A model generated the notes under the pieces. The model was not told the origin of the DNA. It did not search any database and saw only the letters and a program-made list of their open reading frames with translations. Made by a program: the position numbers and the translations under genes. 51,471 nucleotides of DNA from a virus: positions 1 through 51,471 of the IMG/VR virus record IMGVR_UViG_3300027899_000017; one strand, given 5' to 3'. Shown piece after piece: positions 1-51,471 of the stretch. Positions within the stretch are counted from its first letter, which is position 1. The number at the start of each line of letters is the position of its first letter.

Positions 1-87
1 TAAGTTTAACTGATGGTTCAGGAAGCGGACTTGTGTTAAGTTCAGTGAGAGTAATAAATCCGCTTCCTGAACCATCAGTTAAACTTA
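1..87. repeat. Terminal fold-back inverted repeat, left end
   Basis: Bases 1-29 are the exact reverse complement of bases 59-87, separated by a 29-base loop. The repeat starts at the first base of the window and lies inside an open reading frame. A similar structure closes the right end, so an amplification or assembly fold-back is the likeliest origin. Confidence 0.95.
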
Positions 88-517
88 CCCAGCCGCGACC
101 CTGTAAATATCCAATAAAATCTTCTCCAAATTCAGGCCGCTGATTTTGAATACCAGTATAGATTATCTCTCCAGGTACTCCAATATCTGGCCAATCATTA
201 AAATCAGTTAATCTAAGTCGCTTTGCCTCTGCAATAACTACTAGCAATTCTTGTCCAACCGCTTTTCCTAATGAATCAATGGAAAATGTGGTTATTCCAT
301 CCAACTTCAATGAAAAAGTATCAGTAATATCGACAAAATCGAATTCTCCTTTATAGACAATAAAACTATTGAGAGCCTCATCGTAACTAATATTACTTAT
401 GAATTCTAGGTTAGCATCTGCTAGACTTCTAAAGTTTAAATTAGTTATATCTACAATCGATGTTAGGCTAGAATTACTTAGTTTACGAATTGACTCTAAG
501 TTTTTATAAATTGCCAT
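1..517 (-). CDS. Partial gene, probable phage structural (tail or fibre-like) protein
   Basis: An open frame of 172 codons starts at the ATG at 517 and runs off the left edge with no stop. I do not recognise the family. The product is acidic to neutral, without a signal peptide, with alternating beta-like stretches and a Gly/Ser segment (LTDGSGSG) near the truncated end. That style is common in appendage and baseplate-linked proteins, but this is inference. The last ~29 codons lie inside a fold-back inverted repeat (1-29 against 59-87), so the C-terminal residues read here may be artefactual. The true gene probably continues beyond the window. A promoter-like region lies just upstream (536-549). 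Confidence 0.7.
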   Translation of the reverse strand, partial: MAIYKNLESIRKLSNSSLTSIVDITNLNFRSLADANLEFISNISYDEALNSFIVYKGEFDFVDITDTFSLKLDGITTFSIDSLGKAVGQELLVVIAEAKRLRLTDFNDWPDIGVPGEIIYTGIQNQRPEFGEDFIGYLQGRGWVSLTDGSGSGFITLTELNTSPLPEPSVKL

Positions 518-535
518 TATACATTAACTATTTTT

Positions 536-549
536 GTTATTTATTATAC
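536..549 (-). promoter_or_regulatory. Candidate promoter: overlapping GTATAATA and AATAAATAAC
   Basis: On the minus strand GTATAATA (549-542) overlaps AATAAATAAC, with GTATAATA beginning 32 bases before the ATG at 517. GTATAATA has almost the same spacing before the genes at 18812 and 46052. No transcript data are available. Confidence 0.4.
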
Positions 550-562
550 AAAGGTAAGCTAC

Positions 563-1885
563 TTATCTATGTTTAATAATCATTGTTTTCTTATCGAGGG
601 AGGATCCCATTGAAAAACTACCTCTATTCACTAAACACTCAGTAAGGTTTGCAGAGATCATCTTATTTTCATTATTATCTAGATAACTTGAAGAAATTTC
701 ATTTGCTTCTCCTAGATAATCACAATTGATAATTTTAGAATTTTTAATCGTGTTGTTTGAAAATATAGAACAGTCTACTAGTTTTGAATTTCGAATATCA
801 CAGCCTTCAAAAAGGCAATTTTTAGAGTCTGCTTCGATAGTACACTGGTAGAACTCGATTCCTTCTACTAGAATACTTTTTGAAATAGTCGAATCTTTTA
901 CCTGAAGAGATTTTCTTCGAGTATCATAATTTATTACAGCAGAGTCCAATCCTCCACCTACAACTATCTTAAATATCTTTTCTCTAATGATTGGATAGTT
1001 TGCCTCAATTAAGTAGTTATCTTGTCGTAAATCAACATAGAGAATTATATCAGGATAAAGATTTTTAAAGTTTGCATAGTTCTTTGTCCCGATAATAGAA
1101 TCTTTAAATTCATTAACAATAGTTGTGATCTTCCTCTTATCTTCAGTTGAATATGTATAGTTTGAAGCAAGAGTTGTGTAGATATGCTCGATCACCAGAT
1201 TAATTGTCTCAACCGCTTCCCTCTTCTTCTTTGTATAATCCTTTCCCGAAATATAATTGATAACCAGTGTGCTCGTACCTAATTCTGAAAAATCTGTAGC
1301 AAAAAAGTCAGATTCAGGAAAGTTAAATTCGTTAGGACTCATTCTTTCAACAAGTCCTTCAGAAATGATAGTATTGTATACATCCCTAGGTTGAATAAAC
1401 TGGAGATGATTTTGATATATCTTCTTATTTTCGTTATCCTGGGATGGCCATAGATTGAACAGAGCCTCCTCGTTTATTCCCAATAGATACTTAAACTTAT
1501 TTAGCTTAGCTAGGCCTACAGATAATCCTAATTCAGATTCATCAAGTCGGATACGGGTCTTTACTGAGCATCTACTTGTAGTATGTCCAATCGACTCAAT
1601 AATATTTAGTGTCTTTAGAAACATATGCATTGCCTCCTGATATGGAAGAAATCCAGTGCTCAAGCTTATTTCCTTGTATCCATTTGAATATATTGGAGCA
1701 ATCTTAAACGTTTCATAAGTTGGAATATAGTCTGAACTAGGATCGGTAAACCACTTTACAGTCTTACCTAGTGCTCTTGCAATTTTTGCGGAAGCTTCTC
1801 TCTTGTTTAGCTTAGTAAAGAATTCAAATGTAAATGATAGGCTCGAATTATCATATATTTCCTTATTTGAGAGTACTTTAAACAT
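563..1885 (-). CDS. Unknown protein, possible amidoligase-like N-terminus plus beta-helix C-terminus
   Basis: A 440-residue protein starting at ATG 1885. The first ~170 residues have an order reminiscent of amidoligase-type proteins: an early beta strand with acidic residue (SLSFTFEFF), a long helix near 85-100, a strand with charged residues (VKTRIRLDE) and a helix followed by a Trp-Pro turn. I see no decisive catalytic signature, so this is a weak suggestion. The last ~110 residues form short repeating strands with Asn/Cys/Ser at regular intervals (for example CTIEADSKNCLFEGCDIRNSKL), as in right-handed beta-helices or pentapeptide-like folds. The gene stands alone between a terminator and the partial gene at 517, with GTATAAATAG 26 bases before its start. 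A virion protein or a peptide-bond-forming enzyme are both possible. Confidence 0.5.
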   Translation of the reverse strand: MFKVLSNKEIYDNSSLSFTFEFFTKLNKREASAKIARALGKTVKWFTDPSSDYIPTYETFKIAPIYSNGYKEISLSTGFLPYQEAMHMFLKTLNIIESIGHTTSRCSVKTRIRLDESELGLSVGLAKLNKFKYLLGINEEALFNLWPSQDNENKKIYQNHLQFIQPRDVYNTIISEGLVERMSPNEFNFPESDFFATDFSELGTSTLVINYISGKDYTKKKREAVETINLVIEHIYTTLASNYTYSTEDKRKITTIVNEFKDSIIGTKNYANFKNLYPDIILYVDLRQDNYLIEANYPIIREKIFKIVVGGGLDSAVINYDTRRKSLQVKDSTISKSILVEGIEFYQCTIEADSKNCLFEGCDIRNSKLVDCSIFSNNTIKNSKIINCDYLGEANEISSSYLDNNENKMISANLTECLVNRGSFSMGSSLDKKTMIIKHR

Positions 1886-1901
1886 GAACCAACACTTTAT
1901 T

Positions 1902-1911
1902 CTATTTATAC
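1902..1911 (-). promoter_or_regulatory. T4-late-like promoter motif GTATAAATAG
   Basis: The minus strand reads GTATAAATAG beginning 26 bases before the ATG at 1885. It contains the exact T4 late promoter core TATAAATA and fits the motif family seen at about twenty starts in the window. Confidence 0.5.
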
Positions 1912-1937
1912 AAAAAAAGGCTCCAATTGGAGCCTTT
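1912..1937 (-). terminator. Rho-independent terminator after the small lipoprotein gene
   Basis: A perfect 9-bp stem (1916-1924 with 1929-1937) with an AATT loop is followed on the minus strand by seven T (1918-1912). It lies directly after the lipoprotein stop at 1962 in the direction of transcription. Confidence 0.85.
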
Positions 1938-1961
1938 GTTCTTCTTTTTACACAAGTTAGC

Positions 1962-2144
1962 TTATTTAACTAGTGTATCGATTTTTACTGAGTCACAAGT
2001 GTTACACGCACTAGTATCCACTCGGCCTGCAGTATCTCCTACGGTTGTAGAATCACTAGCTGGAGCTGTCTCAGTTGAGCCAGTTGAGCACGATACTAGA
2101 GTAAGGCTTGCAGCTAAAGTAAAAAGCATAATTACTCTCTTCAT
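1962..2144 (-). CDS. Small lipoprotein
   Basis: A 60-residue protein with a Lys-Arg N-terminus, a hydrophobic stretch (VIMLFTLAASLTL) and a lipobox LVSC, giving a predicted mature peptide of about 41 residues starting at Cys20. The mature part is rich in Ser, Thr, Asp and Ala, with a later Cys pair (ACNTC). It should be exported by Sec and lipid-anchored. The size would suit an outer-membrane spanin subunit, or a surface lipoprotein acting in superinfection exclusion, but no sequence feature decides this. It is transcribed away from the baseplate operon and is closed by its own terminator. Confidence 0.75.
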   Translation of the reverse strand: MKRVIMLFTLAASLTLVSCSTGSTETAPASDSTTVGDTAGRVDTSACNTCDSVKIDTLVK

Positions 2145-2218
2145 ATCTATAATTTTTTTAAGTTATTCGATAAGATCTATACAAAAGCATCCTATCAAAA
2201 TTGATATATCTATCACTA

Positions 2219-2227
2219 GCATTATAC
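2219..2227 (-). promoter_or_regulatory. GTATAATGC, possible promoter element in the divergent region
   Basis: In the 138-base divergent gap between the lipoprotein and the baseplate gene, the minus strand reads TTTTTTGTATAATGCTAG, about 75 bases before the lipoprotein start. It resembles the GTATAATA class, but the distance is longer than for the others. Confidence 0.25.
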
Positions 2228-2254
2228 AAAAAAGTATTAAATTAGTTTTCACGA

Positions 2255-2264
2255 TATAAATAAT
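2255..2264 (+). promoter_or_regulatory. T4-late-like promoter motif TATAAATAAT
   Basis: The exact T4 late core TATAAATA begins 28 bases before the ATG at 2283, in the only gap ahead of the long morphogenesis operon. Inferred from motif and position. Confidence 0.5.
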
Positions 2265-2282
2265 CTAAATAAATTCGTCTAA

Positions 2283-3944
2283 ATGGCAAGTGCTATTGAT
2301 AATTTCAAGGTCTTTACTCGACTTAGTATATATGTAGAAGACATACTTGGACAAACTATTAATTACTTAACTAGTAAGTTCAGTCAGAACCGAGTAGTCT
2401 TTACGGCTGCCTCGCCATTCGGTCAATTACTACTCGTTGTTGAAAATCTAACACAACTCATATTTTATTATATTGAAGATTCAATTACTGAGCTTAATAT
2501 TAATGAGGCAACTCGACTAACTTCAGTGTACAGTCTAGCAACACTTTCTGGACACAATCCTAGCCGTGCCGTATCGTCAATCGGAGAGATTAGTTTAAGT
2601 ACTAGCGAAGGTGCAGTGGATGCACCATATGATTTTGCGATTATCCCAAATCAGAGTAAAATTAAGTGTCTAAACAATGGATTGACGTATATTCTTGATC
2701 TACCTCAAGATGAAGTTAGATTCTCGTTCAATGGAAAGGATAATGGTCAGAGATTACAAATTCGTCAAGGAATTATAGAATCACAAACAGTAACTGCACG
2801 AGGAATTCCAACAGATAGTTTTTCAATAGGCAGCGCACAAAACTTCTTTGTTGATAATTTTTACGTAAATGTATATGTAAACGGAGAAAAGTGGAAGAAA
2901 TATGATTCTATTCTGGACATGCCTCGTGGAGAGAAAGCCTACCTTGTAAAAACAGGAATAACTAGTGGACTTGATATCTTCTTTGGAAATGGTAACTATG
3001 GAAAAATTCCTACTAGAGGATCAGAAATTATTATCGAATATCTTACAACTGAAGGTGCAAATGGAAACGTTCGAACAAACGATCCAGGTAAACTACAATT
3101 TAGTTTTGTAGACACAGGCTTTAGTTTACTTGGTGAGGAGATCAACTTAAACGATTATGTGTCTATCCAAACAACACATCCGCCTTTCTTTGGAGCAAAT
3201 GCAGAAGACTCTGCACTAACCCGATTAATTGCTCCAAGAATGTCAAAGAGCTTTGCACTAGTTAATGAAGATCATTATGAGATCCTCTTAAGAAAACTTA
3301 AACTATTTTCAATAATCAATGTATTCCTAGATGAATTTGATAATCGAATGCTTAATCTCTTCCTGATTCCAGACATTAGAAAAACATTCAATACTGGACA
3401 GGATTATTTTAATGCTGAGCTTGCAAGATTTATTTTAACTGACTTTCAAAAAAATGAGCTATTACGATTCATTGAAAAATCAGGATCTAAACTAATTTCA
3501 ACAGATCTTAGAATAATTGATCCTATTCCAAGTAGCTATGTGATAAACTGTACTATTATTGCATTTGACGATGTAGATACTTCAATAATTAAGAGAGATA
3601 TCTTAAATAACTTAGGCACTTTTTTCATTCAAAATACTAGAAGAAGCAGAATACCTAAGAGTGATTTAATCAAGATAGTTGAAGAGGTAAATGGAGTAGA
3701 TTCAGTTTCAATCTATATCATTTCAAAGAACAATGAGATCGCCAAGACAGCTAATCCAAATGCAGCAGATGTTAGTCTAGACGAATTCAATGATATAATT
3801 ACTAAAAACTACGAGCTTCCTCTTATCCGTGGAGGATTTACTGATCGTCATGGTAATGTCTATTCAGATGGACTTAATGAAGAGTCATTAGGGTCAGTAA
3901 ATATTAGAATAAATGATATTGTTCCTAGACCAAAAATAATGTAA
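2283..3944 (+). CDS. Baseplate wedge protein, gp6 / baseplate-J-like
   Basis: A 553-residue protein. Around residues 230-270 it has the typical baseplate-J core: a Phe-Gly-x-Gly turn (FFGNGNYGKIPTRG), then a strand ending in tyrosine (IIIEYLTTEGANGNV). In T4, gp6 is the wedge subunit that forms the dimeric ring around the hub, and baseplate-J proteins play the same role in P2 and Mu. The N-terminal ~80 residues are helical and the C-terminal part has alpha/beta segments like the dimerisation region of this family. Length is close to T4 gp6. It is the first gene of a plus-strand operon that continues through the terminase, with a 5-base gap to the next gene. Confidence 0.8.
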   Translation: MASAIDNFKVFTRLSIYVEDILGQTINYLTSKFSQNRVVFTAASPFGQLLLVVENLTQLIFYYIEDSITELNINEATRLTSVYSLATLSGHNPSRAVSSIGEISLSTSEGAVDAPYDFAIIPNQSKIKCLNNGLTYILDLPQDEVRFSFNGKDNGQRLQIRQGIIESQTVTARGIPTDSFSIGSAQNFFVDNFYVNVYVNGEKWKKYDSILDMPRGEKAYLVKTGITSGLDIFFGNGNYGKIPTRGSEIIIEYLTTEGANGNVRTNDPGKLQFSFVDTGFSLLGEEINLNDYVSIQTTHPPFFGANAEDSALTRLIAPRMSKSFALVNEDHYEILLRKLKLFSIINVFLDEFDNRMLNLFLIPDIRKTFNTGQDYFNAELARFILTDFQKNELLRFIEKSGSKLISTDLRIIDPIPSSYVINCTIIAFDDVDTSIIKRDILNNLGTFFIQNTRRSRIPKSDLIKIVEEVNGVDSVSIYIISKNNEIAKTANPNAADVSLDEFNDIITKNYELPLIRGGFTDRHGNVYSDGLNEESLGSVNIRINDIVPRPKIM

Positions 3945-3949
3945 TCCAG

Positions 3950-4195
3950 ATGATTAAAGACAGCATATTTAGACCAATATACGAACGTCGTGAAAGAAGA
4001 TTAAATTTAGGATTCCAGTACAAGGGTCAAATATTTAAAAGAACACTCTCTTCTCAAATGTTTGAAGTAAACTCAACACTCTCACTATTCATAGAAAACG
4101 TTGAAAAAATCGTATATGAATGGATCGAGGCAGTTAAACAGATCAAAATAAATGTGAATCCTGCACTCGATAAGTACGAAAATAAAATACGATAA
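3950..4195 (+). CDS. Small basic protein between baseplate gene and terminase genes
   Basis: An 81-residue protein, Arg/Lys-rich in its first 40 residues (YERRERRLNLGF) and with a possible amphipathic helix later (ENVEKIVYEWIEAVKQIKI). It lies 5 bases after the gp6-like gene and 3 bases before the next gene, so it is surely co-transcribed and probably serves virion assembly. I do not recognise the family. Confidence 0.65.
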   Translation: MIKDSIFRPIYERRERRLNLGFQYKGQIFKRTLSSQMFEVNSTLSLFIENVEKIVYEWIEAVKQIKINVNPALDKYENKIR

Positions 4196-4198
4196 TAT

Positions 4199-4930
4199 AT
4201 GTCAGATAAAAAATCTGGAATAAGTAAAGAAACTAGACGACATTTAAAAGATGAAATACAGGAATTACTAGGGTCAATTCGTTCTGAAAGTCAAACTGAT
4301 CTTGTGTTAGATAATGAATTATCTGATGAAACTCGAAGAGAAAGCCCATACGACTTTGAGGAGATGAGTAATCAGTTTACTAAGAAAGCTCGAGAGATAA
4401 CTGACTCACTATTTAAAAACTTTGTAGATATTGGAATATTTGAGGATAATGATTATGCAAAGCATAAGAAGGAACTTGACACAATCAATATATCTAATCT
4501 ATTTTTTCAATTAAAGACTCTAAAGATCACAATTATTAAAATCATGGAAGAGATTACTTCGGGTAATACTCAACCTCGACTTATTGAAGTAATGGGGCAG
4601 CTACAAGATAAGATGGCAGCAATTACAAAAACCCAGGCAAACTATCTTATTTTTTTAGAGGATACTTATCAGAAATTAAATAGAGATAAACCTGCAAACG
4701 ATGACTCTCAGGTAGTCGGATCTAGTCCAGAAGAGGGTCAATTCTTTATTACAGTAGGAACTAAAAACCTAATAAAGAGTTTACCAGAATCAACTGAGGT
4801 GCGTTCTAAAGAGAAGATCTCAGGAGGGCTCATCGATCCAAGTAAAAAGGGAGATCTTATGAGAGAAAAGAACATACAGATCGATATTGACGAGTCTGAC
4901 GATTTCATTGATCTTACTGAAATAATCTAA
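4199..4930 (+). CDS. Unknown protein directly before the large terminase; small terminase candidate
   Basis: A 243-residue mostly helical and charged protein. The middle (about 85-160) has long helices suited to oligomerisation, and the C-terminus is very acidic (DIDESDDFIDLTEII). Its place 4 bases before the large terminase is where many T4-like phages carry the DNA-recognition small subunit gp16. T4 gp16 is shorter, and I see no clear DNA-binding helix-turn-helix, so the assignment rests on position and helical character only. Confidence 0.4.
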   Translation: MSDKKSGISKETRRHLKDEIQELLGSIRSESQTDLVLDNELSDETRRESPYDFEEMSNQFTKKAREITDSLFKNFVDIGIFEDNDYAKHKKELDTINISNLFFQLKTLKITIIKIMEEITSGNTQPRLIEVMGQLQDKMAAITKTQANYLIFLEDTYQKLNRDKPANDDSQVVGSSPEEGQFFITVGTKNLIKSLPESTEVRSKEKISGGLIDPSKKGDLMREKNIQIDIDESDDFIDLTEII

Positions 4931-4934
4931 AGAG

Positions 4935-6911
4935 ATGAGAGATATTATGTCTACTCAAGGGGCCTTCGCGTCTCGTAAGATTTCTAGACTTAGCGGAGAC
5001 GATGATGATACAACTAGTTCAATATGGACAACTAAACGTATTGAAAAGATTTTACGTGAAATTGATAATGGTCTAGATATAAAAGGACTACACAATTCTC
5101 CATTTAAAGACAACGATCTTAATCTAAAGAGAGCAAATCTTCCATTTGAGTATACTCCAGAAGAGTGGAGCGAATATGCAAAGTGTAAAGCAGATATTAT
5201 CTACTTTGCCTATAATTATTGTCATATTCAAACACACGATGGAATCAAGCTCATTAAAGACACAATGGGTCTTCGAGATTTCCAAGAGGAGATTCTACTG
5301 TCATTTAAAGCAAATAAGTACAATATCTTAATGGCAAGTCGCCAGATAGGTAAATCAGTCACATCAGCTATTTTCATACTGTGGTTCCTTCTATTTCATG
5401 AAGAAAAAACTGCACTAATTGTTGCTGATAATTTTACAACCACTCGAGAACTATTGGACAAGTTTCGAATAGTAATGGACAATCTTCCATTTTTTATGAA
5501 ACCTGGTATAAAACACATCAATACTGGTAATATCAAGTTTGATAACGATAGCAGAGTAGTAGGTAGAACAACTACTAAGAAATCAGGTATCGGTCTTACT
5601 GTTAACTTGTTATACATAGATGAGTTTGCACATATCGATCAAGCAAAACTTGATGAATTCTATAGAACAATCTTCCCAACTATCTCAGCTGACCCTAATG
5701 CCAAGATAATCATCTCATCGACTCCAAATGGTAGAAATAAATTCTATGATATTTGGATTGATGCAATTGAGAATACAAGTAATTTTGTTCCACTTAGAGT
5801 TGACTGGTGGCAAGTTCCAGGAAGAGATGAGCAGTGGAAACTAGATACGATTGCAGATATCGGGTCAATTGAAGATTTTAACCAGGAGTATGGACTACAG
5901 TTTTTCTCATCTGATCAGCTTTTACTAGGATCGACTGAGTTAAAGAGACTTAACAATATTAAAGTAAACTACCTAAATTCTAAACTTACACTAGATGAAG
6001 ACCGTGCGTATATTAATGACTATTTCTACCTACATCCAAAATATGCAGATCGATCAATTGATGATTTTAGGAAGGATACTGCAAATTATGTGTTTACAAT
6101 AGATACTGCTGATGGAATCGGCGGAGACTACTCTGTCATGAACATATATAAAGTAGTCGCAATGCCTGTTTCTGAATTACTTAAAAAGAAGGATGCTATT
6201 CGAAATGAATTAGACACGATTTCACTAGTTCAGATCGGCGTATTTAGAACGAATGATCTTGATGTTACTCAGTTTGCAGCCGCGACTGAATTTTTGACAT
6301 ATAAGGTTTTTAATCCAGAGAGAGTACGAATAGTTCTTGAGATGAACCATAAAGGAGAAATTGTGCACTCAAGATTTGCAGATAACTCAAAATATTGGAC
6401 AGGGCAGTTCGTACATACTAAACATACTGAAATGGCAGTCAATACTAAACTAGGATTACGTCTAGGTCCAACGAATAAGATAAAGTACTGTGAGAAATTT
6501 AAGTATCTTGTGACTATAAACAAGATAATTCCAAATGACTACTTAACTTTTATGGAATTAATGGCCTTTGGTAAAACTAAAGGAGGAACTTATCGAGGAC
6601 AGAATGGCAATGATGATCTAGCGATGACATCAGTCAACTTATCGGCAGTCTTTGATACTGCACAATTTTGGGATATCGGCCTAGATACTTACGAAAACTC
6701 TCCAATCATATACAGAAAGGAAGTCGAAGAAAAACTATTTAATCTATATCGTGAAAATGGCGACAGAAAGCTGTATGATTATGATGAGTTACGCCGATTA
6801 AACACAGTGGACTCTCCAGGAGTTAGTGAGTCATATAGTAAATCAAACGTATTTGATTCTGAGTCAAGAGAACATATACAAAAAATTAGAGATAAGTTTT
6901 TTAAACGTTGA
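4935..6911 (+). CDS. Large terminase subunit, gp17-like DNA packaging ATPase/nuclease
   Basis: A 658-residue packaging motor protein. The ATPase half shows a Walker A-type segment SRQIGKS near residue 135 and a Walker B segment LLYIDEFAHI near 225-234, with a coupling-type motif (IISSTPNGRN) after it. The RNase H-like nuclease half shows DTADGIGGDYSVMN near 390 and a late acidic pair in GNDDLAM near 558-562, matching the metal-binding Asp pattern of gp17. It cuts and pumps concatemeric DNA into the prohead at the portal. A second ATG 12 bases downstream (MSTQGAF) could be the true start; either fits. Confidence 0.93.
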   Translation: MRDIMSTQGAFASRKISRLSGDDDDTTSSIWTTKRIEKILREIDNGLDIKGLHNSPFKDNDLNLKRANLPFEYTPEEWSEYAKCKADIIYFAYNYCHIQTHDGIKLIKDTMGLRDFQEEILLSFKANKYNILMASRQIGKSVTSAIFILWFLLFHEEKTALIVADNFTTTRELLDKFRIVMDNLPFFMKPGIKHINTGNIKFDNDSRVVGRTTTKKSGIGLTVNLLYIDEFAHIDQAKLDEFYRTIFPTISADPNAKIIISSTPNGRNKFYDIWIDAIENTSNFVPLRVDWWQVPGRDEQWKLDTIADIGSIEDFNQEYGLQFFSSDQLLLGSTELKRLNNIKVNYLNSKLTLDEDRAYINDYFYLHPKYADRSIDDFRKDTANYVFTIDTADGIGGDYSVMNIYKVVAMPVSELLKKKDAIRNELDTISLVQIGVFRTNDLDVTQFAAATEFLTYKVFNPERVRIVLEMNHKGEIVHSRFADNSKYWTGQFVHTKHTEMAVNTKLGLRLGPTNKIKYCEKFKYLVTINKIIPNDYLTFMELMAFGKTKGGTYRGQNGNDDLAMTSVNLSAVFDTAQFWDIGLDTYENSPIIYRKEVEEKLFNLYRENGDRKLYDYDELRRLNTVDSPGVSESYSKSNVFDSESREHIQKIRDKFFKR

Positions 6912-6933
6912 TATTTTTTAGTATTATTAACAA

Positions 6934-6941
6934 GTATAATT
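6934..6941 (+). promoter_or_regulatory. GTATAATT, candidate promoter element
   Basis: GTATAATT begins 26 bases before the ATG at 6960, in the short gap after the terminase stop. Similar to the elements before 18812 and 46052, but with one base changed and a slightly different spacing. Confidence 0.35.
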
Positions 6942-6959
6942 GTATTAAACCAAAATCGA

Positions 6960-7256
6960 ATGGCTTCTTTAAAATTTAGTGGAACAACTACGCTAGAAGA
7001 TGTATACACAAATCACCGCGAATTAATTTATGATAAGCTAGTTGAAACTATCTTGTTAAACTATCAGGATACTAGTCTATCTGAAGTTAGAGTCATAGAT
7101 ATTGCAATAAATGATACTGATTACTCGATTAACTTAGCGCGATCAAAGTTCATCAGTGGACTAACCAATGCTCTTTCATTCTATGAATCAACTGAACAGT
7201 ATGAAAAGTGCAAAGTCTGCCTAGATCTAATAAATACGATTAATAAAAAAAACTAA
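6960..7256 (+). CDS. Small hypothetical protein
   Basis: A 98-residue, mostly helical protein with a Cys pair near the C-terminus (KCKVCLDL). It starts after a 48-base gap holding a promoter-like GTATAATT, and ends 4 bases before the sigma-like gene, suggesting co-transcription with it. I do not recognise it. Confidence 0.6.
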
Positions 7257-7260
7257 AAAT

Positions 7261-7887
7261 ATGGGATATGCAGAGAACAATAGTAAAATCAACACTCGAA
7301 TTCAGGAGATTTCTGAAAAATTACTTACTAATCAAATAACTGAAGTTGAGAGAAATGAACTTGCGTCTCTAATATATCCAAAATTAAAATATTTTATCTG
7401 GAAATTTTGTAAAAACGATTTCGATACTGAAGAGGCACTCCAATGGAGTCTAAAGAGAATATTCAAAAACGTCTCCCAGTTTAATTTTGAAAAGGGTAGA
7501 TTTACAACTTGGATATACACACTTGCAAGAAATGAGACTCTATACTACCTGCATCAAAAGAAGAAAGAGAATCACTATGATATTGATGATGTTTATCATA
7601 AAGTAGATAAAATAGATGATTTTCAAAATACGTTAGACGTACATTTGAGTATAGAAGAGATATACGCGACAACCCTTGAAGAGATACTAAATATTGAAGA
7701 TAACCTCATGAAGAGTATCGCAATCGACAAGATGTTAAAGAATAAGAAGGTCAAGCAGATTGCTATTGACTATGAGATTAATGAGAATACAGTAAAGACG
7801 AAGTTGCGAAAAATTAGACTAGACATACGTACCTCAGTGATCCAAAAAAACCCACAGTTTGAAGAAAAAATAAAAATGATATTATGA
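7261..7887 (+). CDS. Sigma factor of the ECF / T4 gp55 type
   Basis: A 208-residue protein with two sigma domains. Residues ~35-95 look like sigma region 2: a helix ([14 protein letters not shown]), an Asp/Glu-rich turn, then [24 protein letters not shown], which parallels the F-x-F-W-L-Y-x-I-A-R-N segment of ECF factors. Residues ~155-195 form a region-4 helix-turn-helix, with [20 protein letters not shown] followed by an RKIR helix. It should bind host RNA polymerase core and direct it to phage promoters. T4 uses gp55 to read TATAAATA late promoters, and a closely similar motif is frequent here, so I infer a late-sigma role. It overlaps the next gene by 4 bases. Confidence 0.75.
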
Positions 7888-8345
7888 TCAGAAAATACTT
7901 GAACCCAATTAAAGTCTACAAGAATCTTCAGGAAAATATTGAAGACTTATTAATGTATTCTAAATACAAAAAGATCATATTTGAACTACAGGAAACCGGC
8001 AAGCTTGAAGCAATTGGATTCTCAGTAGACTCAAATGGTAACCTCTATCTTGGAATAAATCTAAATCCTGAGCTATTGCTTTACTCTGAAACCTCACAAG
8101 AGTCGGTTGAACTAAAGATGATAAGTGAGAAGATGAAAAAGTATACTGAATTTTTGACAAAGGAAGGAATACTTGACTCTATCAAAATGGATTATGATCG
8201 TGCGCAAGACGATACTTTCTATGGATATATTCTACAAATATCGTATAATTTCAAAAAATACAAAAGAAATAGCTTAATCTATGGTCTTTCATATTTTGGA
8301 ACTATCTTAGCTGTTTTAATTACAATAGTTAGCATATTTGCATAA
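7884..8345 (+). CDS. Hypothetical protein with a C-terminal membrane anchor
   Basis: A 153-residue protein starting with an ATGA overlap with the sigma gene. The body is charged and alpha/beta, and the last ~22 residues are hydrophobic ([15 protein letters not shown]), typical of a tail anchor. Being translationally coupled to the sigma factor it might hold or modulate it at the membrane, but that is speculation. Family not recognised. Confidence 0.6.
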
Positions 8346-8363
8346 TCTTTTATTAAAAAACAA

Positions 8364-8374
8364 AATAAATAATA
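8364..8374 (+). promoter_or_regulatory. Late-like motif AATAAATAATA
   Basis: The ATAAATA core begins about 14 bases before the ATG at 8379, in the short gap after the previous stop. Closer to the start than most copies, giving a very short leader if functional. Confidence 0.35.
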
Positions 8375-8378
8375 CAGT

Positions 8379-8684
8379 ATGAAAGATTTCATAATTGCCA
8401 ATCTTTGGAAAATATGTTCAGGTGTACTTCTGTTGACTACCTTGTCTCGAGGATGTACAAACAATAAGATTTCAAATCTTGAAAAAGAGTATAAGGAAAA
8501 TACACATCGATTAGAAAAGAAAATCGACTCATTGCAAGTAAATGTCTCAACTATGGCAACTGCAAAGCAGGTCAGAGATGAGATGGAGGTTACTATGCTT
8601 AACTATTTAATATATGAGGACGACCTAGATAAAGGAAAGAGTAGTCTTTCTGAAGTAAAAAATAAGATAGAATCAAATGACTAA
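8379..8684 (+). CDS. Small membrane-anchored coiled-coil protein
   Basis: A 101-residue protein with a hydrophobic N-terminal segment (LWKICSGVLLLTTL) followed by a charged heptad-like helix (ISNLEKEYKENTHRLEKKIDSL). The layout, one membrane anchor plus a periplasmic coiled coil, is that of an inner-membrane spanin, and the next gene encodes membrane helices. The Cys after the hydrophobic segment (SRGC) is a poor lipobox. The spanin idea is inference from architecture. It overlaps the next gene by 8 bases. Confidence 0.55.
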   Translation: MKDFIIANLWKICSGVLLLTTLSRGCTNNKISNLEKEYKENTHRLEKKIDSLQVNVSTMATAKQVRDEMEVTMLNYLIYEDDLDKGKSSLSEVKNKIESND

Positions 8685-9363
8685 TTGGTTTATTCGGAAT
8701 AAGAAGTCGATTATTCGTACCGCTTTCTTAATCCCAATATTTGCAGTTGCAGCTATCTCTATTTCTCACGTAGTTAGTTGGTATGATCTTGCAAATCCAA
8801 TAAGCTGGGCAATATATCTTTCTATAGCAATTGAAGTAGCCGCAATGTCGGCTATTGCTGCATCATCAGTCAACGTAAAAGGATTTTCAGTCTGGTTTGT
8901 ATTCATAATCGTTACACTAATTCAGTTCATAGGAAATATCTTTTTTAGTTATTCTGAGATTGATGTAGCTTCCAAAGAATTCAAAGACTGGTCCGAATTA
9001 ACTCTTCCAATAATCGAAGCAATAGGAAGTGACGTAACTAATACTATCGCTCAACGTAGATTTCTTGCACTACTTGAAGGAGGATTACTTCCTTTAATTT
9101 CTTTAACGTGTTTACACTTTTTTATTAAGTATGGTGAAATAGATAATACTGAAGATGATACTTCTAGAGAAGAGGTAATTGAAGAGGATACGCTCAATGA
9201 TCAATTCGTTGAACCACAACCGATTGAAAGAGAGATAGTTGAATCAATTGAACCTACTATCTTTAAGGTTGAGACTCCATCAATTGTTAAACCAAAGAGT
9301 GGTCTAGCAAGAATTAGTGAGAAGATGAAAAAAATACAAGGAAATGGCAATAAACTTAAATGA
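8677..9363 (+). CDS. Integral membrane protein with about four helices
   Basis: A 228-residue protein with hydrophobic segments near residues 13-32, 41-63, 70-90 and 127-147, then a ~75-residue charged cytoplasmic-type tail rich in Glu and Lys (EEVIEEDTLNDQ). Sequence family not recognised. It overlaps its neighbours on both sides (8 and 20 bases), so it is tightly coupled to them. It could belong to lysis control or to a membrane step of infection; the sequence does not say. Confidence 0.6.
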   Translation: MTNWFIRNKKSIIRTAFLIPIFAVAAISISHVVSWYDLANPISWAIYLSIAIEVAAMSAIAASSVNVKGFSVWFVFIIVTLIQFIGNIFFSYSEIDVASKEFKDWSELTLPIIEAIGSDVTNTIAQRRFLALLEGGLLPLISLTCLHFFIKYGEIDNTEDDTSREEVIEEDTLNDQFVEPQPIEREIVESIEPTIFKVETPSIVKPKSGLARISEKMKKIQGNGNKLK

Positions 9364-9874
9364 AATTTGTGACTGCTGCGGAGGTGCGGAACAGTCTATC
9401 CTTCAGCTATTTAATGATAAATGTTTTAGAATAGTTACTGGAAAAGATACTAGCGAAGAATTTTGCTTAAAGGATTTTGCTTATCCAGTAGATGGACACA
9501 CTTGTGTTGGACTCAATGTTACAGTAGATGGAGAAATTACACTATTTGATAATCAAGTTGGTGCAATCTCGCCTAGTGGAATTCTTGAAAGTGGAAAGGA
9601 GTATGCCCGAGCAGTACTTGTTAGAGTAAGTTATCCAATCAATGATATAAACGGCGATGAGATCTTATTCTCTGATAAGTCAGTGAGAGTATTTATTGAA
9701 AATGCAGAAACTCTCGAATCATTAGATCACCCAATATATGATTTTTTCACGATCTTTACTAATCCCAAATCAAATAAGTCAAACGACCTAATAAATAAGA
9801 TAAAGATAATCAATCCAAACTTACTTTATACAGTTAGAGTTACTGCTCTAGTTTTATTTGGAGTTGCTAATTAA
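9344..9874 (+). CDS. Probable virion protein with an N-terminal Cys cluster
   Basis: A 176-residue protein that begins with ICDCCGG near residues 8-14, followed by beta-rich sequence with repeated Asp-Gly and Val-rich strands. The Cys cluster, with further Cys at about 28, 42 and 54, could bind a metal, but this is not certain. It overlaps the membrane protein gene by 20 bases and stands before two further beta-rich genes. The trio looks like small structural proteins of head, neck or tail. No family recognised. Confidence 0.55.
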   Translation: MAINLNEICDCCGGAEQSILQLFNDKCFRIVTGKDTSEEFCLKDFAYPVDGHTCVGLNVTVDGEITLFDNQVGAISPSGILESGKEYARAVLVRVSYPINDINGDEILFSDKSVRVFIENAETLESLDHPIYDFFTIFTNPKSNKSNDLINKIKIINPNLLYTVRVTALVLFGVAN

Positions 9875-9888
9875 AAAAATAAGTAGAA

Positions 9889-10305
9889 ATGTTAGAAAGC
9901 GGAACTGAATTAATCACACTTACGCATAACGTAGTTTATGCACCAACTTTTGTAAGTACAGATAAGCGTAGAGGTGCAGGTGAAAGAACCAGCGTAGGAT
10001 ATTGGCAAATCGGAGATACTGTACAAAATGGTTTCTCAAGAGGACCTGTCTTCAAAGTTGAATTTGTTGATCTTGCTTCAGTTGGTGGAGCGGTTACCCA
10101 CGTTAAAATTTGGGGAGTTGATAATCTAGATGATGACGCTCCAATCTATCCAATAGCTTACTTTAAAAACGCAAATATTTCAAACACAGTTAATGTGTAT
10201 CTTAGAAAATTCATGTTTTGCAATTCTGCTGGAGTTATTCGTAATCCTAGTGGAGCGTATACAGTAGTTGGTTATAAGAAAAGAGTAATTCCAATCGCTT
10301 GGTAA
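9889..10305 (+). CDS. Probable small structural protein
   Basis: A 138-residue beta-rich protein with no membrane segment or signal peptide, Gly/Val/Tyr-rich, ending in a basic stretch (VGYKKRVIPIAW). The composition suits a jelly-roll or tail-tube-like fold, but I cannot name a family. It ends in a one-base overlap (TAATG) with the next gene, so both are translated together within the structural operon. Confidence 0.55.
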   Translation: MLESGTELITLTHNVVYAPTFVSTDKRRGAGERTSVGYWQIGDTVQNGFSRGPVFKVEFVDLASVGGAVTHVKIWGVDNLDDDAPIYPIAYFKNANISNTVNVYLRKFMFCNSAGVIRNPSGAYTVVGYKKRVIPIAW

Positions 10306-10772
10306 TGAAGAAGCTCGACGAAAATAGAATATCGCCACTCGTTTCTAGAGGAGATTTCACTAGAGGAATTCCATTCTATGGAACCAAAGGAGATTTTAAC
10401 TTCACTGCAGGTAGGAGTACGTTTACTCCAGGGATATCTATTTCTCAAGTTCCACTGACTGATATGTCAGTTAAGGGAGATCCTGGATTTAGTGAGTTTG
10501 ATATGAGTCTAAGTAAATTAAAACTATTCTTTAAGCCTGGAGACAGAGTTAGAGGAACAGTTATTAATTCACAATTTGAAAATGAAAATGGTAAAGTTGT
10601 TGTAGGTAAACTACATAAAATTCAACCAAATTACTCAAATAACACAGTTCGCTGCTGGATTAAAAATCCAAAGACTCTTAAAATTGAAGAAGTGTATGTT
10701 CAGACCATTGAAAAAATGTATGAGTCATCACCATTCAAAGCTCTAAGTTTCTCTCAATTTATTAACTCTTAA
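10305..10772 (+). CDS. Probable structural protein, last gene of the first late operon
   Basis: A 155-residue protein. I place its start at the ATG at 10305, which overlaps the preceding stop by one base. The sequence is beta-rich with Gly-Asp-Phe turns (RGDFTRG, KGDFNFTAG) and ends in LSFSQFINS. A strong terminator follows 20 bases later, so this closes the operon that began at 2283 or at a later internal promoter. Function unknown. Confidence 0.55.
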   Translation: MKKLDENRISPLVSRGDFTRGIPFYGTKGDFNFTAGRSTFTPGISISQVPLTDMSVKGDPGFSEFDMSLSKLKLFFKPGDRVRGTVINSQFENENGKVVVGKLHKIQPNYSNNTVRCWIKNPKTLKIEEVYVQTIEKMYESSPFKALSFSQFINS

Positions 10773-10792
10773 TACTTACAATACTTTATAGT

Positions 10793-10826
10793 AAAGGCAA
10801 TGGGTCAAGAACCTATTGCCTTTTTT
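10793..10826 (+). terminator. Rho-independent terminator
   Basis: A 13-bp stem with one G-T wobble (10793-10805 with 10811-10823), a 5-base loop and a T tract reaching 10826. It follows the stop at 10772. Confidence 0.85.
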
Positions 10827-10854
10827 AGTATATAAGATAAAAAAATAATTGTAT

Positions 10855-11847
10855 ATGGGCAACAAAATCAATCCAGAAGAAGCTCAAAATTTTTTAGATA
10901 ATGAAGACAGAATACACGGTATAAATAATCTACCTTCTGAAGTTCAAGAAGCTCAAGTAACATCACTAGGAAAAGCACAAAGTCATCAAAATTTAGATGA
11001 ACTTTCTGCTGCTTCTGAATCTCCTTGGAAGTTACTTGACCTACGTTCTCTTCCATCACAAGGACTCTTCTATCCAGAAAATGCAGAGCTTCTTCTTCGT
11101 TCTGCAAAAACCAAAGAGATTAGGCACTGGTCTACCATGGATGAATCCGATCCACTCGACGTTCGTGAAAAGATAAGCTTTGTATTAAATGCATGTACCA
11201 AGTTTAAAGTAAAAGGAACCGCTCTTCCTCTAAACTTTAATGATTTTCTTGAAATTGATAAGTATCATATCTTATTTAGGATATATGAACTAACCTTTCC
11301 TAATCAAGAGAATAAGCTATGGGCAAATATTAAATGTGAAAATACTCAGTGTAATCACATCAACCATACTCAAGTAACTAGTAAAAATCTAAAAGGATTT
11401 CAATATCCTGAAGAGGTCATGAAATGGTATTCAGAGGAAGAACGATGCTTTGTTATCAATTCAGAAAAATTAGGAGAAACTTTTCAAATATACTTACCTG
11501 CGATTGGTATGAATCAAAAGTTTAGGAGCAAGCGTAGAGAAGAGGAGCAGAACAACATAAATATCGACGAGTCATTCTATAAATTTGGACCATACATTGC
11601 AAATACGTGGAGACGAACTGATACTCAATCTCTTTCTACACTAAAGATGAGTTCATTTGATTGGCCAGATAAGAAATTCGTAGTTGTGCACAAATTTACT
11701 GATCTTTTAGAAAAAGCAAGCCTAAATAAAGCAGTTAGCTTCTGTGAAAAATGCAAGATACAGACGGAGAGCCATATTTTTTTGGGAGGAAGCTTCACTG
11801 TCAAAGATATTTTCATTATTTCAGCTGGACTTGATGAACTTATTTGA
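10855..11847 (+). CDS. Baseplate hub/assembly protein, T4 gp26/gp51-like, with zinc-ribbon Cys pairs
   Basis: A 330-residue protein from the ATG at 10855. Around residues 66-76 it has LPSQGLFYPEN, matching the entry motif (Leu-Pro-Ser-x-Gly-Leu-x-Tyr-Pro) of the T4 baseplate family that includes gp26 and gp51, followed by charged strands and a helical core as in that family. Those T4 proteins are needed to build the baseplate hub. Two Cys pairs (CENTQC near 163 and CEKC near 300) could form a zinc ribbon, not part of T4 gp26. The first ~55 residues are a charged extension. It follows a terminator by about 30 bases and overlaps the next gene by 14 bases. Confidence 0.7.
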   Translation: MGNKINPEEAQNFLDNEDRIHGINNLPSEVQEAQVTSLGKAQSHQNLDELSAASESPWKLLDLRSLPSQGLFYPENAELLLRSAKTKEIRHWSTMDESDPLDVREKISFVLNACTKFKVKGTALPLNFNDFLEIDKYHILFRIYELTFPNQENKLWANIKCENTQCNHINHTQVTSKNLKGFQYPEEVMKWYSEEERCFVINSEKLGETFQIYLPAIGMNQKFRSKRREEEQNNINIDESFYKFGPYIANTWRRTDTQSLSTLKMSSFDWPDKKFVVVHKFTDLLEKASLNKAVSFCEKCKIQTESHIFLGGSFTVKDIFIISAGLDELI

Positions 11848-12052
11848 GCTTAATGCTCGGTTGGCGGTGAAGCTGGGTCAGTCCCTAGACACACTATACA
11901 ATTTAGAATACATGGAGTATTCTTATCTATTAAATATCGTAAAAAAAGAGATTGAGGACAAGAATGAGACGATTACTCAAGAGTCACTGGCAGTGCAATC
12001 AAATACACCACAGTTGCGAGTTAATCTTCCAGATCACTTGCGATTAAAATAA
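11834..12052 (+). CDS. Small protein overlapping the gp26-like gene
   Basis: A 72-residue protein from ATG 11834 (MNLFELNARLAVKLGQ), overlapping the gp26-like gene by 14 bases in another frame. It is helical, with an acidic middle. Small companions of this kind often follow gp26/gp51-family genes in long-tailed phages and act in hub or tail assembly; that is by analogy only. The frame is open upstream, but an earlier start would lie deep inside the neighbour, so I prefer this one. Confidence 0.6.
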   Translation: MNLFELNARLAVKLGQSLDTLYNLEYMEYSYLLNIVKKEIEDKNETITQESLAVQSNTPQLRVNLPDHLRLK

Positions 12053-12059
12053 ATAATAA
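12048..12059 (+). promoter_or_regulatory. Late-like motif AATAAATAATAA
   Basis: The ATAAATAATAA core begins about 29 bases before the ATG at 12078 and overlaps the end of the preceding gene. Same sequence and spacing class as the copies before 21604, 26249 and 29634. Confidence 0.45.
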
Positions 12060-12077
12060 AAAAGATACTCTTCTGCG

Positions 12078-13853
12078 ATGGAAAATAAAGATGACCTTAA
12101 AGAAAAGAAAATCAGATACGAAGAAAAGAGAGATGTATTTGTAGCAGACTTTAACACGAAGATCACTGAGATAATCAAGAAGACTGATGAAGGTATCGCA
12201 GATTATACTAAAACTCGGGAGACAGCTATACAATTAAAAGATCCGATCGATCTCAAATTATCTAATCCAGAGGTTGAATTCAAAACAGTTGGAGAATTAT
12301 TTGCATGGGTGTATTATAAAGAAGGTTCTGAGCGTATTCCGTACGACTACACTTCTATAATTCTGCCATTATTAGTTGGGCGAGACGCATCTGATGAATC
12401 AAAAGCCGCTTATAAAACTTTACATAAGACATATCACGCGCAAAATCGAAAGAACTTTTATGAAGAGTTAAATAGGCTTGGAGGAGGACTTGCATGGTTT
12501 AAAGCATTTATGAGCTCTGCGCTCACACAGATGCGTCAAGTAAATCAGCGAGTTTCTGCATATGCCACGTTTGATGATTTTGAAGATGCATATAGTACGC
12601 TTAGTGAAAACATACCAGATAACCTAGATGGAAGACCTCAAGGGGTATTAGCTAACCTATACGCTGCATTTATTGAATATGATGATGCTCCAAAGAAGAG
12701 TGCAGAGAAACCTGCTGAATCTCCTGCTCCAGAGAGTACCGAGAAATCTGCTCCAATAAATGAGCCGCCGACATCGACTGCAGCATCATCGCAAGCCTCT
12801 TCAATAAATGAAGGAGAAAAAGGTAAGCCTTCTCCAGAAAAATCAGTAATAAACCCGAATCCGGTAAAACCTGCTGAGTCTGAAAACATTGAAAAGACTT
12901 CTGGCACAGTGGTTGCAGCAAATCCTACAATTCCAGTAGAAGCTAAGACGGACACCCAGCCTGCTCCAATAAATGTTGATGTCACTGTACCTGAACCACC
13001 AGCGGCTTCGCCAATAAATGTTACTGTACCTGAACAACAAGCGGCTTCACCAAGTGCAGCAACCTCATCAGTAATCAATGAATCTCCTGTAGTAAATCAA
13101 TCAGAGACCTCTGTCTCAAATACTTCAAATAGCCCAATAAATGTAGATGTTACTACAAATAATAGTACTGCATCAACCAATAGCTCAGAAGAGATAATAA
13201 ACAATATTCGACAGAGACTAGATAAAATAAAAGATTCAAAATCTACAGTAAATGATTTAAAAAATACATCTGTAAAAAATACAATATCTTCTGCTCTTTC
13301 TGATAAATCAGAATCCTCGGCTACTTCAAATACCTCAGATTCCTCTTCGGTAATCAATGAGAAAACTATTAATAAAACGATAAGTTCAGTATTGTCGCCT
13401 GAGGAAAAGAAAGTAAAATTAGAAGCTCTTAGAACTAGACTTGGACTAAATTCTGAGAAAATTACAAATTCAATTACCTCTAATATAACTTCTGAAAAAT
13501 CCTCTGAAGAGAAGAGCAATCTTGAAACTAACACAACTACACCGACTCTTCCAACTGAACCTTCTTCAACCGCATTAGAAGTAAGTAAAACTTCTCCAAT
13601 GTTTAGTGAAAAGACAAAAGAGAGCTCATTGAGTACTTCAGAAAAAACAAACATGTTAACTCAAGAAGCTAAGCCAGATGTAAGTTTAACTCCAGTAACA
13701 CAAGCAGCTCCTGCTGAATCGCCCACTAAATCTAACCAGATGTCAGAAACAGCAGCACCTTCAGTAAATATAGACATGGGCATGCTTGAGCAAAGATTAT
13801 CTAGAATTGAATATTTACTATCTGGCACACTAGATGTAAAAATTGTTAATTAA
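12078..13853 (+). CDS. Large low-complexity Ser/Thr/Pro-rich protein with several INE sites
   Basis: A 591-residue protein in three parts. Residues 1-200 are helical and charged and look folded. Residues ~205-560 are low complexity (Ser, Thr, Pro, Ala, Glu, Asn), with a repeated PINVDVTVPE-type unit (three related copies between about 295 and 360). The last ~30 residues are a helix (MLEQRLSRIEYLLSG). Four INE tripeptides occur, near residues 227, 243, 334 and 427, each after a hydrophobic or Ser/Pro residue, resembling the Leu/Ile-x-Glu cleavage pattern of T4-type prohead proteases. It may be an internal head or scaffold protein, or a spacer in a tail structure. No family recognised. Confidence 0.55.
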   Translation: MENKDDLKEKKIRYEEKRDVFVADFNTKITEIIKKTDEGIADYTKTRETAIQLKDPIDLKLSNPEVEFKTVGELFAWVYYKEGSERIPYDYTSIILPLLVGRDASDESKAAYKTLHKTYHAQNRKNFYEELNRLGGGLAWFKAFMSSALTQMRQVNQRVSAYATFDDFEDAYSTLSENIPDNLDGRPQGVLANLYAAFIEYDDAPKKSAEKPAESPAPESTEKSAPINEPPTSTAASSQASSINEGEKGKPSPEKSVINPNPVKPAESENIEKTSGTVVAANPTIPVEAKTDTQPAPINVDVTVPEPPAASPINVTVPEQQAASPSAATSSVINESPVVNQSETSVSNTSNSPINVDVTTNNSTASTNSSEEIINNIRQRLDKIKDSKSTVNDLKNTSVKNTISSALSDKSESSATSNTSDSSSVINEKTINKTISSVLSPEEKKVKLEALRTRLGLNSEKITNSITSNITSEKSSEEKSNLETNTTTPTLPTEPSSTALEVSKTSPMFSEKTKESSLSTSEKTNMLTQEAKPDVSLTPVTQAAPAESPTKSNQMSETAAPSVNIDMGMLEQRLSRIEYLLSGTLDVKIVN

Positions 13854-13855
13854 TT

Positions 13856-14086
13856 ATGGAAAAATACAAAGAAGAAATCAGACAACTCTATTCAAAATAT
13901 GGTGAATTACGTACGAGACTTAGTTCGTTAGAAGAAGTTGCAAAATCGTTAGCCGATGCACAGATTCAATTACATGAGGAAATGGATAATACTCGAAAGG
14001 CTGAACTTGCGTTAATAAATAAAATAGAAGATGAGAGTAACATAAAGGTTACTCAGGAATATCTTCTTGAAATAATTAATAATTAG
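13856..14086 (+). CDS. Small coiled-coil protein
   Basis: A 76-residue protein made almost wholly of heptad-like helix (LYSKYGELRTRLSSLEEV and onward). It starts 2 bases after the preceding stop and ends 2 bases before the next gene, so all three are co-transcribed. Probably an oligomerising assembly factor; family unknown. Confidence 0.6.
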   Translation: MEKYKEEIRQLYSKYGELRTRLSSLEEVAKSLADAQIQLHEEMDNTRKAELALINKIEDESNIKVTQEYLLEIINN

Positions 14087-14088
14087 TC

Positions 14089-14874
14089 ATGGCTGAAAAT
14101 TTTTATAAAATAAGTATAGGTATACTTGTACTGTTACTTATTTGGGTTTCATTAACAGTCGATCGAATTAAGAGGGATGCGGTCGATCAAACTAATTCTC
14201 TTAAAAAATCAATTATTGCATCTGATTCACTGATTAAGGAGTCAGACGGCCGTTATTCTAAACTAGTTAATTATTACAATACTGAGCGTGAATTAAAAAA
14301 TGAATTAAAAGATTCAAATAAAGAACTTTACGAAGTAGTCAAAAAACAGAATGAAAGAATACTAAGTCTAGCTAATTCTATTGTGACCCTTAAGAGTACA
14401 ATAACTGAGGGGTTTGGAAATATTGATAAATCTGATACTAATCTAATTGATTTAGCGCTAACTTATCCAACTGAAACTGATCCATTTATTAAATGGAATG
14501 GATTTATTAGAAAAGATGATGCTAGATATAAAGGACAGTGGACCTTTGGAAAACTTCCAATTCAAATACTTGTTACTGAAGAAGCTAGAGGTCTATGGAA
14601 ACATCGAATTGTTGGACCTGATTGGTTTATTGTAGATTCACTAGACGTTAAGAGTCTACCGCCAGACAAGTTTGCACCAGCTGAAAAAAATATACAGTAT
14701 TTACTTGGAGCAAGTTATCTACACCCATTAAATAATGCAAATTCTGGATCCATTGGAGTTGGAGTAGGTCTTAATTTTATAAATCAACATAGCCTTATTT
14801 TAAGTGCAACTACTAACCAAGAAGTAGGGTTAAGCTACTATTATAAATTCAAATCAGTTAAAAGAACAAAATAA
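14089..14874 (+). CDS. Membrane-anchored protein with coiled coil and C-terminal beta domain
   Basis: A 261-residue protein with one N-terminal membrane helix (ISIGILVLLLIWVSLTV), a charged coiled coil at about 30-115, and a beta-rich C-terminal domain whose last 55 residues (GASYLHPL..., then alternating Gly/Ser/Leu strands) resemble the barrel strands of an outer-membrane or virion protein. It could span the periplasm from the inner membrane, which would suit a spanin-like or channel-supporting role. Family not recognised. It sits between coiled-coil and large structural genes with 1-2 base gaps. Confidence 0.5.
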   Translation: MAENFYKISIGILVLLLIWVSLTVDRIKRDAVDQTNSLKKSIIASDSLIKESDGRYSKLVNYYNTERELKNELKDSNKELYEVVKKQNERILSLANSIVTLKSTITEGFGNIDKSDTNLIDLALTYPTETDPFIKWNGFIRKDDARYKGQWTFGKLPIQILVTEEARGLWKHRIVGPDWFIVDSLDVKSLPPDKFAPAEKNIQYLLGASYLHPLNNANSGSIGVGVGLNFINQHSLILSATTNQEVGLSYYYKFKSVKRTK

Positions 14875-14875
14875 C

Positions 14876-16858
14876 ATGAGAAGTAGCAGATTCGTTAACC
14901 TTACTGATTATTGTGTAGTCGAATACATGTTTGACCAATTAGGGTCATTAGACATATACGCAGATGATTTTATACTTCTTGAAAATGAACACTTAGATCT
15001 TCATCAGATTGTAAATGATGACTCATCGTATAATTCAACAAAGAATATTAAAGACCTAACGGTTGTCCCAATTGGTCAAAATACTTATGCGTACATTGAT
15101 AGCGAAAAGATTCCTACATATCTAATATACGACGATAAGATTACTGAAACTCCTATTCTTGGATATAATGTAGTAATGGACAAAGTAAGATTTCACTTTG
15201 TTGCTGGATTCGATTTTGATGATTTCAAAGCACTGATTCTAAGTGTAAAACATACTGAAAATGATAGTAAAACTAATCTATTCGCAAGTATATTATTAGC
15301 ACCTGAAACGAGTGCTCAACTTATTAGTTTTAACTCAAAACCAATATTTCTAGGAAATGCCCTGTATGATAGATATATCGATATTCTAGTTCCATCAATT
15401 AAGAATATCAATGAAGAATATAAAACTGCGCCAGTTCAATCAGCAACGTTTGCTGCCGCTATTACGCCAAACGCGATAGGATCTACTGGATTTATCTATA
15501 ATACTCCACTATTTATTGGACTTGCAGAGTGCGGAAAACGCAAAACGATCTATACAAATATTGGTCAAACATATGAATCATTTGAAGTATCTGAATATTT
15601 TGAAGCTCCGTTATCACAAAGTAATGAATTTGATAATGTCGGTGCGTATATCGATGAATCAAGTGTAGGTGATTTTATTGAGTTCTACTTAACATTTAAC
15701 TCTGGATTCCCAGCAGATCTTATTGCTACTCTAAATAATCGAAATCCATCAGATGATTGGATTGCAATTCACCAAATTAGCGTATTTGAGCAAGTTGGAA
15801 CAGCCTTTATTAACACATCAAGATTTGTATTCTTTCAAGAAGACCGATTTGATGAACCTAATGTGTTTCGACCAGTTCTAAGAAATGCTGGAGAAGCAGT
15901 AAGTATGTCAATCGACTATCTAGTTAGACTTACTAATAGACGAAATGGTGAACAGATAATTCGAGAAGCTTCGTATTCGTTAATTTCTCCAAAGAAATAT
16001 GGAAGAAAATTAATAACTATGCCACTAATGGACAAGCCACAGTCTCAAAGAATATACAATAAAATTATCAAAAAGAATTTTGAGGCAACTAAACTATTCA
16101 TTGAACCGAATGCAGCAAATAATCAAAATCAAATAGTCACAAATCAAGTTACAACAGTTATCAAGACAGAGTATGTGCCTATCTTCTTCAACAATAGTAA
16201 TATCTCAATTTCAAATACTAATTCACTAGTAAAAAATTCAGATATGTCAGATGAAGTAGTATTTGGTCCTGGAAAATTACGATTTATCATTTCTCCATTT
16301 GACAATGTTGTAAAATTAAAAGTATACACGGCAAACTCTTCAAGTTCAAGTAAGACAGCTATTCCACTAGATCTAAATGTAAATTCAGCAAAGTACAGAC
16401 TTGTTTTTGAAACCAGTAGTGGTAAAATAGCTATTGATAATTCAAATAATTCAAATCTTGAAAACTTATCAACTGGAGTTATTGCATTTAACATCGCAAA
16501 GAAGGACAGTGAATCAATTCTTCAATCAACGATCAGAACAGTGTATCTAGTATCTGCTGCACAGGATGGAAAAGAGACTTTAATCTATACTGGAGAATGG
16601 AGAAGATCTACTGAACAGTCTGAAGTAGACGCAGCAATTGCAGCCGCACGTGCTGAATCAAATCAAGTAACTCAAGTACAGAGCGCACTTAATACTATTA
16701 ATCAAACGATTAGTACACAGGAAGTCACTCAATCTACTCGAGATGTGGCATATAATGGACCAGTCAAAGTGGTCGGTCTTGCACCAGTTGTAAATAAATT
16801 TGGTGTATCTAAACCTAAATCGATACTGCCTAATTCAAGTAACGCTGGTACAAAATAG
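14876..16858 (+). CDS. Large probable virion structural protein
   Basis: A 660-residue, acidic, beta-rich protein without signal peptide or membrane helix. The start MRSSRFVNLTDYCVVEYMFD is followed by long strand-rich segments with many Asn, Ser and Phe. Residues ~410-520 include an Asn/Ser-rich linker, and a late helix (EVDAAIAAARAESNQV) precedes a Pro-rich C-terminus. It stands just after the coiled-coil and anchor genes and before the 531-residue gene in a morphogenesis setting. Neck, tail or baseplate roles are all possible. Confidence 0.55.
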   Translation: MRSSRFVNLTDYCVVEYMFDQLGSLDIYADDFILLENEHLDLHQIVNDDSSYNSTKNIKDLTVVPIGQNTYAYIDSEKIPTYLIYDDKITETPILGYNVVMDKVRFHFVAGFDFDDFKALILSVKHTENDSKTNLFASILLAPETSAQLISFNSKPIFLGNALYDRYIDILVPSIKNINEEYKTAPVQSATFAAAITPNAIGSTGFIYNTPLFIGLAECGKRKTIYTNIGQTYESFEVSEYFEAPLSQSNEFDNVGAYIDESSVGDFIEFYLTFNSGFPADLIATLNNRNPSDDWIAIHQISVFEQVGTAFINTSRFVFFQEDRFDEPNVFRPVLRNAGEAVSMSIDYLVRLTNRRNGEQIIREASYSLISPKKYGRKLITMPLMDKPQSQRIYNKIIKKNFEATKLFIEPNAANNQNQIVTNQVTTVIKTEYVPIFFNNSNISISNTNSLVKNSDMSDEVVFGPGKLRFIISPFDNVVKLKVYTANSSSSSKTAIPLDLNVNSAKYRLVFETSSGKIAIDNSNNSNLENLSTGVIAFNIAKKDSESILQSTIRTVYLVSAAQDGKETLIYTGEWRRSTEQSEVDAAIAAARAESNQVTQVQSALNTINQTISTQEVTQSTRDVAYNGPVKVVGLAPVVNKFGVSKPKSILPNSSNAGTK

Positions 16859-16880
16859 CGACTATTTAACATAATCATCA

Positions 16881-16890
16881 GATAAATAAA
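16881..16890 (+). promoter_or_regulatory. Late-like motif GATAAATAAA
   Basis: GATAAATAAA begins 30 bases before the ATG at 16911, in the 52-base gap after the previous stop. A second weaker AAATAAATC copy lies 15 bases further on. Confidence 0.45.
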
Positions 16891-16910
16891 CTAAAATAAA
16901 TCATTACACA

Positions 16911-18506
16911 ATGAACGAATTCTTGCAAAGAATGCTAGGTGAACTTAAAACGAATTCTGCAGTGAATTCTGAGCCTCTAGTTAAGATGCTAGTTGAGTCA
17001 ACAGATAAATCTATCTTATTAGGAGAGAATACTGCATCAGTCTATTCTACTCTTAAAAATGGAATGTTTGCTATTGCTAAAAGTTCTAATAACTCAGCAC
17101 TTTCTATACTTGCGTCAAAGTTTGAAGAAAACGAAGCAACTCCAAATTCTAAAGTTGGTGCAATTGCATCTGAAGTTGGAATCTCTACTAAGTTGTCACA
17201 GATTAAAGAATCAAATGCGTATTCTAATCCTATAGTAAAAACTAAAGTTGATTCCTTCAGCTCAGCAATACTTAATGGAACTCCAGAATTTACACTATGT
17301 GCAGATTTTATCAATGTATTTGAAACATATAATTACGATTCAACAGTTAAGTCAGTAGTTTCTGGAGTATCTGATTATGTTTCTTCAAACCAAGGAAAAA
17401 TCTCAATGCTTAGCGCAATCTTTCAATTAGAATCAATGAATTCTCCAATCTATGCTGGAGCAGTTTCTGATCTAAAGAACATGTTAATTGAGAATGCATA
17501 TTCTGCAGATATTATTAAACTTAAATACGGTAACTCAATTCCATTGGTTACTTGGTTAGTTAATGATCTTAGAATTATTGAATCAAGAGAAAACGGAAGC
17601 TTTACACTAGGCGAAGGAAATTCGGACACTAGAGTAAATAATCTTATTGCTCCATCAATCCAAACTAAAAATGGAATGATCTTGTACACAGACAATCGTT
17701 TTATTTCAATCAGAGAATCTAAAAAGCTTGCCGGTAATGAAACGAAAGTTAATATCGACGGACCTTTTAAGATTGCAGAGGTTGATCCGAACTTCGTACG
17801 TGAAAATTATTCAACTTTCTATGAAGTATGTGAAGCATATGCTACACTAGGTTTCAATAAAAGTGCAGATGGTCTTGGCGTAGAATCTTCAAATGTTAGA
17901 AATTTTAAAGTAGGATTTAAGGTAAGTGAAGCAAAGTCACTAGACATATACATCAATAACTCTAAGATCGAATCTTTAGACTCAATTAATATTTCAGAAG
18001 CTCTTTCATTAGAACCAACTAATGTTAAGTTAAGATTTGCAAAACTATTTGAAAATTCTGGAACACTTGCTAATTTTGAGTTCATCAAAGAAGTATCAAA
18101 CGATAGATTAATGAGCGAAGCTCTTCTACTTAATCTAAATAACACATATTTTATCTGTGAAAAAGTAAATTCAGCAGATCGCGTTTGGACAGAAGTTAGT
18201 GAATATGCAATGTACGAATTCTTTAATTCTAAATTCCAGTATGATATTAGTCCAATCTTTAAAACAAAGATCGATGAGTCTCTACAAGTATTAAAGGATA
18301 TCGATTCAACTAAATCTAGAATCCTTTTAGATATCGAAAAGCTTGAAACTTCTATTAAGAAGATTGATGAAGCTTGTGAAACACAAGGAATAGATGCAAT
18401 TGAAGTGACCAGACTTGAGTCAATTAAAGATGCAATAAAAGAAACTATTTCTGGTTTGAACGAACAATATATCTCGACTGACCTCTTAAAAAAAACCTTA
18501 GCCTAA
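16911..18506 (+). CDS. Unknown 531-residue protein with a frameshift-prone end
   Basis: A 531-residue protein that begins MNEFLQRMLGELKTNS and is rich in Ser, Asn and Ala, with helical N- and C-terminal parts (the last 100 residues are charged helices) and a more strand-rich centre. It does not match a family I recognise; an internal head or core protein would suit its composition and its place at the end of the late block. Its last codons run into eight A (18488-18495), where an in-phase A AAA AAA heptamer would allow a -1 shift into a 78-codon frame ending at 18730. A GATAAATAAA motif lies before the start. Confidence 0.6.
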   Translation: MNEFLQRMLGELKTNSAVNSEPLVKMLVESTDKSILLGENTASVYSTLKNGMFAIAKSSNNSALSILASKFEENEATPNSKVGAIASEVGISTKLSQIKESNAYSNPIVKTKVDSFSSAILNGTPEFTLCADFINVFETYNYDSTVKSVVSGVSDYVSSNQGKISMLSAIFQLESMNSPIYAGAVSDLKNMLIENAYSADIIKLKYGNSIPLVTWLVNDLRIIESRENGSFTLGEGNSDTRVNNLIAPSIQTKNGMILYTDNRFISIRESKKLAGNETKVNIDGPFKIAEVDPNFVRENYSTFYEVCEAYATLGFNKSADGLGVESSNVRNFKVGFKVSEAKSLDIYINNSKIESLDSINISEALSLEPTNVKLRFAKLFENSGTLANFEFIKEVSNDRLMSEALLLNLNNTYFICEKVNSADRVWTEVSEYAMYEFFNSKFQYDISPIFKTKIDESLQVLKDIDSTKSRILLDIEKLETSIKKIDEACETQGIDAIEVTRLESIKDAIKETISGLNEQYISTDLLKKTLA

Positions 18507-18730
18507 ACGAATCTTCTTCTTTTAAAATAGGAGAAACCGTAAAAGCTAAAGGAAAGATTGGAAAGGTTACTGGGTACTTTGGAAATTCAAAAGAATACTT
18601 AGTAATTATTGGATTAAAGAACGAAAGATATCCTGAATCTGAAATTGAAAAGTTTACAGCTTCTGCTAGAAAAAAGGAGAATAAAGATATTACTCGTGAT
18701 AAAAAGCCAAAGGAGAAAACAGTTTTATAG
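18488..18730 (+). other. Candidate -1 frameshift site and extension frame
   Basis: In the zero frame the codons TTA AAA AAA ACC contain the heptamer A AAA AAA (18488-18494), and the zero frame stops at 18506. Slipping back one base gives 78 further codons (18494-18730) beginning NLSLNESSSFKIGETVKAKG. They hold a compact Gly/Val/Lys-rich domain similar in style to KOW or SH3-like folds and a Lys-rich tail. The extension frame has no ATG, GTG or TTG after its last upstream stop, so it cannot easily be a separate gene. The total would be 606 residues. A one-base error in the A run is the alternative. Confidence 0.6.
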
Positions 18731-18731
18731 T

Positions 18732-18761
18732 AAAAAGGAGCATTTTTGCTCCTTTTTTTTT
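18732..18761 (+). terminator. Rho-independent terminator
   Basis: An 11-bp perfect stem (18732-18742 with 18747-18757), a TTTT loop and a T tract reaching 18761. It lies directly after the TAG of the -1 extension frame, which supports that stop as the true end of the gene. Confidence 0.9.
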
Positions 18762-18780
18762 AATGTTACTTGAGGAAATA

Positions 18781-18788
18781 GTATAATA
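18781..18788 (+). promoter_or_regulatory. GTATAATA promoter-like element
   Basis: GTATAATA begins exactly 31 bases before the ATG at 18812, right after a terminator. The same octamer begins 31 bases before the sigma gene at 46052. Confidence 0.5.
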
Positions 18789-18811
18789 GTTCTACACTAA
18801 AACTAAAAAAC

Positions 18812-19060
18812 ATGAATTCTACAATCACAATCAATCAAGCACAGCCTAGAGCAACTACTAAAAGCGTAACTTCAATTATGCGCAAACAGATCAATAAAAT
18901 GAAGGTTGGCTACTATTTTGAAGTAACTGGAGTTGATGCTAAACTAGTAAGCAATATCCGCGCAACATTATCTGCTGCTTCAAAGAAAGACGGCTTCAGA
19001 ATTTCTACTAGATTTAGTGGAAGTAAATTAACAGTTGAACGAATTAGAAAAAACTCGTAA
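18812..19060 (+). CDS. Small basic protein, possible nucleic-acid binder
   Basis: An 82-residue, Lys/Arg-rich protein. After a polar N-terminus it has a helix with MRKQINKMKVG, then a strand (YYFEVTG), a helix (AKLVSNIRATLSAASKK) and two strands (FRISTRFSGSKLTVERI). This compact alpha/beta plan would suit a DNA- or RNA-binding protein. Family unknown. It has its own candidate promoter (GTATAATA) after a terminator, so it may be expressed in a different phase from the structural genes. Confidence 0.6.
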   Translation: MNSTITINQAQPRATTKSVTSIMRKQINKMKVGYYFEVTGVDAKLVSNIRATLSAASKKDGFRISTRFSGSKLTVERIRKNS

Positions 19061-19083
19061 AACTAAATCTAACATTACAGTAC

Positions 19084-19093
19084 AATAAATAAA
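19084..19093 (+). promoter_or_regulatory. Late-like motif AATAAATAAA
   Basis: Begins 19 bases before the ATG at 19103, in the 42-base gap after the preceding stop. Confidence 0.35.
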
Positions 19094-19102
19094 AAACAAT
19101 TA

Positions 19103-19906
19103 ATGGATACTAGAATCGACTTCAAAACCGCTCAAAAATTCGATCAGCTTGAACTAATTGACTGGAAAACAAAATATGCAGACTTCAAATTCTATGTTAG
19201 AAAAGGATTAAATGAAGTAAAGTATAATGTTGGTACAAATGTTTCAAAAAGTGCGACAAGCGGTGAATATATCAAACCATTTACCTCAAGTGTATATGGA
19301 GAACCAATTAATATCAATGATTTCTTGAATAGAGAAGATACTTGGTTAGATATTGGCGGTCACCTTGGATTCTTTGCAATTCGCATGGCAAAACAGTTTC
19401 CTAATATCAAGAAAATTGTTTCATACGAAGCACTTCCACACAATGTATCATTTGCACTACAGAATATTGCAATCAATGAAGTAGGTTCAGTTTGCGAATA
19501 CGTACAAGAGGCAATTGTTCCAACTAATGAGAAGCAAGTAGAGTTCTTTATCTCTAGTGATTCTGGAAAGCACTCAATCCTACCTATCAAAGGTCGTGAT
19601 GTAATTACTGTTCCTGCTGTAAATATCAATGAAGCTATTGAAAAATACGGCGCAACTGCAATTAAAATGGATGTTGAAGGTGCCGAGTATGAGTTACTTA
19701 AGGCAGTAACCGATTGGTCAAAGATCAGAGTTGCAATTATTGAGTATCACTTTATGTATAAGCCATTGAAAGAAAATCGTGTCCAAAAATTTCAAGAGAT
19801 CATGCAGATCTTTGAAAATAATTTTGATGAGATTCGGAAGATCGAGGCAGTTGAGTATGGTAAGAACTTCATTACCCACTTTGTTGCTATTAAGCATGAC
19901 AAATAG
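19103..19906 (+). CDS. FkbM-family methyltransferase
   Basis: A 267-residue protein with the Rossmann methyltransferase core: the SAM-binding motif WLDIGGHLGFFAIRMA near residues 78-92, an acidic second strand (IVSYEALPHN) and the FkbM signature IKMDVEGAEYELL near residues 190-203. FkbM-type enzymes O-methylate sugar hydroxyls in bacteria; phage members probably act on glycans or on modified DNA. It overlaps the DNA glycosylase gene by 11 bases and precedes a glycosyltransferase-like gene, which supports a joint role in sugar or base modification, though this link is inference. Confidence 0.8.
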   Translation: MDTRIDFKTAQKFDQLELIDWKTKYADFKFYVRKGLNEVKYNVGTNVSKSATSGEYIKPFTSSVYGEPININDFLNREDTWLDIGGHLGFFAIRMAKQFPNIKKIVSYEALPHNVSFALQNIAINEVGSVCEYVQEAIVPTNEKQVEFFISSDSGKHSILPIKGRDVITVPAVNINEAIEKYGATAIKMDVEGAEYELLKAVTDWSKIRVAIIEYHFMYKPLKENRVQKFQEIMQIFENNFDEIRKIEAVEYGKNFITHFVAIKHDK

Positions 19907-20312
19907 TCCATATAACCTATTACAGGAAATATACAACGAGCATCCATGGAGGATGCTCGTTTGTTGTATCATGTTAAACTGTACATCTAGAAAACAGGTT
20001 GATCATGTTAGAGAAGAATTCTTTCGTAGATATCCTGATGCAGTTGAAGCAGAACGAGCAGATCCTGAAGAAATGGCAAATCTAATTGCATCTCTAGGAT
20101 TTAAGAATCGAAGAACCCGATCAATACAACGATTCTCAAGTGACTGGATGACCCTAGATTGGATCGAACCTAGCGAATTATATGGAATAGGTAAGTACGC
20201 ACAAGATTCCTGGGAGATATTCCAGAAGGGCAACCTGAATGTCGAGCCAACTGATGGTGTGTTAAATACTTATTTGCATTGGGCAAAAACTAAAGAGATA
20301 TATTCAATATAA
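19896..20312 (+). CDS. HhH-GPD DNA glycosylase of the MBD4 (mismatch thymine glycosylase) type
   Basis: A 138-residue protein from the ATG at 19896. It shows the MBD4 glycosylase pattern: an HPW start (HPWRMLVCCIMLNCTSRKQ) near 16-34, the helix-hairpin-helix ELYGIGKYAQDSW near 94-106, and VEPTDGVLNTY near 116-126, where Asp120 takes the place of the catalytic Asp of MBD4. Known MBD4 enzymes remove thymine or uracil opposite guanine after deamination of methylcytosine or cytosine. No iron-sulfur Cys cluster of the EndoIII type is present. It overlaps the FkbM gene by 11 bases. Action on modified or deaminated bases, in phage or host DNA, is inferred. Confidence 0.8.
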   Translation: MTNSPYNLLQEIYNEHPWRMLVCCIMLNCTSRKQVDHVREEFFRRYPDAVEAERADPEEMANLIASLGFKNRRTRSIQRFSSDWMTLDWIEPSELYGIGKYAQDSWEIFQKGNLNVEPTDGVLNTYLHWAKTKEIYSI

Positions 20313-20321
20313 TAGAATACA

Positions 20322-21377
20322 ATGAAAAAAGGACTATACGCATATTTTGGTTTACTTGATCTAACTAACATTGATTCTCCAGGACATTCCTTATACCAGT
20401 TAGGATTAATTGATTCATTACGAGAAAACTTCAATGAATCAAAATTTGATTTTTTCTCATACTACCCTAGCGAGTTAGTTGCAGAAACCAAATTTATAGA
20501 TTTTCCAAAGTCTAGTATTGGACTGTTATTCTCTAAGTATTTTACTGAAATGATTAGTGAATACAAAGTACCATTAGAAAGTATTCTTACTCGAATTAGA
20601 GAAAAAAAGTATAGTACTCTATATCTTAAGGCTAGATTTAGAAACCTTTCTACTCTATCTAAAAAATGGAAAGATGCTCAAGACTTTGAAAAGATAATTG
20701 AGGTTGCACTGTCTTCTGGATATACTAGAGAAAATATTTTTATCCTAGACACAGATCTTTCTCTTTCTGAAGATTTTCGAACCAAGTATAGTGATAATGT
20801 AACTATCTTAATTCCATCAATAGATTTCCCAGGAGTATCAAATAGATTTCTATCTGAATGTGTTGACTTAAATGTTAAAGAATACGCGAGCCGCCTAAAA
20901 ACTTCAGTGTTTTATGGAAATATCGATACTTCTAAATATAAAAGCGGAAATTCAAAAAGTGAGTTGCTTCCAGCTTTTTTGCAATGGTTTGATGAATTCC
21001 ATCACAGACAATCGACTCATTTTTTAGTAGTATGTAAAGAGTCCGATTTTACATTCAAGAGTGAATCAACTTTGCATATTCCAAGAAATAGTAGATCTTC
21101 AATCTTTGAGGCACTATCTAAATCACTAGTCATGGTAAATATTACTAAGGACAAGTATAATGAAAAGAAGTTTATTCCTGCTAGAATCTATGAAGCAATG
21201 ATTTTTGGAATGATCCCAGTGTCATATCGATTTGAATTTTTAAGTAGAGCCTTTTCATTTGAAACAGTAGATGATCTTTCTGAAATCATAAAGTATCTGA
21301 ATGAATGTTCTACTGAAGAATTAATACAAGCATATCTACATTTTATCTCTGAATATAAAAAATCTCTAGTAGTATAA
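20322..21377 (+). CDS. Glycosyltransferase-like protein (GT-B type)
   Basis: A 351-residue protein. The C-terminal third carries KFIPARIYEAMIFGMIPVSYR near residues 285-305, the Glu-x-x-x-x-Gly-x-x-Pro-Val region that binds the sugar nucleotide in GT-B enzymes, followed by a short helical tail (DLSEIIKYLNECSTEEL). The N-terminal half is less conserved. Phage enzymes of this kind glycosylate modified DNA bases or virion proteins. The neighbouring FkbM methyltransferase and DNA glycosylase fit a base- or glycan-modification module. It ends in a one-base overlap (TAATG) with the next small gene. Confidence 0.55.
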   Translation: MKKGLYAYFGLLDLTNIDSPGHSLYQLGLIDSLRENFNESKFDFFSYYPSELVAETKFIDFPKSSIGLLFSKYFTEMISEYKVPLESILTRIREKKYSTLYLKARFRNLSTLSKKWKDAQDFEKIIEVALSSGYTRENIFILDTDLSLSEDFRTKYSDNVTILIPSIDFPGVSNRFLSECVDLNVKEYASRLKTSVFYGNIDTSKYKSGNSKSELLPAFLQWFDEFHHRQSTHFLVVCKESDFTFKSESTLHIPRNSRSSIFEALSKSLVMVNITKDKYNEKKFIPARIYEAMIFGMIPVSYRFEFLSRAFSFETVDDLSEIIKYLNECSTEELIQAYLHFISEYKKSLVV

Positions 21378-21562
21378 TGAAAGAACTTGACGATTTCCAA
21401 AAAGCAATTAAGATAATTGAGAGCTGCACTACCCAAGCTCAAATCGATTCTGCGCAGCAATACGTTGAGTTATACATGAAAAGTACGCATAATATTGAAT
21501 TGATTCGAAAACTAGTAGATAAACTAAACGCTAAAGTTTTAGACATATCTAATCAAAAATAA
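21377..21562 (+). CDS. Small helical protein
   Basis: A 61-residue protein whose ATG overlaps the stop of the glycosyltransferase-like gene by one base, so it is translationally coupled to it. The whole sequence is amphipathic helix (DDFQKAIKIIESC, DSAQQYVELYMKS). Family unknown. Confidence 0.6.
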   Translation: MKELDDFQKAIKIIESCTTQAQIDSAQQYVELYMKSTHNIELIRKLVDKLNAKVLDISNQK

Positions 21563-21576
21563 AGATATCTTTCTAA

Positions 21577-21588
21577 GATAAATAATAA
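21577..21588 (+). promoter_or_regulatory. Late-like motif GATAAATAATAA
   Basis: Begins 27 bases before the ATG at 21604. The same 12-mer occurs 26 bases before the gene at 29634. Confidence 0.55.
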
Positions 21589-21603
21589 GAAAGAATCAAA
21601 TTG

Positions 21604-23475
21604 ATGAAACATGTCACTCCTTACCAGAGTCAACCTGAAGCAGTTCAATTATTATCTCAGTATTTTACCGGAACTGACCACATATTTTCAAACATACTTA
21701 CAGTTGAAAATATTAAATGGGAAGCACACCTCATAGATATTGCAGAATCAGTAATACCTGAACAATTATGTTTTGATCTTCATTTTGACATGATCATCGC
21801 GGGCGGGTCAAAGGCAGTTACTCAATACTATAAAGGATTAATTAATGGTAAGAATGAAATTCTTGAAAAAGCTAAACTGCAACTCGGTGGAGCTAGCTCT
21901 AGAACAATTAATGAAGCAGCTTACCAATTCAACCAGACGATAAAAGATAAGTTCGTATCTCTACTTACTGAAGCATCTGCAGATGGCACAGTCAATCCAA
22001 TTGAATTCTTTAAAGATAAATTAGGTAGTTTATTTAATCCTGCACAAGCAGCACAGGCTGCACAAGTAGTACCATTAAATCTTTCACCAGAGGCAGAAGT
22101 TGATGCTGCCCTTGCTGGAGGAGAATATTCTCCAGGAAAAGACGGTAGCACGTTTGGTCTTCTAAAGTCACTTTGGGATTCATTAACTGAGGGAGGATCA
22201 GCAATAGGAATTTTACACTTAGTATTAGATATTATTGGAATAATTGGAGATTTTGTTTTTCCAGGAGCAGGAGCAATTGCGGATATCTTAAATGCGTGCA
22301 TCTATTTCTATAGAGAAAAATGGATACTTGGAACTATTTCATTGATTGCTGGAGTTATCTTTGGTGCAGGTGATGTGCTCAAATTATTTAAGCCAGCTGC
22401 AAAATCCATGGAATCCGTAATGATGGCTACCGCTAAGGGCAGTAGGGCTGGCTCAGAAGCATTATCCCGAGTTCCATTAAAAGAGCGTGGTCTCGTTGTG
22501 CAGGGACTAAGATATATCGCAAAAACTATCGGTGGAGTACTCGGAACTGCTACTGGAATTCTTGGAAAATTCTTTGATTCATTTATTGCAAAGATAGTAG
22601 GTTGGGTACCATTTATCGGAAAACCACTAAAGGCATTTTTTGAAAATGTAGGACAGACCTTTGTAAAGTATGGAGATACTATGAAGAATTTTTCAGGAGG
22701 TTTTGCAAAAGTCGAGAGTGAAATTCTAGTTGGAACAGTGAAAGATGCGAATTCTGCACTAAATAAAATGTATAAGACTGGCGGAAAGTACGAAGTAGAT
22801 GGAGCGACTAAACTTGTTAAAATTACAGACGGTAACGGAAAGGTCTTAGGTGAATTCTCACAAGAGATACTGACTGATCCTAAGTTTTGGGGCAGAAAAG
22901 CACCAAATTTATTTCGGTCTACTCGAGAAATGAATGCATATTACCGAGGAATTAAATCAGGAAATAGGACTCTTGGAGGAGCTATTGCAACATCGTTAGG
23001 TAAGGTTGTAGGGAAAGCGATAAAAAATACAAGTAGACTTGCACTATTTGTAGGTAAACAAGTAATTAAGTATATTACCGATATGGATCCAGCGGAGGCT
23101 GGATATACTTCAGAAGAGGTTGAATACTGGGGAAATTCTGCTCTTCAATCATGGATAGATTCAGAGTTAAAGAAGAGAAAAGAGGAGACTGGTGCAGTTT
23201 ATATACCTGCGCTCGAGTTAGACTCATCAGATAAAGAAACATTTGAGCGAATTACTAATTATCAAAACGAATATGCACAAATGTTTGGGCAGCCAACAAT
23301 TATTCCAGTAATATACAATAAGTTTGGAAATGAGGAAGCTGAAGACGAATTTGATGAATACTTTGAATACTTACGCAAGGAGGCAAATAAACCGAAGGAC
23401 GTAACTCCAAAAGAAAAGGAGACAAACGAATCTGTCTCCTTCAAGCATATTATTCCTTTTTATAAATTTCAATAA
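21604..23475 (+). CDS. Large protein with a membrane-active, pre-toxin-like helical domain; candidate ejection protein
   Basis: A 623-residue protein from the ATG at 21604 (a TTG lies one codon earlier). Residues ~200-265 are a hydrophobic hairpin rich in Gly and Ala (IIGIIGDFVFPGAGAIADIL, then a second segment near LISLIAGVIFGAGD), very like the pre-toxin helices of polymorphic toxins. Two sites fit the prohead-protease rule: INE|A at Glu104 and LLTE|A at Glu123. Cleavage there would leave a ~500-residue mature protein. A charged acidic C-terminal region (NEEAEDEFDEYFEYL) follows, ending with VSFKHIIPFYKFQ. I infer a virion protein that inserts in the host membrane during entry. It abuts the convergent gene with no gap. 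Confidence 0.6.
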   Translation: MKHVTPYQSQPEAVQLLSQYFTGTDHIFSNILTVENIKWEAHLIDIAESVIPEQLCFDLHFDMIIAGGSKAVTQYYKGLINGKNEILEKAKLQLGGASSRTINEAAYQFNQTIKDKFVSLLTEASADGTVNPIEFFKDKLGSLFNPAQAAQAAQVVPLNLSPEAEVDAALAGGEYSPGKDGSTFGLLKSLWDSLTEGGSAIGILHLVLDIIGIIGDFVFPGAGAIADILNACIYFYREKWILGTISLIAGVIFGAGDVLKLFKPAAKSMESVMMATAKGSRAGSEALSRVPLKERGLVVQGLRYIAKTIGGVLGTATGILGKFFDSFIAKIVGWVPFIGKPLKAFFENVGQTFVKYGDTMKNFSGGFAKVESEILVGTVKDANSALNKMYKTGGKYEVDGATKLVKITDGNGKVLGEFSQEILTDPKFWGRKAPNLFRSTREMNAYYRGIKSGNRTLGGAIATSLGKVVGKAIKNTSRLALFVGKQVIKYITDMDPAEAGYTSEEVEYWGNSALQSWIDSELKKRKEETGAVYIPALELDSSDKETFERITNYQNEYAQMFGQPTIIPVIYNKFGNEEAEDEFDEYFEYLRKEANKPKDVTPKEKETNESVSFKHIIPFYKFQ

Positions 23476-25098
23476 TTACTTCTTTATTCTCTTAATGATA
23501 TTTGCAATACTTGCTTTGTAATCATCACCTTCACCAGTACAACCTGTCCAGAAGGCTTTTGCAAAGATTGCAATTTCTCCATCAAGCTCATCGTCTAGAA
23601 CCGCGTAAACCGTTGATTTAATATCGATCTTTGAATATTCTACGCTTACTTGCTTTGCCATTTCTGGAGTTAATCCAGTAATTAGAAGAGCAATACAACA
23701 CTCTTCCTGAGCAGTAGTATTTCCAAATAATCCACTTCCATTCTTAAGATCAAGTAACATTGATGCAATATCAGATGCTCCTTGTTGTTTAGCATTTTCA
23801 ATGTATGCGTTTGGATCTGCAGCTAAAGTATCATAATAACCCATAACTTCAGCAGCTTTTGCACCTAATCCAGGTTCAGCAGAACCTGCTGGAGTATCTT
23901 GCTGTGCATTATCAATTACACCAACTGCGTTTGCTGCAACCAATCCCTTAGTTGTAAGATTTACTCCAGCTGCAGTAAGAACACTAGTCGCTGTACCTGG
24001 AGAAAGTTGAGTAATTACATTATCCCAACCAGTTGGTGCAGGATTTTTAACCCATCTTCCTGAAGAAAGTTTATAGGACATTTGAACACCATCATCTGCA
24101 AATGATTCGATACGCATTGTTCGAGTAGCACCAGTACCCGTTCTAGTTACAAACGGTACTTCTTTACCAATAGTAACTCCAGCTTTTTCAAGAGCTGCAA
24201 TCTTACGAGTCTTATCTAGTTTTGAAAAAACTTTACTTAGTCCAGATATGTTTGCTATCGCTTTTACTCCTTTTCCAAGAGCAGCACTTGCAGTTGCTAA
24301 TTTAGTTGTTTGCGCAAGTTTACCGGCCTTTGCTGCAGCACTCGCAATATTTGCACCTTTTAAACTTGCAGTAAACGCAGGAGATCCGCCGAGTGTTACA
24401 ATAGTTAATGCAACATCTCCAAGAATAGTCCATGGATTTAATCCTCGCATAGTATCTGCTGAGATAGGTCGACGATACACATTACATGAAACAACTTCGC
24501 CGTATCCACCAAATTCCTTTTCCATAAATTCTTTAATACTCATGGAATATTTTGATTTGAATACTTCATCTAGTTTATCAAAATACATTTGAGGGTCTAC
24601 ACTCTTTTCTGCTGCGATCTGAGCAAATGCTCCAGCAATTGCTGCGACCGTATCTTCATCTGTTCCAGCGTCTCCGCTAGAGTTTCCTCCAAAGAAGCTA
24701 CTTATGCTTCCGATAATTCCACGCTCAGTAAATCCTGTGCCCTCGCCAGCTGCTTTTAATAAATTAGCAGCCATGTCCATGTTAATGTCTCCCCATAGGA
24801 ACTCATCATTCATGATCCACATAAAAAACTTAGGCGCTTTTGGATCAGACTTGTCTACTTTCACATAGAGTTTATCATCTTTAAGTATTCCGTACGCAGC
24901 TGGATCGATTTCATCAATCATATATTCACCGTCCGATTTTGCAACAAGGATCTCTGCAAGTTTAGCAAGGAGTTCCTCATTATCTAAATACCCTTTTAAT
25001 CTAGCATTTAGATCATTTGAGATAACGGCTGGTCCTACTTCTAGAAGAGGACCTTCATATGTTTGATAAAAGGATTGATATTTCTTATCTAAGAACAT
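23476..25098 (-). CDS. Large Ala/Gly-rich protein, candidate internal virion (ejection) protein
   Basis: A 540-residue protein starting at ATG 25098. The N-terminus MFLDKKYQSFYQTYEGPLLE is a looser version of the shared tag, with aromatics at 7, 10, 11 and 14 and Glu15-Gly16. Residues ~225-300 are Ala-rich and hydrophobic (ILGDVALTIVTLGG, ASLKGANIASAAAKAG), similar in style to the membrane-active part of the convergent gene product at 21604. The C-terminus is basic (IANIIKRIKK). It lies in a cluster of tagged genes and abuts the opposite-strand gene stop to stop. Delivery into the host is inferred. Confidence 0.55.
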   Translation of the reverse strand: MFLDKKYQSFYQTYEGPLLEVGPAVISNDLNARLKGYLDNEELLAKLAEILVAKSDGEYMIDEIDPAAYGILKDDKLYVKVDKSDPKAPKFFMWIMNDEFLWGDINMDMAANLLKAAGEGTGFTERGIIGSISSFFGGNSSGDAGTDEDTVAAIAGAFAQIAAEKSVDPQMYFDKLDEVFKSKYSMSIKEFMEKEFGGYGEVVSCNVYRRPISADTMRGLNPWTILGDVALTIVTLGGSPAFTASLKGANIASAAAKAGKLAQTTKLATASAALGKGVKAIANISGLSKVFSKLDKTRKIAALEKAGVTIGKEVPFVTRTGTGATRTMRIESFADDGVQMSYKLSSGRWVKNPAPTGWDNVITQLSPGTATSVLTAAGVNLTTKGLVAANAVGVIDNAQQDTPAGSAEPGLGAKAAEVMGYYDTLAADPNAYIENAKQQGASDIASMLLDLKNGSGLFGNTTAQEECCIALLITGLTPEMAKQVSVEYSKIDIKSTVYAVLDDELDGEIAIFAKAFWTGCTGEGDDYKASIANIIKRIKK

Positions 25099-25117
25099 TG
25101 TATTCTTGTTATTTTTA

Positions 25118-26191
25118 TTAAGCAGAAGGTGAATTAGGCGTGCCTAGTGCCTTTGAAAATGTATTAATAAATGACGCTGCTCTATCTTTTGCAGTGGGGG
25201 CTACACTAGCTGGAGCAACTACTGTGAAAATAGATTTCCCATCTTTATAGAAGAGCATCTTTTTAAGATTTTCAGCAGTTATTTCACCTGATTTATACTC
25301 AGCTTCATACTCATCGATTATCTTATTTCTAAATGCTTCATCAGTGAACATTTTTTCAAAGAAGGCTTTGTCCTGAACATTCGTAATTTCAGAATCAACA
25401 AAAAGCGGTAGACCTGAGGATTTTGAAATCTTAGTATTCGCAGAAGTAGCATCGTCTAGTGTTGTAGACCATAATACTTTTTTATTTGTAGCATCATATG
25501 AGATAGTACCATTAGGATCTGTATTGTCCTGTGTTTTTGCAACAATTGCACCAGCGTCATTAAATTCCATTAAGTATAACTTAGAATTAGTACGCATAGT
25601 ATACAAAAACTTCTTACCTCTGTCTTTTTTAGTTTCTTCAGTACCTTCCTCTTTTGCAGGAGTAGGTGCTGGCTCCTCTTCAGGCACAGGATCAACTAGT
25701 GTTGTTTGTTGAGCAGTTTGATTAAGCTGAGATACAATAGTTGGTGCTAAGTTTGAAAGAGATTCAAATGATTTTGCATCAATAAACTGAATTTCTGCAG
25801 GAATATTTGGATATGCTGGTTTTCCAGAAGCATCTAGTCTATTTTCAATAGAGAATTGAATTTTCTGTTTTGTTCTTCCTAGAATTTCACCGTCTCGCAA
25901 TACCGTGTAAACTATAAACTTCTTTTCAAAGAAGATTGAAGTAAGCTGTCCGATTGCTCTAGTAAATGGAACTTCGCCATTTACAAAATCAGTGATTGCT
26001 GCGATTCCATTTGGTGTTAATACATCATTTGAAATTACATCTAAATCATTAATAATTTTTACTATAAATTTAGTTGGTGACTGTACACGATAGGTAACTT
26101 TATGTCGTTTTCCAGCAGGATCAACCATTACGTCTTTTCCGGTAGCGATCGACTCGTTTACCTCTGACCATGAGCCAATTGACTTTATCAT
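25118..26191 (-). CDS. Tagged protein with a domain shared with the 636-residue protein at 39285-41195
   Basis: A 357-residue protein. The N-terminus MIKSIGSWSEVNE|S carries the putative capsid-targeting tag (Trp8, VNE at 11-13, Ser14). Residues ~40-100 (TKFIVKIINDLDVI...) are clearly related to residues ~42-100 of the protein at 39285-41195 (TSFKIKIVNDLDVI...), and the similarity continues weakly to ~140. A Pro/Glu-rich linker (PEEEPAPTPAKEEG) at ~168-190 separates this domain from a beta-rich second half. GATAAATAAA lies 25 bases before the start. Probably a packaged internal protein; enzymatic role unknown. Confidence 0.6.
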   Translation of the reverse strand: MIKSIGSWSEVNESIATGKDVMVDPAGKRHKVTYRVQSPTKFIVKIINDLDVISNDVLTPNGIAAITDFVNGEVPFTRAIGQLTSIFFEKKFIVYTVLRDGEILGRTKQKIQFSIENRLDASGKPAYPNIPAEIQFIDAKSFESLSNLAPTIVSQLNQTAQQTTLVDPVPEEEPAPTPAKEEGTEETKKDRGKKFLYTMRTNSKLYLMEFNDAGAIVAKTQDNTDPNGTISYDATNKKVLWSTTLDDATSANTKISKSSGLPLFVDSEITNVQDKAFFEKMFTDEAFRNKIIDEYEAEYKSGEITAENLKKMLFYKDGKSIFTVVAPASVAPTAKDRAASFINTFSKALGTPNSPSA

Positions 26192-26204
26192 GAAAAGTAT
26201 TTTA

Positions 26205-26216
26205 TTTTTATTTATC
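26205..26216 (-). promoter_or_regulatory. Late-like motif GATAAATAAAAA
   Basis: On the minus strand it begins 25 bases before the ATG at 26191. A plus-strand copy for the divergent gene begins only 7 bases away. Confidence 0.5.
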
Positions 26217-26222
26217 TCCGCG

Positions 26223-26234
26223 AATAAATAATAA
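26223..26234 (+). promoter_or_regulatory. Late-like motif AATAAATAATAA
   Basis: Begins 26 bases before the GTG at 26249. Together with the minus-strand copy it forms a compact divergent promoter pair. Confidence 0.5.
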
Positions 26235-26248
26235 AAAGAGATAATTCT

Positions 26249-27103
26249 GTGAGTCTTAAGAAATTTAAAGAGTACACACTAATGTACTCAAAGGATCCTA
26301 AAAATTTTGAAAAGAAGATAGCGTTTGCCTGTTCTGAAAATTATGGAGTAGATGTCTTTGAATTAATAAAGAGTCCATTTGATATTTCACCAGGACACGA
26401 TCAGAAACCCACGATTGTTTGGAATAATTTTGATTTTACTAGTCATAAACTCGACGAGCATTTACCGGGTTCATTTAATTCAAAAAACCTTCCTACGTTT
26501 GAAGAAGTATGTAACGAATTTTCTAGTGAGCCGTTTATTCCTAAGACAATTACAGATCGTACTGGAGTAAAGAAATTAAACTTTCCGATTATTGGCGTTA
26601 GTCAAGACTCTGAAGAATTCAAAACATATGGTAAATTTAAAAAGTCAGAAAAAAATTTCTCCAAGTTTAGAGAAAAAATAGTACCTACTACTAGATTTGA
26701 TGTGATTGCTTTTAAGGGAGAGCCTATCCACATGCAAGAGCGAATAAACAAGATTGGATTTGATGTAGACTCTTCTAAATTTAAGTATAGTAGTGTAATC
26801 GATTCAATTATCTCAAAAATAAGTGAAAGCTATCCCATTGATTTTTATCATGTCTCTCTACTTGAGTCAAAAGGAAATCTATACTTGGATTCGATTACTA
26901 ATTCATTACCGTTAAGTCCTTCACAGAGTATAAAAATGTATGAGGCAGCGTACCATAAGTGTTATGATGCAGCCTTGCCCAACTGGTTTAAAAAGCAACT
27001 ATTTGAAAAATATGTACAGCCATATTATAAAAATAGATATTTTGATTCTCTATTAATTAAACCGAAATATTCAATCAATTTTGAGAAATATGCCAATTCT
27101 TAA
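26249..27103 (+). CDS. Unknown protein, weakly ATP-grasp-like
   Basis: A 284-residue protein starting at GTG 26249 (MSLKKFKEYTLMYS), the start being set by the upstream motif. Residues ~110-145 (KLNFPIIGVSQDSEEFKTYGKFK) resemble the Pro-x-Ile/Val-x-Lys loop and following strand of ATP-grasp enzymes, and a strand near 165-175 and an Asp/Asn pair near 210 (LYLDSITN) could be metal sites. The usual basic residues are not clearly conserved, so this is tentative. If right, it could ligate peptides or modify a virion protein. It overlaps the Nudix gene by 14 bases. Confidence 0.5.
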   Translation: MSLKKFKEYTLMYSKDPKNFEKKIAFACSENYGVDVFELIKSPFDISPGHDQKPTIVWNNFDFTSHKLDEHLPGSFNSKNLPTFEEVCNEFSSEPFIPKTITDRTGVKKLNFPIIGVSQDSEEFKTYGKFKKSEKNFSKFREKIVPTTRFDVIAFKGEPIHMQERINKIGFDVDSSKFKYSSVIDSIISKISESYPIDFYHVSLLESKGNLYLDSITNSLPLSPSQSIKMYEAAYHKCYDAALPNWFKKQLFEKYVQPYYKNRYFDSLLIKPKYSINFEKYANS

Positions 27104-27593
27104 CTTTAACCAATATCTAAACGAAGGATATTCTGATATTAATATTGACCTAGATAAGAAGAGTACTGCAGGGGTTGCTATTTTATACAATAATAAAATA
27201 CTACTCGTGCATCCAACTAATTCTACTTGGAAGACAGGTACTTGTGGAATACCTAAGGGAGGTATTGAACCTGGAGAAGAACCTATTGAGGCAGCTATTC
27301 GTGAATTATTTGAAGAGACTGGAATTTCAGTAATGCGTAATCAGCTTAATACTTCACCTGAAATAGTCGATATGTACTCTTCTTCAGGAAAAGTAAATAA
27401 GCAGTTAATCTATTTTGTTTGTGAAATATCAGATCTTTCTGAAATTGGACTAGAGTCAGAAAAAATACCTAACTCTCAATTACAACTTAAGGAGGTAGAC
27501 TGGGCAAAATTTGTCGGTCCAGTTGAAGCCTACTCAATAACTACTAGATCACAACTTATTATATTAGATAGACACTTGATGATAAATAAATAA
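27090..27593 (+). CDS. Nudix hydrolase with an N-terminal capsid-targeting-like tag
   Basis: A 167-residue protein. I choose the ATG at 27090 over the TTG at 27081 because MPILNFNQYLNE|G then has the same layout as the other tagged proteins (Phe6, Tyr9, Glu12, Gly13). The full Nudix box GGIEPGEEPIEAAIRELFEE-TGI is present at about residues 57-79, with all catalytic Glu residues. Nudix enzymes hydrolyse nucleoside diphosphates linked to another moiety (X), such as dNTPs, NADH, ADP-ribose or RNA caps. As cargo carried in the head it could act on host nucleotides or RNA ends from the first moment of infection, which is inference. Confidence 0.85.
   Translation: MPILNFNQYLNEGYSDINIDLDKKSTAGVAILYNNKILLVHPTNSTWKTGTCGIPKGGIEPGEEPIEAAIRELFEETGISVMRNQLNTSPEIVDMYSSSGKVNKQLIYFVCEISDLSEIGLESEKIPNSQLQLKEVDWAKFVGPVEAYSITTRSQLIILDRHLMINK
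27581..27593 (+). promoter_or_regulatory. Late-like motif GATAAATAAATAA
   Basis: Begins 27 bases before the GTG at 27608 and overlaps the last codons of the Nudix gene. Confidence 0.5.
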
Positions 27594-27607
27594 AAATTAC
27601 TTTTTTC

Positions 27608-29071
27608 GTGTCGTACCTTCTTAAATATTCTAACTGGAGCAGATTATTTACTTCTAGAATTAACGAAGCAGCATTTGAATTTGACCCAGCTGCAAAATAC
27701 TCTGATAAGACATTTAATATTCCCAATGCTTCTTCTGGTGGAACTGGCGGTGACTGGGGCGGAACACTGCAACGCGCACTTGCATTTGCAAAAGTTGCAA
27801 ATGATTTTGTTGGAAAAAATATTGTTATTTCCCAAAAGAGAAATATCGTAAAGACTGCTAGTGGAAATACTTCAGATCACTACTCCGGTAATGAAAATGC
27901 ATATGGAATAGATTTATCATGCAAAGGAGATAGTGGAGATGCTCTACTTGCTCACCTGATGAGTTGGTTCGGACATCCTGAATATACTGGAGGAAAGTGG
28001 TTCACTGTCAATAAAGATGGATATAGATATCAAGTTGGATGGAAAGTTCCAAATCATTATGATCACATCCATGTAGGCGTTAAGAAATCAACTGGCGCTT
28101 CTAATACTGAGGTTGTTCCTGACGAACCTGAAGCAGCGGATACTCAAACTGTGCCTACTACTCTCAACTCTGACTTTGACACATTAACTGACGCTGAGAA
28201 GAGAGAAGTTTCAGATATTCTTGGAATTCCTCTTGATGAATTAATACTATTCTTTAAAAATAATAAAAACATTGATATGTCGGATATTCAATCTGGTAAA
28301 ACACTACTTAAATTAGGAAGTACTGGTGAAACTGTAAGAGAAGCACAACTTAAATTAAAACAGAAAGGATACTTATCTATGGATCCTACTGGAACATACG
28401 ACACTGCAACGAAAGCGGCAGTTGAAAATTTTCAAAAGAGTAATGGATTATCACGCGATGGAATTATCGGACCGCTGACTTATCCTATTCTTTTTAGTGA
28501 TTCTGCAGTGGCTGCACAAACACCGACTGCCACCACTCCTTTACCTGTTGTGACTACACCGGTCGCTAATTCTTCTAATATTCAAGGAGGTACTTGGCAA
28601 GAGGTAGCTGCAAACTATATAGCTAAAAAAGAAGGATTCTCACCAAAAGCTGGTTGGGATCAAAACGCATACCGAGGAGGATACGGTAGTGATAAAGTGC
28701 TCAAGAATGGTGTGTTGACCAGTGTAACAAAAGATACTACTTTTACAGAAAAAGAGGCTCTTGACACACTACGTGAATACTCAATAAAGAAGTACAGCGA
28801 TCAGGTTATTAAGGATTTAGGTGTAGCTAATTGGAATAAACTAAATAATAATCAAAAGGCAGCCCTAATTTCACTAAGCTACAATGCTGGAGCCTATTTT
28901 ATAAGCGCTAGATCTTATGGAAAAAAGATAAAGACATATATTGAAAACAATGACCTTGTGAGCGCTGGAAAGACAATATATACTGATGGACCTAAATCAG
29001 GAGCACAGAGTGGTTATATACCTTCATTGGAGAAGAGAAGACGAGAGGAGTCTGACATGTTCTTAGCATAA
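27608..29071 (+). CDS. Three-domain virion peptidoglycan hydrolase (M15-like peptidase, PG-binding, GH24 lysozyme)
   Basis: A 487-residue protein starting at GTG 27608. Order: tag SYLLKYSNWSRLFTSRINE|A (Glu20); an M15-type peptidase domain (~45-155) with SDHYSG, YGIDLS and YDHIHVGV giving the His-Asp-His zinc set; a PG_binding_1 domain (~232-297, LLKLGSTGETVREAQLKLKQ and DGIIGPLT); and a GH24 lysozyme domain (~335-487, KKEGFSPKAG, AYRGGYGSD and ALISLSYNAG). Lysozyme and peptidase together would cut both glycan and peptide bonds. The tag suggests it sits in the virion and opens the wall during entry; an endolysin role is the alternative. No signal peptide. Confidence 0.85.
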   Translation: MSYLLKYSNWSRLFTSRINEAAFEFDPAAKYSDKTFNIPNASSGGTGGDWGGTLQRALAFAKVANDFVGKNIVISQKRNIVKTASGNTSDHYSGNENAYGIDLSCKGDSGDALLAHLMSWFGHPEYTGGKWFTVNKDGYRYQVGWKVPNHYDHIHVGVKKSTGASNTEVVPDEPEAADTQTVPTTLNSDFDTLTDAEKREVSDILGIPLDELILFFKNNKNIDMSDIQSGKTLLKLGSTGETVREAQLKLKQKGYLSMDPTGTYDTATKAAVENFQKSNGLSRDGIIGPLTYPILFSDSAVAAQTPTATTPLPVVTTPVANSSNIQGGTWQEVAANYIAKKEGFSPKAGWDQNAYRGGYGSDKVLKNGVLTSVTKDTTFTEKEALDTLREYSIKKYSDQVIKDLGVANWNKLNNNQKAALISLSYNAGAYFISARSYGKKIKTYIENNDLVSAGKTIYTDGPKSGAQSGYIPSLEKRRREESDMFLA

Positions 29072-29123
29072 TTACACAAAACCTTTTCATCTTCCTAAGT
29101 AAAATATTTAAAAATATCTAAAG

Positions 29124-29597
29124 ATGGAAGAAACTCAAAACGCCAGTGTTGAAGAAGTAACTGGCAATGATCAAGAAATTTCAGAAACTGTTAATGAAGT
29201 ACCTAGTACTCCACAGAGTCAATTAAATGCCTTACTGGAGAGCAGAATGGGACAATTCAGTGTAATGGCTGGTATTGCAGATCTAAAATACATTAAAAAT
29301 GCAATTAGCCAAAAGGTTGAATTTACTGGACCAAACGAAGCGTATCTTACAATAATGGCAATCTTGTCACTGGAGAATGCAATTCAAGATATCGATCCTA
29401 AGGAAACCAGTAAAGTTAAAGTAACTCTACCTTCATCAACTATTGAATCAATTAATTTCTTTTTCAGTAAAATCTCAGGCAAAGGATTAGAGTCAGCACA
29501 GAGATTATTTTCAGTATCAATGATGTTTCGCCCAGCAATGGAAGCTATCCGTAAACTTGATGAAGAGATTAAGGTATTAAAATCTGAGGAAAACTAG
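29124..29597 (+). CDS. Hypothetical acidic helical protein
   Basis: A 157-residue protein with an acidic disordered start (MEETQNASVEEVTGNDQEIS) and a helical folded part (~35-150). Near residue 42 an LLESRMGQF segment resembles the tag's Leu-x-Glu-Ser, but without the preceding aromatic pattern. It lies between the lysozyme gene and the acidic tagged gene and reads in the same direction. Family unknown; a head-internal or assembly role would fit the context. Confidence 0.55.
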   Translation: MEETQNASVEEVTGNDQEISETVNEVPSTPQSQLNALLESRMGQFSVMAGIADLKYIKNAISQKVEFTGPNEAYLTIMAILSLENAIQDIDPKETSKVKVTLPSSTIESINFFFSKISGKGLESAQRLFSVSMMFRPAMEAIRKLDEEIKVLKSEEN

Positions 29598-29607
29598 TAT
29601 TTCATTA

Positions 29608-29619
29608 GATAAATAATAA
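29608..29619 (+). promoter_or_regulatory. Late-like motif GATAAATAATAA
   Basis: Begins 26 bases before the ATG at 29634; identical 12-mer to the one before 21604. Confidence 0.55.
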
Positions 29620-29633
29620 AAAAATTAACAATA

Positions 29634-29999
29634 ATGAGAGTAAAGAACTTTGCAGGTTTCATGAAAACTCGAGTAAATGAAACATACGACTCTACTGAGC
29701 AATCTGAATACATGGATGGATATAATGGATATTCAGATGAGGGTGAAACGAATTTTGGAGCAAATCCTGAAGAAGATGAAGAGGAGCCTATCGATGCTGA
29801 AGATGAAGTTAAAGATACTGAAGATGATGATGCAGAAGAGGTTACTCTTGAAGATCTAAAAGCAATGATTGAAGATCTTACTGAACGAGTTGAAAAACTT
29901 GAAGGTGGTGAAGAAGAGGAAGAAAATCCTGAAGGTGAAGAAGGTGAAGAAGCTCCTGAAGAAGGTGAAGAAGCTCCTGAAGAAGAACCTGCAAAGTAA
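29634..29999 (+). CDS. Highly acidic tagged protein, prohead-core-like
   Basis: A 121-residue protein. The tag MRVKNFAGFMKTRVNE|T (Phe6, Phe9, Glu16) precedes an extremely acidic chain with a short predicted coiled coil (TLEDLKAMIEDLTERVEKL) near 75-93. The last 25 residues are Glu-Gly-Glu-Glu-Ala-Pro repeats. T4 has small acidic core proteins such as gp67 that line the prohead and are cut by gp21, so a similar role is plausible. A 21-base unit is repeated twice near the 3' end. A terminator hairpin follows. Confidence 0.7.
   Translation: MRVKNFAGFMKTRVNETYDSTEQSEYMDGYNGYSDEGETNFGANPEEDEEEPIDAEDEVKDTEDDDAEEVTLEDLKAMIEDLTERVEKLEGGEEEEENPEGEEGEEAPEEGEEAPEEEPAK
29943..29984 (+). repeat. Tandem 21-base repeat, two copies, coding for GEEAPEE
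   Basis: Two in-frame copies of GGTGAAGAAGCTCCTGAAGA+A lie at the 3' end of the acidic gene, with a partial Glu/Gly-rich run before them. Likely slippage expansion of an acidic tail. Confidence 0.85.
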
Positions 30000-30020
30000 T
30001 TCATATAGGAATATAGTATC

Positions 30021-30055
30021 AAGCGAGTAGTCGTATATCGGCTACTCGCTTTCTT
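30021..30055 (+). terminator. Hairpin terminator with weak T tract
   Basis: A 10-bp stem (30021-30030 with 30042-30051) plus an inner CG pair, followed by the T-rich sequence TTTCTT. It lies 22 bases after the acidic gene stop. Confidence 0.65.
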
Positions 30056-30077
30056 GGTATAGTCACTATCGTAAATT

Positions 30078-30087
30078 AATAAATAAT
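30078..30087 (+). promoter_or_regulatory. Late-like motif AATAAATAAT
   Basis: Begins 14 bases before the ATG at 30092, after the hairpin terminator. Confidence 0.35.
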
Positions 30088-30091
30088 CAAG

Positions 30092-30526
30092 ATGAGCCAG
30101 TACACTTCTAATACTCCGCGACTACTATTTGAAAATTTTTGTAGAAAGACTCAAGTTGATGGACTTGAGATAACTGCAGATATTTCAGGTATTCCAGTTA
30201 AATTAAAAGTCTTAACTACTCCACGCAGCCAAGAAAAAGGATTTTCCGGTGCAGCAAATCCGCCTAACGATAATAGTGGCTTGCTATTCATATACGATGA
30301 TGGACAACCTCTTTCTTTTTGGATGAAAGGTGTAATGTTTCCACTAGATATAGTATTTTTTGATTCAGAGATGAATTACATCAATCATGAAACAATGCAA
30401 CCTGCAAATGGGCGAGACGATTCACTCTCTAGGTATTTTAGCAAGAAACCTGCAAGATTTGCAGTTGAGCTACCTGCTGGATGGTGTGATAAGAACATAA
30501 ATAGCGATTGCAAATTGAAGTTTTAA
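30092..30526 (+). CDS. DUF192-family protein
   Basis: A 144-residue protein matching the DUF192 pattern: an early strand with Val-Lys-Leu-Lys-Val, RSQEKGFSG, then LLFIYDDGQPLSFWMKGVMFPLDIVFFD near residues 67-95 and the C-terminal FAVELPAGWCDKNI near 127-140. The function of this family is not settled; bacterial members are often exported. Here there is no signal peptide. The start region contains RLLFE|N, a weak relative of the shared tag. It ends 1 base before the next gene, so it is co-transcribed with the LETM1-like gene. Confidence 0.8.
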   Translation: MSQYTSNTPRLLFENFCRKTQVDGLEITADISGIPVKLKVLTTPRSQEKGFSGAANPPNDNSGLLFIYDDGQPLSFWMKGVMFPLDIVFFDSEMNYINHETMQPANGRDDSLSRYFSKKPARFAVELPAGWCDKNINSDCKLKF

Positions 30527-30527
30527 T

Positions 30528-30938
30528 ATGAAACTCTACACTTTTAATGAGTATACTAGCCTTAATGAAGGATTTAATGATAAAGTGAAAGAGGCAACTC
30601 GACTAAGTAAGAAACTACTTAGAGCAGTCAGGGCAGAGGGTCAAGAGACCCTTGATATGCTGCAGATTTTTGCTAGAGAATTGCGACACAGATTACATCT
30701 AGATTCAAGAGAAGATGAGCCAACTGACGAAGAGATTAGAAGTGCACTTGAACAGTTAAAACAAGTTCCAAAATTTGCTCCGTATGCAATAATACTCCTA
30801 GTTAGTCCTATTCCATTTGGATCATTATTCTATACTCTATTTGCACTTAAGCTAAGTAAATTAACCAATGGAAAGATTAATATTCTTCCAAAAACATTTC
30901 GTAAAGTATTTACCGAGTCTGTTAGATTTTCACCTTAA
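30528..30938 (+). CDS. LETM1-like membrane protein with a capsid-targeting-like tag
   Basis: A 136-residue protein. MKLYTFNEYTSLNE|G (Phe6, Tyr9, Glu14) fits the tag. The middle is charged helix, followed at ~85-130 by a hydrophobic segment (FAPYAIILLVSPIPFGSLFYT) and LPKTFRKVF, the layout of the LETM1 family, in which a membrane helix is followed by a Leu-Pro-x-x-Phe motif. LETM1 proteins act in mitochondrial ion exchange and relatives occur in bacteria. If packaged, it could insert in the host membrane at entry. Similarity is by motif and is moderate. Confidence 0.55.
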   Translation: MKLYTFNEYTSLNEGFNDKVKEATRLSKKLLRAVRAEGQETLDMLQIFARELRHRLHLDSREDEPTDEEIRSALEQLKQVPKFAPYAIILLVSPIPFGSLFYTLFALKLSKLTNGKINILPKTFRKVFTESVRFSP

Positions 30939-30949
30939 TACTAATCATA

Positions 30950-32245
30950 ATGTTGAACCAATTTGAAATGCTTCGCGCTTTCATAGATGAAATGAATTCA
31001 TCTAACTCTACTAATCATAAAGTAGAGATCCTTAAAAAGTATTCAGATAATTACTTCATTCGAGAGGTATTACTCTATACTTATCATCCCTATCGACAAT
31101 TTGGAGTCACATCAGCAAATCTTAAAAAGAATTCTGCGATCTCCGATCTAGTTGACCCAAGGGAATCCTTCTTTAGTTTACTTGATTCGCTTACCTCTAG
31201 ACAACTGACTGGCCACTCTGCAGTCGGCAGGGTCAATGGATTTATTCAAAACTACTCAGAATACTCTGATCTAATATATCAGGTAATTGATCGTAATCTT
31301 GAAACCCGAGCGACAACTACTCTAATTAACAGAGTATGGCCAAATCTTATTCCAACATTTGATGTTGCACTTGCATTTGATGCTACTAAAGTAAAAAATG
31401 TTGACCTTACTTGTGGAGACTGGTTAGTATCTCGCAAACTTGATGGAATTCGATGTATTACGATAATTCGTGAAAATGGAGATATCTCATGTTTTTCTAG
31501 AAATGGAAAAGAATTTGAGACACTCAGCGTCTTAAAAGAGGAAATCGTACGACTTGGGATTACTAACTGCGTATTAGATGGTGAAATATGTCTAAAGAAC
31601 GAAGATGGCTCAGATGATTTCCAGGGGATCCTGAAACAGATTCAGCGTAAAGATCACTCAATACTCTCTCCAAAGTACTGGGTTTTTGATATTTTAACCA
31701 TTACCGAATTTGAAAGTAGATGCGGTGACGTTATCATATCTGATAGACTCTTTCGACCCGAAGCTGATCTTATCAGAAATTCGAGTATGATGTCAGTGCT
31801 TCCGCAAGTTAGAATAACTAGTGACGAGACCCTTGTGTATCTTAAAGATGAGTCAAAATCTTCAAACTGGGAAGGTTTAATTGCTAGACGTGATGTAGTG
31901 TATGAAGGCACTCGAACTAGAAATATGCTGAAATTAAAAGAGTTCTATGATGCTGAATATATTGTAGTAGACGCAGTCATGGGACCTCAACGTATCATAG
32001 ATAATGGACACGAGAGAATGGAAGAGGTGCTCAGTGCAGTTATCATTAACCACATGGGAAATGCAGTAAATGTAGGCAGTGGATTTAGCATAAGCGAAAG
32101 AAGAGAGTATTATCTCAATCCAGAAAAAATAATTGGAAAAGTTATTACTGTTCAGTACTTTGAGCAAACTGTTGATCAAACCGGAAATCACTCACTAAGA
32201 TTTCCAGTGTTTAAGGTGAACCATGGAGAATCTCGTAGTATATAA
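30950..32245 (+). CDS. ATP-dependent DNA ligase
   Basis: A 431-residue nucleotidyltransferase. Motif I is KLDGIR at residues 163-168, with Lys163 as the adenylated residue. Motif III-like sequence (VLDGEICLKNED) and motif IV-like sequence (EGLIARRD) follow, and motif V is MLKLKEF near 325. An OB-fold region completes the chain, and the N-terminal ~140 residues resemble the helical DNA-binding part of such ligases. It seals nicks in replication and repair; T4 encodes gp30 for the same job. It lies at the start of a run of small genes with 5-10 base gaps. Confidence 0.9.
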   Translation: MLNQFEMLRAFIDEMNSSNSTNHKVEILKKYSDNYFIREVLLYTYHPYRQFGVTSANLKKNSAISDLVDPRESFFSLLDSLTSRQLTGHSAVGRVNGFIQNYSEYSDLIYQVIDRNLETRATTTLINRVWPNLIPTFDVALAFDATKVKNVDLTCGDWLVSRKLDGIRCITIIRENGDISCFSRNGKEFETLSVLKEEIVRLGITNCVLDGEICLKNEDGSDDFQGILKQIQRKDHSILSPKYWVFDILTITEFESRCGDVIISDRLFRPEADLIRNSSMMSVLPQVRITSDETLVYLKDESKSSNWEGLIARRDVVYEGTRTRNMLKLKEFYDAEYIVVDAVMGPQRIIDNGHERMEEVLSAVIINHMGNAVNVGSGFSISERREYYLNPEKIIGKVITVQYFEQTVDQTGNHSLRFPVFKVNHGESRSI

Positions 32246-32250
32246 TTGAT

Positions 32251-32430
32251 ATGGGATTTAATAAAAGATTTTTACCAGAACTTCCTAGACTTATGGAAGA
32301 TCATGCAAGACTAGGAACAGTAGAGTTTATTCGTACCTTCCTAAAATGCGATGCACTATGTGGACCGAGCGAATCTATTAAATTCGTAGAAGAACTAATC
32401 AAAAACAATAATCAACAAAAACAAAACTAA
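32251..32430 (+). CDS. Small protein after the ligase
   Basis: A 59-residue protein from ATG 32251 (MGFNKRFLPELPRLMEDHA), helical, with two Cys (KCDALCGP) and a polar C-terminus. It fills the 180-base gap between ligase and the DUF4494-like gene, with 5-base and 1-base spacings. Family unknown; the coding call rests on tight packing and normal composition. Confidence 0.6.
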   Translation: MGFNKRFLPELPRLMEDHARLGTVEFIRTFLKCDALCGPSESIKFVEELIKNNNQQKQN

Positions 32431-32431
32431 T

Positions 32432-32632
32432 ATGTACTATTTAGCTAGAGTAAAATTTGAAACATTTGATGATAACACAGGACGTCATCGTAAAATTAAT
32501 GAACAGTATCTAGTTGAGGCTGAGACTATCTCCATTGCTGAAAAAGCACTACATGAAAGATTCAAAGATTCGATTGCAGATTTTGCAGTAGTTGGCGTTC
32601 AGGAATCTAAAATCATGGGAGTAATTAAGTAA
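32432..32632 (+). CDS. DUF4494-like protein
   Basis: A 66-residue protein. The pattern MYYLARVKFE...INEQYLVEAETISIAEKALHERF...VVGVQESKI fits the DUF4494 family, known mostly from Bacteroidota and their phages, with unknown function. Complete length for the family. It supports the host assignment. It starts 1 base after the previous gene. Confidence 0.65.
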   Translation: MYYLARVKFETFDDNTGRHRKINEQYLVEAETISIAEKALHERFKDSIADFAVVGVQESKIMGVIK

Positions 32633-32639
32633 TTCTCTC

Positions 32640-32945
32640 ATGAAAAAGTTACAGACGCATATTGCTGAACGAGTATATGATGTGCTGACTAAATTTGCAG
32701 AGGCTAGCCCTAAGCACTACGATAGAGAATCTTTCATATATCACTTTGCAGTTCTTTCAGAGACTTCAGAAGATTTTAGATTAACCTGCATGGATGATTC
32801 TCCACGAACATTTAAGTGTTCATCAATAGAAGATATGCGACTTGACGGAAAAGGAAGAGACCGAGTAAACGCTATCTTTACGACAATTCGAGATTCGCAA
32901 AACACTTCCCTAAACGAGTTTACAGTAAAGAAGAATGAGGTTTGA
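32640..32945 (+). CDS. Small hypothetical protein
   Basis: A 101-residue protein, mixed alpha/beta, with no recognised motif. It starts 7 bases after the previous stop and overlaps the next gene by 11 bases, so it is part of the same operon. Helix at the N-terminus (THIAERVYDVLTKFAEA), strand-rich later. Confidence 0.55.
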   Translation: MKKLQTHIAERVYDVLTKFAEASPKHYDRESFIYHFAVLSETSEDFRLTCMDDSPRTFKCSSIEDMRLDGKGRDRVNAIFTTIRDSQNTSLNEFTVKKNEV

Positions 32946-33363
32946 AGTTCCGGTAGAAAAAGATTCACCATTTATCCTTACTCTATTTGAAGCAATTTCT
33001 GATAACTTATCAGAACTGAAGATTACTCATGGAAAGTGGCCAGATAGAATCTATTTTAGCGGTCAGCTTGGAAAAGAACTCTATTCGTTTATTATCCAAG
33101 CTGGTTGGGATCTTGCAAAATTTAATCCTCAAGAGATTAGTAGTATAGTAAACAAAATATCTTTCGAATATTCAAAACCTCTTGATCAAATAGATGATTC
33201 TTCTGTTACTATGATGGATGCTCCTCTACATAATCGAGTAGTGAATGGTTTTCCTGGAGAAAAGACTATTCAGAAAATTATTGGAGCCTACTCTCCACCA
33301 AGTTTTAAAATCGAGAGAAAGATTCGTCCAACTCTTGAGATCAGATTATTTCGTAAAAAATAA
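32935..33363 (+). CDS. Hypothetical protein
   Basis: A 142-residue protein overlapping its upstream neighbour by 11 bases. Alpha/beta with an N-terminal acidic part and a basic C-terminus (KIERKIRPTLEIRLFRKK). I do not recognise a family. Similar small ORFs in this position of T4-like genomes are usually early proteins of unknown role. Confidence 0.55.
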   Translation: MRFEVPVEKDSPFILTLFEAISDNLSELKITHGKWPDRIYFSGQLGKELYSFIIQAGWDLAKFNPQEISSIVNKISFEYSKPLDQIDDSSVTMMDAPLHNRVVNGFPGEKTIQKIIGAYSPPSFKIERKIRPTLEIRLFRKK

Positions 33364-33367
33364 ATAT

Positions 33368-33559
33368 ATGGCATATAGTTCTAGATTTTTCATGCTAACT
33401 AAACTCGGAGAGATTCATCTAATTCCGACTATTGCAATATATTTCAGTAAGTATAGCTTCTTTGAAACTGGTGTATACACTCCTCAACTTGTAGTAAGCA
33501 TCAAGTTTTTAAAGTATCAAGCTGGAATAGATATTCAACAAAATCCATATAAGTCATGA
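33368..33559 (+). CDS. Small hypothetical protein
   Basis: A 63-residue protein from ATG 33368 (MAYSSRFFMLTKLGEIHLIP), beta-rich and aromatic. The frame is open further upstream inside its neighbour, but this ATG lies just after the preceding stop and is the better start. It overlaps the next gene by 4 bases. Confidence 0.55.
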   Translation: MAYSSRFFMLTKLGEIHLIPTIAIYFSKYSFFETGVYTPQLVVSIKFLKYQAGIDIQQNPYKS

Positions 33560-33906
33560 GTTATTCAAGATGGAGCAATAGCGTTTGGTATACTTTCTGG
33601 ACAGCAAGTTCAGCGAGTATGGACTTCAAACTTCCTACGCAAAAACTAAAATACGCTCAAACATTCGAGATATGCGACTATCCAAGTTACTATATTACAT
33701 TTGGTGAGTTAATGACTAAGGATATTAACACGATACTTCGAGAAGTCAAAGAGCTGTATACTGAAAAATCTCCAACTGATGATGAACTATATGAATTATC
33801 AGAGTACCTAATGGAATTTATCGATGATGTAAATGACCACTTTAGATGGCATAACTTTTTCCAATATGAATGGTATTACCCACTAAGAAATAAACTCAGA
33901 AAATGA
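33556..33906 (+). CDS. Hypothetical protein, Trp/Tyr-rich
   Basis: A 116-residue protein with many aromatics at both ends (WSNSVWYTFWTAS and WHNFFQYEWYYPLR) and an acidic helical middle. ATGA-type 4-base overlaps join it to both neighbours. No recognised family. Confidence 0.55.
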   Translation: MSYSRWSNSVWYTFWTASSASMDFKLPTQKLKYAQTFEICDYPSYYITFGELMTKDINTILREVKELYTEKSPTDDELYELSEYLMEFIDDVNDHFRWHNFFQYEWYYPLRNKLRK

Positions 33907-34142
33907 AAAAACTAATTACAATCTTAACGATATTAAGTCTTACCTCTTGTGTATCTGACTATGATCGAGTAGCTGATGCTAAAAAGAAGTATCCAAATGG
34001 CGTAGTAACTCCATCCACCGGTATTATCAAACGCGAAGGTTATGAAATTACAGTAGAGGATACTATAACTAATCAAATTTATGCGATTAGCTATTACCCG
34101 TTCTCAACAACTAAGATTTCAAGCATTGTTAACATTCGATAA
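33903..34142 (+). CDS. Small lipoprotein
   Basis: A 79-residue protein with a Lys-Lys N-terminus, hydrophobic core (ITILTILSL) and lipobox LTSC (Cys16). The mature part is ~64 residues, polar and strand-forming. It should be lipid-anchored in the cell envelope. A spanin or exclusion role is possible. It overlaps the previous gene by 4 bases and ends 1 base before the next start. Confidence 0.7.
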   Translation: MKKLITILTILSLTSCVSDYDRVADAKKKYPNGVVTPSTGIIKREGYEITVEDTITNQIYAISYYPFSTTKISSIVNIR

Positions 34143-34143
34143 A

Positions 34144-34461
34144 ATGAAACCTTCAGATACTCAACCAAAGATAAGTCTATCCTACGAGGACGTTTCTCCA
34201 AGAAAATATAAACTTGTACGTGAACACGATGGTTTAACTATCGCTGGGAATAGAATTCTATGGATTAATTGGGAAAGCGATGGAACATTTCATTCATCTC
34301 ACAACGAACCAAAACTAGATAGGTCGTTAATTGTAGATCCGCATCATATGAGCTACACTTGGATGACTACTGTGGTTACTGAAATTATCGAACACGGAGA
34401 GAACTATATCAAATTTAGAACATCAAATAGTATTTACGAACTTTTTATAAATGAAAAATGA
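34144..34461 (+). CDS. Hypothetical protein
   Basis: A 105-residue protein from ATG 34144 (MKPSDTQPKISLSYED), the start being 1 base after the lipoprotein stop. Beta-rich, with a Trp-Ile-Asn-Trp-Glu segment and a His-rich middle (VDPHHMSYTWM). It overlaps the GT2 gene by 11 bases. Family unknown. Confidence 0.55.
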   Translation: MKPSDTQPKISLSYEDVSPRKYKLVREHDGLTIAGNRILWINWESDGTFHSSHNEPKLDRSLIVDPHHMSYTWMTTVVTEIIEHGENYIKFRTSNSIYELFINEK

Positions 34462-35158
34462 GCTAACTGTCATAATTCCTTGTAAAAACGAGGAAGCATA
34501 CATTTACCGAACACTTGAGTCTATTTCTAAACAGATAAGCTATCGTGGTGTTAGGATAATTGTAACTGATAATTTTAGTACTGACAATACTAAATTGGAA
34601 ATAATGAGGGCTAGATTAGACTTTAGTTTAAACTTGGAAATAGTCGAGGGTGGTCCAGTATCAGTAGCTAGAAATAATGGTGCACTACTTGCAACAACTC
34701 CATATATAGTTTTTATTGATGCAGATGCAATACTATTAGATACTCGTATATTTTCATCTTCAATGGCGCTAGCTAAGAAAGCTAAGTATAAACTAATTAC
34801 TTGCAAAATAAAGAGCGTATCTAATTCGTGGAGATCAAAATTGATATTTAGCGTGTTTAATTTTATACAAGCAAATCTATTGAAATCTCCATTCTCAACA
34901 GGAGTTTACTTTTTTACAAAGCGGGACGAATTTAATCGTTTAGGAGGATTTGATGAAGAGGCAACTCAGAGTGAAGATTACTTACTGAGTAAAAAGTACA
35001 ATCGTAGAGATTTTATAATACTAAAAAAGTGTGTTGGCCAAGATGATCGACGATTTAAGCAAATGGGATATATTGGATTCCTAAAACTTATAATTAAGAA
35101 TTACCTTAACCGAAATGACCTAAGCTATTTTAGAAAAAACACAAATTATTGGGGATGA
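34451..35158 (+). CDS. Family 2 glycosyltransferase
   Basis: A 235-residue GT-A enzyme. The nucleotide-sugar site starts VIIPCKNEEAYI (7-18), continues with TDNFSTDNT near 39-47, and carries the metal-binding DAD at 90-92 (VFIDADAILL). A downstream acidic SEDYLLSKK segment suits the catalytic-base region. GT2 enzymes build surface polysaccharides and lipid-linked sugars. Here it is coupled by an ATGA overlap to an LpxH-like gene, suggesting change of the host envelope sugar or lipid; this is inference. Confidence 0.85.
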   Translation: MKNELTVIIPCKNEEAYIYRTLESISKQISYRGVRIIVTDNFSTDNTKLEIMRARLDFSLNLEIVEGGPVSVARNNGALLATTPYIVFIDADAILLDTRIFSSSMALAKKAKYKLITCKIKSVSNSWRSKLIFSVFNFIQANLLKSPFSTGVYFFTKRDEFNRLGGFDEEATQSEDYLLSKKYNRRDFIILKKCVGQDDRRFKQMGYIGFLKLIIKNYLNRNDLSYFRKNTNYWG

Positions 35159-35850
35159 AAGTAGACGCAATATTTATTTCTGATATTCACTTAGGAAGTA
35201 GAGGATCACATGCCGCTGAGTTACTTGATGTGCTAAAGGCGTATAACCCAGAATACCTATTTATTGTAGGTGATTTTATTGATGGTTGGTTATTACAGAA
35301 GCGACACTATTGGACACAGGATTTTACAAATGTGATTAGAAAAATCCTATCGTATTCAAAAAAAGGAACTAAAGTTATATACGTTACAGGAAACCATGAT
35401 GATTTTCTAAGACATTATGCACCATTAGATTTAGGAGAAAACATTCAGATCGTAGATGAATACGAATGGAATAACTATTTCATAACTCACGGAGATAAGT
35501 ATGACGGTATTGTTAACTTGAAGTGGCTAGGTATACTAGGTTCGGTAGGTTATGAAATTGCGATTAGAGCAGATCGTGCAATGAAGAGGCTAGGATATAA
35601 AAAATCACTAAGTAAATGGGCTAAAGATAAAGTAAAAGATGCAGTTAAATTTATTACTTTATTTGAAGATCAGCTAGTATACCAAGCTAAGAAAAGAAAT
35701 TGTGTTGGTGTTATTTGCGGACATATTCACAAACCTGAAAGCAAGATGATTGATGGTATACACTACCTAAATTGCGGAGATTGGATTGAAAACAATAGCT
35801 ATGTAGTATACCATAAAGATAAATTTGAAGTAAAAAAAGTAATATTATGA
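35155..35850 (+). CDS. LpxH-like metallophosphoesterase (UDP-2,3-diacylglucosamine hydrolase type)
   Basis: A 231-residue protein from the ATG at 35155, overlapping the GT2 stop by 4 bases. It contains the calcineurin-like metal set: SDIHLG (Asp10, His12), GDFIDGW (Asp40), GNHDD (Asn80, His81), THGDKYDG (His112) and GHIHKP near 191. This order and spacing match LpxH-type enzymes, which cleave UDP-2,3-diacylglucosamine in lipid A synthesis. A phage copy might redirect lipid A precursors, or act on a different pyrophosphate. The family call is good; the substrate is not shown. Confidence 0.8.
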   Translation: MKVDAIFISDIHLGSRGSHAAELLDVLKAYNPEYLFIVGDFIDGWLLQKRHYWTQDFTNVIRKILSYSKKGTKVIYVTGNHDDFLRHYAPLDLGENIQIVDEYEWNNYFITHGDKYDGIVNLKWLGILGSVGYEIAIRADRAMKRLGYKKSLSKWAKDKVKDAVKFITLFEDQLVYQAKKRNCVGVICGHIHKPESKMIDGIHYLNCGDWIENNSYVVYHKDKFEVKKVIL

Positions 35851-36092
35851 ATTTAGAAGAAAGTGTTGAAATATACGATGATCAAACCTCTAGTATAGAA
35901 CGCACCAGTTGTACTTCTAGGTTTATCATTCTTGCAGAAAGTTTTTCTGGACATTGTTGTTTTGGGTACTCAATAATTGATACATCAGCAGGCGTAGCGA
36001 GTTATGGGTCTTGGAAAAAGCCAATATGCGAAACCTTCGATAAGGATGAGGCAGTAATGGTTTGTTATGCACTCAATCAACAGCTTAAGTAA
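35847..36092 (+). CDS. Small hypothetical protein
   Basis: An 81-residue protein overlapping the phosphoesterase by 4 bases. It has several Cys (RTSCTSRF, GHCCFGYS, KPICETF) and could bind a metal. Acidic and compact. Family unknown. Confidence 0.55.
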   Translation: MNLEESVEIYDDQTSSIERTSCTSRFIILAESFSGHCCFGYSIIDTSAGVASYGSWKKPICETFDKDEAVMVCYALNQQLK

Positions 36093-36111
36093 AATTTTAA
36101 TTTAAAAAGCC

Positions 36112-36360
36112 ATGGGAAGAATTATACTAGAATTTGATACAGCTGAAGAATCACAAGATGCAAGATTAGCGTTGGACGGTTGGAAATGGAAAATGGCTAT
36201 GAGTGATCTAGATCAACGATTACGCGGTACAACTAAGTATGCTGCAAGTTTAGTTAATCCATCAAAGGAAGCTACTAGTGAAGAAATAGACACAGCACAT
36301 AAAGTGCGTGATGAAATAAGAGAGATACTTAATAGTTATAGTTTAAATTTAGAAGACTGA
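36112..36360 (+). CDS. Conserved small phage protein upstream of thymidylate synthase
   Basis: An 82-residue protein starting IILEFDTAEESQDARLALDGWKWKM, followed by a helical DLDQRLRG segment. I recall this LEFD...ALDG...WDLDQ.LR pattern as a small protein common in diverse phages, often near nucleotide-metabolism genes. Function unknown. It lies 23 bases before thyA. Confidence 0.55.
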   Translation: MGRIILEFDTAEESQDARLALDGWKWKMAMSDLDQRLRGTTKYAASLVNPSKEATSEEIDTAHKVRDEIREILNSYSLNLED

Positions 36361-36383
36361 CGATGAAATAAAATTAAGATACA

Positions 36384-37610
36384 ATGAACAACCTAGATAA
36401 AAAATACACAGAACTCCTTCAAGATATACTTGACAATGGGGTAGAAAAGAAAGATAGAACTGGAACTGGTACCTTGAGTGCATTTGGTAGACAAATCCGT
36501 CACAATATGTCTGAAGGTTTTCCACTACTTACAACCAAGAAGATGGCGTTTAAAACTATGGTAGTTGAATTACTATGGTTTTTAAGAGGTGATACAAATA
36601 TTAAGTATTTGGTTGATAATGGATGTCATGTGTGGAATGGTGATGCCTATAAGAATTATGTAAAAGCTTTTAATGAAGGAAAGGTTGGTGGTTTATCACC
36701 AATGGTAAAAGGCGTAGCTGATAAAATTATCCCAAAAGAAATTTTTATTGATATGATTGAAAATTGTGACGAATTAGGTTCAGGAGAATTTGCTAAGACG
36801 TGGGGTGACTTAGGTTCAATTTATGGTAAACAATGGAGAAATTGGAAAGTAACAACAAACGATGAGCAATCACCTAATTTTGAAAATGCAGAAACTTCAA
36901 TAGACCAAATCGCAAATCTAATCAACGACCTTAAAACAAACCCAGACTCAAGACGTTTGATGGTTAGTGCTTGGAATGTAGGTGAATTAGACCAAATGGT
37001 ACTTCCACCTTGTCATTATGGATTTCAAGTTTATACAAGAGAGTTGAGTTTGAATGAAAGAGTAGATATTTTCAATAATAAAAAAGAATCTGGGGAGATA
37101 ATTGTTCCTGAATTTAAGACAGTTGGGGATATGAATGGATGGACAAATAAATTACTAGAAGAAACTATACCAACTAGAGCAATCTCTCTAATGTGGAATC
37201 AACGTTCAGTAGATACATTCTTAGGTTTACCATTCAACATTGCTTCTTATGGATTGTTATTAATGATGATTGCTGATGAAGTAAATATGGTACCTGATGA
37301 ATTAATTGGAAACTTAGGTGATGTACATTTATATTCAAATCATATTGAACAAGCAAAGGAGCAGATTGGAAGAGAATTAACATTGGAAGAAAGAACAAGA
37401 TACAAAAAAGAAAGGGATAGTATTGCTCGTACATTTGCATCATATACTCATCAAATGTTAGATAATTCAAATGTTCCAACCCGAACAAGAGAACCATATC
37501 CACTACCAACAGTACACGTTAGAGATGGTATATTCTGCTCATCAGTTAATGATGTTATTTTAGAAAACTATCAATCACACCCAACAATTAAAGCACCCCT
37601 AAGTAATTAA
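36384..37610 (+). CDS. thyA: Thymidylate synthase ThyA, enlarged by insertions
   Basis: A 408-residue ThyA enzyme: RTGTGT (25-30), a GDLGSIYGKQWR segment near 140-153, the catalytic LPPCHYGFQVY with Cys210, RSVDTFLGLPFNIASY near 270-290 with the Asn that favours dUMP, and GDVHLYSNH. It makes dTMP from dUMP with methylene-tetrahydrofolate. Common ThyA enzymes have about 260-320 residues; extra sequence lies at ~85-135 and ~220-265. Arg codons here are mostly AGA and CGT with few CGA, unlike nearby genes, which may mean a recent origin from a host. No intron is seen; the frame is continuous. Confidence 0.92.
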   Translation: MNNLDKKYTELLQDILDNGVEKKDRTGTGTLSAFGRQIRHNMSEGFPLLTTKKMAFKTMVVELLWFLRGDTNIKYLVDNGCHVWNGDAYKNYVKAFNEGKVGGLSPMVKGVADKIIPKEIFIDMIENCDELGSGEFAKTWGDLGSIYGKQWRNWKVTTNDEQSPNFENAETSIDQIANLINDLKTNPDSRRLMVSAWNVGELDQMVLPPCHYGFQVYTRELSLNERVDIFNNKKESGEIIVPEFKTVGDMNGWTNKLLEETIPTRAISLMWNQRSVDTFLGLPFNIASYGLLLMMIADEVNMVPDELIGNLGDVHLYSNHIEQAKEQIGRELTLEERTRYKKERDSIARTFASYTHQMLDNSNVPTRTREPYPLPTVHVRDGIFCSSVNDVILENYQSHPTIKAPLSN

Positions 37611-37613
37611 TAT

Positions 37614-37790
37614 ATGAAACAACACAAATTTAAAGTAGGCGATAAAGCCACTAAAACGAGAGGCTACCGATTCCCATGTACTATCGTGTCGGTATTTGAA
37701 ACAGTAGAAGGTAATGTACGAGTAGTAGGTGAAATGGATGAATATGGACTGCTCCATATTTTTAACGAAGAACAATTAGAGAAAGCCTAA
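37614..37790 (+). CDS. Small protein between thyA and the thioesterase
   Basis: A 58-residue protein from ATG 37614 (MKQHKFKVGDKATKTRGYRF), with a compact beta pattern (GDKATK, CTIVSVFET, VRVVGEMDEYG) similar to small SH3-like folds. It starts 3 bases after thyA and overlaps the next ATG by one base (TAATG). Unknown function. Confidence 0.6.
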   Translation: MKQHKFKVGDKATKTRGYRFPCTIVSVFETVEGNVRVVGEMDEYGLLHIFNEEQLEKA

Positions 37791-38239
37791 TGGAACTCAT
37801 CACTACGTACATTTGCAAGAAGGGTGATATTGGTATCCACGACAATATGTTTGGAGGTACTATTCTCTCGATTATCGATGATGCGAGTGCCTCTTACGTA
37901 TCTCAGATTTGTGATACTCAGCGGATTGTTACCCTGAAGATTTCTGAATTGATTTTTGAGAAACCAGTCAAGGTCGGCAATCTTCTAAAGGTGTATGGAG
38001 AAATTGTTGAGTTTGGAAAAACTTCAGTTACTGCCTATATCGAGGTAAGAAAACATAATGTATACACTGGAGCCCAGGAGATCGTTACCCATACAAGTAT
38101 CAAGTTTGTTAGAATCGACGATGAAGGTAAACCGCTGCCTATCCATGAATATGTTAAGCAGAGATATGCAGAACGTTTTGAAAAATACGGTAAAGGATTA
38201 CTAAGTGAATCAGAAAGAGTACCTACCTCAATTTCCTAG
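37790..38239 (+). CDS. Acyl-CoA thioesterase, hotdog fold
   Basis: A 149-residue hotdog-fold protein with the acyl-CoA thioesterase pattern: DNMFGGTILSIIDDASASYV near residues 18-37 (with the Asp at the active site), a central hotdog helix, and strands KVGNLLKVYGEIVEFGKTSV. Such enzymes hydrolyse acyl-CoA to free acid and CoA. It would be an unusual auxiliary gene for a phage. It is translationally coupled to the preceding small gene by a one-base overlap and followed by a strong bidirectional terminator. Confidence 0.8.
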   Translation: MELITTYICKKGDIGIHDNMFGGTILSIIDDASASYVSQICDTQRIVTLKISELIFEKPVKVGNLLKVYGEIVEFGKTSVTAYIEVRKHNVYTGAQEIVTHTSIKFVRIDDEGKPLPIHEYVKQRYAERFEKYGKGLLSESERVPTSIS

Positions 38240-38301
38240 TATCTGAGGTATTCTGGAATCGTCTAGAGTACCAGTATTAGATAATAATAAGAAATATAAT
38301 C

Positions 38302-38340
38302 AAAAAAATGGGCCTTTCTAAAGGGCCCATTTTAATTTTA
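38302..38340. terminator. Bidirectional terminator between convergent genes
   Basis: A 10-bp stem (38305-38314 with 38324-38333) has A7 on its left and T4 plus a T-rich run on its right, so it can stop both strands. It lies between the thioesterase (+) and the tagged gene ending at 38338 (-). Confidence 0.85.
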
Positions 38341-39228
38341 TCTGCGAGTAGATGCTGCCCATGCGGCATTAGATAGTTCGACCATCCGTTCCATCAGATT
38401 TGGATACTTTTCGATATGCTCCAATAGTAAATTTCTAATCTCTTCGCCTATTCGTTTAGCTTCATCTCCTCGAGTACGTAGGATCTTTGCAGTATACTGT
38501 AAAAATTTAGTTACCTTATCTGCGAGTATAGTAAGATCATCACCAGATATTTTAGAATAGTCAATTGTGAATTCATCAAGTCTCTTTAGAAGAGTCCCTT
38601 TAAATGTATCAAGATTAATTTCATCGCGTTCAATCCTAGTTGAGTCTACCGCTCTTAGATAGTGGATAGTTAGAAGTGCCTCTGCAAGGCTATCCATAAA
38701 TGCCTTTGCATTTTTATCTGAATAGAAGGTATCACCTAATGTTTTTGAAATCATTAGATTTTCAATACCTGATTCAATACCTTCTAATATTGGAGTTACC
38801 TTCTTTGCATAGATGTCTCGTGAAATCGCCTCAGCAATTTCAGATTCAGAATATTTTGCAAGAAATTCTGGTGCCATGATCTCAAGTCTACCTGTTGGGT
38901 GATATACCTTTTTTCCAGACTCATCCTCTAGATAACCTTTAAGAAGAGTAGTGTAGCCATTTGACTTAATGACAGATTTTCCAGGAAGTTCTAATACTAG
39001 CTCCTCTTTGTTTCCTTCAAAATCTTCAAACTTATCATTAGGTATCACTAAGAAACCCGAAGGTCGAATGCTTGCCGTTGGAAAATACTTACGTACTGCT
39101 TGGGAAATATCGTTATTTACAGTGTCGATAGTAATAGTTGGCTCTGGTTTTAAAAAGAAGTTAAGATAGACTTCAGTTGTACCCTCAGATTCGTATAGTC
39201 TATTCCAATTAGTATAGTTAAGAAGCAT
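38338..39228 (-). CDS. Tagged hypothetical protein, candidate head cargo
   Basis: A 296-residue protein. MLLNYTNWNRLYE|S fits the tag (Trp8, Glu13). The body has beta strands in the first 130 residues and a helical second half (DEFTIDYSKISGDDLTILADK). No family recognised. It ends at the bidirectional terminator and lies 56 bases after the large tagged gene on the same strand, probably in one transcription unit. Confidence 0.6.
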   Translation of the reverse strand: MLLNYTNWNRLYESEGTTEVYLNFFLKPEPTITIDTVNNDISQAVRKYFPTASIRPSGFLVIPNDKFEDFEGNKEELVLELPGKSVIKSNGYTTLLKGYLEDESGKKVYHPTGRLEIMAPEFLAKYSESEIAEAISRDIYAKKVTPILEGIESGIENLMISKTLGDTFYSDKNAKAFMDSLAEALLTIHYLRAVDSTRIERDEINLDTFKGTLLKRLDEFTIDYSKISGDDLTILADKVTKFLQYTAKILRTRGDEAKRIGEEIRNLLLEHIEKYPNLMERMVELSNAAWAASTRR

Positions 39229-39284
39229 GTCTTGAGTTGTCGTGTATTTTTTATGTTTCTAATATTTTAAATACTTGAGAGTTA

Positions 39285-41195
39285 CTAGTACTTTCCGTAC
39301 TCTATCGTGAATGAGTTTGTCTTGTATTGTTCTTCATCATCGTCATCCTTTTCCCACTGCGCACGAAAGCTTTTTCCATCAGCATTTGTAGGTATGTTAT
39401 TGATAATCTTTGCACAAACGCCAACGTCATTCAAATTATCGCTTTCCATTTCATAATTTATTAGGTCAGCTATTCCTTTATAATCACCATCAGATAGTCT
39501 AACCACCTCCTTCTGTACTTCAAAGAATTGCGTTGTACTCACTATACGTCTAAGAGCGTTAGATAGTTTCTGAGGATTAGTGCCAGGGCCAGTTGCTGCG
39601 TCATAAATATTTTTTGCAATTGCGTTAGTCTCTTCTACAGTATAAGTAGCTGCCTCAGGTTTCGCCTCTTGAGCTTTTTCCGCTTTATCTGCATCTGGTT
39701 TAGTTGCACCATCTGTTCTTTTTAGCATGCCTGGGTCAATTACTTTTGCAGTCTTTGCTTTTGGAATGTACGCTTTGGATTTAGATTTTGCTGCATCTAC
39801 ATTAAATTTCTCAAATAGACTTCCATCTAATTTTAAATAACTTTCAGTGATCTTATCTGTGAGTAACTTATTGATAAGTTCTGCAGTAATTACAGAACCG
39901 TCCGTATCCTTTAGCTCAAATCCAGCCTTTGCCATTGCAACGATCTTCTCAGTAGTCTGTCCAAAGTCTCCGTCTGTTCCATATTTCTTAAACTTAATAT
40001 AAGTAGGGTCATCTGCAAGTACTAGTCCTAATTTATCAATCAATAATTGTTGAGCTTTGATTAATTCAGGATCTTTTTTAGCAACAACTCCTCGTACTAA
40101 ACCTTCTTTTGGAAGTTTAATATCTCCAGTAGTAAGTGCAGGTGCCTCAGCTACCACATCTCCAACTACTTTTATAAAGTCAGCAAGGTTGAACCCAGTA
40201 GGAAGACTTGTCGTTGCAACATCAACTGATTTTGTCGCAGGTTGATTTGCTGCAGGTGCCGGCGTCGGTGCTGGTGTCGGTGATAGAACACTAGTAGTTT
40301 GTTCAAAAATAGATCGACCATCGAGTCCTAGATAATATGCACGTTCATTTTTTGCAGTAGGCGCAGGAGCGGCCGACTTTTTAGTAAACATTGCGATCTT
40401 GTTCAATAGGTCTTGATTAACTTCTTCAAGAGGATCTCCGTATTTGTCTTCTAATTTAAACCCAGCAGCGAGTCCTTTAAGTAATGTGATTGATGAATCT
40501 CCAATTTTACCAGCCTTAAGTTCAGCTTTTACTTTTGGAAAAAATGGAAGTTTAGCAATTTCAGGAACTGCTCGTAAGCTAATAAACAGATCATCAACTA
40601 CTTTAAAAAGAGCTTGGTCGCTACCTAGTGTTTTTAAATTTTCAAAAGGTACTGGTTTTGTGATAGTATATCCAGCAGATTGTTCGGTTTTAGTGTCGGT
40701 AGCTGCAGGTACAGTAGTATCAACTTTTTTATCTTCAGCTTTCTTTGAAGCATCAGCTAAGATATTTGCAGCGGATGCATCTTTAATAAGTGCAGTTAAC
40801 TCTTCTTGCTTAACTGTCTGTACTGTTGCAGGAAGACCTGGAGCAGAAGTACGTGGCATGATAGTAAATGTAACAAGTTGTTTACGATCATTATCTTTAT
40901 TGATCGCATATATTACAAAGTTCTTAGTAAGATCATTTAGGCCAGGGTAATATGGTAACCATTTAGGTTGCGCTTTAATCCAGGTTAAAAGACTTGTCCA
41001 GCCACCTGCAGTTAATTTACCAGCGGCATCAATTACATCAAGGTCGTTAACGATCTTGATTTTAAAACTAGTTTCATCAACTGGGATACCTACAATTTTT
41101 TGACCGAATCCAGCAGTTTGTTTAGTTCTTCCTGGAAATTCTGCCTCGTTTAACTTTTGCCATTTTGCAAAATCTGAAATAATATAATTCGCCAT
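39285..41195 (-). CDS. Large tagged protein with PG-binding-like repeats
   Basis: A 636-residue protein. MANYIISDFAKWQKLNE|A (Phe9, Trp12, Glu17) is a clear tag. Residues ~42-140 are paralogous to the protein at 25118-26191. The middle is Ala/Pro/Lys-rich linker. Around residues 380-450, a segment with QQLLIDKLG, YGTDGDFGQTTEKIVAMAK and AGFELKDTDG resembles a degenerate PG_binding_1 domain, and a shorter related unit (AAGFKLEDKYGDPLEEV) lies near 240. Probably a packaged protein that touches peptidoglycan during entry. GATAAATAAA lies 24 bases before the start. Confidence 0.65.
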   Translation of the reverse strand: MANYIISDFAKWQKLNEAEFPGRTKQTAGFGQKIVGIPVDETSFKIKIVNDLDVIDAAGKLTAGGWTSLLTWIKAQPKWLPYYPGLNDLTKNFVIYAINKDNDRKQLVTFTIMPRTSAPGLPATVQTVKQEELTALIKDASAANILADASKKAEDKKVDTTVPAATDTKTEQSAGYTITKPVPFENLKTLGSDQALFKVVDDLFISLRAVPEIAKLPFFPKVKAELKAGKIGDSSITLLKGLAAGFKLEDKYGDPLEEVNQDLLNKIAMFTKKSAAPAPTAKNERAYYLGLDGRSIFEQTTSVLSPTPAPTPAPAANQPATKSVDVATTSLPTGFNLADFIKVVGDVVAEAPALTTGDIKLPKEGLVRGVVAKKDPELIKAQQLLIDKLGLVLADDPTYIKFKKYGTDGDFGQTTEKIVAMAKAGFELKDTDGSVITAELINKLLTDKITESYLKLDGSLFEKFNVDAAKSKSKAYIPKAKTAKVIDPGMLKRTDGATKPDADKAEKAQEAKPEAATYTVEETNAIAKNIYDAATGPGTNPQKLSNALRRIVSTTQFFEVQKEVVRLSDGDYKGIADLINYEMESDNLNDVGVCAKIINNIPTNADGKSFRAQWEKDDDDEEQYKTNSFTIEYGKY

Positions 41196-41207
41196 TACGA
41201 TACTTTT

Positions 41208-41219
41208 TTTTTATTTATC
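41208..41219 (-). promoter_or_regulatory. Late-like motif GATAAATAAAAA
   Basis: On the minus strand it begins 24 bases before the ATG at 41195. It lies in the 70-base divergent gap before the plus-strand gene at 41266. Confidence 0.5.
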
Positions 41220-41265
41220 TCAAGTTCTTAGTCTATTTGTAGCAACCATACTAAAACTGTCCATT

Positions 41266-41877
41266 ATGCTTCCAAAAATGTATAAGTTTGACACTAACAG
41301 ATTAGTACACGTAAAAATATCAAGAGGTAAGATTATCTCAACGCTTACACTGTTTATCTTAATGAGCCTAACTATAGGATATGCGGTTGGACTTATTAGA
41401 GGAAAGGTTAAGAGAACTCCTTCATATGAAGAGTTAGTTATTCTAATCAATGATAAGGAGAACGAACTAGCTAGTCCAAAAGCAGTCTACGAATTTATGA
41501 AGGAGATTGGAATTAAGTATCCTGAAATTGTCTGGTCGCAGACTGTTTTGGAGACAGGATTCAAGAGTAAAGTATGTAAAGAGAATCACAATTTCTTTGG
41601 AATGAAACTTGCAGCATGTCGACCCAACGTACAGACTGGTGAAAACCTGAACCATGCAACGTATCTTAACTGGAAAATGAGTGTGATTGATTACGCGATT
41701 TGGCAAGCTAGTACTGGCGTATGGAAGTTGAAATCTGAAGCAGAATACTATAATTACCTAGACGGCAGGTATGCTGAGGATCCGATGTATATAAATAAAG
41801 TCCAGAATATTAGAAATAGATTTGACCGTTATATGGACGAGTATGAAACCCGATATAAAAATGGGCATTTAAAATAA
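41266..41877 (+). CDS. Membrane-anchored glucosaminidase (GH73-like)
   Basis: A 203-residue protein with a basic N-terminus and one membrane helix at ~23-45 (ISTLTLFILMSLTIGYAVG), then a glucosaminidase domain: VWSQTVLETGFKSKVCKENHNFFGMK near 89-114, where Glu97 is the likely catalytic acid. GH73-type enzymes cut the N-acetylglucosaminyl bond of peptidoglycan. The signal-anchor layout suits an exported endolysin that is held in the membrane until lysis. An alternative start is Met5. It stands 9 bases before the M28 peptidase gene. Confidence 0.75.
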   Translation: MLPKMYKFDTNRLVHVKISRGKIISTLTLFILMSLTIGYAVGLIRGKVKRTPSYEELVILINDKENELASPKAVYEFMKEIGIKYPEIVWSQTVLETGFKSKVCKENHNFFGMKLAACRPNVQTGENLNHATYLNWKMSVIDYAIWQASTGVWKLKSEAEYYNYLDGRYAEDPMYINKVQNIRNRFDRYMDEYETRYKNGHLK

Positions 41878-41882
41878 ATAAT
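41873..41882 (+). promoter_or_regulatory. Late-like motif AATAAATAAT
   Basis: Begins 14 bases before the ATG at 41887 and overlaps the end of the glucosaminidase gene. Confidence 0.35.
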
Positions 41883-41886
41883 TATA

Positions 41887-42630
41887 ATGTACACGCAAAT
41901 ATACAATTTCTGTAAAGTTAGGAATACTGGAGATGTTTTTAAAAACGATCCAGTTGAACCAACACCTAGGGTAAAATTTCTAATAGAGTTAGTCGAATCT
42001 CTTGGGATAGACTACGAACTTGATATTTGGGATACTAAAAAGACAACTTGTTATAATCTAATACTGCGAGGCTCATCGAATAAAATGGTAGTTGCACACC
42101 ATGATGTAAATAATCCAACTATCGATAATGCAAACGATAATTCATGCTCAGTGATAAATGCAATTGCAGTTAAACTAAACAGGCCAGACGTGCATGTAGT
42201 ATTATTAGATGGCGAAGAATTTGGAGGACTAGGTGCTCAGAGAGTTTCTGATCAAATTAATAGTGGAGAATTTGGTGGAGTTAGTTGGGTTCTTAATCTT
42301 GAACTTAGTGGTAAGGGTGGTAGTAAATTTTTTATAGGTAACTATCCTGGAAGACTAAGTAATCACATACTTGAGTTATTTGATTGTCCAATAGTAAAAA
42401 CACCATTCAATGATTCGGTTATCTTTAGAAGAAATGGAATAGACTCAGTAGTAATCAATCCATTACCTGCTCTTCCAGAAGGAGAAGACTCTCCTGTTAG
42501 ATTTGGAGAAGAGTATCTAGACTTTAGTATGCTGTTTAACTGTCATACTTCAAATGATACAATTTCAACAATAGATCCTGCAGACATGCAAGAATTTGTA
42601 GAAGAGATCGTTTTAAAAATATTAGAGTAA
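41887..42630 (+). CDS. M28-type zinc aminopeptidase-like protein
   Basis: A 247-residue protein with the M28 metal plan: VVAHHDVNN (His71/His72 and Asp73), a bridging Asp in DNANDNSC near 80-87, LLDGEEFGGLG (Glu110/Glu111), then an Asp in FNDSVIFRRNGIDSV and a late His in CHTSNDT. M28 enzymes remove N-terminal residues from peptides using two zinc ions. There is no signal peptide, so it is probably cytoplasmic. A role in peptide use or protein turnover during infection is possible, but no partner is visible apart from the muralytic neighbour. Confidence 0.75.
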   Translation: MYTQIYNFCKVRNTGDVFKNDPVEPTPRVKFLIELVESLGIDYELDIWDTKKTTCYNLILRGSSNKMVVAHHDVNNPTIDNANDNSCSVINAIAVKLNRPDVHVVLLDGEEFGGLGAQRVSDQINSGEFGGVSWVLNLELSGKGGSKFFIGNYPGRLSNHILELFDCPIVKTPFNDSVIFRRNGIDSVVINPLPALPEGEDSPVRFGEEYLDFSMLFNCHTSNDTISTIDPADMQEFVEEIVLKILE

Positions 42631-42631
42631 T

Positions 42632-42757
42632 GTGAAGAAGTATATTAAACTATATGAAGAGTTCGTTGACTACCCTGATATTGAAGAATTAGTTGAGCCT
42701 ACTCAAATCGCTAAACCTAAGGAAGCAATATTTATCCAGGGGTGGAATGTCTACTAA
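42632..42757 (+). CDS. 41-residue small protein, possible tag-only peptide
   Basis: A short frame from GTG 42632, 1 base after the peptidase stop, to TAA 42757. The start KKYIKLYEEFVDYPDIEELV has the aromatic/Leu/Glu style of the shared tag, with LYE|E at residues 7-9. Acidic overall, ending in Gln-Gly-Trp-Asn-Val-Tyr. It is either a real small gene or a chance frame; its tight fit behind the peptidase and lack of other content favour a gene. Confidence 0.4.
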   Translation: MKKYIKLYEEFVDYPDIEELVEPTQIAKPKEAIFIQGWNVY

Positions 42758-42776
42758 TTTTTAAAGTATCACAAAA

Positions 42777-42820
42777 GTTGTGTATTATATCCATACACCA
42801 ATAAATACTTAACACCATGA
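42777..42820 (+). promoter_or_regulatory. Duplicated leader element, copy 1, with palindrome GTGTAT-ATACAC
   Basis: GTTGTGTATTATATCCATACACCAATAAATACTT, then CACCATGAAAAA, is nearly identical to 44106-44149. A 6-bp inverted repeat (GTGTAT with ATACAC) is followed by ATAAATA 16 bases before the ATG at 42817. The conserved palindrome suggests an operator or special promoter for this pair of secreted-protein genes. Confidence 0.6.
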
Positions 42821-43140
42821 AAAAGCTACTTGTAATCTTAATCTTGTGCGTATCTGGTCTTTCAAGTAATGCACAAACCTCTCGTCATTCTAGAGACTTT
42901 GAAAAAAAGCAGAAGAGTAATCTAGTTATGGGTAGTGATACTGCAAAGTATTGGTATTTCAAAACTAAAACATACGTTCTTCGTGAACCTAAGACTGGAT
43001 ACGAATGGAGATCAACTATGCCACTTAAATGGAATAAATTAGAACAGTCTATTCCAGATGGCTCAGTAATTGTTAAATTAGAAAGTATTCAAGTAGACTC
43101 TTCTAAGAAATCTGAAGGTTTTCTATTCTTAGAAGATTAA
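42817..43140 (+). CDS. Secreted small protein
   Basis: A 107-residue protein with a Sec signal peptide (KKLLVILILCVSGLSSNAQ, predicted cut after Ala19 or Gln20). The mature part is basic and strand-rich, with several Lys and Trp/Tyr residues. It shares its leader with the gene at 44146, so the two are probably co-regulated and may act together in the periplasm or outside the cell. Its stop overlaps the convergent gene by 4 bases. Family unknown. Confidence 0.65.
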   Translation: MKKLLVILILCVSGLSSNAQTSRHSRDFEKKQKSNLVMGSDTAKYWYFKTKTYVLREPKTGYEWRSTMPLKWNKLEQSIPDGSVIVKLESIQVDSSKKSEGFLFLED

Positions 43141-44015
43141 ACAATCGCTGGAGTGGTTGAACTAGGTTTAGGTACACTCATCTCTTGATTCTTCTGATTC
43201 ATGTACTGCTTCACTAACACTTCATCCTGTCCCTGTTTTATACTAAAGATTTTAACGCGATACTTCATATCTCCTCTTCCAGGCGTGATTCCTATCTTCG
43301 GCCAGTGCTCAAATGTTGAACTATTCTCTCCGCCTAGATTGTTTGCAATGATCTTATATAAATTTTCAGGAGTATACAACTTTTCATTTTCTAAGTTACT
43401 TGTCAAGTAGTCATAGTTCTTCTGATCAATAATATTATTAACTCCGTGTGTTCCTTCAAAGGTAGTAGTTGCCCATCTTGCAACTAGATTAGCATTACCG
43501 GAATCGTATGCATACTTCATAATTACAAAATCTCTAACGAATGCAGTAGTTAATTCTTCAATCGTTACTTCAACACTGAAAAATTGTTCTGATGTAAATA
43601 ATTTCATTTTTTCACTATTTTGATCATTTAAATCTCCGTCAACATATGGAGTAGTTCCGATCGTTAGTTTCTTACTAATATTAATTTGAGGAATACCTAG
43701 TTCCTTCAAATGAGTCTCAACAATTTCCATCCGCTTTCTTGCTAATGAACCTTTCTCTTTGAATTCTTCTTGGTTAGGTATTTGTGACTCACCAGCACTT
43801 AAAACAATCTTAGTAATATAGTTTTTATCTTTTCTTTGAGATAACTTAGCTTTAAGATTATTAAGTTGTGTATCTAATGTATCTAAACCTTGTGCATCAG
43901 TTATCTTATAAAGACCTGGAGCAAAGACGATTTTAGCTGAAACTATCGGTTCAGCTGATGTACCAGTTTGCTCAAAGAGCGCTTTCCATTCTCCAAATTT
44001 TAATAAATACGACAT
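43137..44015 (-). CDS. Tagged protein with an OmpA-like domain
   Basis: A 292-residue protein. MSYLLKFGEWKALFE|Q (Phe7, Trp10, Glu15) is a clear tag, and its first six residues match the lysozyme-type protein at 27608. Residues ~65-115 (ITKIVLSAGESQIPNQ, then SLARKRMEIVETHLKELGI) follow the OmpA/MotB pattern, in which a strand-turn segment leads to an R-A-x-x-V-x-x-x-L helix that faces peptidoglycan. The C-terminus is Pro/Ser-rich. Packaged peptidoglycan-binding protein is the inferred role. GATAAATAAC lies 33 bases before the start. Confidence 0.6.
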   Translation of the reverse strand: MSYLLKFGEWKALFEQTGTSAEPIVSAKIVFAPGLYKITDAQGLDTLDTQLNNLKAKLSQRKDKNYITKIVLSAGESQIPNQEEFKEKGSLARKRMEIVETHLKELGIPQINISKKLTIGTTPYVDGDLNDQNSEKMKLFTSEQFFSVEVTIEELTTAFVRDFVIMKYAYDSGNANLVARWATTTFEGTHGVNNIIDQKNYDYLTSNLENEKLYTPENLYKIIANNLGGENSSTFEHWPKIGITPGRGDMKYRVKIFSIKQGQDEVLVKQYMNQKNQEMSVPKPSSTTPAIV

Positions 44016-44038
44016 ACTATTTGTGCTATTTGATTTTA

Positions 44039-44048
44039 GTTATTTATC
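44039..44048 (-). promoter_or_regulatory. Late-like motif GATAAATAAC
   Basis: On the minus strand it begins 33 bases before the ATG at 44015. Confidence 0.4.
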
Positions 44049-44105
44049 AGTAATTTAGGTACGACTTATATAAATTTAAAATGCAAGTTTTAACATAACT
44101 AGATA

Positions 44106-44149
44106 GTTGTGTACTATATCTATACACCAATAAATACTTCGCACCATGA
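44106..44149 (+). promoter_or_regulatory. Duplicated leader element, copy 2
   Basis: GTTGTGTACTATATCTATACACCAATAAATACTT, then GCACCATGAAAAA, matches copy 1 at 42777 with few changes and the same 40-base distance to the ATG (44146). The palindrome is GTGTA/TACAC here. It drives the second secreted-protein gene. Confidence 0.6.
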
Positions 44150-44568
44150 AAAATTTAATTTTGATCATCGCAGCACTAGTATTATTAAATGTAACTGGAT
44201 TCACACAAGAGTATGAATCTCTAAATTTTAAAATCGTCAATCCCGATACTCTTACCGCGTTACAATCTAGACTAAAATTACAAAATCCTAATTTAGAATT
44301 TACAGTAACTTCTATTGGATACCTTGACGCAACTGATTTTGATCTAGATTATATCTTAAGTTCTATTCAAAAAAGAACAATGCCTACGAATAATAAAAAA
44401 GCATATCAAAGTTTTGAAAATATCTATGCGTATGACATAAATGTTTCAACTAAATTAGAAGAAGTGTACGTTTCTTATTATACTGATTACGAGATAGTTG
44501 GACTACCTATGTTACTTGTTACTATTCTCTACGGTAATGATTTTACTCCTAATTTTGAACAAGAGTAA
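44146..44568 (+). CDS. Secreted small protein
   Basis: A 140-residue protein with a Sec signal peptide (KNLILIIAALVLLNVTGFTQ, likely cut near Thr20-Gln21). The mature part is acidic and strand-rich, with several Tyr residues and a short hydrophobic stretch near 120 (IVGLPMLLVTILYG). It shares a nearly identical leader with the gene at 42817. Function unknown; an envelope or periplasmic role follows from the signal. It abuts the convergent tagged gene with no gap. Confidence 0.6.
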   Translation: MKNLILIIAALVLLNVTGFTQEYESLNFKIVNPDTLTALQSRLKLQNPNLEFTVTSIGYLDATDFDLDYILSSIQKRTMPTNNKKAYQSFENIYAYDINVSTKLEEVYVSYYTDYEIVGLPMLLVTILYGNDFTPNFEQE

Positions 44569-45660
44569 TTATTCTTTAGCTAAAGTTTTTGGGTTGTATG
44601 TTGTTTTACCGGTGGCTGCTTGCCCAACTGGTGCTTGCCCTGGACCTTTAGGCTCGCTTATAAAAACGCTTTTTGCGAATTCAACAATCTCATTAAGAGT
44701 TATAGCATTTTTTGCATTTAATATAGTCGATTGACCTTGGCTTGCAAATCTATCTATGTATTGTTGGTCGACTCCAGAAAGTGCACTAGATAGTCCTTGA
44801 GGAAGATAGTTTGCCAGATTAGTTAATCCAGGATCGATAATTGAAGTCTTAAGACTTTTGCATATGTCTCTAAGTTTTAGAGTTGCGTGGTTTTCTCTAT
44901 CTGTAAGCAAATCTCTTCGTGAATATTTTCCATAGTGTTCGGACATTGCAGGATTGTCTGTTTTTTCTGGTGAATACTTTTTCGATGTTCCATCTTTCTT
45001 AATATAGAAACCAAATGGTGCAGTGTTTGCGAATGCTAATTTGAATGTGGTGGAATTATATCCCCATTTTTTTGATAATTCGGCAGATGTTGAGGGCTCA
45101 GTTATTGATACCATAAAATAATCCATGAGACCTCGTATCATACTTCGTATATTCGCTTCGTCTATTCTTAAGCTTTTAATTGATGCAAAATCATTATATG
45201 GTATAGGCACCTCAAACTTAAGAACAACTACTCCTGGTGTGATACTCCCCATTTGTTTAAATGCATCAAATACTCTAGTTAAGATCAAAGCTCCGTTTCC
45301 ACTAACTTGAATAATTTTACTCATATCTGCAGGTGTCCATGAAATAGGTAGACTTCCTCGCATAGTAAGAGACTCTCCACCAAACTTTATCTGATCACGA
45401 ACATTATCGTTTACTCTAGAAATAATCTTAGCATTCTGAAATTGACCAGCTTGTACTTGCGCAAGAGTTAATTCATATAGAGTTACACTAGTCTCGGTTG
45501 AATTTTCAGGTAAAGGAAATGCAAAAAGTTCATTTAATCGTTTGTCTCTGGCAGGAACAGTGGTTGTACCTGCAGTGATTAAGAAATTAATTGGAGTAGC
45601 TGACTGAGTTGATTGTTCAGTAAGTCTCTTAAATTTTGAATAGTTAACTAGATATGTCAT
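44569..45660 (-). CDS. Tagged protein, candidate head cargo
   Basis: A 363-residue protein. MTYLVNYSKFKRLTE|Q (Tyr7, Phe10, Glu15) fits the tag and shares the TYLxxY start with the OmpA-like and lysozyme-type proteins. The body is mixed, with a strand-rich first half and Lys/Tyr-rich middle (KKYSPEKTDNPAMSEHYGKY), then a Gln/Ser/Leu helix region. Family unknown. It starts 14 bases after the holin-like gene on the same strand, which suggests one transcription unit. Confidence 0.6.
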   Translation of the reverse strand: MTYLVNYSKFKRLTEQSTQSATPINFLITAGTTTVPARDKRLNELFAFPLPENSTETSVTLYELTLAQVQAGQFQNAKIISRVNDNVRDQIKFGGESLTMRGSLPISWTPADMSKIIQVSGNGALILTRVFDAFKQMGSITPGVVVLKFEVPIPYNDFASIKSLRIDEANIRSMIRGLMDYFMVSITEPSTSAELSKKWGYNSTTFKLAFANTAPFGFYIKKDGTSKKYSPEKTDNPAMSEHYGKYSRRDLLTDRENHATLKLRDICKSLKTSIIDPGLTNLANYLPQGLSSALSGVDQQYIDRFASQGQSTILNAKNAITLNEIVEFAKSVFISEPKGPGQAPVGQAATGKTTYNPKTLAKE

Positions 45661-45674
45661 TATTGCGATATTTT

Positions 45675-45941
45675 TTAATTTAACGAAGAATCAGTTTCAT
45701 TTGGAGTATTATCTCTCTTTGCAAATTTATCAACTGATGTTGCACCTATACACGAAATAGTTATTAACTCAATAGCTGATATTAATTCAGGAGATGGAGT
45801 TAGAGTGCGTTTAGAAAAAACACTTATTAACAGGGCTACACATAGAACTAACATACCGACTAATGCAATTATTCTTTTACTTGATCGTGAACCTCTTTCG
45901 TCTGAAACTAGAGATCTAAAAAATGAATGTTTTCTGGCCAT
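45675..45941 (-). CDS. Holin-like small membrane protein
   Basis: An 88-residue protein with a basic N-terminus containing SSKRIIALVGMLVLCVALLISVF (helix ~22-42) and a second hydrophobic segment ELISAIELITISCIGATSV (~53-71), then a charged C-terminus. The SSKR start with two helices and a Gly-Ala turn is a common holin plan in Bacteroidota phages. Holins let lysins reach the wall. GATAAATAATAA lies 25 bases before the start. The muralytic GH73-like gene is 4 kb away on the other strand. Confidence 0.6.
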   Translation of the reverse strand: MARKHSFFRSLVSDERGSRSSKRIIALVGMLVLCVALLISVFSKRTLTPSPELISAIELITISCIGATSVDKFAKRDNTPNETDSSLN

Positions 45942-45953
45942 TTCTATACATTT

Positions 45954-45966
45954 ATTATTATTTATC
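45954..45966 (-). promoter_or_regulatory. Late-like motif GATAAATAATAAT
   Basis: On the minus strand it begins 25 bases before the ATG at 45941. The GTATAATA of the divergent sigma gene lies about 55 bases away on the other strand. Confidence 0.5.
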
Positions 45967-46020
45967 TAGAAACCAGTGTCTACAAAATAGTTATAAACTT
46001 TAAATTGTTAATAAAATTGA

Positions 46021-46028
46021 GTATAATA
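46021..46028 (+). promoter_or_regulatory. GTATAATA promoter-like element before the sigma gene
   Basis: GTATAATA begins exactly 31 bases before the ATG at 46052, with TTGTTA at 46006-46011 upstream. Same spacing as before the gene at 18812. A short-spaced -35-like element is possible, but I cannot show it. Confidence 0.5.
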
Positions 46029-46051
46029 ACCTTCCTAATCAATTATTAGTC

Positions 46052-46927
46052 ATGAGAGAAATTAGAATAGACAAGCGGCTTACTCAAAGATCATCAGCAA
46101 CTGATCGCTATTTTAGTGATGTAAATAAAAATGGCAAGCTTAGTACTAATGAAGAATTTGAAGTAGCTACAAGAGCCGCAGCTGGCGATGAATACGCAAT
46201 CAATCGACTTGTTTGTGCAAACTTAAGATTTGTAATATCTGTTGCAAAACAGTATAGTGCATCTCCAGACATGCTGCCTGAACTTATTGCTCAAGGAAAC
46301 ATTGGCTTAATTGATGCTGCCCGAACATTTGATCCTACCAGAGGATTTAAGTTTATATCGTATGCAGTATGGCATATTCGAAAGGAGATACTAAACTATT
46401 TCAATTGTTTATCAAAGACAGTTAGAATACCTATGCACGTTACTCGTGATCTCAATAGGATTAAAACCGCTGAACTTAATATACTTAATAGAGTGAATCG
46501 CGAAGCGACTGTTGATGAGATTATTGAAGAAGTTGCTAATCTAGGGTATAAGATAACGAGTGATCAAGTAAACCTAGTTAAATCATCAAGTGCAAAAACA
46601 ATTGCACTTGAGCCGACTGATATGGAACTTGACTACTCTCCAATCCAGTGGATTGACTCAGGAGAGTCTGCAAACTCTCAAGCGGAGGCAAATGACTTTG
46701 AAATAATAAAGAATATGGTATTTAGCTCTCTTTCACCAATTGAGAGAAATATTGTTGATCTTCGAATGGGAATGACTAGTGGTGATCCACAATCATTCCT
46801 AGCAATAGGTGGCATCTACAATAGAACTGGAGAGTGGGCAAGAACTGCATATACTAAAGCAATGCGAAAAGCAAAGGCTCGAGCAAAGAAAATAGGCTGG
46901 ACTCCAGAGAAAATATTAAACTGTTGA
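46052..46927 (+). CDS. Primary-type sigma factor, Bacteroidota RpoD-like
   Basis: A 291-residue sigma-70 protein, the usual length of Bacteroidota primary sigma. It begins MREIRIDKRLTQRSSATDRYF, like the MRQLKITKQVTNRES start of host RpoD in that phylum. Region 2 is at ~54-115 (CANLRFVISVAKQYSASP, LIAQGNIGLIDAARTFDPTRGFKFISYAVWHIRKEIL), region 3 at ~130-180 and region 4 at ~225-285. In region 4 the usual Arg-Glu-Arg-Val-Arg-Gln-Ile recognition helix is replaced by TGEWARTAYTKAM, so -35 binding should differ from the host's. It probably diverts core polymerase to phage promoters. The end overlaps the convergent tagged gene by 12 bases. Confidence 0.85.
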   Translation: MREIRIDKRLTQRSSATDRYFSDVNKNGKLSTNEEFEVATRAAAGDEYAINRLVCANLRFVISVAKQYSASPDMLPELIAQGNIGLIDAARTFDPTRGFKFISYAVWHIRKEILNYFNCLSKTVRIPMHVTRDLNRIKTAELNILNRVNREATVDEIIEEVANLGYKITSDQVNLVKSSSAKTIALEPTDMELDYSPIQWIDSGESANSQAEANDFEIIKNMVFSSLSPIERNIVDLRMGMTSGDPQSFLAIGGIYNRTGEWARTAYTKAMRKAKARAKKIGWTPEKILNC

Positions 46928-47266
46928 TTTAATAATTAGCTCGCCAACCGCTTCAATCTTTCCCATTACTTTTTGAAATGGTATCTGATCAGATTGGCTA
47001 AAGGCTTTAAGTATTTGTGCTAACTCCTTAGTGAGAGCCTTTAATTCTATTTTAGCAGCAGCTGGGTCAAATTTACCAGCTGCTGCCATTTTATAATAGG
47101 GTAGTTTTACTACAAAGTGATGATACGTAAGAAGAGAAGCACCTCCCTTTTCTTTAGCGGATTCTGCAATTTTAGTTGCTCCAGCCAATCGAGTCTTTGC
47201 AAATTCGATAAATAGGTCAACCTTTGCCTCTCCGATAAATTCTAGGTAAGTGTTTGCTCTTGACAT
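46916..47266 (-). CDS. Tagged small protein, closest to the T4 internal-protein start
   Basis: A 116-residue protein. MSRANTYLEFIGE|A (Tyr7, Phe10, Glu13) resembles the Lys-Thr-Tyr-Gln-Glu-Phe-Ile-x-Glu-Ala start of T4 internal protein III. The rest is helical and basic (FAKTRLAGATKIAESAKEKG), like small DNA-associated internal proteins. It overlaps the sigma gene by 12 bases at the 3' ends, and lies 5 bases after the next gene on its own strand. I infer a packaged internal protein. Confidence 0.65.
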   Translation of the reverse strand: MSRANTYLEFIGEAKVDLFIEFAKTRLAGATKIAESAKEKGGASLLTYHHFVVKLPYYKMAAAGKFDPAAAKIELKALTKELAQILKAFSQSDQIPFQKVMGKIEAVGELIIKSTV

Positions 47267-47271
47267 AGTTA

Positions 47272-48681
47272 TTAGTTTCTTTTGAATAATCTTAATCTAG
47301 GGATAACGATAGACTCACCAAGTAATCCTTCTAATCTCTTTACCTCTGCCATGTCGCCACGTTGGTATGCATCGATAATTGCATCGTGAATATCTCCAGT
47401 GTCCTCACTAGGTTCAAACTCTTGAGTAGGCATCTCCATCTCTTCAGGTTCGTATTCAGAATATTCAGAAGGTTCTGCGTAATAGTCATCAAGCTCCTTT
47501 TTAATAGCATCAATAATGCTTCTGGATTGACTCTTAGCCTGAGCAACAACTACACGTTGTTCATCATTAAGTTCAGAGTCTTTAAATCTAGAAAGTAGGA
47601 TTCCATTAAATAACTTTAGAAAAGCTCTCCATGGCATCTCCATCAATTTTCCAAAGAATCTAGCTCGTAGGTTATCGAAGTTATCCTCTTCAGAAAATTC
47701 ATTAATAAAATCACGAAGATCGGCTGCCATGTACGGACCATATCTAAGATCTTCAAGCTCATCTGCTAGAGTATCAGTATTCATGACAACTATTTCAGAT
47801 ACTTCAGAATTTTCTGGAATACCGACTGCAGCAATTAACTTATTTACTCCCTTTATTGCTTCATGTAGAAGCATTGCGAAATCACTACCTAGTGCATAAA
47901 TAGTAGGTGTAATCGTTTTAAAAAGTTCTTCTGCATCTTCGCTATCTGTAATGTCTTCACCATTTTCAATATCATCTAGAATCTTTTTAGCAAGTGCTTC
48001 TGCATCTTCGTCTGCCTTAGCTTCTTCCCAGTCTACTTTAACTGATCCTGCAAAACCATCACGACGTTTCCACATCTCCTTTTGCATTTCAATAGGAATT
48101 TGCCAGTCAAAGAAGCTTGCAATATTAGTAATATCAGTAAGTAGAGTAAGCATTCTATCGCCTTGCTCTTCACCAAAGATCTCAATTAATCCATTGGAGA
48201 CTTCTTCCATCTGTAAACAAAGTTTTGTATTCTTTGCTTCACCTTGAACAATATTATTTGCAATTTTTCCTTTTCTGATTTCACCAATTGTGTCCTCATC
48301 AGTAATTGGGTCGGCTTCCATAGGAGCTTCATCTGGCGTCTCTAACATCATCTCCTTCATTTCAAGGGCATCTGTTGGAATCCTTATGTCTAATTCAACA
48401 CCGTCTAGGATATTTCCAAAAAGAGAACGCACTGTTCTCTCTGCAAGCTCTTCAAGTTCACGCTCTTTACCTCGTTGAATCTCATGTGCTTCGCTAACAA
48501 ACTGCATAAATCTTCCAATCTTCTGCTGGTTTTGTGAAGCGAATGCACGGTTTTCTGCTCCAGCACGTCGTTCTACGTTTGCACGATAGTTTGGAGAGTC
48601 GTCTCCTTCACCAGGAAGTCCAATATTTCCTTCTAGACTTGCCTCATTTAGCCAGTCATTAAAATTACTTGGAACTCTCAT
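47272..48681 (-). CDS. Large acidic tagged protein
   Basis: A 469-residue protein. MRVPSNFNDWLNE|A (Phe7, Trp10, Glu13) fits the tag. A later segment, FMQFVSE|A near residue 63, could be a second cut site. The body is very acidic and helical (EEAKADEDAEALAKKILDDI), with a C-terminal Glu/Tyr/Pro-rich linker (EPSEYSEYEPEEMEM) and a final basic helix. Related style to the acidic core proteins of the T4 prohead, but far longer. It overlaps the 86-residue gene by 17 bases. Confidence 0.6.
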   Translation of the reverse strand: MRVPSNFNDWLNEASLEGNIGLPGEGDDSPNYRANVERRAGAENRAFASQNQQKIGRFMQFVSEAHEIQRGKERELEELAERTVRSLFGNILDGVELDIRIPTDALEMKEMMLETPDEAPMEADPITDEDTIGEIRKGKIANNIVQGEAKNTKLCLQMEEVSNGLIEIFGEEQGDRMLTLLTDITNIASFFDWQIPIEMQKEMWKRRDGFAGSVKVDWEEAKADEDAEALAKKILDDIENGEDITDSEDAEELFKTITPTIYALGSDFAMLLHEAIKGVNKLIAAVGIPENSEVSEIVVMNTDTLADELEDLRYGPYMAADLRDFINEFSEEDNFDNLRARFFGKLMEMPWRAFLKLFNGILLSRFKDSELNDEQRVVVAQAKSQSRSIIDAIKKELDDYYAEPSEYSEYEPEEMEMPTQEFEPSEDTGDIHDAIIDAYQRGDMAEVKRLEGLLGESIVIPRLRLFKRN

Positions 48682-48925
48682 ATCTCTTCTTTAATTTTTT
48701 TAGGTCAAATTTAATTTCTCCATCCTCTGAACGAAGAGTCTCGATGAAGTAGTTAACTACGTCTTCTGCTGTCGCCTGTGGTTTTGGAGAAGTAGACGGC
48801 TTGTCCCGACGAATTGGGCTCGGCGCTTGTCTAGTAGGTCTAGTAGTTGGGGTACTAGGTCTAGTTGTCGGTTTAGTTGTTGGACTATTTGCCAAGAACT
48901 CATCAAGTCTTTGAATCTTTCTCAT
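48665..48925 (-). CDS. Small Thr/Pro-rich protein with a degenerate tag
   Basis: An 86-residue protein. MRKIQRLDEFLANS resembles the tag, with Asn where the cleavage Glu is expected (residue 13). A Thr/Pro/Arg-rich linker follows (TTKPTTRPSTPTTRPTRQ), and then a basic C-terminal helix (YFIETLRSEDGEIKFDLKKL). TATAAATA lies 13 bases before the start. It overlaps the next gene by 17 bases and follows the 626-residue gene by 8 bases. Confidence 0.55.
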   Translation of the reverse strand: MRKIQRLDEFLANSPTTKPTTRPSTPTTRPTRQAPSPIRRDKPSTSPKPQATAEDVVNYFIETLRSEDGEIKFDLKKLKKRYESSK

Positions 48926-48930
48926 AGTGT

Positions 48931-48938
48931 TATTTATA
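48931..48938 (-). promoter_or_regulatory. T4-late-like core TATAAATA
   Basis: On the minus strand the exact T4 late core begins 13 bases before the ATG at 48925 and overlaps the end of the upstream gene. Confidence 0.4.
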
Positions 48939-50814
48939 GTTTTTCTTGTATTGCTTTCATGTAGTCAAGTGAATCTTTGATTCCATCAACGATAATCTTC
49001 CAGTGCTCAGCGGCTTTACCAGTTGCTCGAGCAGTATTTGTCTCAATTACTCTAATAAATTCAAGATTTCTGGCAGAGATAGACTTTAGTAAGTCTTGAT
49101 TGTATTTTTCGGATCCGCTCATTACGATATCAAAGATCTTAACGTCTGCTGGAGAAACAAGTCCGCTCTTTCTAACTTGATCAATATATTCTGCACGAAC
49201 AGTATTAATTACTTCTGAGTTTTTTAGATTTTCAATTTCAGAGGCAACGATCTGTTTTGCTGTGTTTCCTGCAGAATTTACTGACATATCTGACTGAGAT
49301 AATCCTGTGTCCTGCACTAGGTCATTAAGGTTTCGGATAAGACCAGTGAGCGTCTTTATCATTGCCTGGTTTTTATCACGTTCTCCTTCACTAAATGCTT
49401 TGATCTTTTTATAGAGTGAATCACTAGCGGTTTTAGTCTTTACCTCTTGACTAAAATTAAGATCAATTGCCTCTATTAATTCTGTAGGATACGAATGTGT
49501 TTTACCTGATGTACTGAAACTCTTCAATAGTGTTCTAAAATCATTACCTGAGGTACACGAGTTCGGTTGATCACACATTGACGTTACTGATCCGTTAGGT
49601 TTGATTGTTGCTCCAACAGTATGATGAGGATCACTTGGATCTACTGTAAAATCAATAATTCCTAATTGTAGCGATCCGTCTGCATAGTGCCAGAATCGAT
49701 CTGCATATCCAGTATTATACCAACTTGGTTGAATACACCAACCCTTTGCTTTAGCACAAAGATTAGGTAACTGTGAGTCATTTCTAAAGGAGAAGACTAC
49801 CTGGTCTGGTCCTTCATACATTACTGCAACACTAGGGTAAGAAGACATTGCCTGCTCCATTAATTTACCACGGTCTGTGTTTGCATTATTAATTTGTAGA
49901 CGAACATATGCCATTACTTCGTCAATTGATGGAAGACCGCTTAACTTTACAGTAACTGCTTTAATTAGCGCAGGTTTATTCAAGTCACTTAGCTCAGAAG
50001 CTAATTTTAAGAGTTCAGTCTGTTTTTCTTTTGGTGAATTTCTAAAAGCTTCTCTAAGATTAATTGGACTGAAACCTGCAGCAGAGTGTGCCGATGTAGA
50101 CATTGCCTTCGAAGGTAGAGCCTGTACTAACCATCTACCTCGACTCAATTCCATTAACTTATTAAGATCATCACCAAGAGTCTCATATCCTGGTTCAGGA
50201 TGATCCTTGGATGGCTTTTGCGCTGCATACTCTTCAATCTTTTTTGGAAGATCATCTAGTGATGCTTTAAATCTAATCATTGAACTGTGCAGACCTCGGA
50301 TAGCTTCCATCGGTGCGCGTTGAACAAATCTAAATTTAATAAATGGTCCAACAAATTTAGGCTGACTTGCAAAAAGTTGTTTGATCTCTTCAAAATCTGG
50401 ATTCCTTAAATACTTGTCTAGAACCCCCTGTTTCAATTCAGCAAGTCTAGCAGGTTTGTCCTCTTCTCTAGTGCTCTCGAGTTCTTTTTCAAACTCATCT
50501 TTCATAGCTTTAAGTTCTCGATCTGCAAGATTCTGCAAAGTTACCTTTGCCTCTTGAACAGATTCGTTGATACTTCTCCAAGTGTCCCAACGTGCAAGAT
50601 ATGTGGTAGACTCAGTAACTGGACTAATGGTAAGTTCTCGGTTTAGCTGGCGTACTCGTTCGAAGTCATCATCTTGAACTGCCTGATCGATAAGGGCAAG
50701 AATCTCTGACCGGTCAAGACCAGTGAAATCTTCTTTTTCTGGTTGATTTCCAATTTGATTAGGGTACGATGAGTTCTCTCCAATTAATTCATCACGTCTA
50801 CGAATGTGCCGCAT
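48934..50814 (-). CDS. Large tagged protein with a conserved Trp-Cys domain and a second internal tag-like site
   Basis: A 626-residue protein. MRHIRRRDELIGE|N gives Glu13 in the tag position, and a second site, TYLARWDTWRSINE|S at Glu84, looks like a full copy of the aromatic tag inside the chain. Residues ~350-430 hold a Trp/Cys/Tyr domain (AKGWCIQPSWYNTG, HYADGSLQLGIIDFTVD, ATIKPNGSVTSMCDQPNSC) that I cannot place in a family. The C-terminal ~170 residues are helical. Removal of ~84 residues would leave a ~540-residue mature cargo, possibly an enzyme delivered at infection. GATAAATAATTA lies 31 bases before the start. Confidence 0.6.
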   Translation of the reverse strand: MRHIRRRDELIGENSSYPNQIGNQPEKEDFTGLDRSEILALIDQAVQDDDFERVRQLNRELTISPVTESTTYLARWDTWRSINESVQEAKVTLQNLADRELKAMKDEFEKELESTREEDKPARLAELKQGVLDKYLRNPDFEEIKQLFASQPKFVGPFIKFRFVQRAPMEAIRGLHSSMIRFKASLDDLPKKIEEYAAQKPSKDHPEPGYETLGDDLNKLMELSRGRWLVQALPSKAMSTSAHSAAGFSPINLREAFRNSPKEKQTELLKLASELSDLNKPALIKAVTVKLSGLPSIDEVMAYVRLQINNANTDRGKLMEQAMSSYPSVAVMYEGPDQVVFSFRNDSQLPNLCAKAKGWCIQPSWYNTGYADRFWHYADGSLQLGIIDFTVDPSDPHHTVGATIKPNGSVTSMCDQPNSCTSGNDFRTLLKSFSTSGKTHSYPTELIEAIDLNFSQEVKTKTASDSLYKKIKAFSEGERDKNQAMIKTLTGLIRNLNDLVQDTGLSQSDMSVNSAGNTAKQIVASEIENLKNSEVINTVRAEYIDQVRKSGLVSPADVKIFDIVMSGSEKYNQDLLKSISARNLEFIRVIETNTARATGKAAEHWKIIVDGIKDSLDYMKAIQEKL

Positions 50815-50833
50815 ATTGAGTACTTGTAAATTT

Positions 50834-50845
50834 TAATTATTTATC
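50834..50845 (-). promoter_or_regulatory. Late-like motif GATAAATAATTA
   Basis: On the minus strand it begins 31 bases before the ATG at 50814, in the 92-base gap after the endonuclease stop. Confidence 0.45.
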
Positions 50846-50906
50846 GTCACCTAATCTAGAAATATCACTATTACTCACTTACTTCTCATATCTTCTCCCG
50901 CCCATT

Positions 50907-51471
50907 TTACCGGGGGTTTACTTGGGAGTATACTATATACTCCTCCGGATTCGTACCTACATTTGCATCGTTCGGGAAGTGATATCTTGAGTTGTAACCT
51001 CTGTAAGAGATCTTCTTGATAAACGAGCTGGGTATGCGGGCACCAGTTGCAACTCTTCGAGGCTCTCCTTCAAATAGGATATCGATTCGAACCTTTACTG
51101 GTGCATCCTGTGCAAGCCTACGCTCTTCTGCTTCAAGCTCTTTCCAAGCTCCCCTGTTTAGTCGCTGATGTTGCAGTGCTACATTAACATAGGAAAAAGT
51201 AGATCGAAGCGCGAGTGAATCACAGGCAAAGTCTGCAGCGGGAGCCATGTGCCCCTTGTCCCATGGATTATTTGTGTAGTCCCGATCAGTAGAGGTGGTG
51301 ACTCCCGGTTCAGGGTAAAACTTGAGTCCCTTACGCGAAAATATCGCTTGGGTACATTGAACCTCATACTCTACCCATACAGGCTCGCGGAGTTCCTCAG
51401 AGTAGCCAACCCTGTACCAGTGCTTGTCTATCACCTTAATCTTGAGAGCACTGGTACAGGGTTGGCTACTC
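50907..51471 (-). CDS. 5'-partial DNA/RNA non-specific endonuclease
   Basis: The frame is open to the window edge; GTG 51434 is a possible but unlikely start because the domain begins almost at once (YRVGYSEELREPVWVEYEV). The nuclease motif is DKGHMAPAADF, with His as the catalytic base (the family usually has Asp-Arg-Gly-His), followed by NVALQHQRLNRGAW, where Asn binds the metal. Such enzymes (Serratia nuclease, NUC1) cut DNA and RNA and are often exported. The N-terminal part, possibly a signal peptide, is missing. G+C content looks higher than in its neighbours, hinting at transfer. The right end of the window lies in a fold-back repeat. Confidence 0.85.
   Translation of the reverse strand, partial: SSQPCTSALKIKVIDKHWYRVGYSEELREPVWVEYEVQCTQAIFSRKGLKFYPEPGVTTSTDRDYTNNPWDKGHMAPAADFACDSLALRSTFSYVNVALQHQRLNRGAWKELEAEERRLAQDAPVKVRIDILFEGEPRRVATGARIPSSFIKKISYRGYNSRYHFPNDANVGTNPEEYIVYSQVNPR
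51400..51471. repeat. Terminal fold-back inverted repeat, right end
   Basis: Bases 51400-51424 are the exact reverse complement of 51447-51471, separated by a 22-base loop. The repeat ends at the last base of the window and lies within the endonuclease gene. Together with the left end this points to fold-back artefacts, so sequence beyond each loop should not be trusted. Confidence 0.95.

Follow-up and report, generated by a model that had tools for sequence, protein, structure and literature searches.

C-terminal domains added to a minority of copies of a phage protein by frameshifting are known from gene 10 of T7 and T3 and from the coat proteins of Lactobacillus phage A2 and Listeria phages A118 and A500 (PMC5009743). 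The tail assembly genes G and T of lambda are likewise joined by a -1 slip, a frameshift that is widely conserved among long-tailed phages, with the exception of T4 (PMC5009743). Slippage on runs of nine A's is described in Thermus dnaX, IS elements and Shigella spa13, where the products differ only past the run (PMC1088944; PMC5009743); the Thermus run gives about half slipped product, and in many bacterial genomes selection against slippage becomes visible at nine A or T (PMC1088944). The internal proteins of T4 carry a 10-residue N-terminal targeting peptide that is removed by gp21, which cuts after L/I-X-E (PMC9026906).

The locus considered here lies in the window, the whole stretch of 51,471 nucleotides of viral DNA that was analysed. 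It shares with the T7/T3 (10A/10B), A2 and A118/A500 systems a -1 slip near the gene end and a C-terminal domain on a minority of copies. It differs from those systems in that the carrier is not a recognised coat protein (the T7 gene 10B carrier being the major capsid protein), that slippage would take place on an A8/A9 run, and that the added domain is a predicted SH3/KOW-like barrel behind a predicted protease site. In lambda G/GT, too, a conserved -1 slip in a phage yields a minor fusion, but gene and position are different. Compared with the A9 transcriptional slippage systems, the run length is similar and the products again differ only past the run, but the window has A8 and the present case is known from sequence alone. 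The likeness to the T4 internal proteins lies in a sister group of phages, whose separate gene for the same domain begins with a targeting-like peptide ending in LKE or LNE, and in the presence of a Peptidase_S77; phages of the window's group lack such a peptide on the domain, which a frameshift fusion would carry instead. A limited open-access literature search found no report of a frameshift-made C-terminal domain in huge T4-like phages. We consider it very probable that a conserved, programmed -1 frame change yields a minor fusion, which would bring the barrel into the prohead, where it is then probably cut free.

Baseplate wedge and terminase genes place the window, an IMG/VR contig, among huge T4-like phages. 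The best GenBank matches of the wedge protein are a 462-kb uncultured phage and Lak phages of Prevotella, followed by Flavobacterium, Sphingomonas and Tenacibaculum phages, and the host is likely a member of the Bacteroidota. The window gave no tRNA and no Rfam match.

The junction in the window and in its relatives

The zero frame ends CTC TTA AAA AAA ACC TTA GCC TAA, and the -1 frame continues as AAC CTT AGC CTA AAC GAA to a TAG at 18728-18730. The features of the locus are:

16911..18506, + strand: zero-frame ORF of 531 aa, of an uncharacterised family conserved in T4-like huge phages
18488..18495, + strand: slippery run A8, in phase as A_AAA_AAA (TTA AAA AAA ACC); A9 in all eight other distinct sequences
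18494..18730, + strand: -1 frame extension of 78 codons plus TAG, without a start codon; purifying selection in the -1 frame
18503..18511, + strand: Leu-Asn-Glu, predicted prohead-protease site, cut after Glu (alignment A6)
18504..18506, + strand: zero-frame stop TAA, 9 bases 3' of the A run; a TAA is also near the run in relatives
18521..18658, + strand: predicted SH3/KOW-like beta barrel of the extension, five strands
18732..18761, + strand: terminator-like hairpin and T run, 1 base past the -1 frame stop

What the sequence-only reading had claimed for this junction is borne out. The zero-frame end and the in-phase A AAA AAA are confirmed to the base, the run being exactly 8 A (18488-18495), and the 78 further codons and the two products of 531 and 606 residues are correct as lengths (528 + 78 for the slipped product). 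The extension was said to have no start of its own, and in the window the 12 codons that separate the domain from the preceding -1 stop indeed contain neither ATG, GTG or TTG nor a near-cognate start. The terminator claimed 1 base after the -1 stop is at the stated position, with a stem from 18732; shuffles yield about one such site in the 3-kb region, so the terminator scan alone is weak evidence. A AAAAGGAGCA...TGCTCC-like tail resembling the terminator region of the window is visible in the translations of two relatives (L083 and L101).

As a lone query, the 531-aa protein matched nothing in IMG/VR and the GenBank phages, and a reference-genome scan gave no relatives. Relatives were reached through the terminase gene (homologues in 17 records) and by profile searches (about 50 loci). 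Homologues of the gene come from about 50 viral contigs, and the junction was read in every one. Twelve contigs including the window, from several metagenomes, have the frameshift layout, in which the zero frame ends at A8 (window) or A9 (the others) and a homologous -1 extension follows. They amount to nine distinct sequences: the window, L083 (same contig as L108), L084 (likewise L109), L101, L104, L102 (junction identical to L103), L105 (identical to L106 and L132), L107 and L116. A TAA occurs 0-15 bases after the last A-containing codon of the run in every relative with this layout, and none of the nine sequences has ATG, GTG or TTG ahead of the domain in the -1 frame. A single open frame at the run, or relatives lacking the extension, had been named in advance as findings that would speak against frameshifting; no in-frame fusion at the run occurs (0/12 contigs), and the relatives with this layout, at 48-57% protein identity to the window, retain both run and extension.

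In a second group the domain is a separate gene with its own ATG or TTG (L111, L112, L117, L118, L121, L124, L143, L149). The third comprises contigs with no extension (L119, L120, L122), with a different downstream gene (L114, L115, L136) or with a single long frame and a charged C-terminal extension (L127, L130, L133-L135, L138, L141, L144, L145, L147). The A runs at the printed junctions of both groups are A2-A7. On a tree built from 37 proteins, a single change accounts for all nine frameshift rows, as it does in 86% of bootstrap trees (branch support 84/58). By this tree the frameshift rows are one group and the separate-gene phages their sister group; L143 and L149 were entered as 'other' despite their separate gene, which leaves the frameshift count unaffected. 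Directly 3' of the 531-aa homologue in L111, L115, L117, L118, L136, L143 and L149 there is an insert, a lipoprotein-like short ORF (MRLIIIILTVLILVSCTGSKK...) that is sometimes swapped for a larger protein (MTRKILTYDQF...GESLDLSWGS...). In several sister-group phages the short ORF separates the main gene from that of the barrel.

Bare runs of seven or more A's are not enriched in the window (30 found against 52 expected), and runs of A8 or longer are rare: 540 kb of coding DNA of the relatives holds 19, of which 18 are A8 (that of the window included) and one is A9. All nine distinct sequences with the frameshift layout have A8 or A9 at the junction. The excess over chance therefore lies in the conservation of the run at this place and not in bare A7+ frequency.

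Selection on the -1 frame and other origins of the layout

In close pairs, dN/dS of the extension is 0.08-0.47. Read in the -1 frame, L101 and L104 give a dS of 0.26 against a dN of 0.02, with 11 of their 14 differences at third positions, L102 and L105 a dS of 0.17 against a dN of 0.08, and L084 and L107 a pS of 0.83 against a pN of 0.27. By these ratios, purifying selection acts on the -1 reading of the extension as strongly as on the main gene. Outside the AAA AAA codons, synonymous conservation is not clearly raised around the site.

The alternative raised from the outset was a homopolymer error of sequencing or assembly in a gene that is truly one frame of 606-607 codons, and a single added A would indeed join both frames. 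Against this, all twelve contigs are one base short in the same sense, in ten named metagenomes plus the window, and the zero-frame stop is retained through different codons (e.g., AAG TAA in L101). Near-identical copies from independent assemblies agree on A9 (L102 = L103; L105 = L106 = L132), which excludes such an error for the group and makes it scarcely credible here. On/off phase variation was also considered and rejected, since it would give some in-frame copies and none exist among the contigs with this layout. The loss of both start and targeting peptide could suggest that the extension is a relic, in decay, of the separate gene found in the sister group, but purifying selection at main-gene level and retention of the extension over deep divergence leave this origin next to no probability.

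It is also highly unlikely, though somewhat less so, that the extension is made as an independent small protein by internal initiation or reinitiation. In the sister group the domain does have a gene to itself, and ATT, ATC or ATA codons are found in the -1 frame of several relatives; however, ATG, GTG or TTG precedes the domain in 0/9 sequences, the window has no near-cognate codon, L116 offers only AAG, and the A run is retained solely in sequences whose domain has no start. What the sequences show directly is the run, the -1 extension, the lack of an alternative start, the conservation in nine sequences and the selection; a -1 change at this site by one or other mechanism is strongly supported.

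Transcriptional or ribosomal slippage as possible mechanisms

Two mechanisms could change the frame. RNA polymerase may add an A on the A8/A9 run, giving rise to two mRNAs, to which we assign an even chance; or ribosomes may re-pair in the classic -1 manner on A_AAA_AAA or A_AAA_AAG, for which we put the chance a little below even. The run is exactly A9 in eight of the nine distinct sequences (A8 in the window) despite differing codon phase (phase 2 or 0), which argues for the polymerase. Nine A's are a known slippage length (PMC1088944), and unaided ribosomal slippage in E. coli reaches only about 0.3% on the best heptamers, V_VVA_AAG (PMC4066793). Downstream of the run, a fold scan covering structures without pseudoknots gave no fold better than shuffles and no consensus pairs, which also favours the transcriptional route and counts against the ribosomal one. 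Downstream RNA structure is present at most efficient ribosomal -1 sites and is not obligatory in bacteria. No SD-like element is visible by eye upstream of the run.

On the ribosomal side, the heptamer is in phase in 9/9 sequences, five of which have A_AAA_AAG, among the best slippery motifs in E. coli (PMC4066793), and a TAA lies within 15 bases in all nine; yet the run length is kept at nine, though seven suffice. Polymerase slippage meets its own difficulties, as the window has just A8 and the threshold length is that of other bacteria, from which the host's may differ. Moreover, the lysine patch before [LV]NE may be selected at protein level, in which case long A runs would arise anyway; a KKK-..-LNE pattern (KKKISLNE) is seen, too, in L196, an unrelated protein read in a single frame. 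Because A9 is found in two codon phases, no RNA structure was found and unaided ribosomal slippage is low, transcriptional slippage is slightly favoured.

A DNA pattern scan (run plus TAGNSTAAACGAA) recovered the known members together with unrelated marine-phage proteins, which mostly have an ATG of their own; the pattern thus lacks specificity. One such protein, KKxSRVNEAGNYTKPGMRKR...GGYK, has lysines followed by VNE and its own ATG in most cases (L178, L180, L182, L183, L185, L191, L193, L194, L197), which hints at a shared motif of basic patch and protease site.

Carrier protein, barrel and predicted cleavage

The AlphaFold2 model of the 531-aa protein (pLDDT 87.8) has a helical N-terminal half, a beta middle and C-terminal coiled-coil helices. 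No solved structure matches it at E<=0.001, and in BFVD it matches only uncharacterised phage proteins, including those of Tenacibaculum phages PTm1 and pT24. Searches of Pfam and PHROGs and by fold gave no match of known function, and these together with PDB sequence gave no capsid match; weak Pfam/PHROGs hits to CryBP1 and THOC7, below cut-off and within the coiled coil, were rejected. Distant homologues occur in Tenacibaculum phage pT24, a Lak phage and 630-kb phages. A pT24 protein named 'DNA ligase 1' (NC_049383.1 144057-146867, L177) matches the C-terminal half of the family by profile and fold, and its name is probably a wrong annotation. The 531-aa protein starts MK.FV..[IL]L[TS]E, which bears only a loose likeness to capsid-targeting sequences (CTS); L087 and L088 lack the E. 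From its partner domain and this weakly CTS-like start, our guess is that the carrier is an internal head or core protein. The UniProt entry A0A6J5PV39 (531 aa) ends at the zero-frame stop, and public records of the family thus lack a real domain.

The extension, described earlier as a compact Gly/Val domain, is predicted to be an SH3/KOW-like barrel. AlphaFold2 gives five strands with a core pLDDT of about 88, and the solved structures that Foldseek places nearest, every one with E above 0.001, are barrels of the KOW, Tudor and NusG types. Alignment A6 shows a domain of about 45 residues (consensus KFKIGDxVEVKGRIGKVTAING..YLVMIGxKNER) followed by a lysine-rich tail. Neither the extension nor the 531-aa part has a Pfam or PHROGs family, and a PDB sequence search gave only coiled-coil or KOW-like matches at chance level. 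The barrel is single-copy and confined to this place in the 6 records holding it, of 14 searched.

The protease pattern proposed ahead of the extension is found in relatives too, as [LV][NT]E (LNE, LTE or VNE in A6), with an invariant E and L or V two residues before it. Six of the nine distinct sequences have L-x-E; L083, L102 and L105 have VNE, so that a strict L/I-X-E does not hold in 3/9. A Peptidase_S77 (PF03420) prohead protease gene is present in the group, in G013, G034 and LR756500; L084, one of the frameshift sequences, comes from G013. The gene is known from these records of relatives, the window contig being a fragment. In the sister group, the separate gene begins MK.ILSY.[DE][FY]...SL[KN]E[SA]LDP, an aromatic-rich stretch ending in LKE or LNE and, in its sequence, resembling T4 capsid-targeting sequences.

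On the favoured reading of a programmed frame change, most copies of the protein would end at residue 531. In a fraction, either the polymerase adds one A on A8/A9 or ribosomes slip back one base on A_AAA_AAA, and the product would continue for 78 residues into the small barrel. The 531-aa part would bring the barrel into the prohead sub-stoichiometrically, where the prohead protease would cut after LNE and leave a free barrel inside the head. From the motif, the protease gene and the anatomy of the sister group, we infer the packaging in the head and the cleavage after LNE. Against the reading as a whole weigh VNE in three of the nine sequences, the lack of a conserved downstream RNA structure, the loose CTS of the carrier and its failure to match any protein of known function. 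The fusion would replace the separate capsid-targeted gene of the sister group, and such a replacement becomes testable because the same domain occurs in two arrangements among relatives. Somewhat short of an even chance, in our estimate, is the fuller proposal that the frameshift replaced the capsid-targeting peptide, that the protease frees the barrel and that the frequency of slippage sets its copy number in the virion.

CTS-like starts are enriched among the ORFs of the window, which counts in favour of packaging: they stand at the N-termini of 8 of 51 ORFs against 2% of internal stretches (P 7e-6, an optimistic value because the pattern was picked after viewing the N-termini), and P is 0.04 when plain [LIV][NT]E is tested. 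At the start of many ORFs lies a short peptide, rich in aromatic residues, that ends in [LIV]xE at residues 10-17, such as MTYLVNYSKFKRLTE and MRVPSNFNDWLNE: 25118-26191(-), 27090-27593(+), 30528-30938(+), 38338-39228(-), 39285-41195(-), 43137-44015(-), 44569-45660(-), 46916-47266(-) and 47272-48681(-). They are possibly a set of packaged or ejected proteins. The ORF at 12078-13853(+) encodes a Ser/Thr/Pro-rich protein of 591 aa with repeated INE motifs (SSINEGEK, SVINESP, SVINEKT), a recurrence that is not significant by shuffling (p 0.10).
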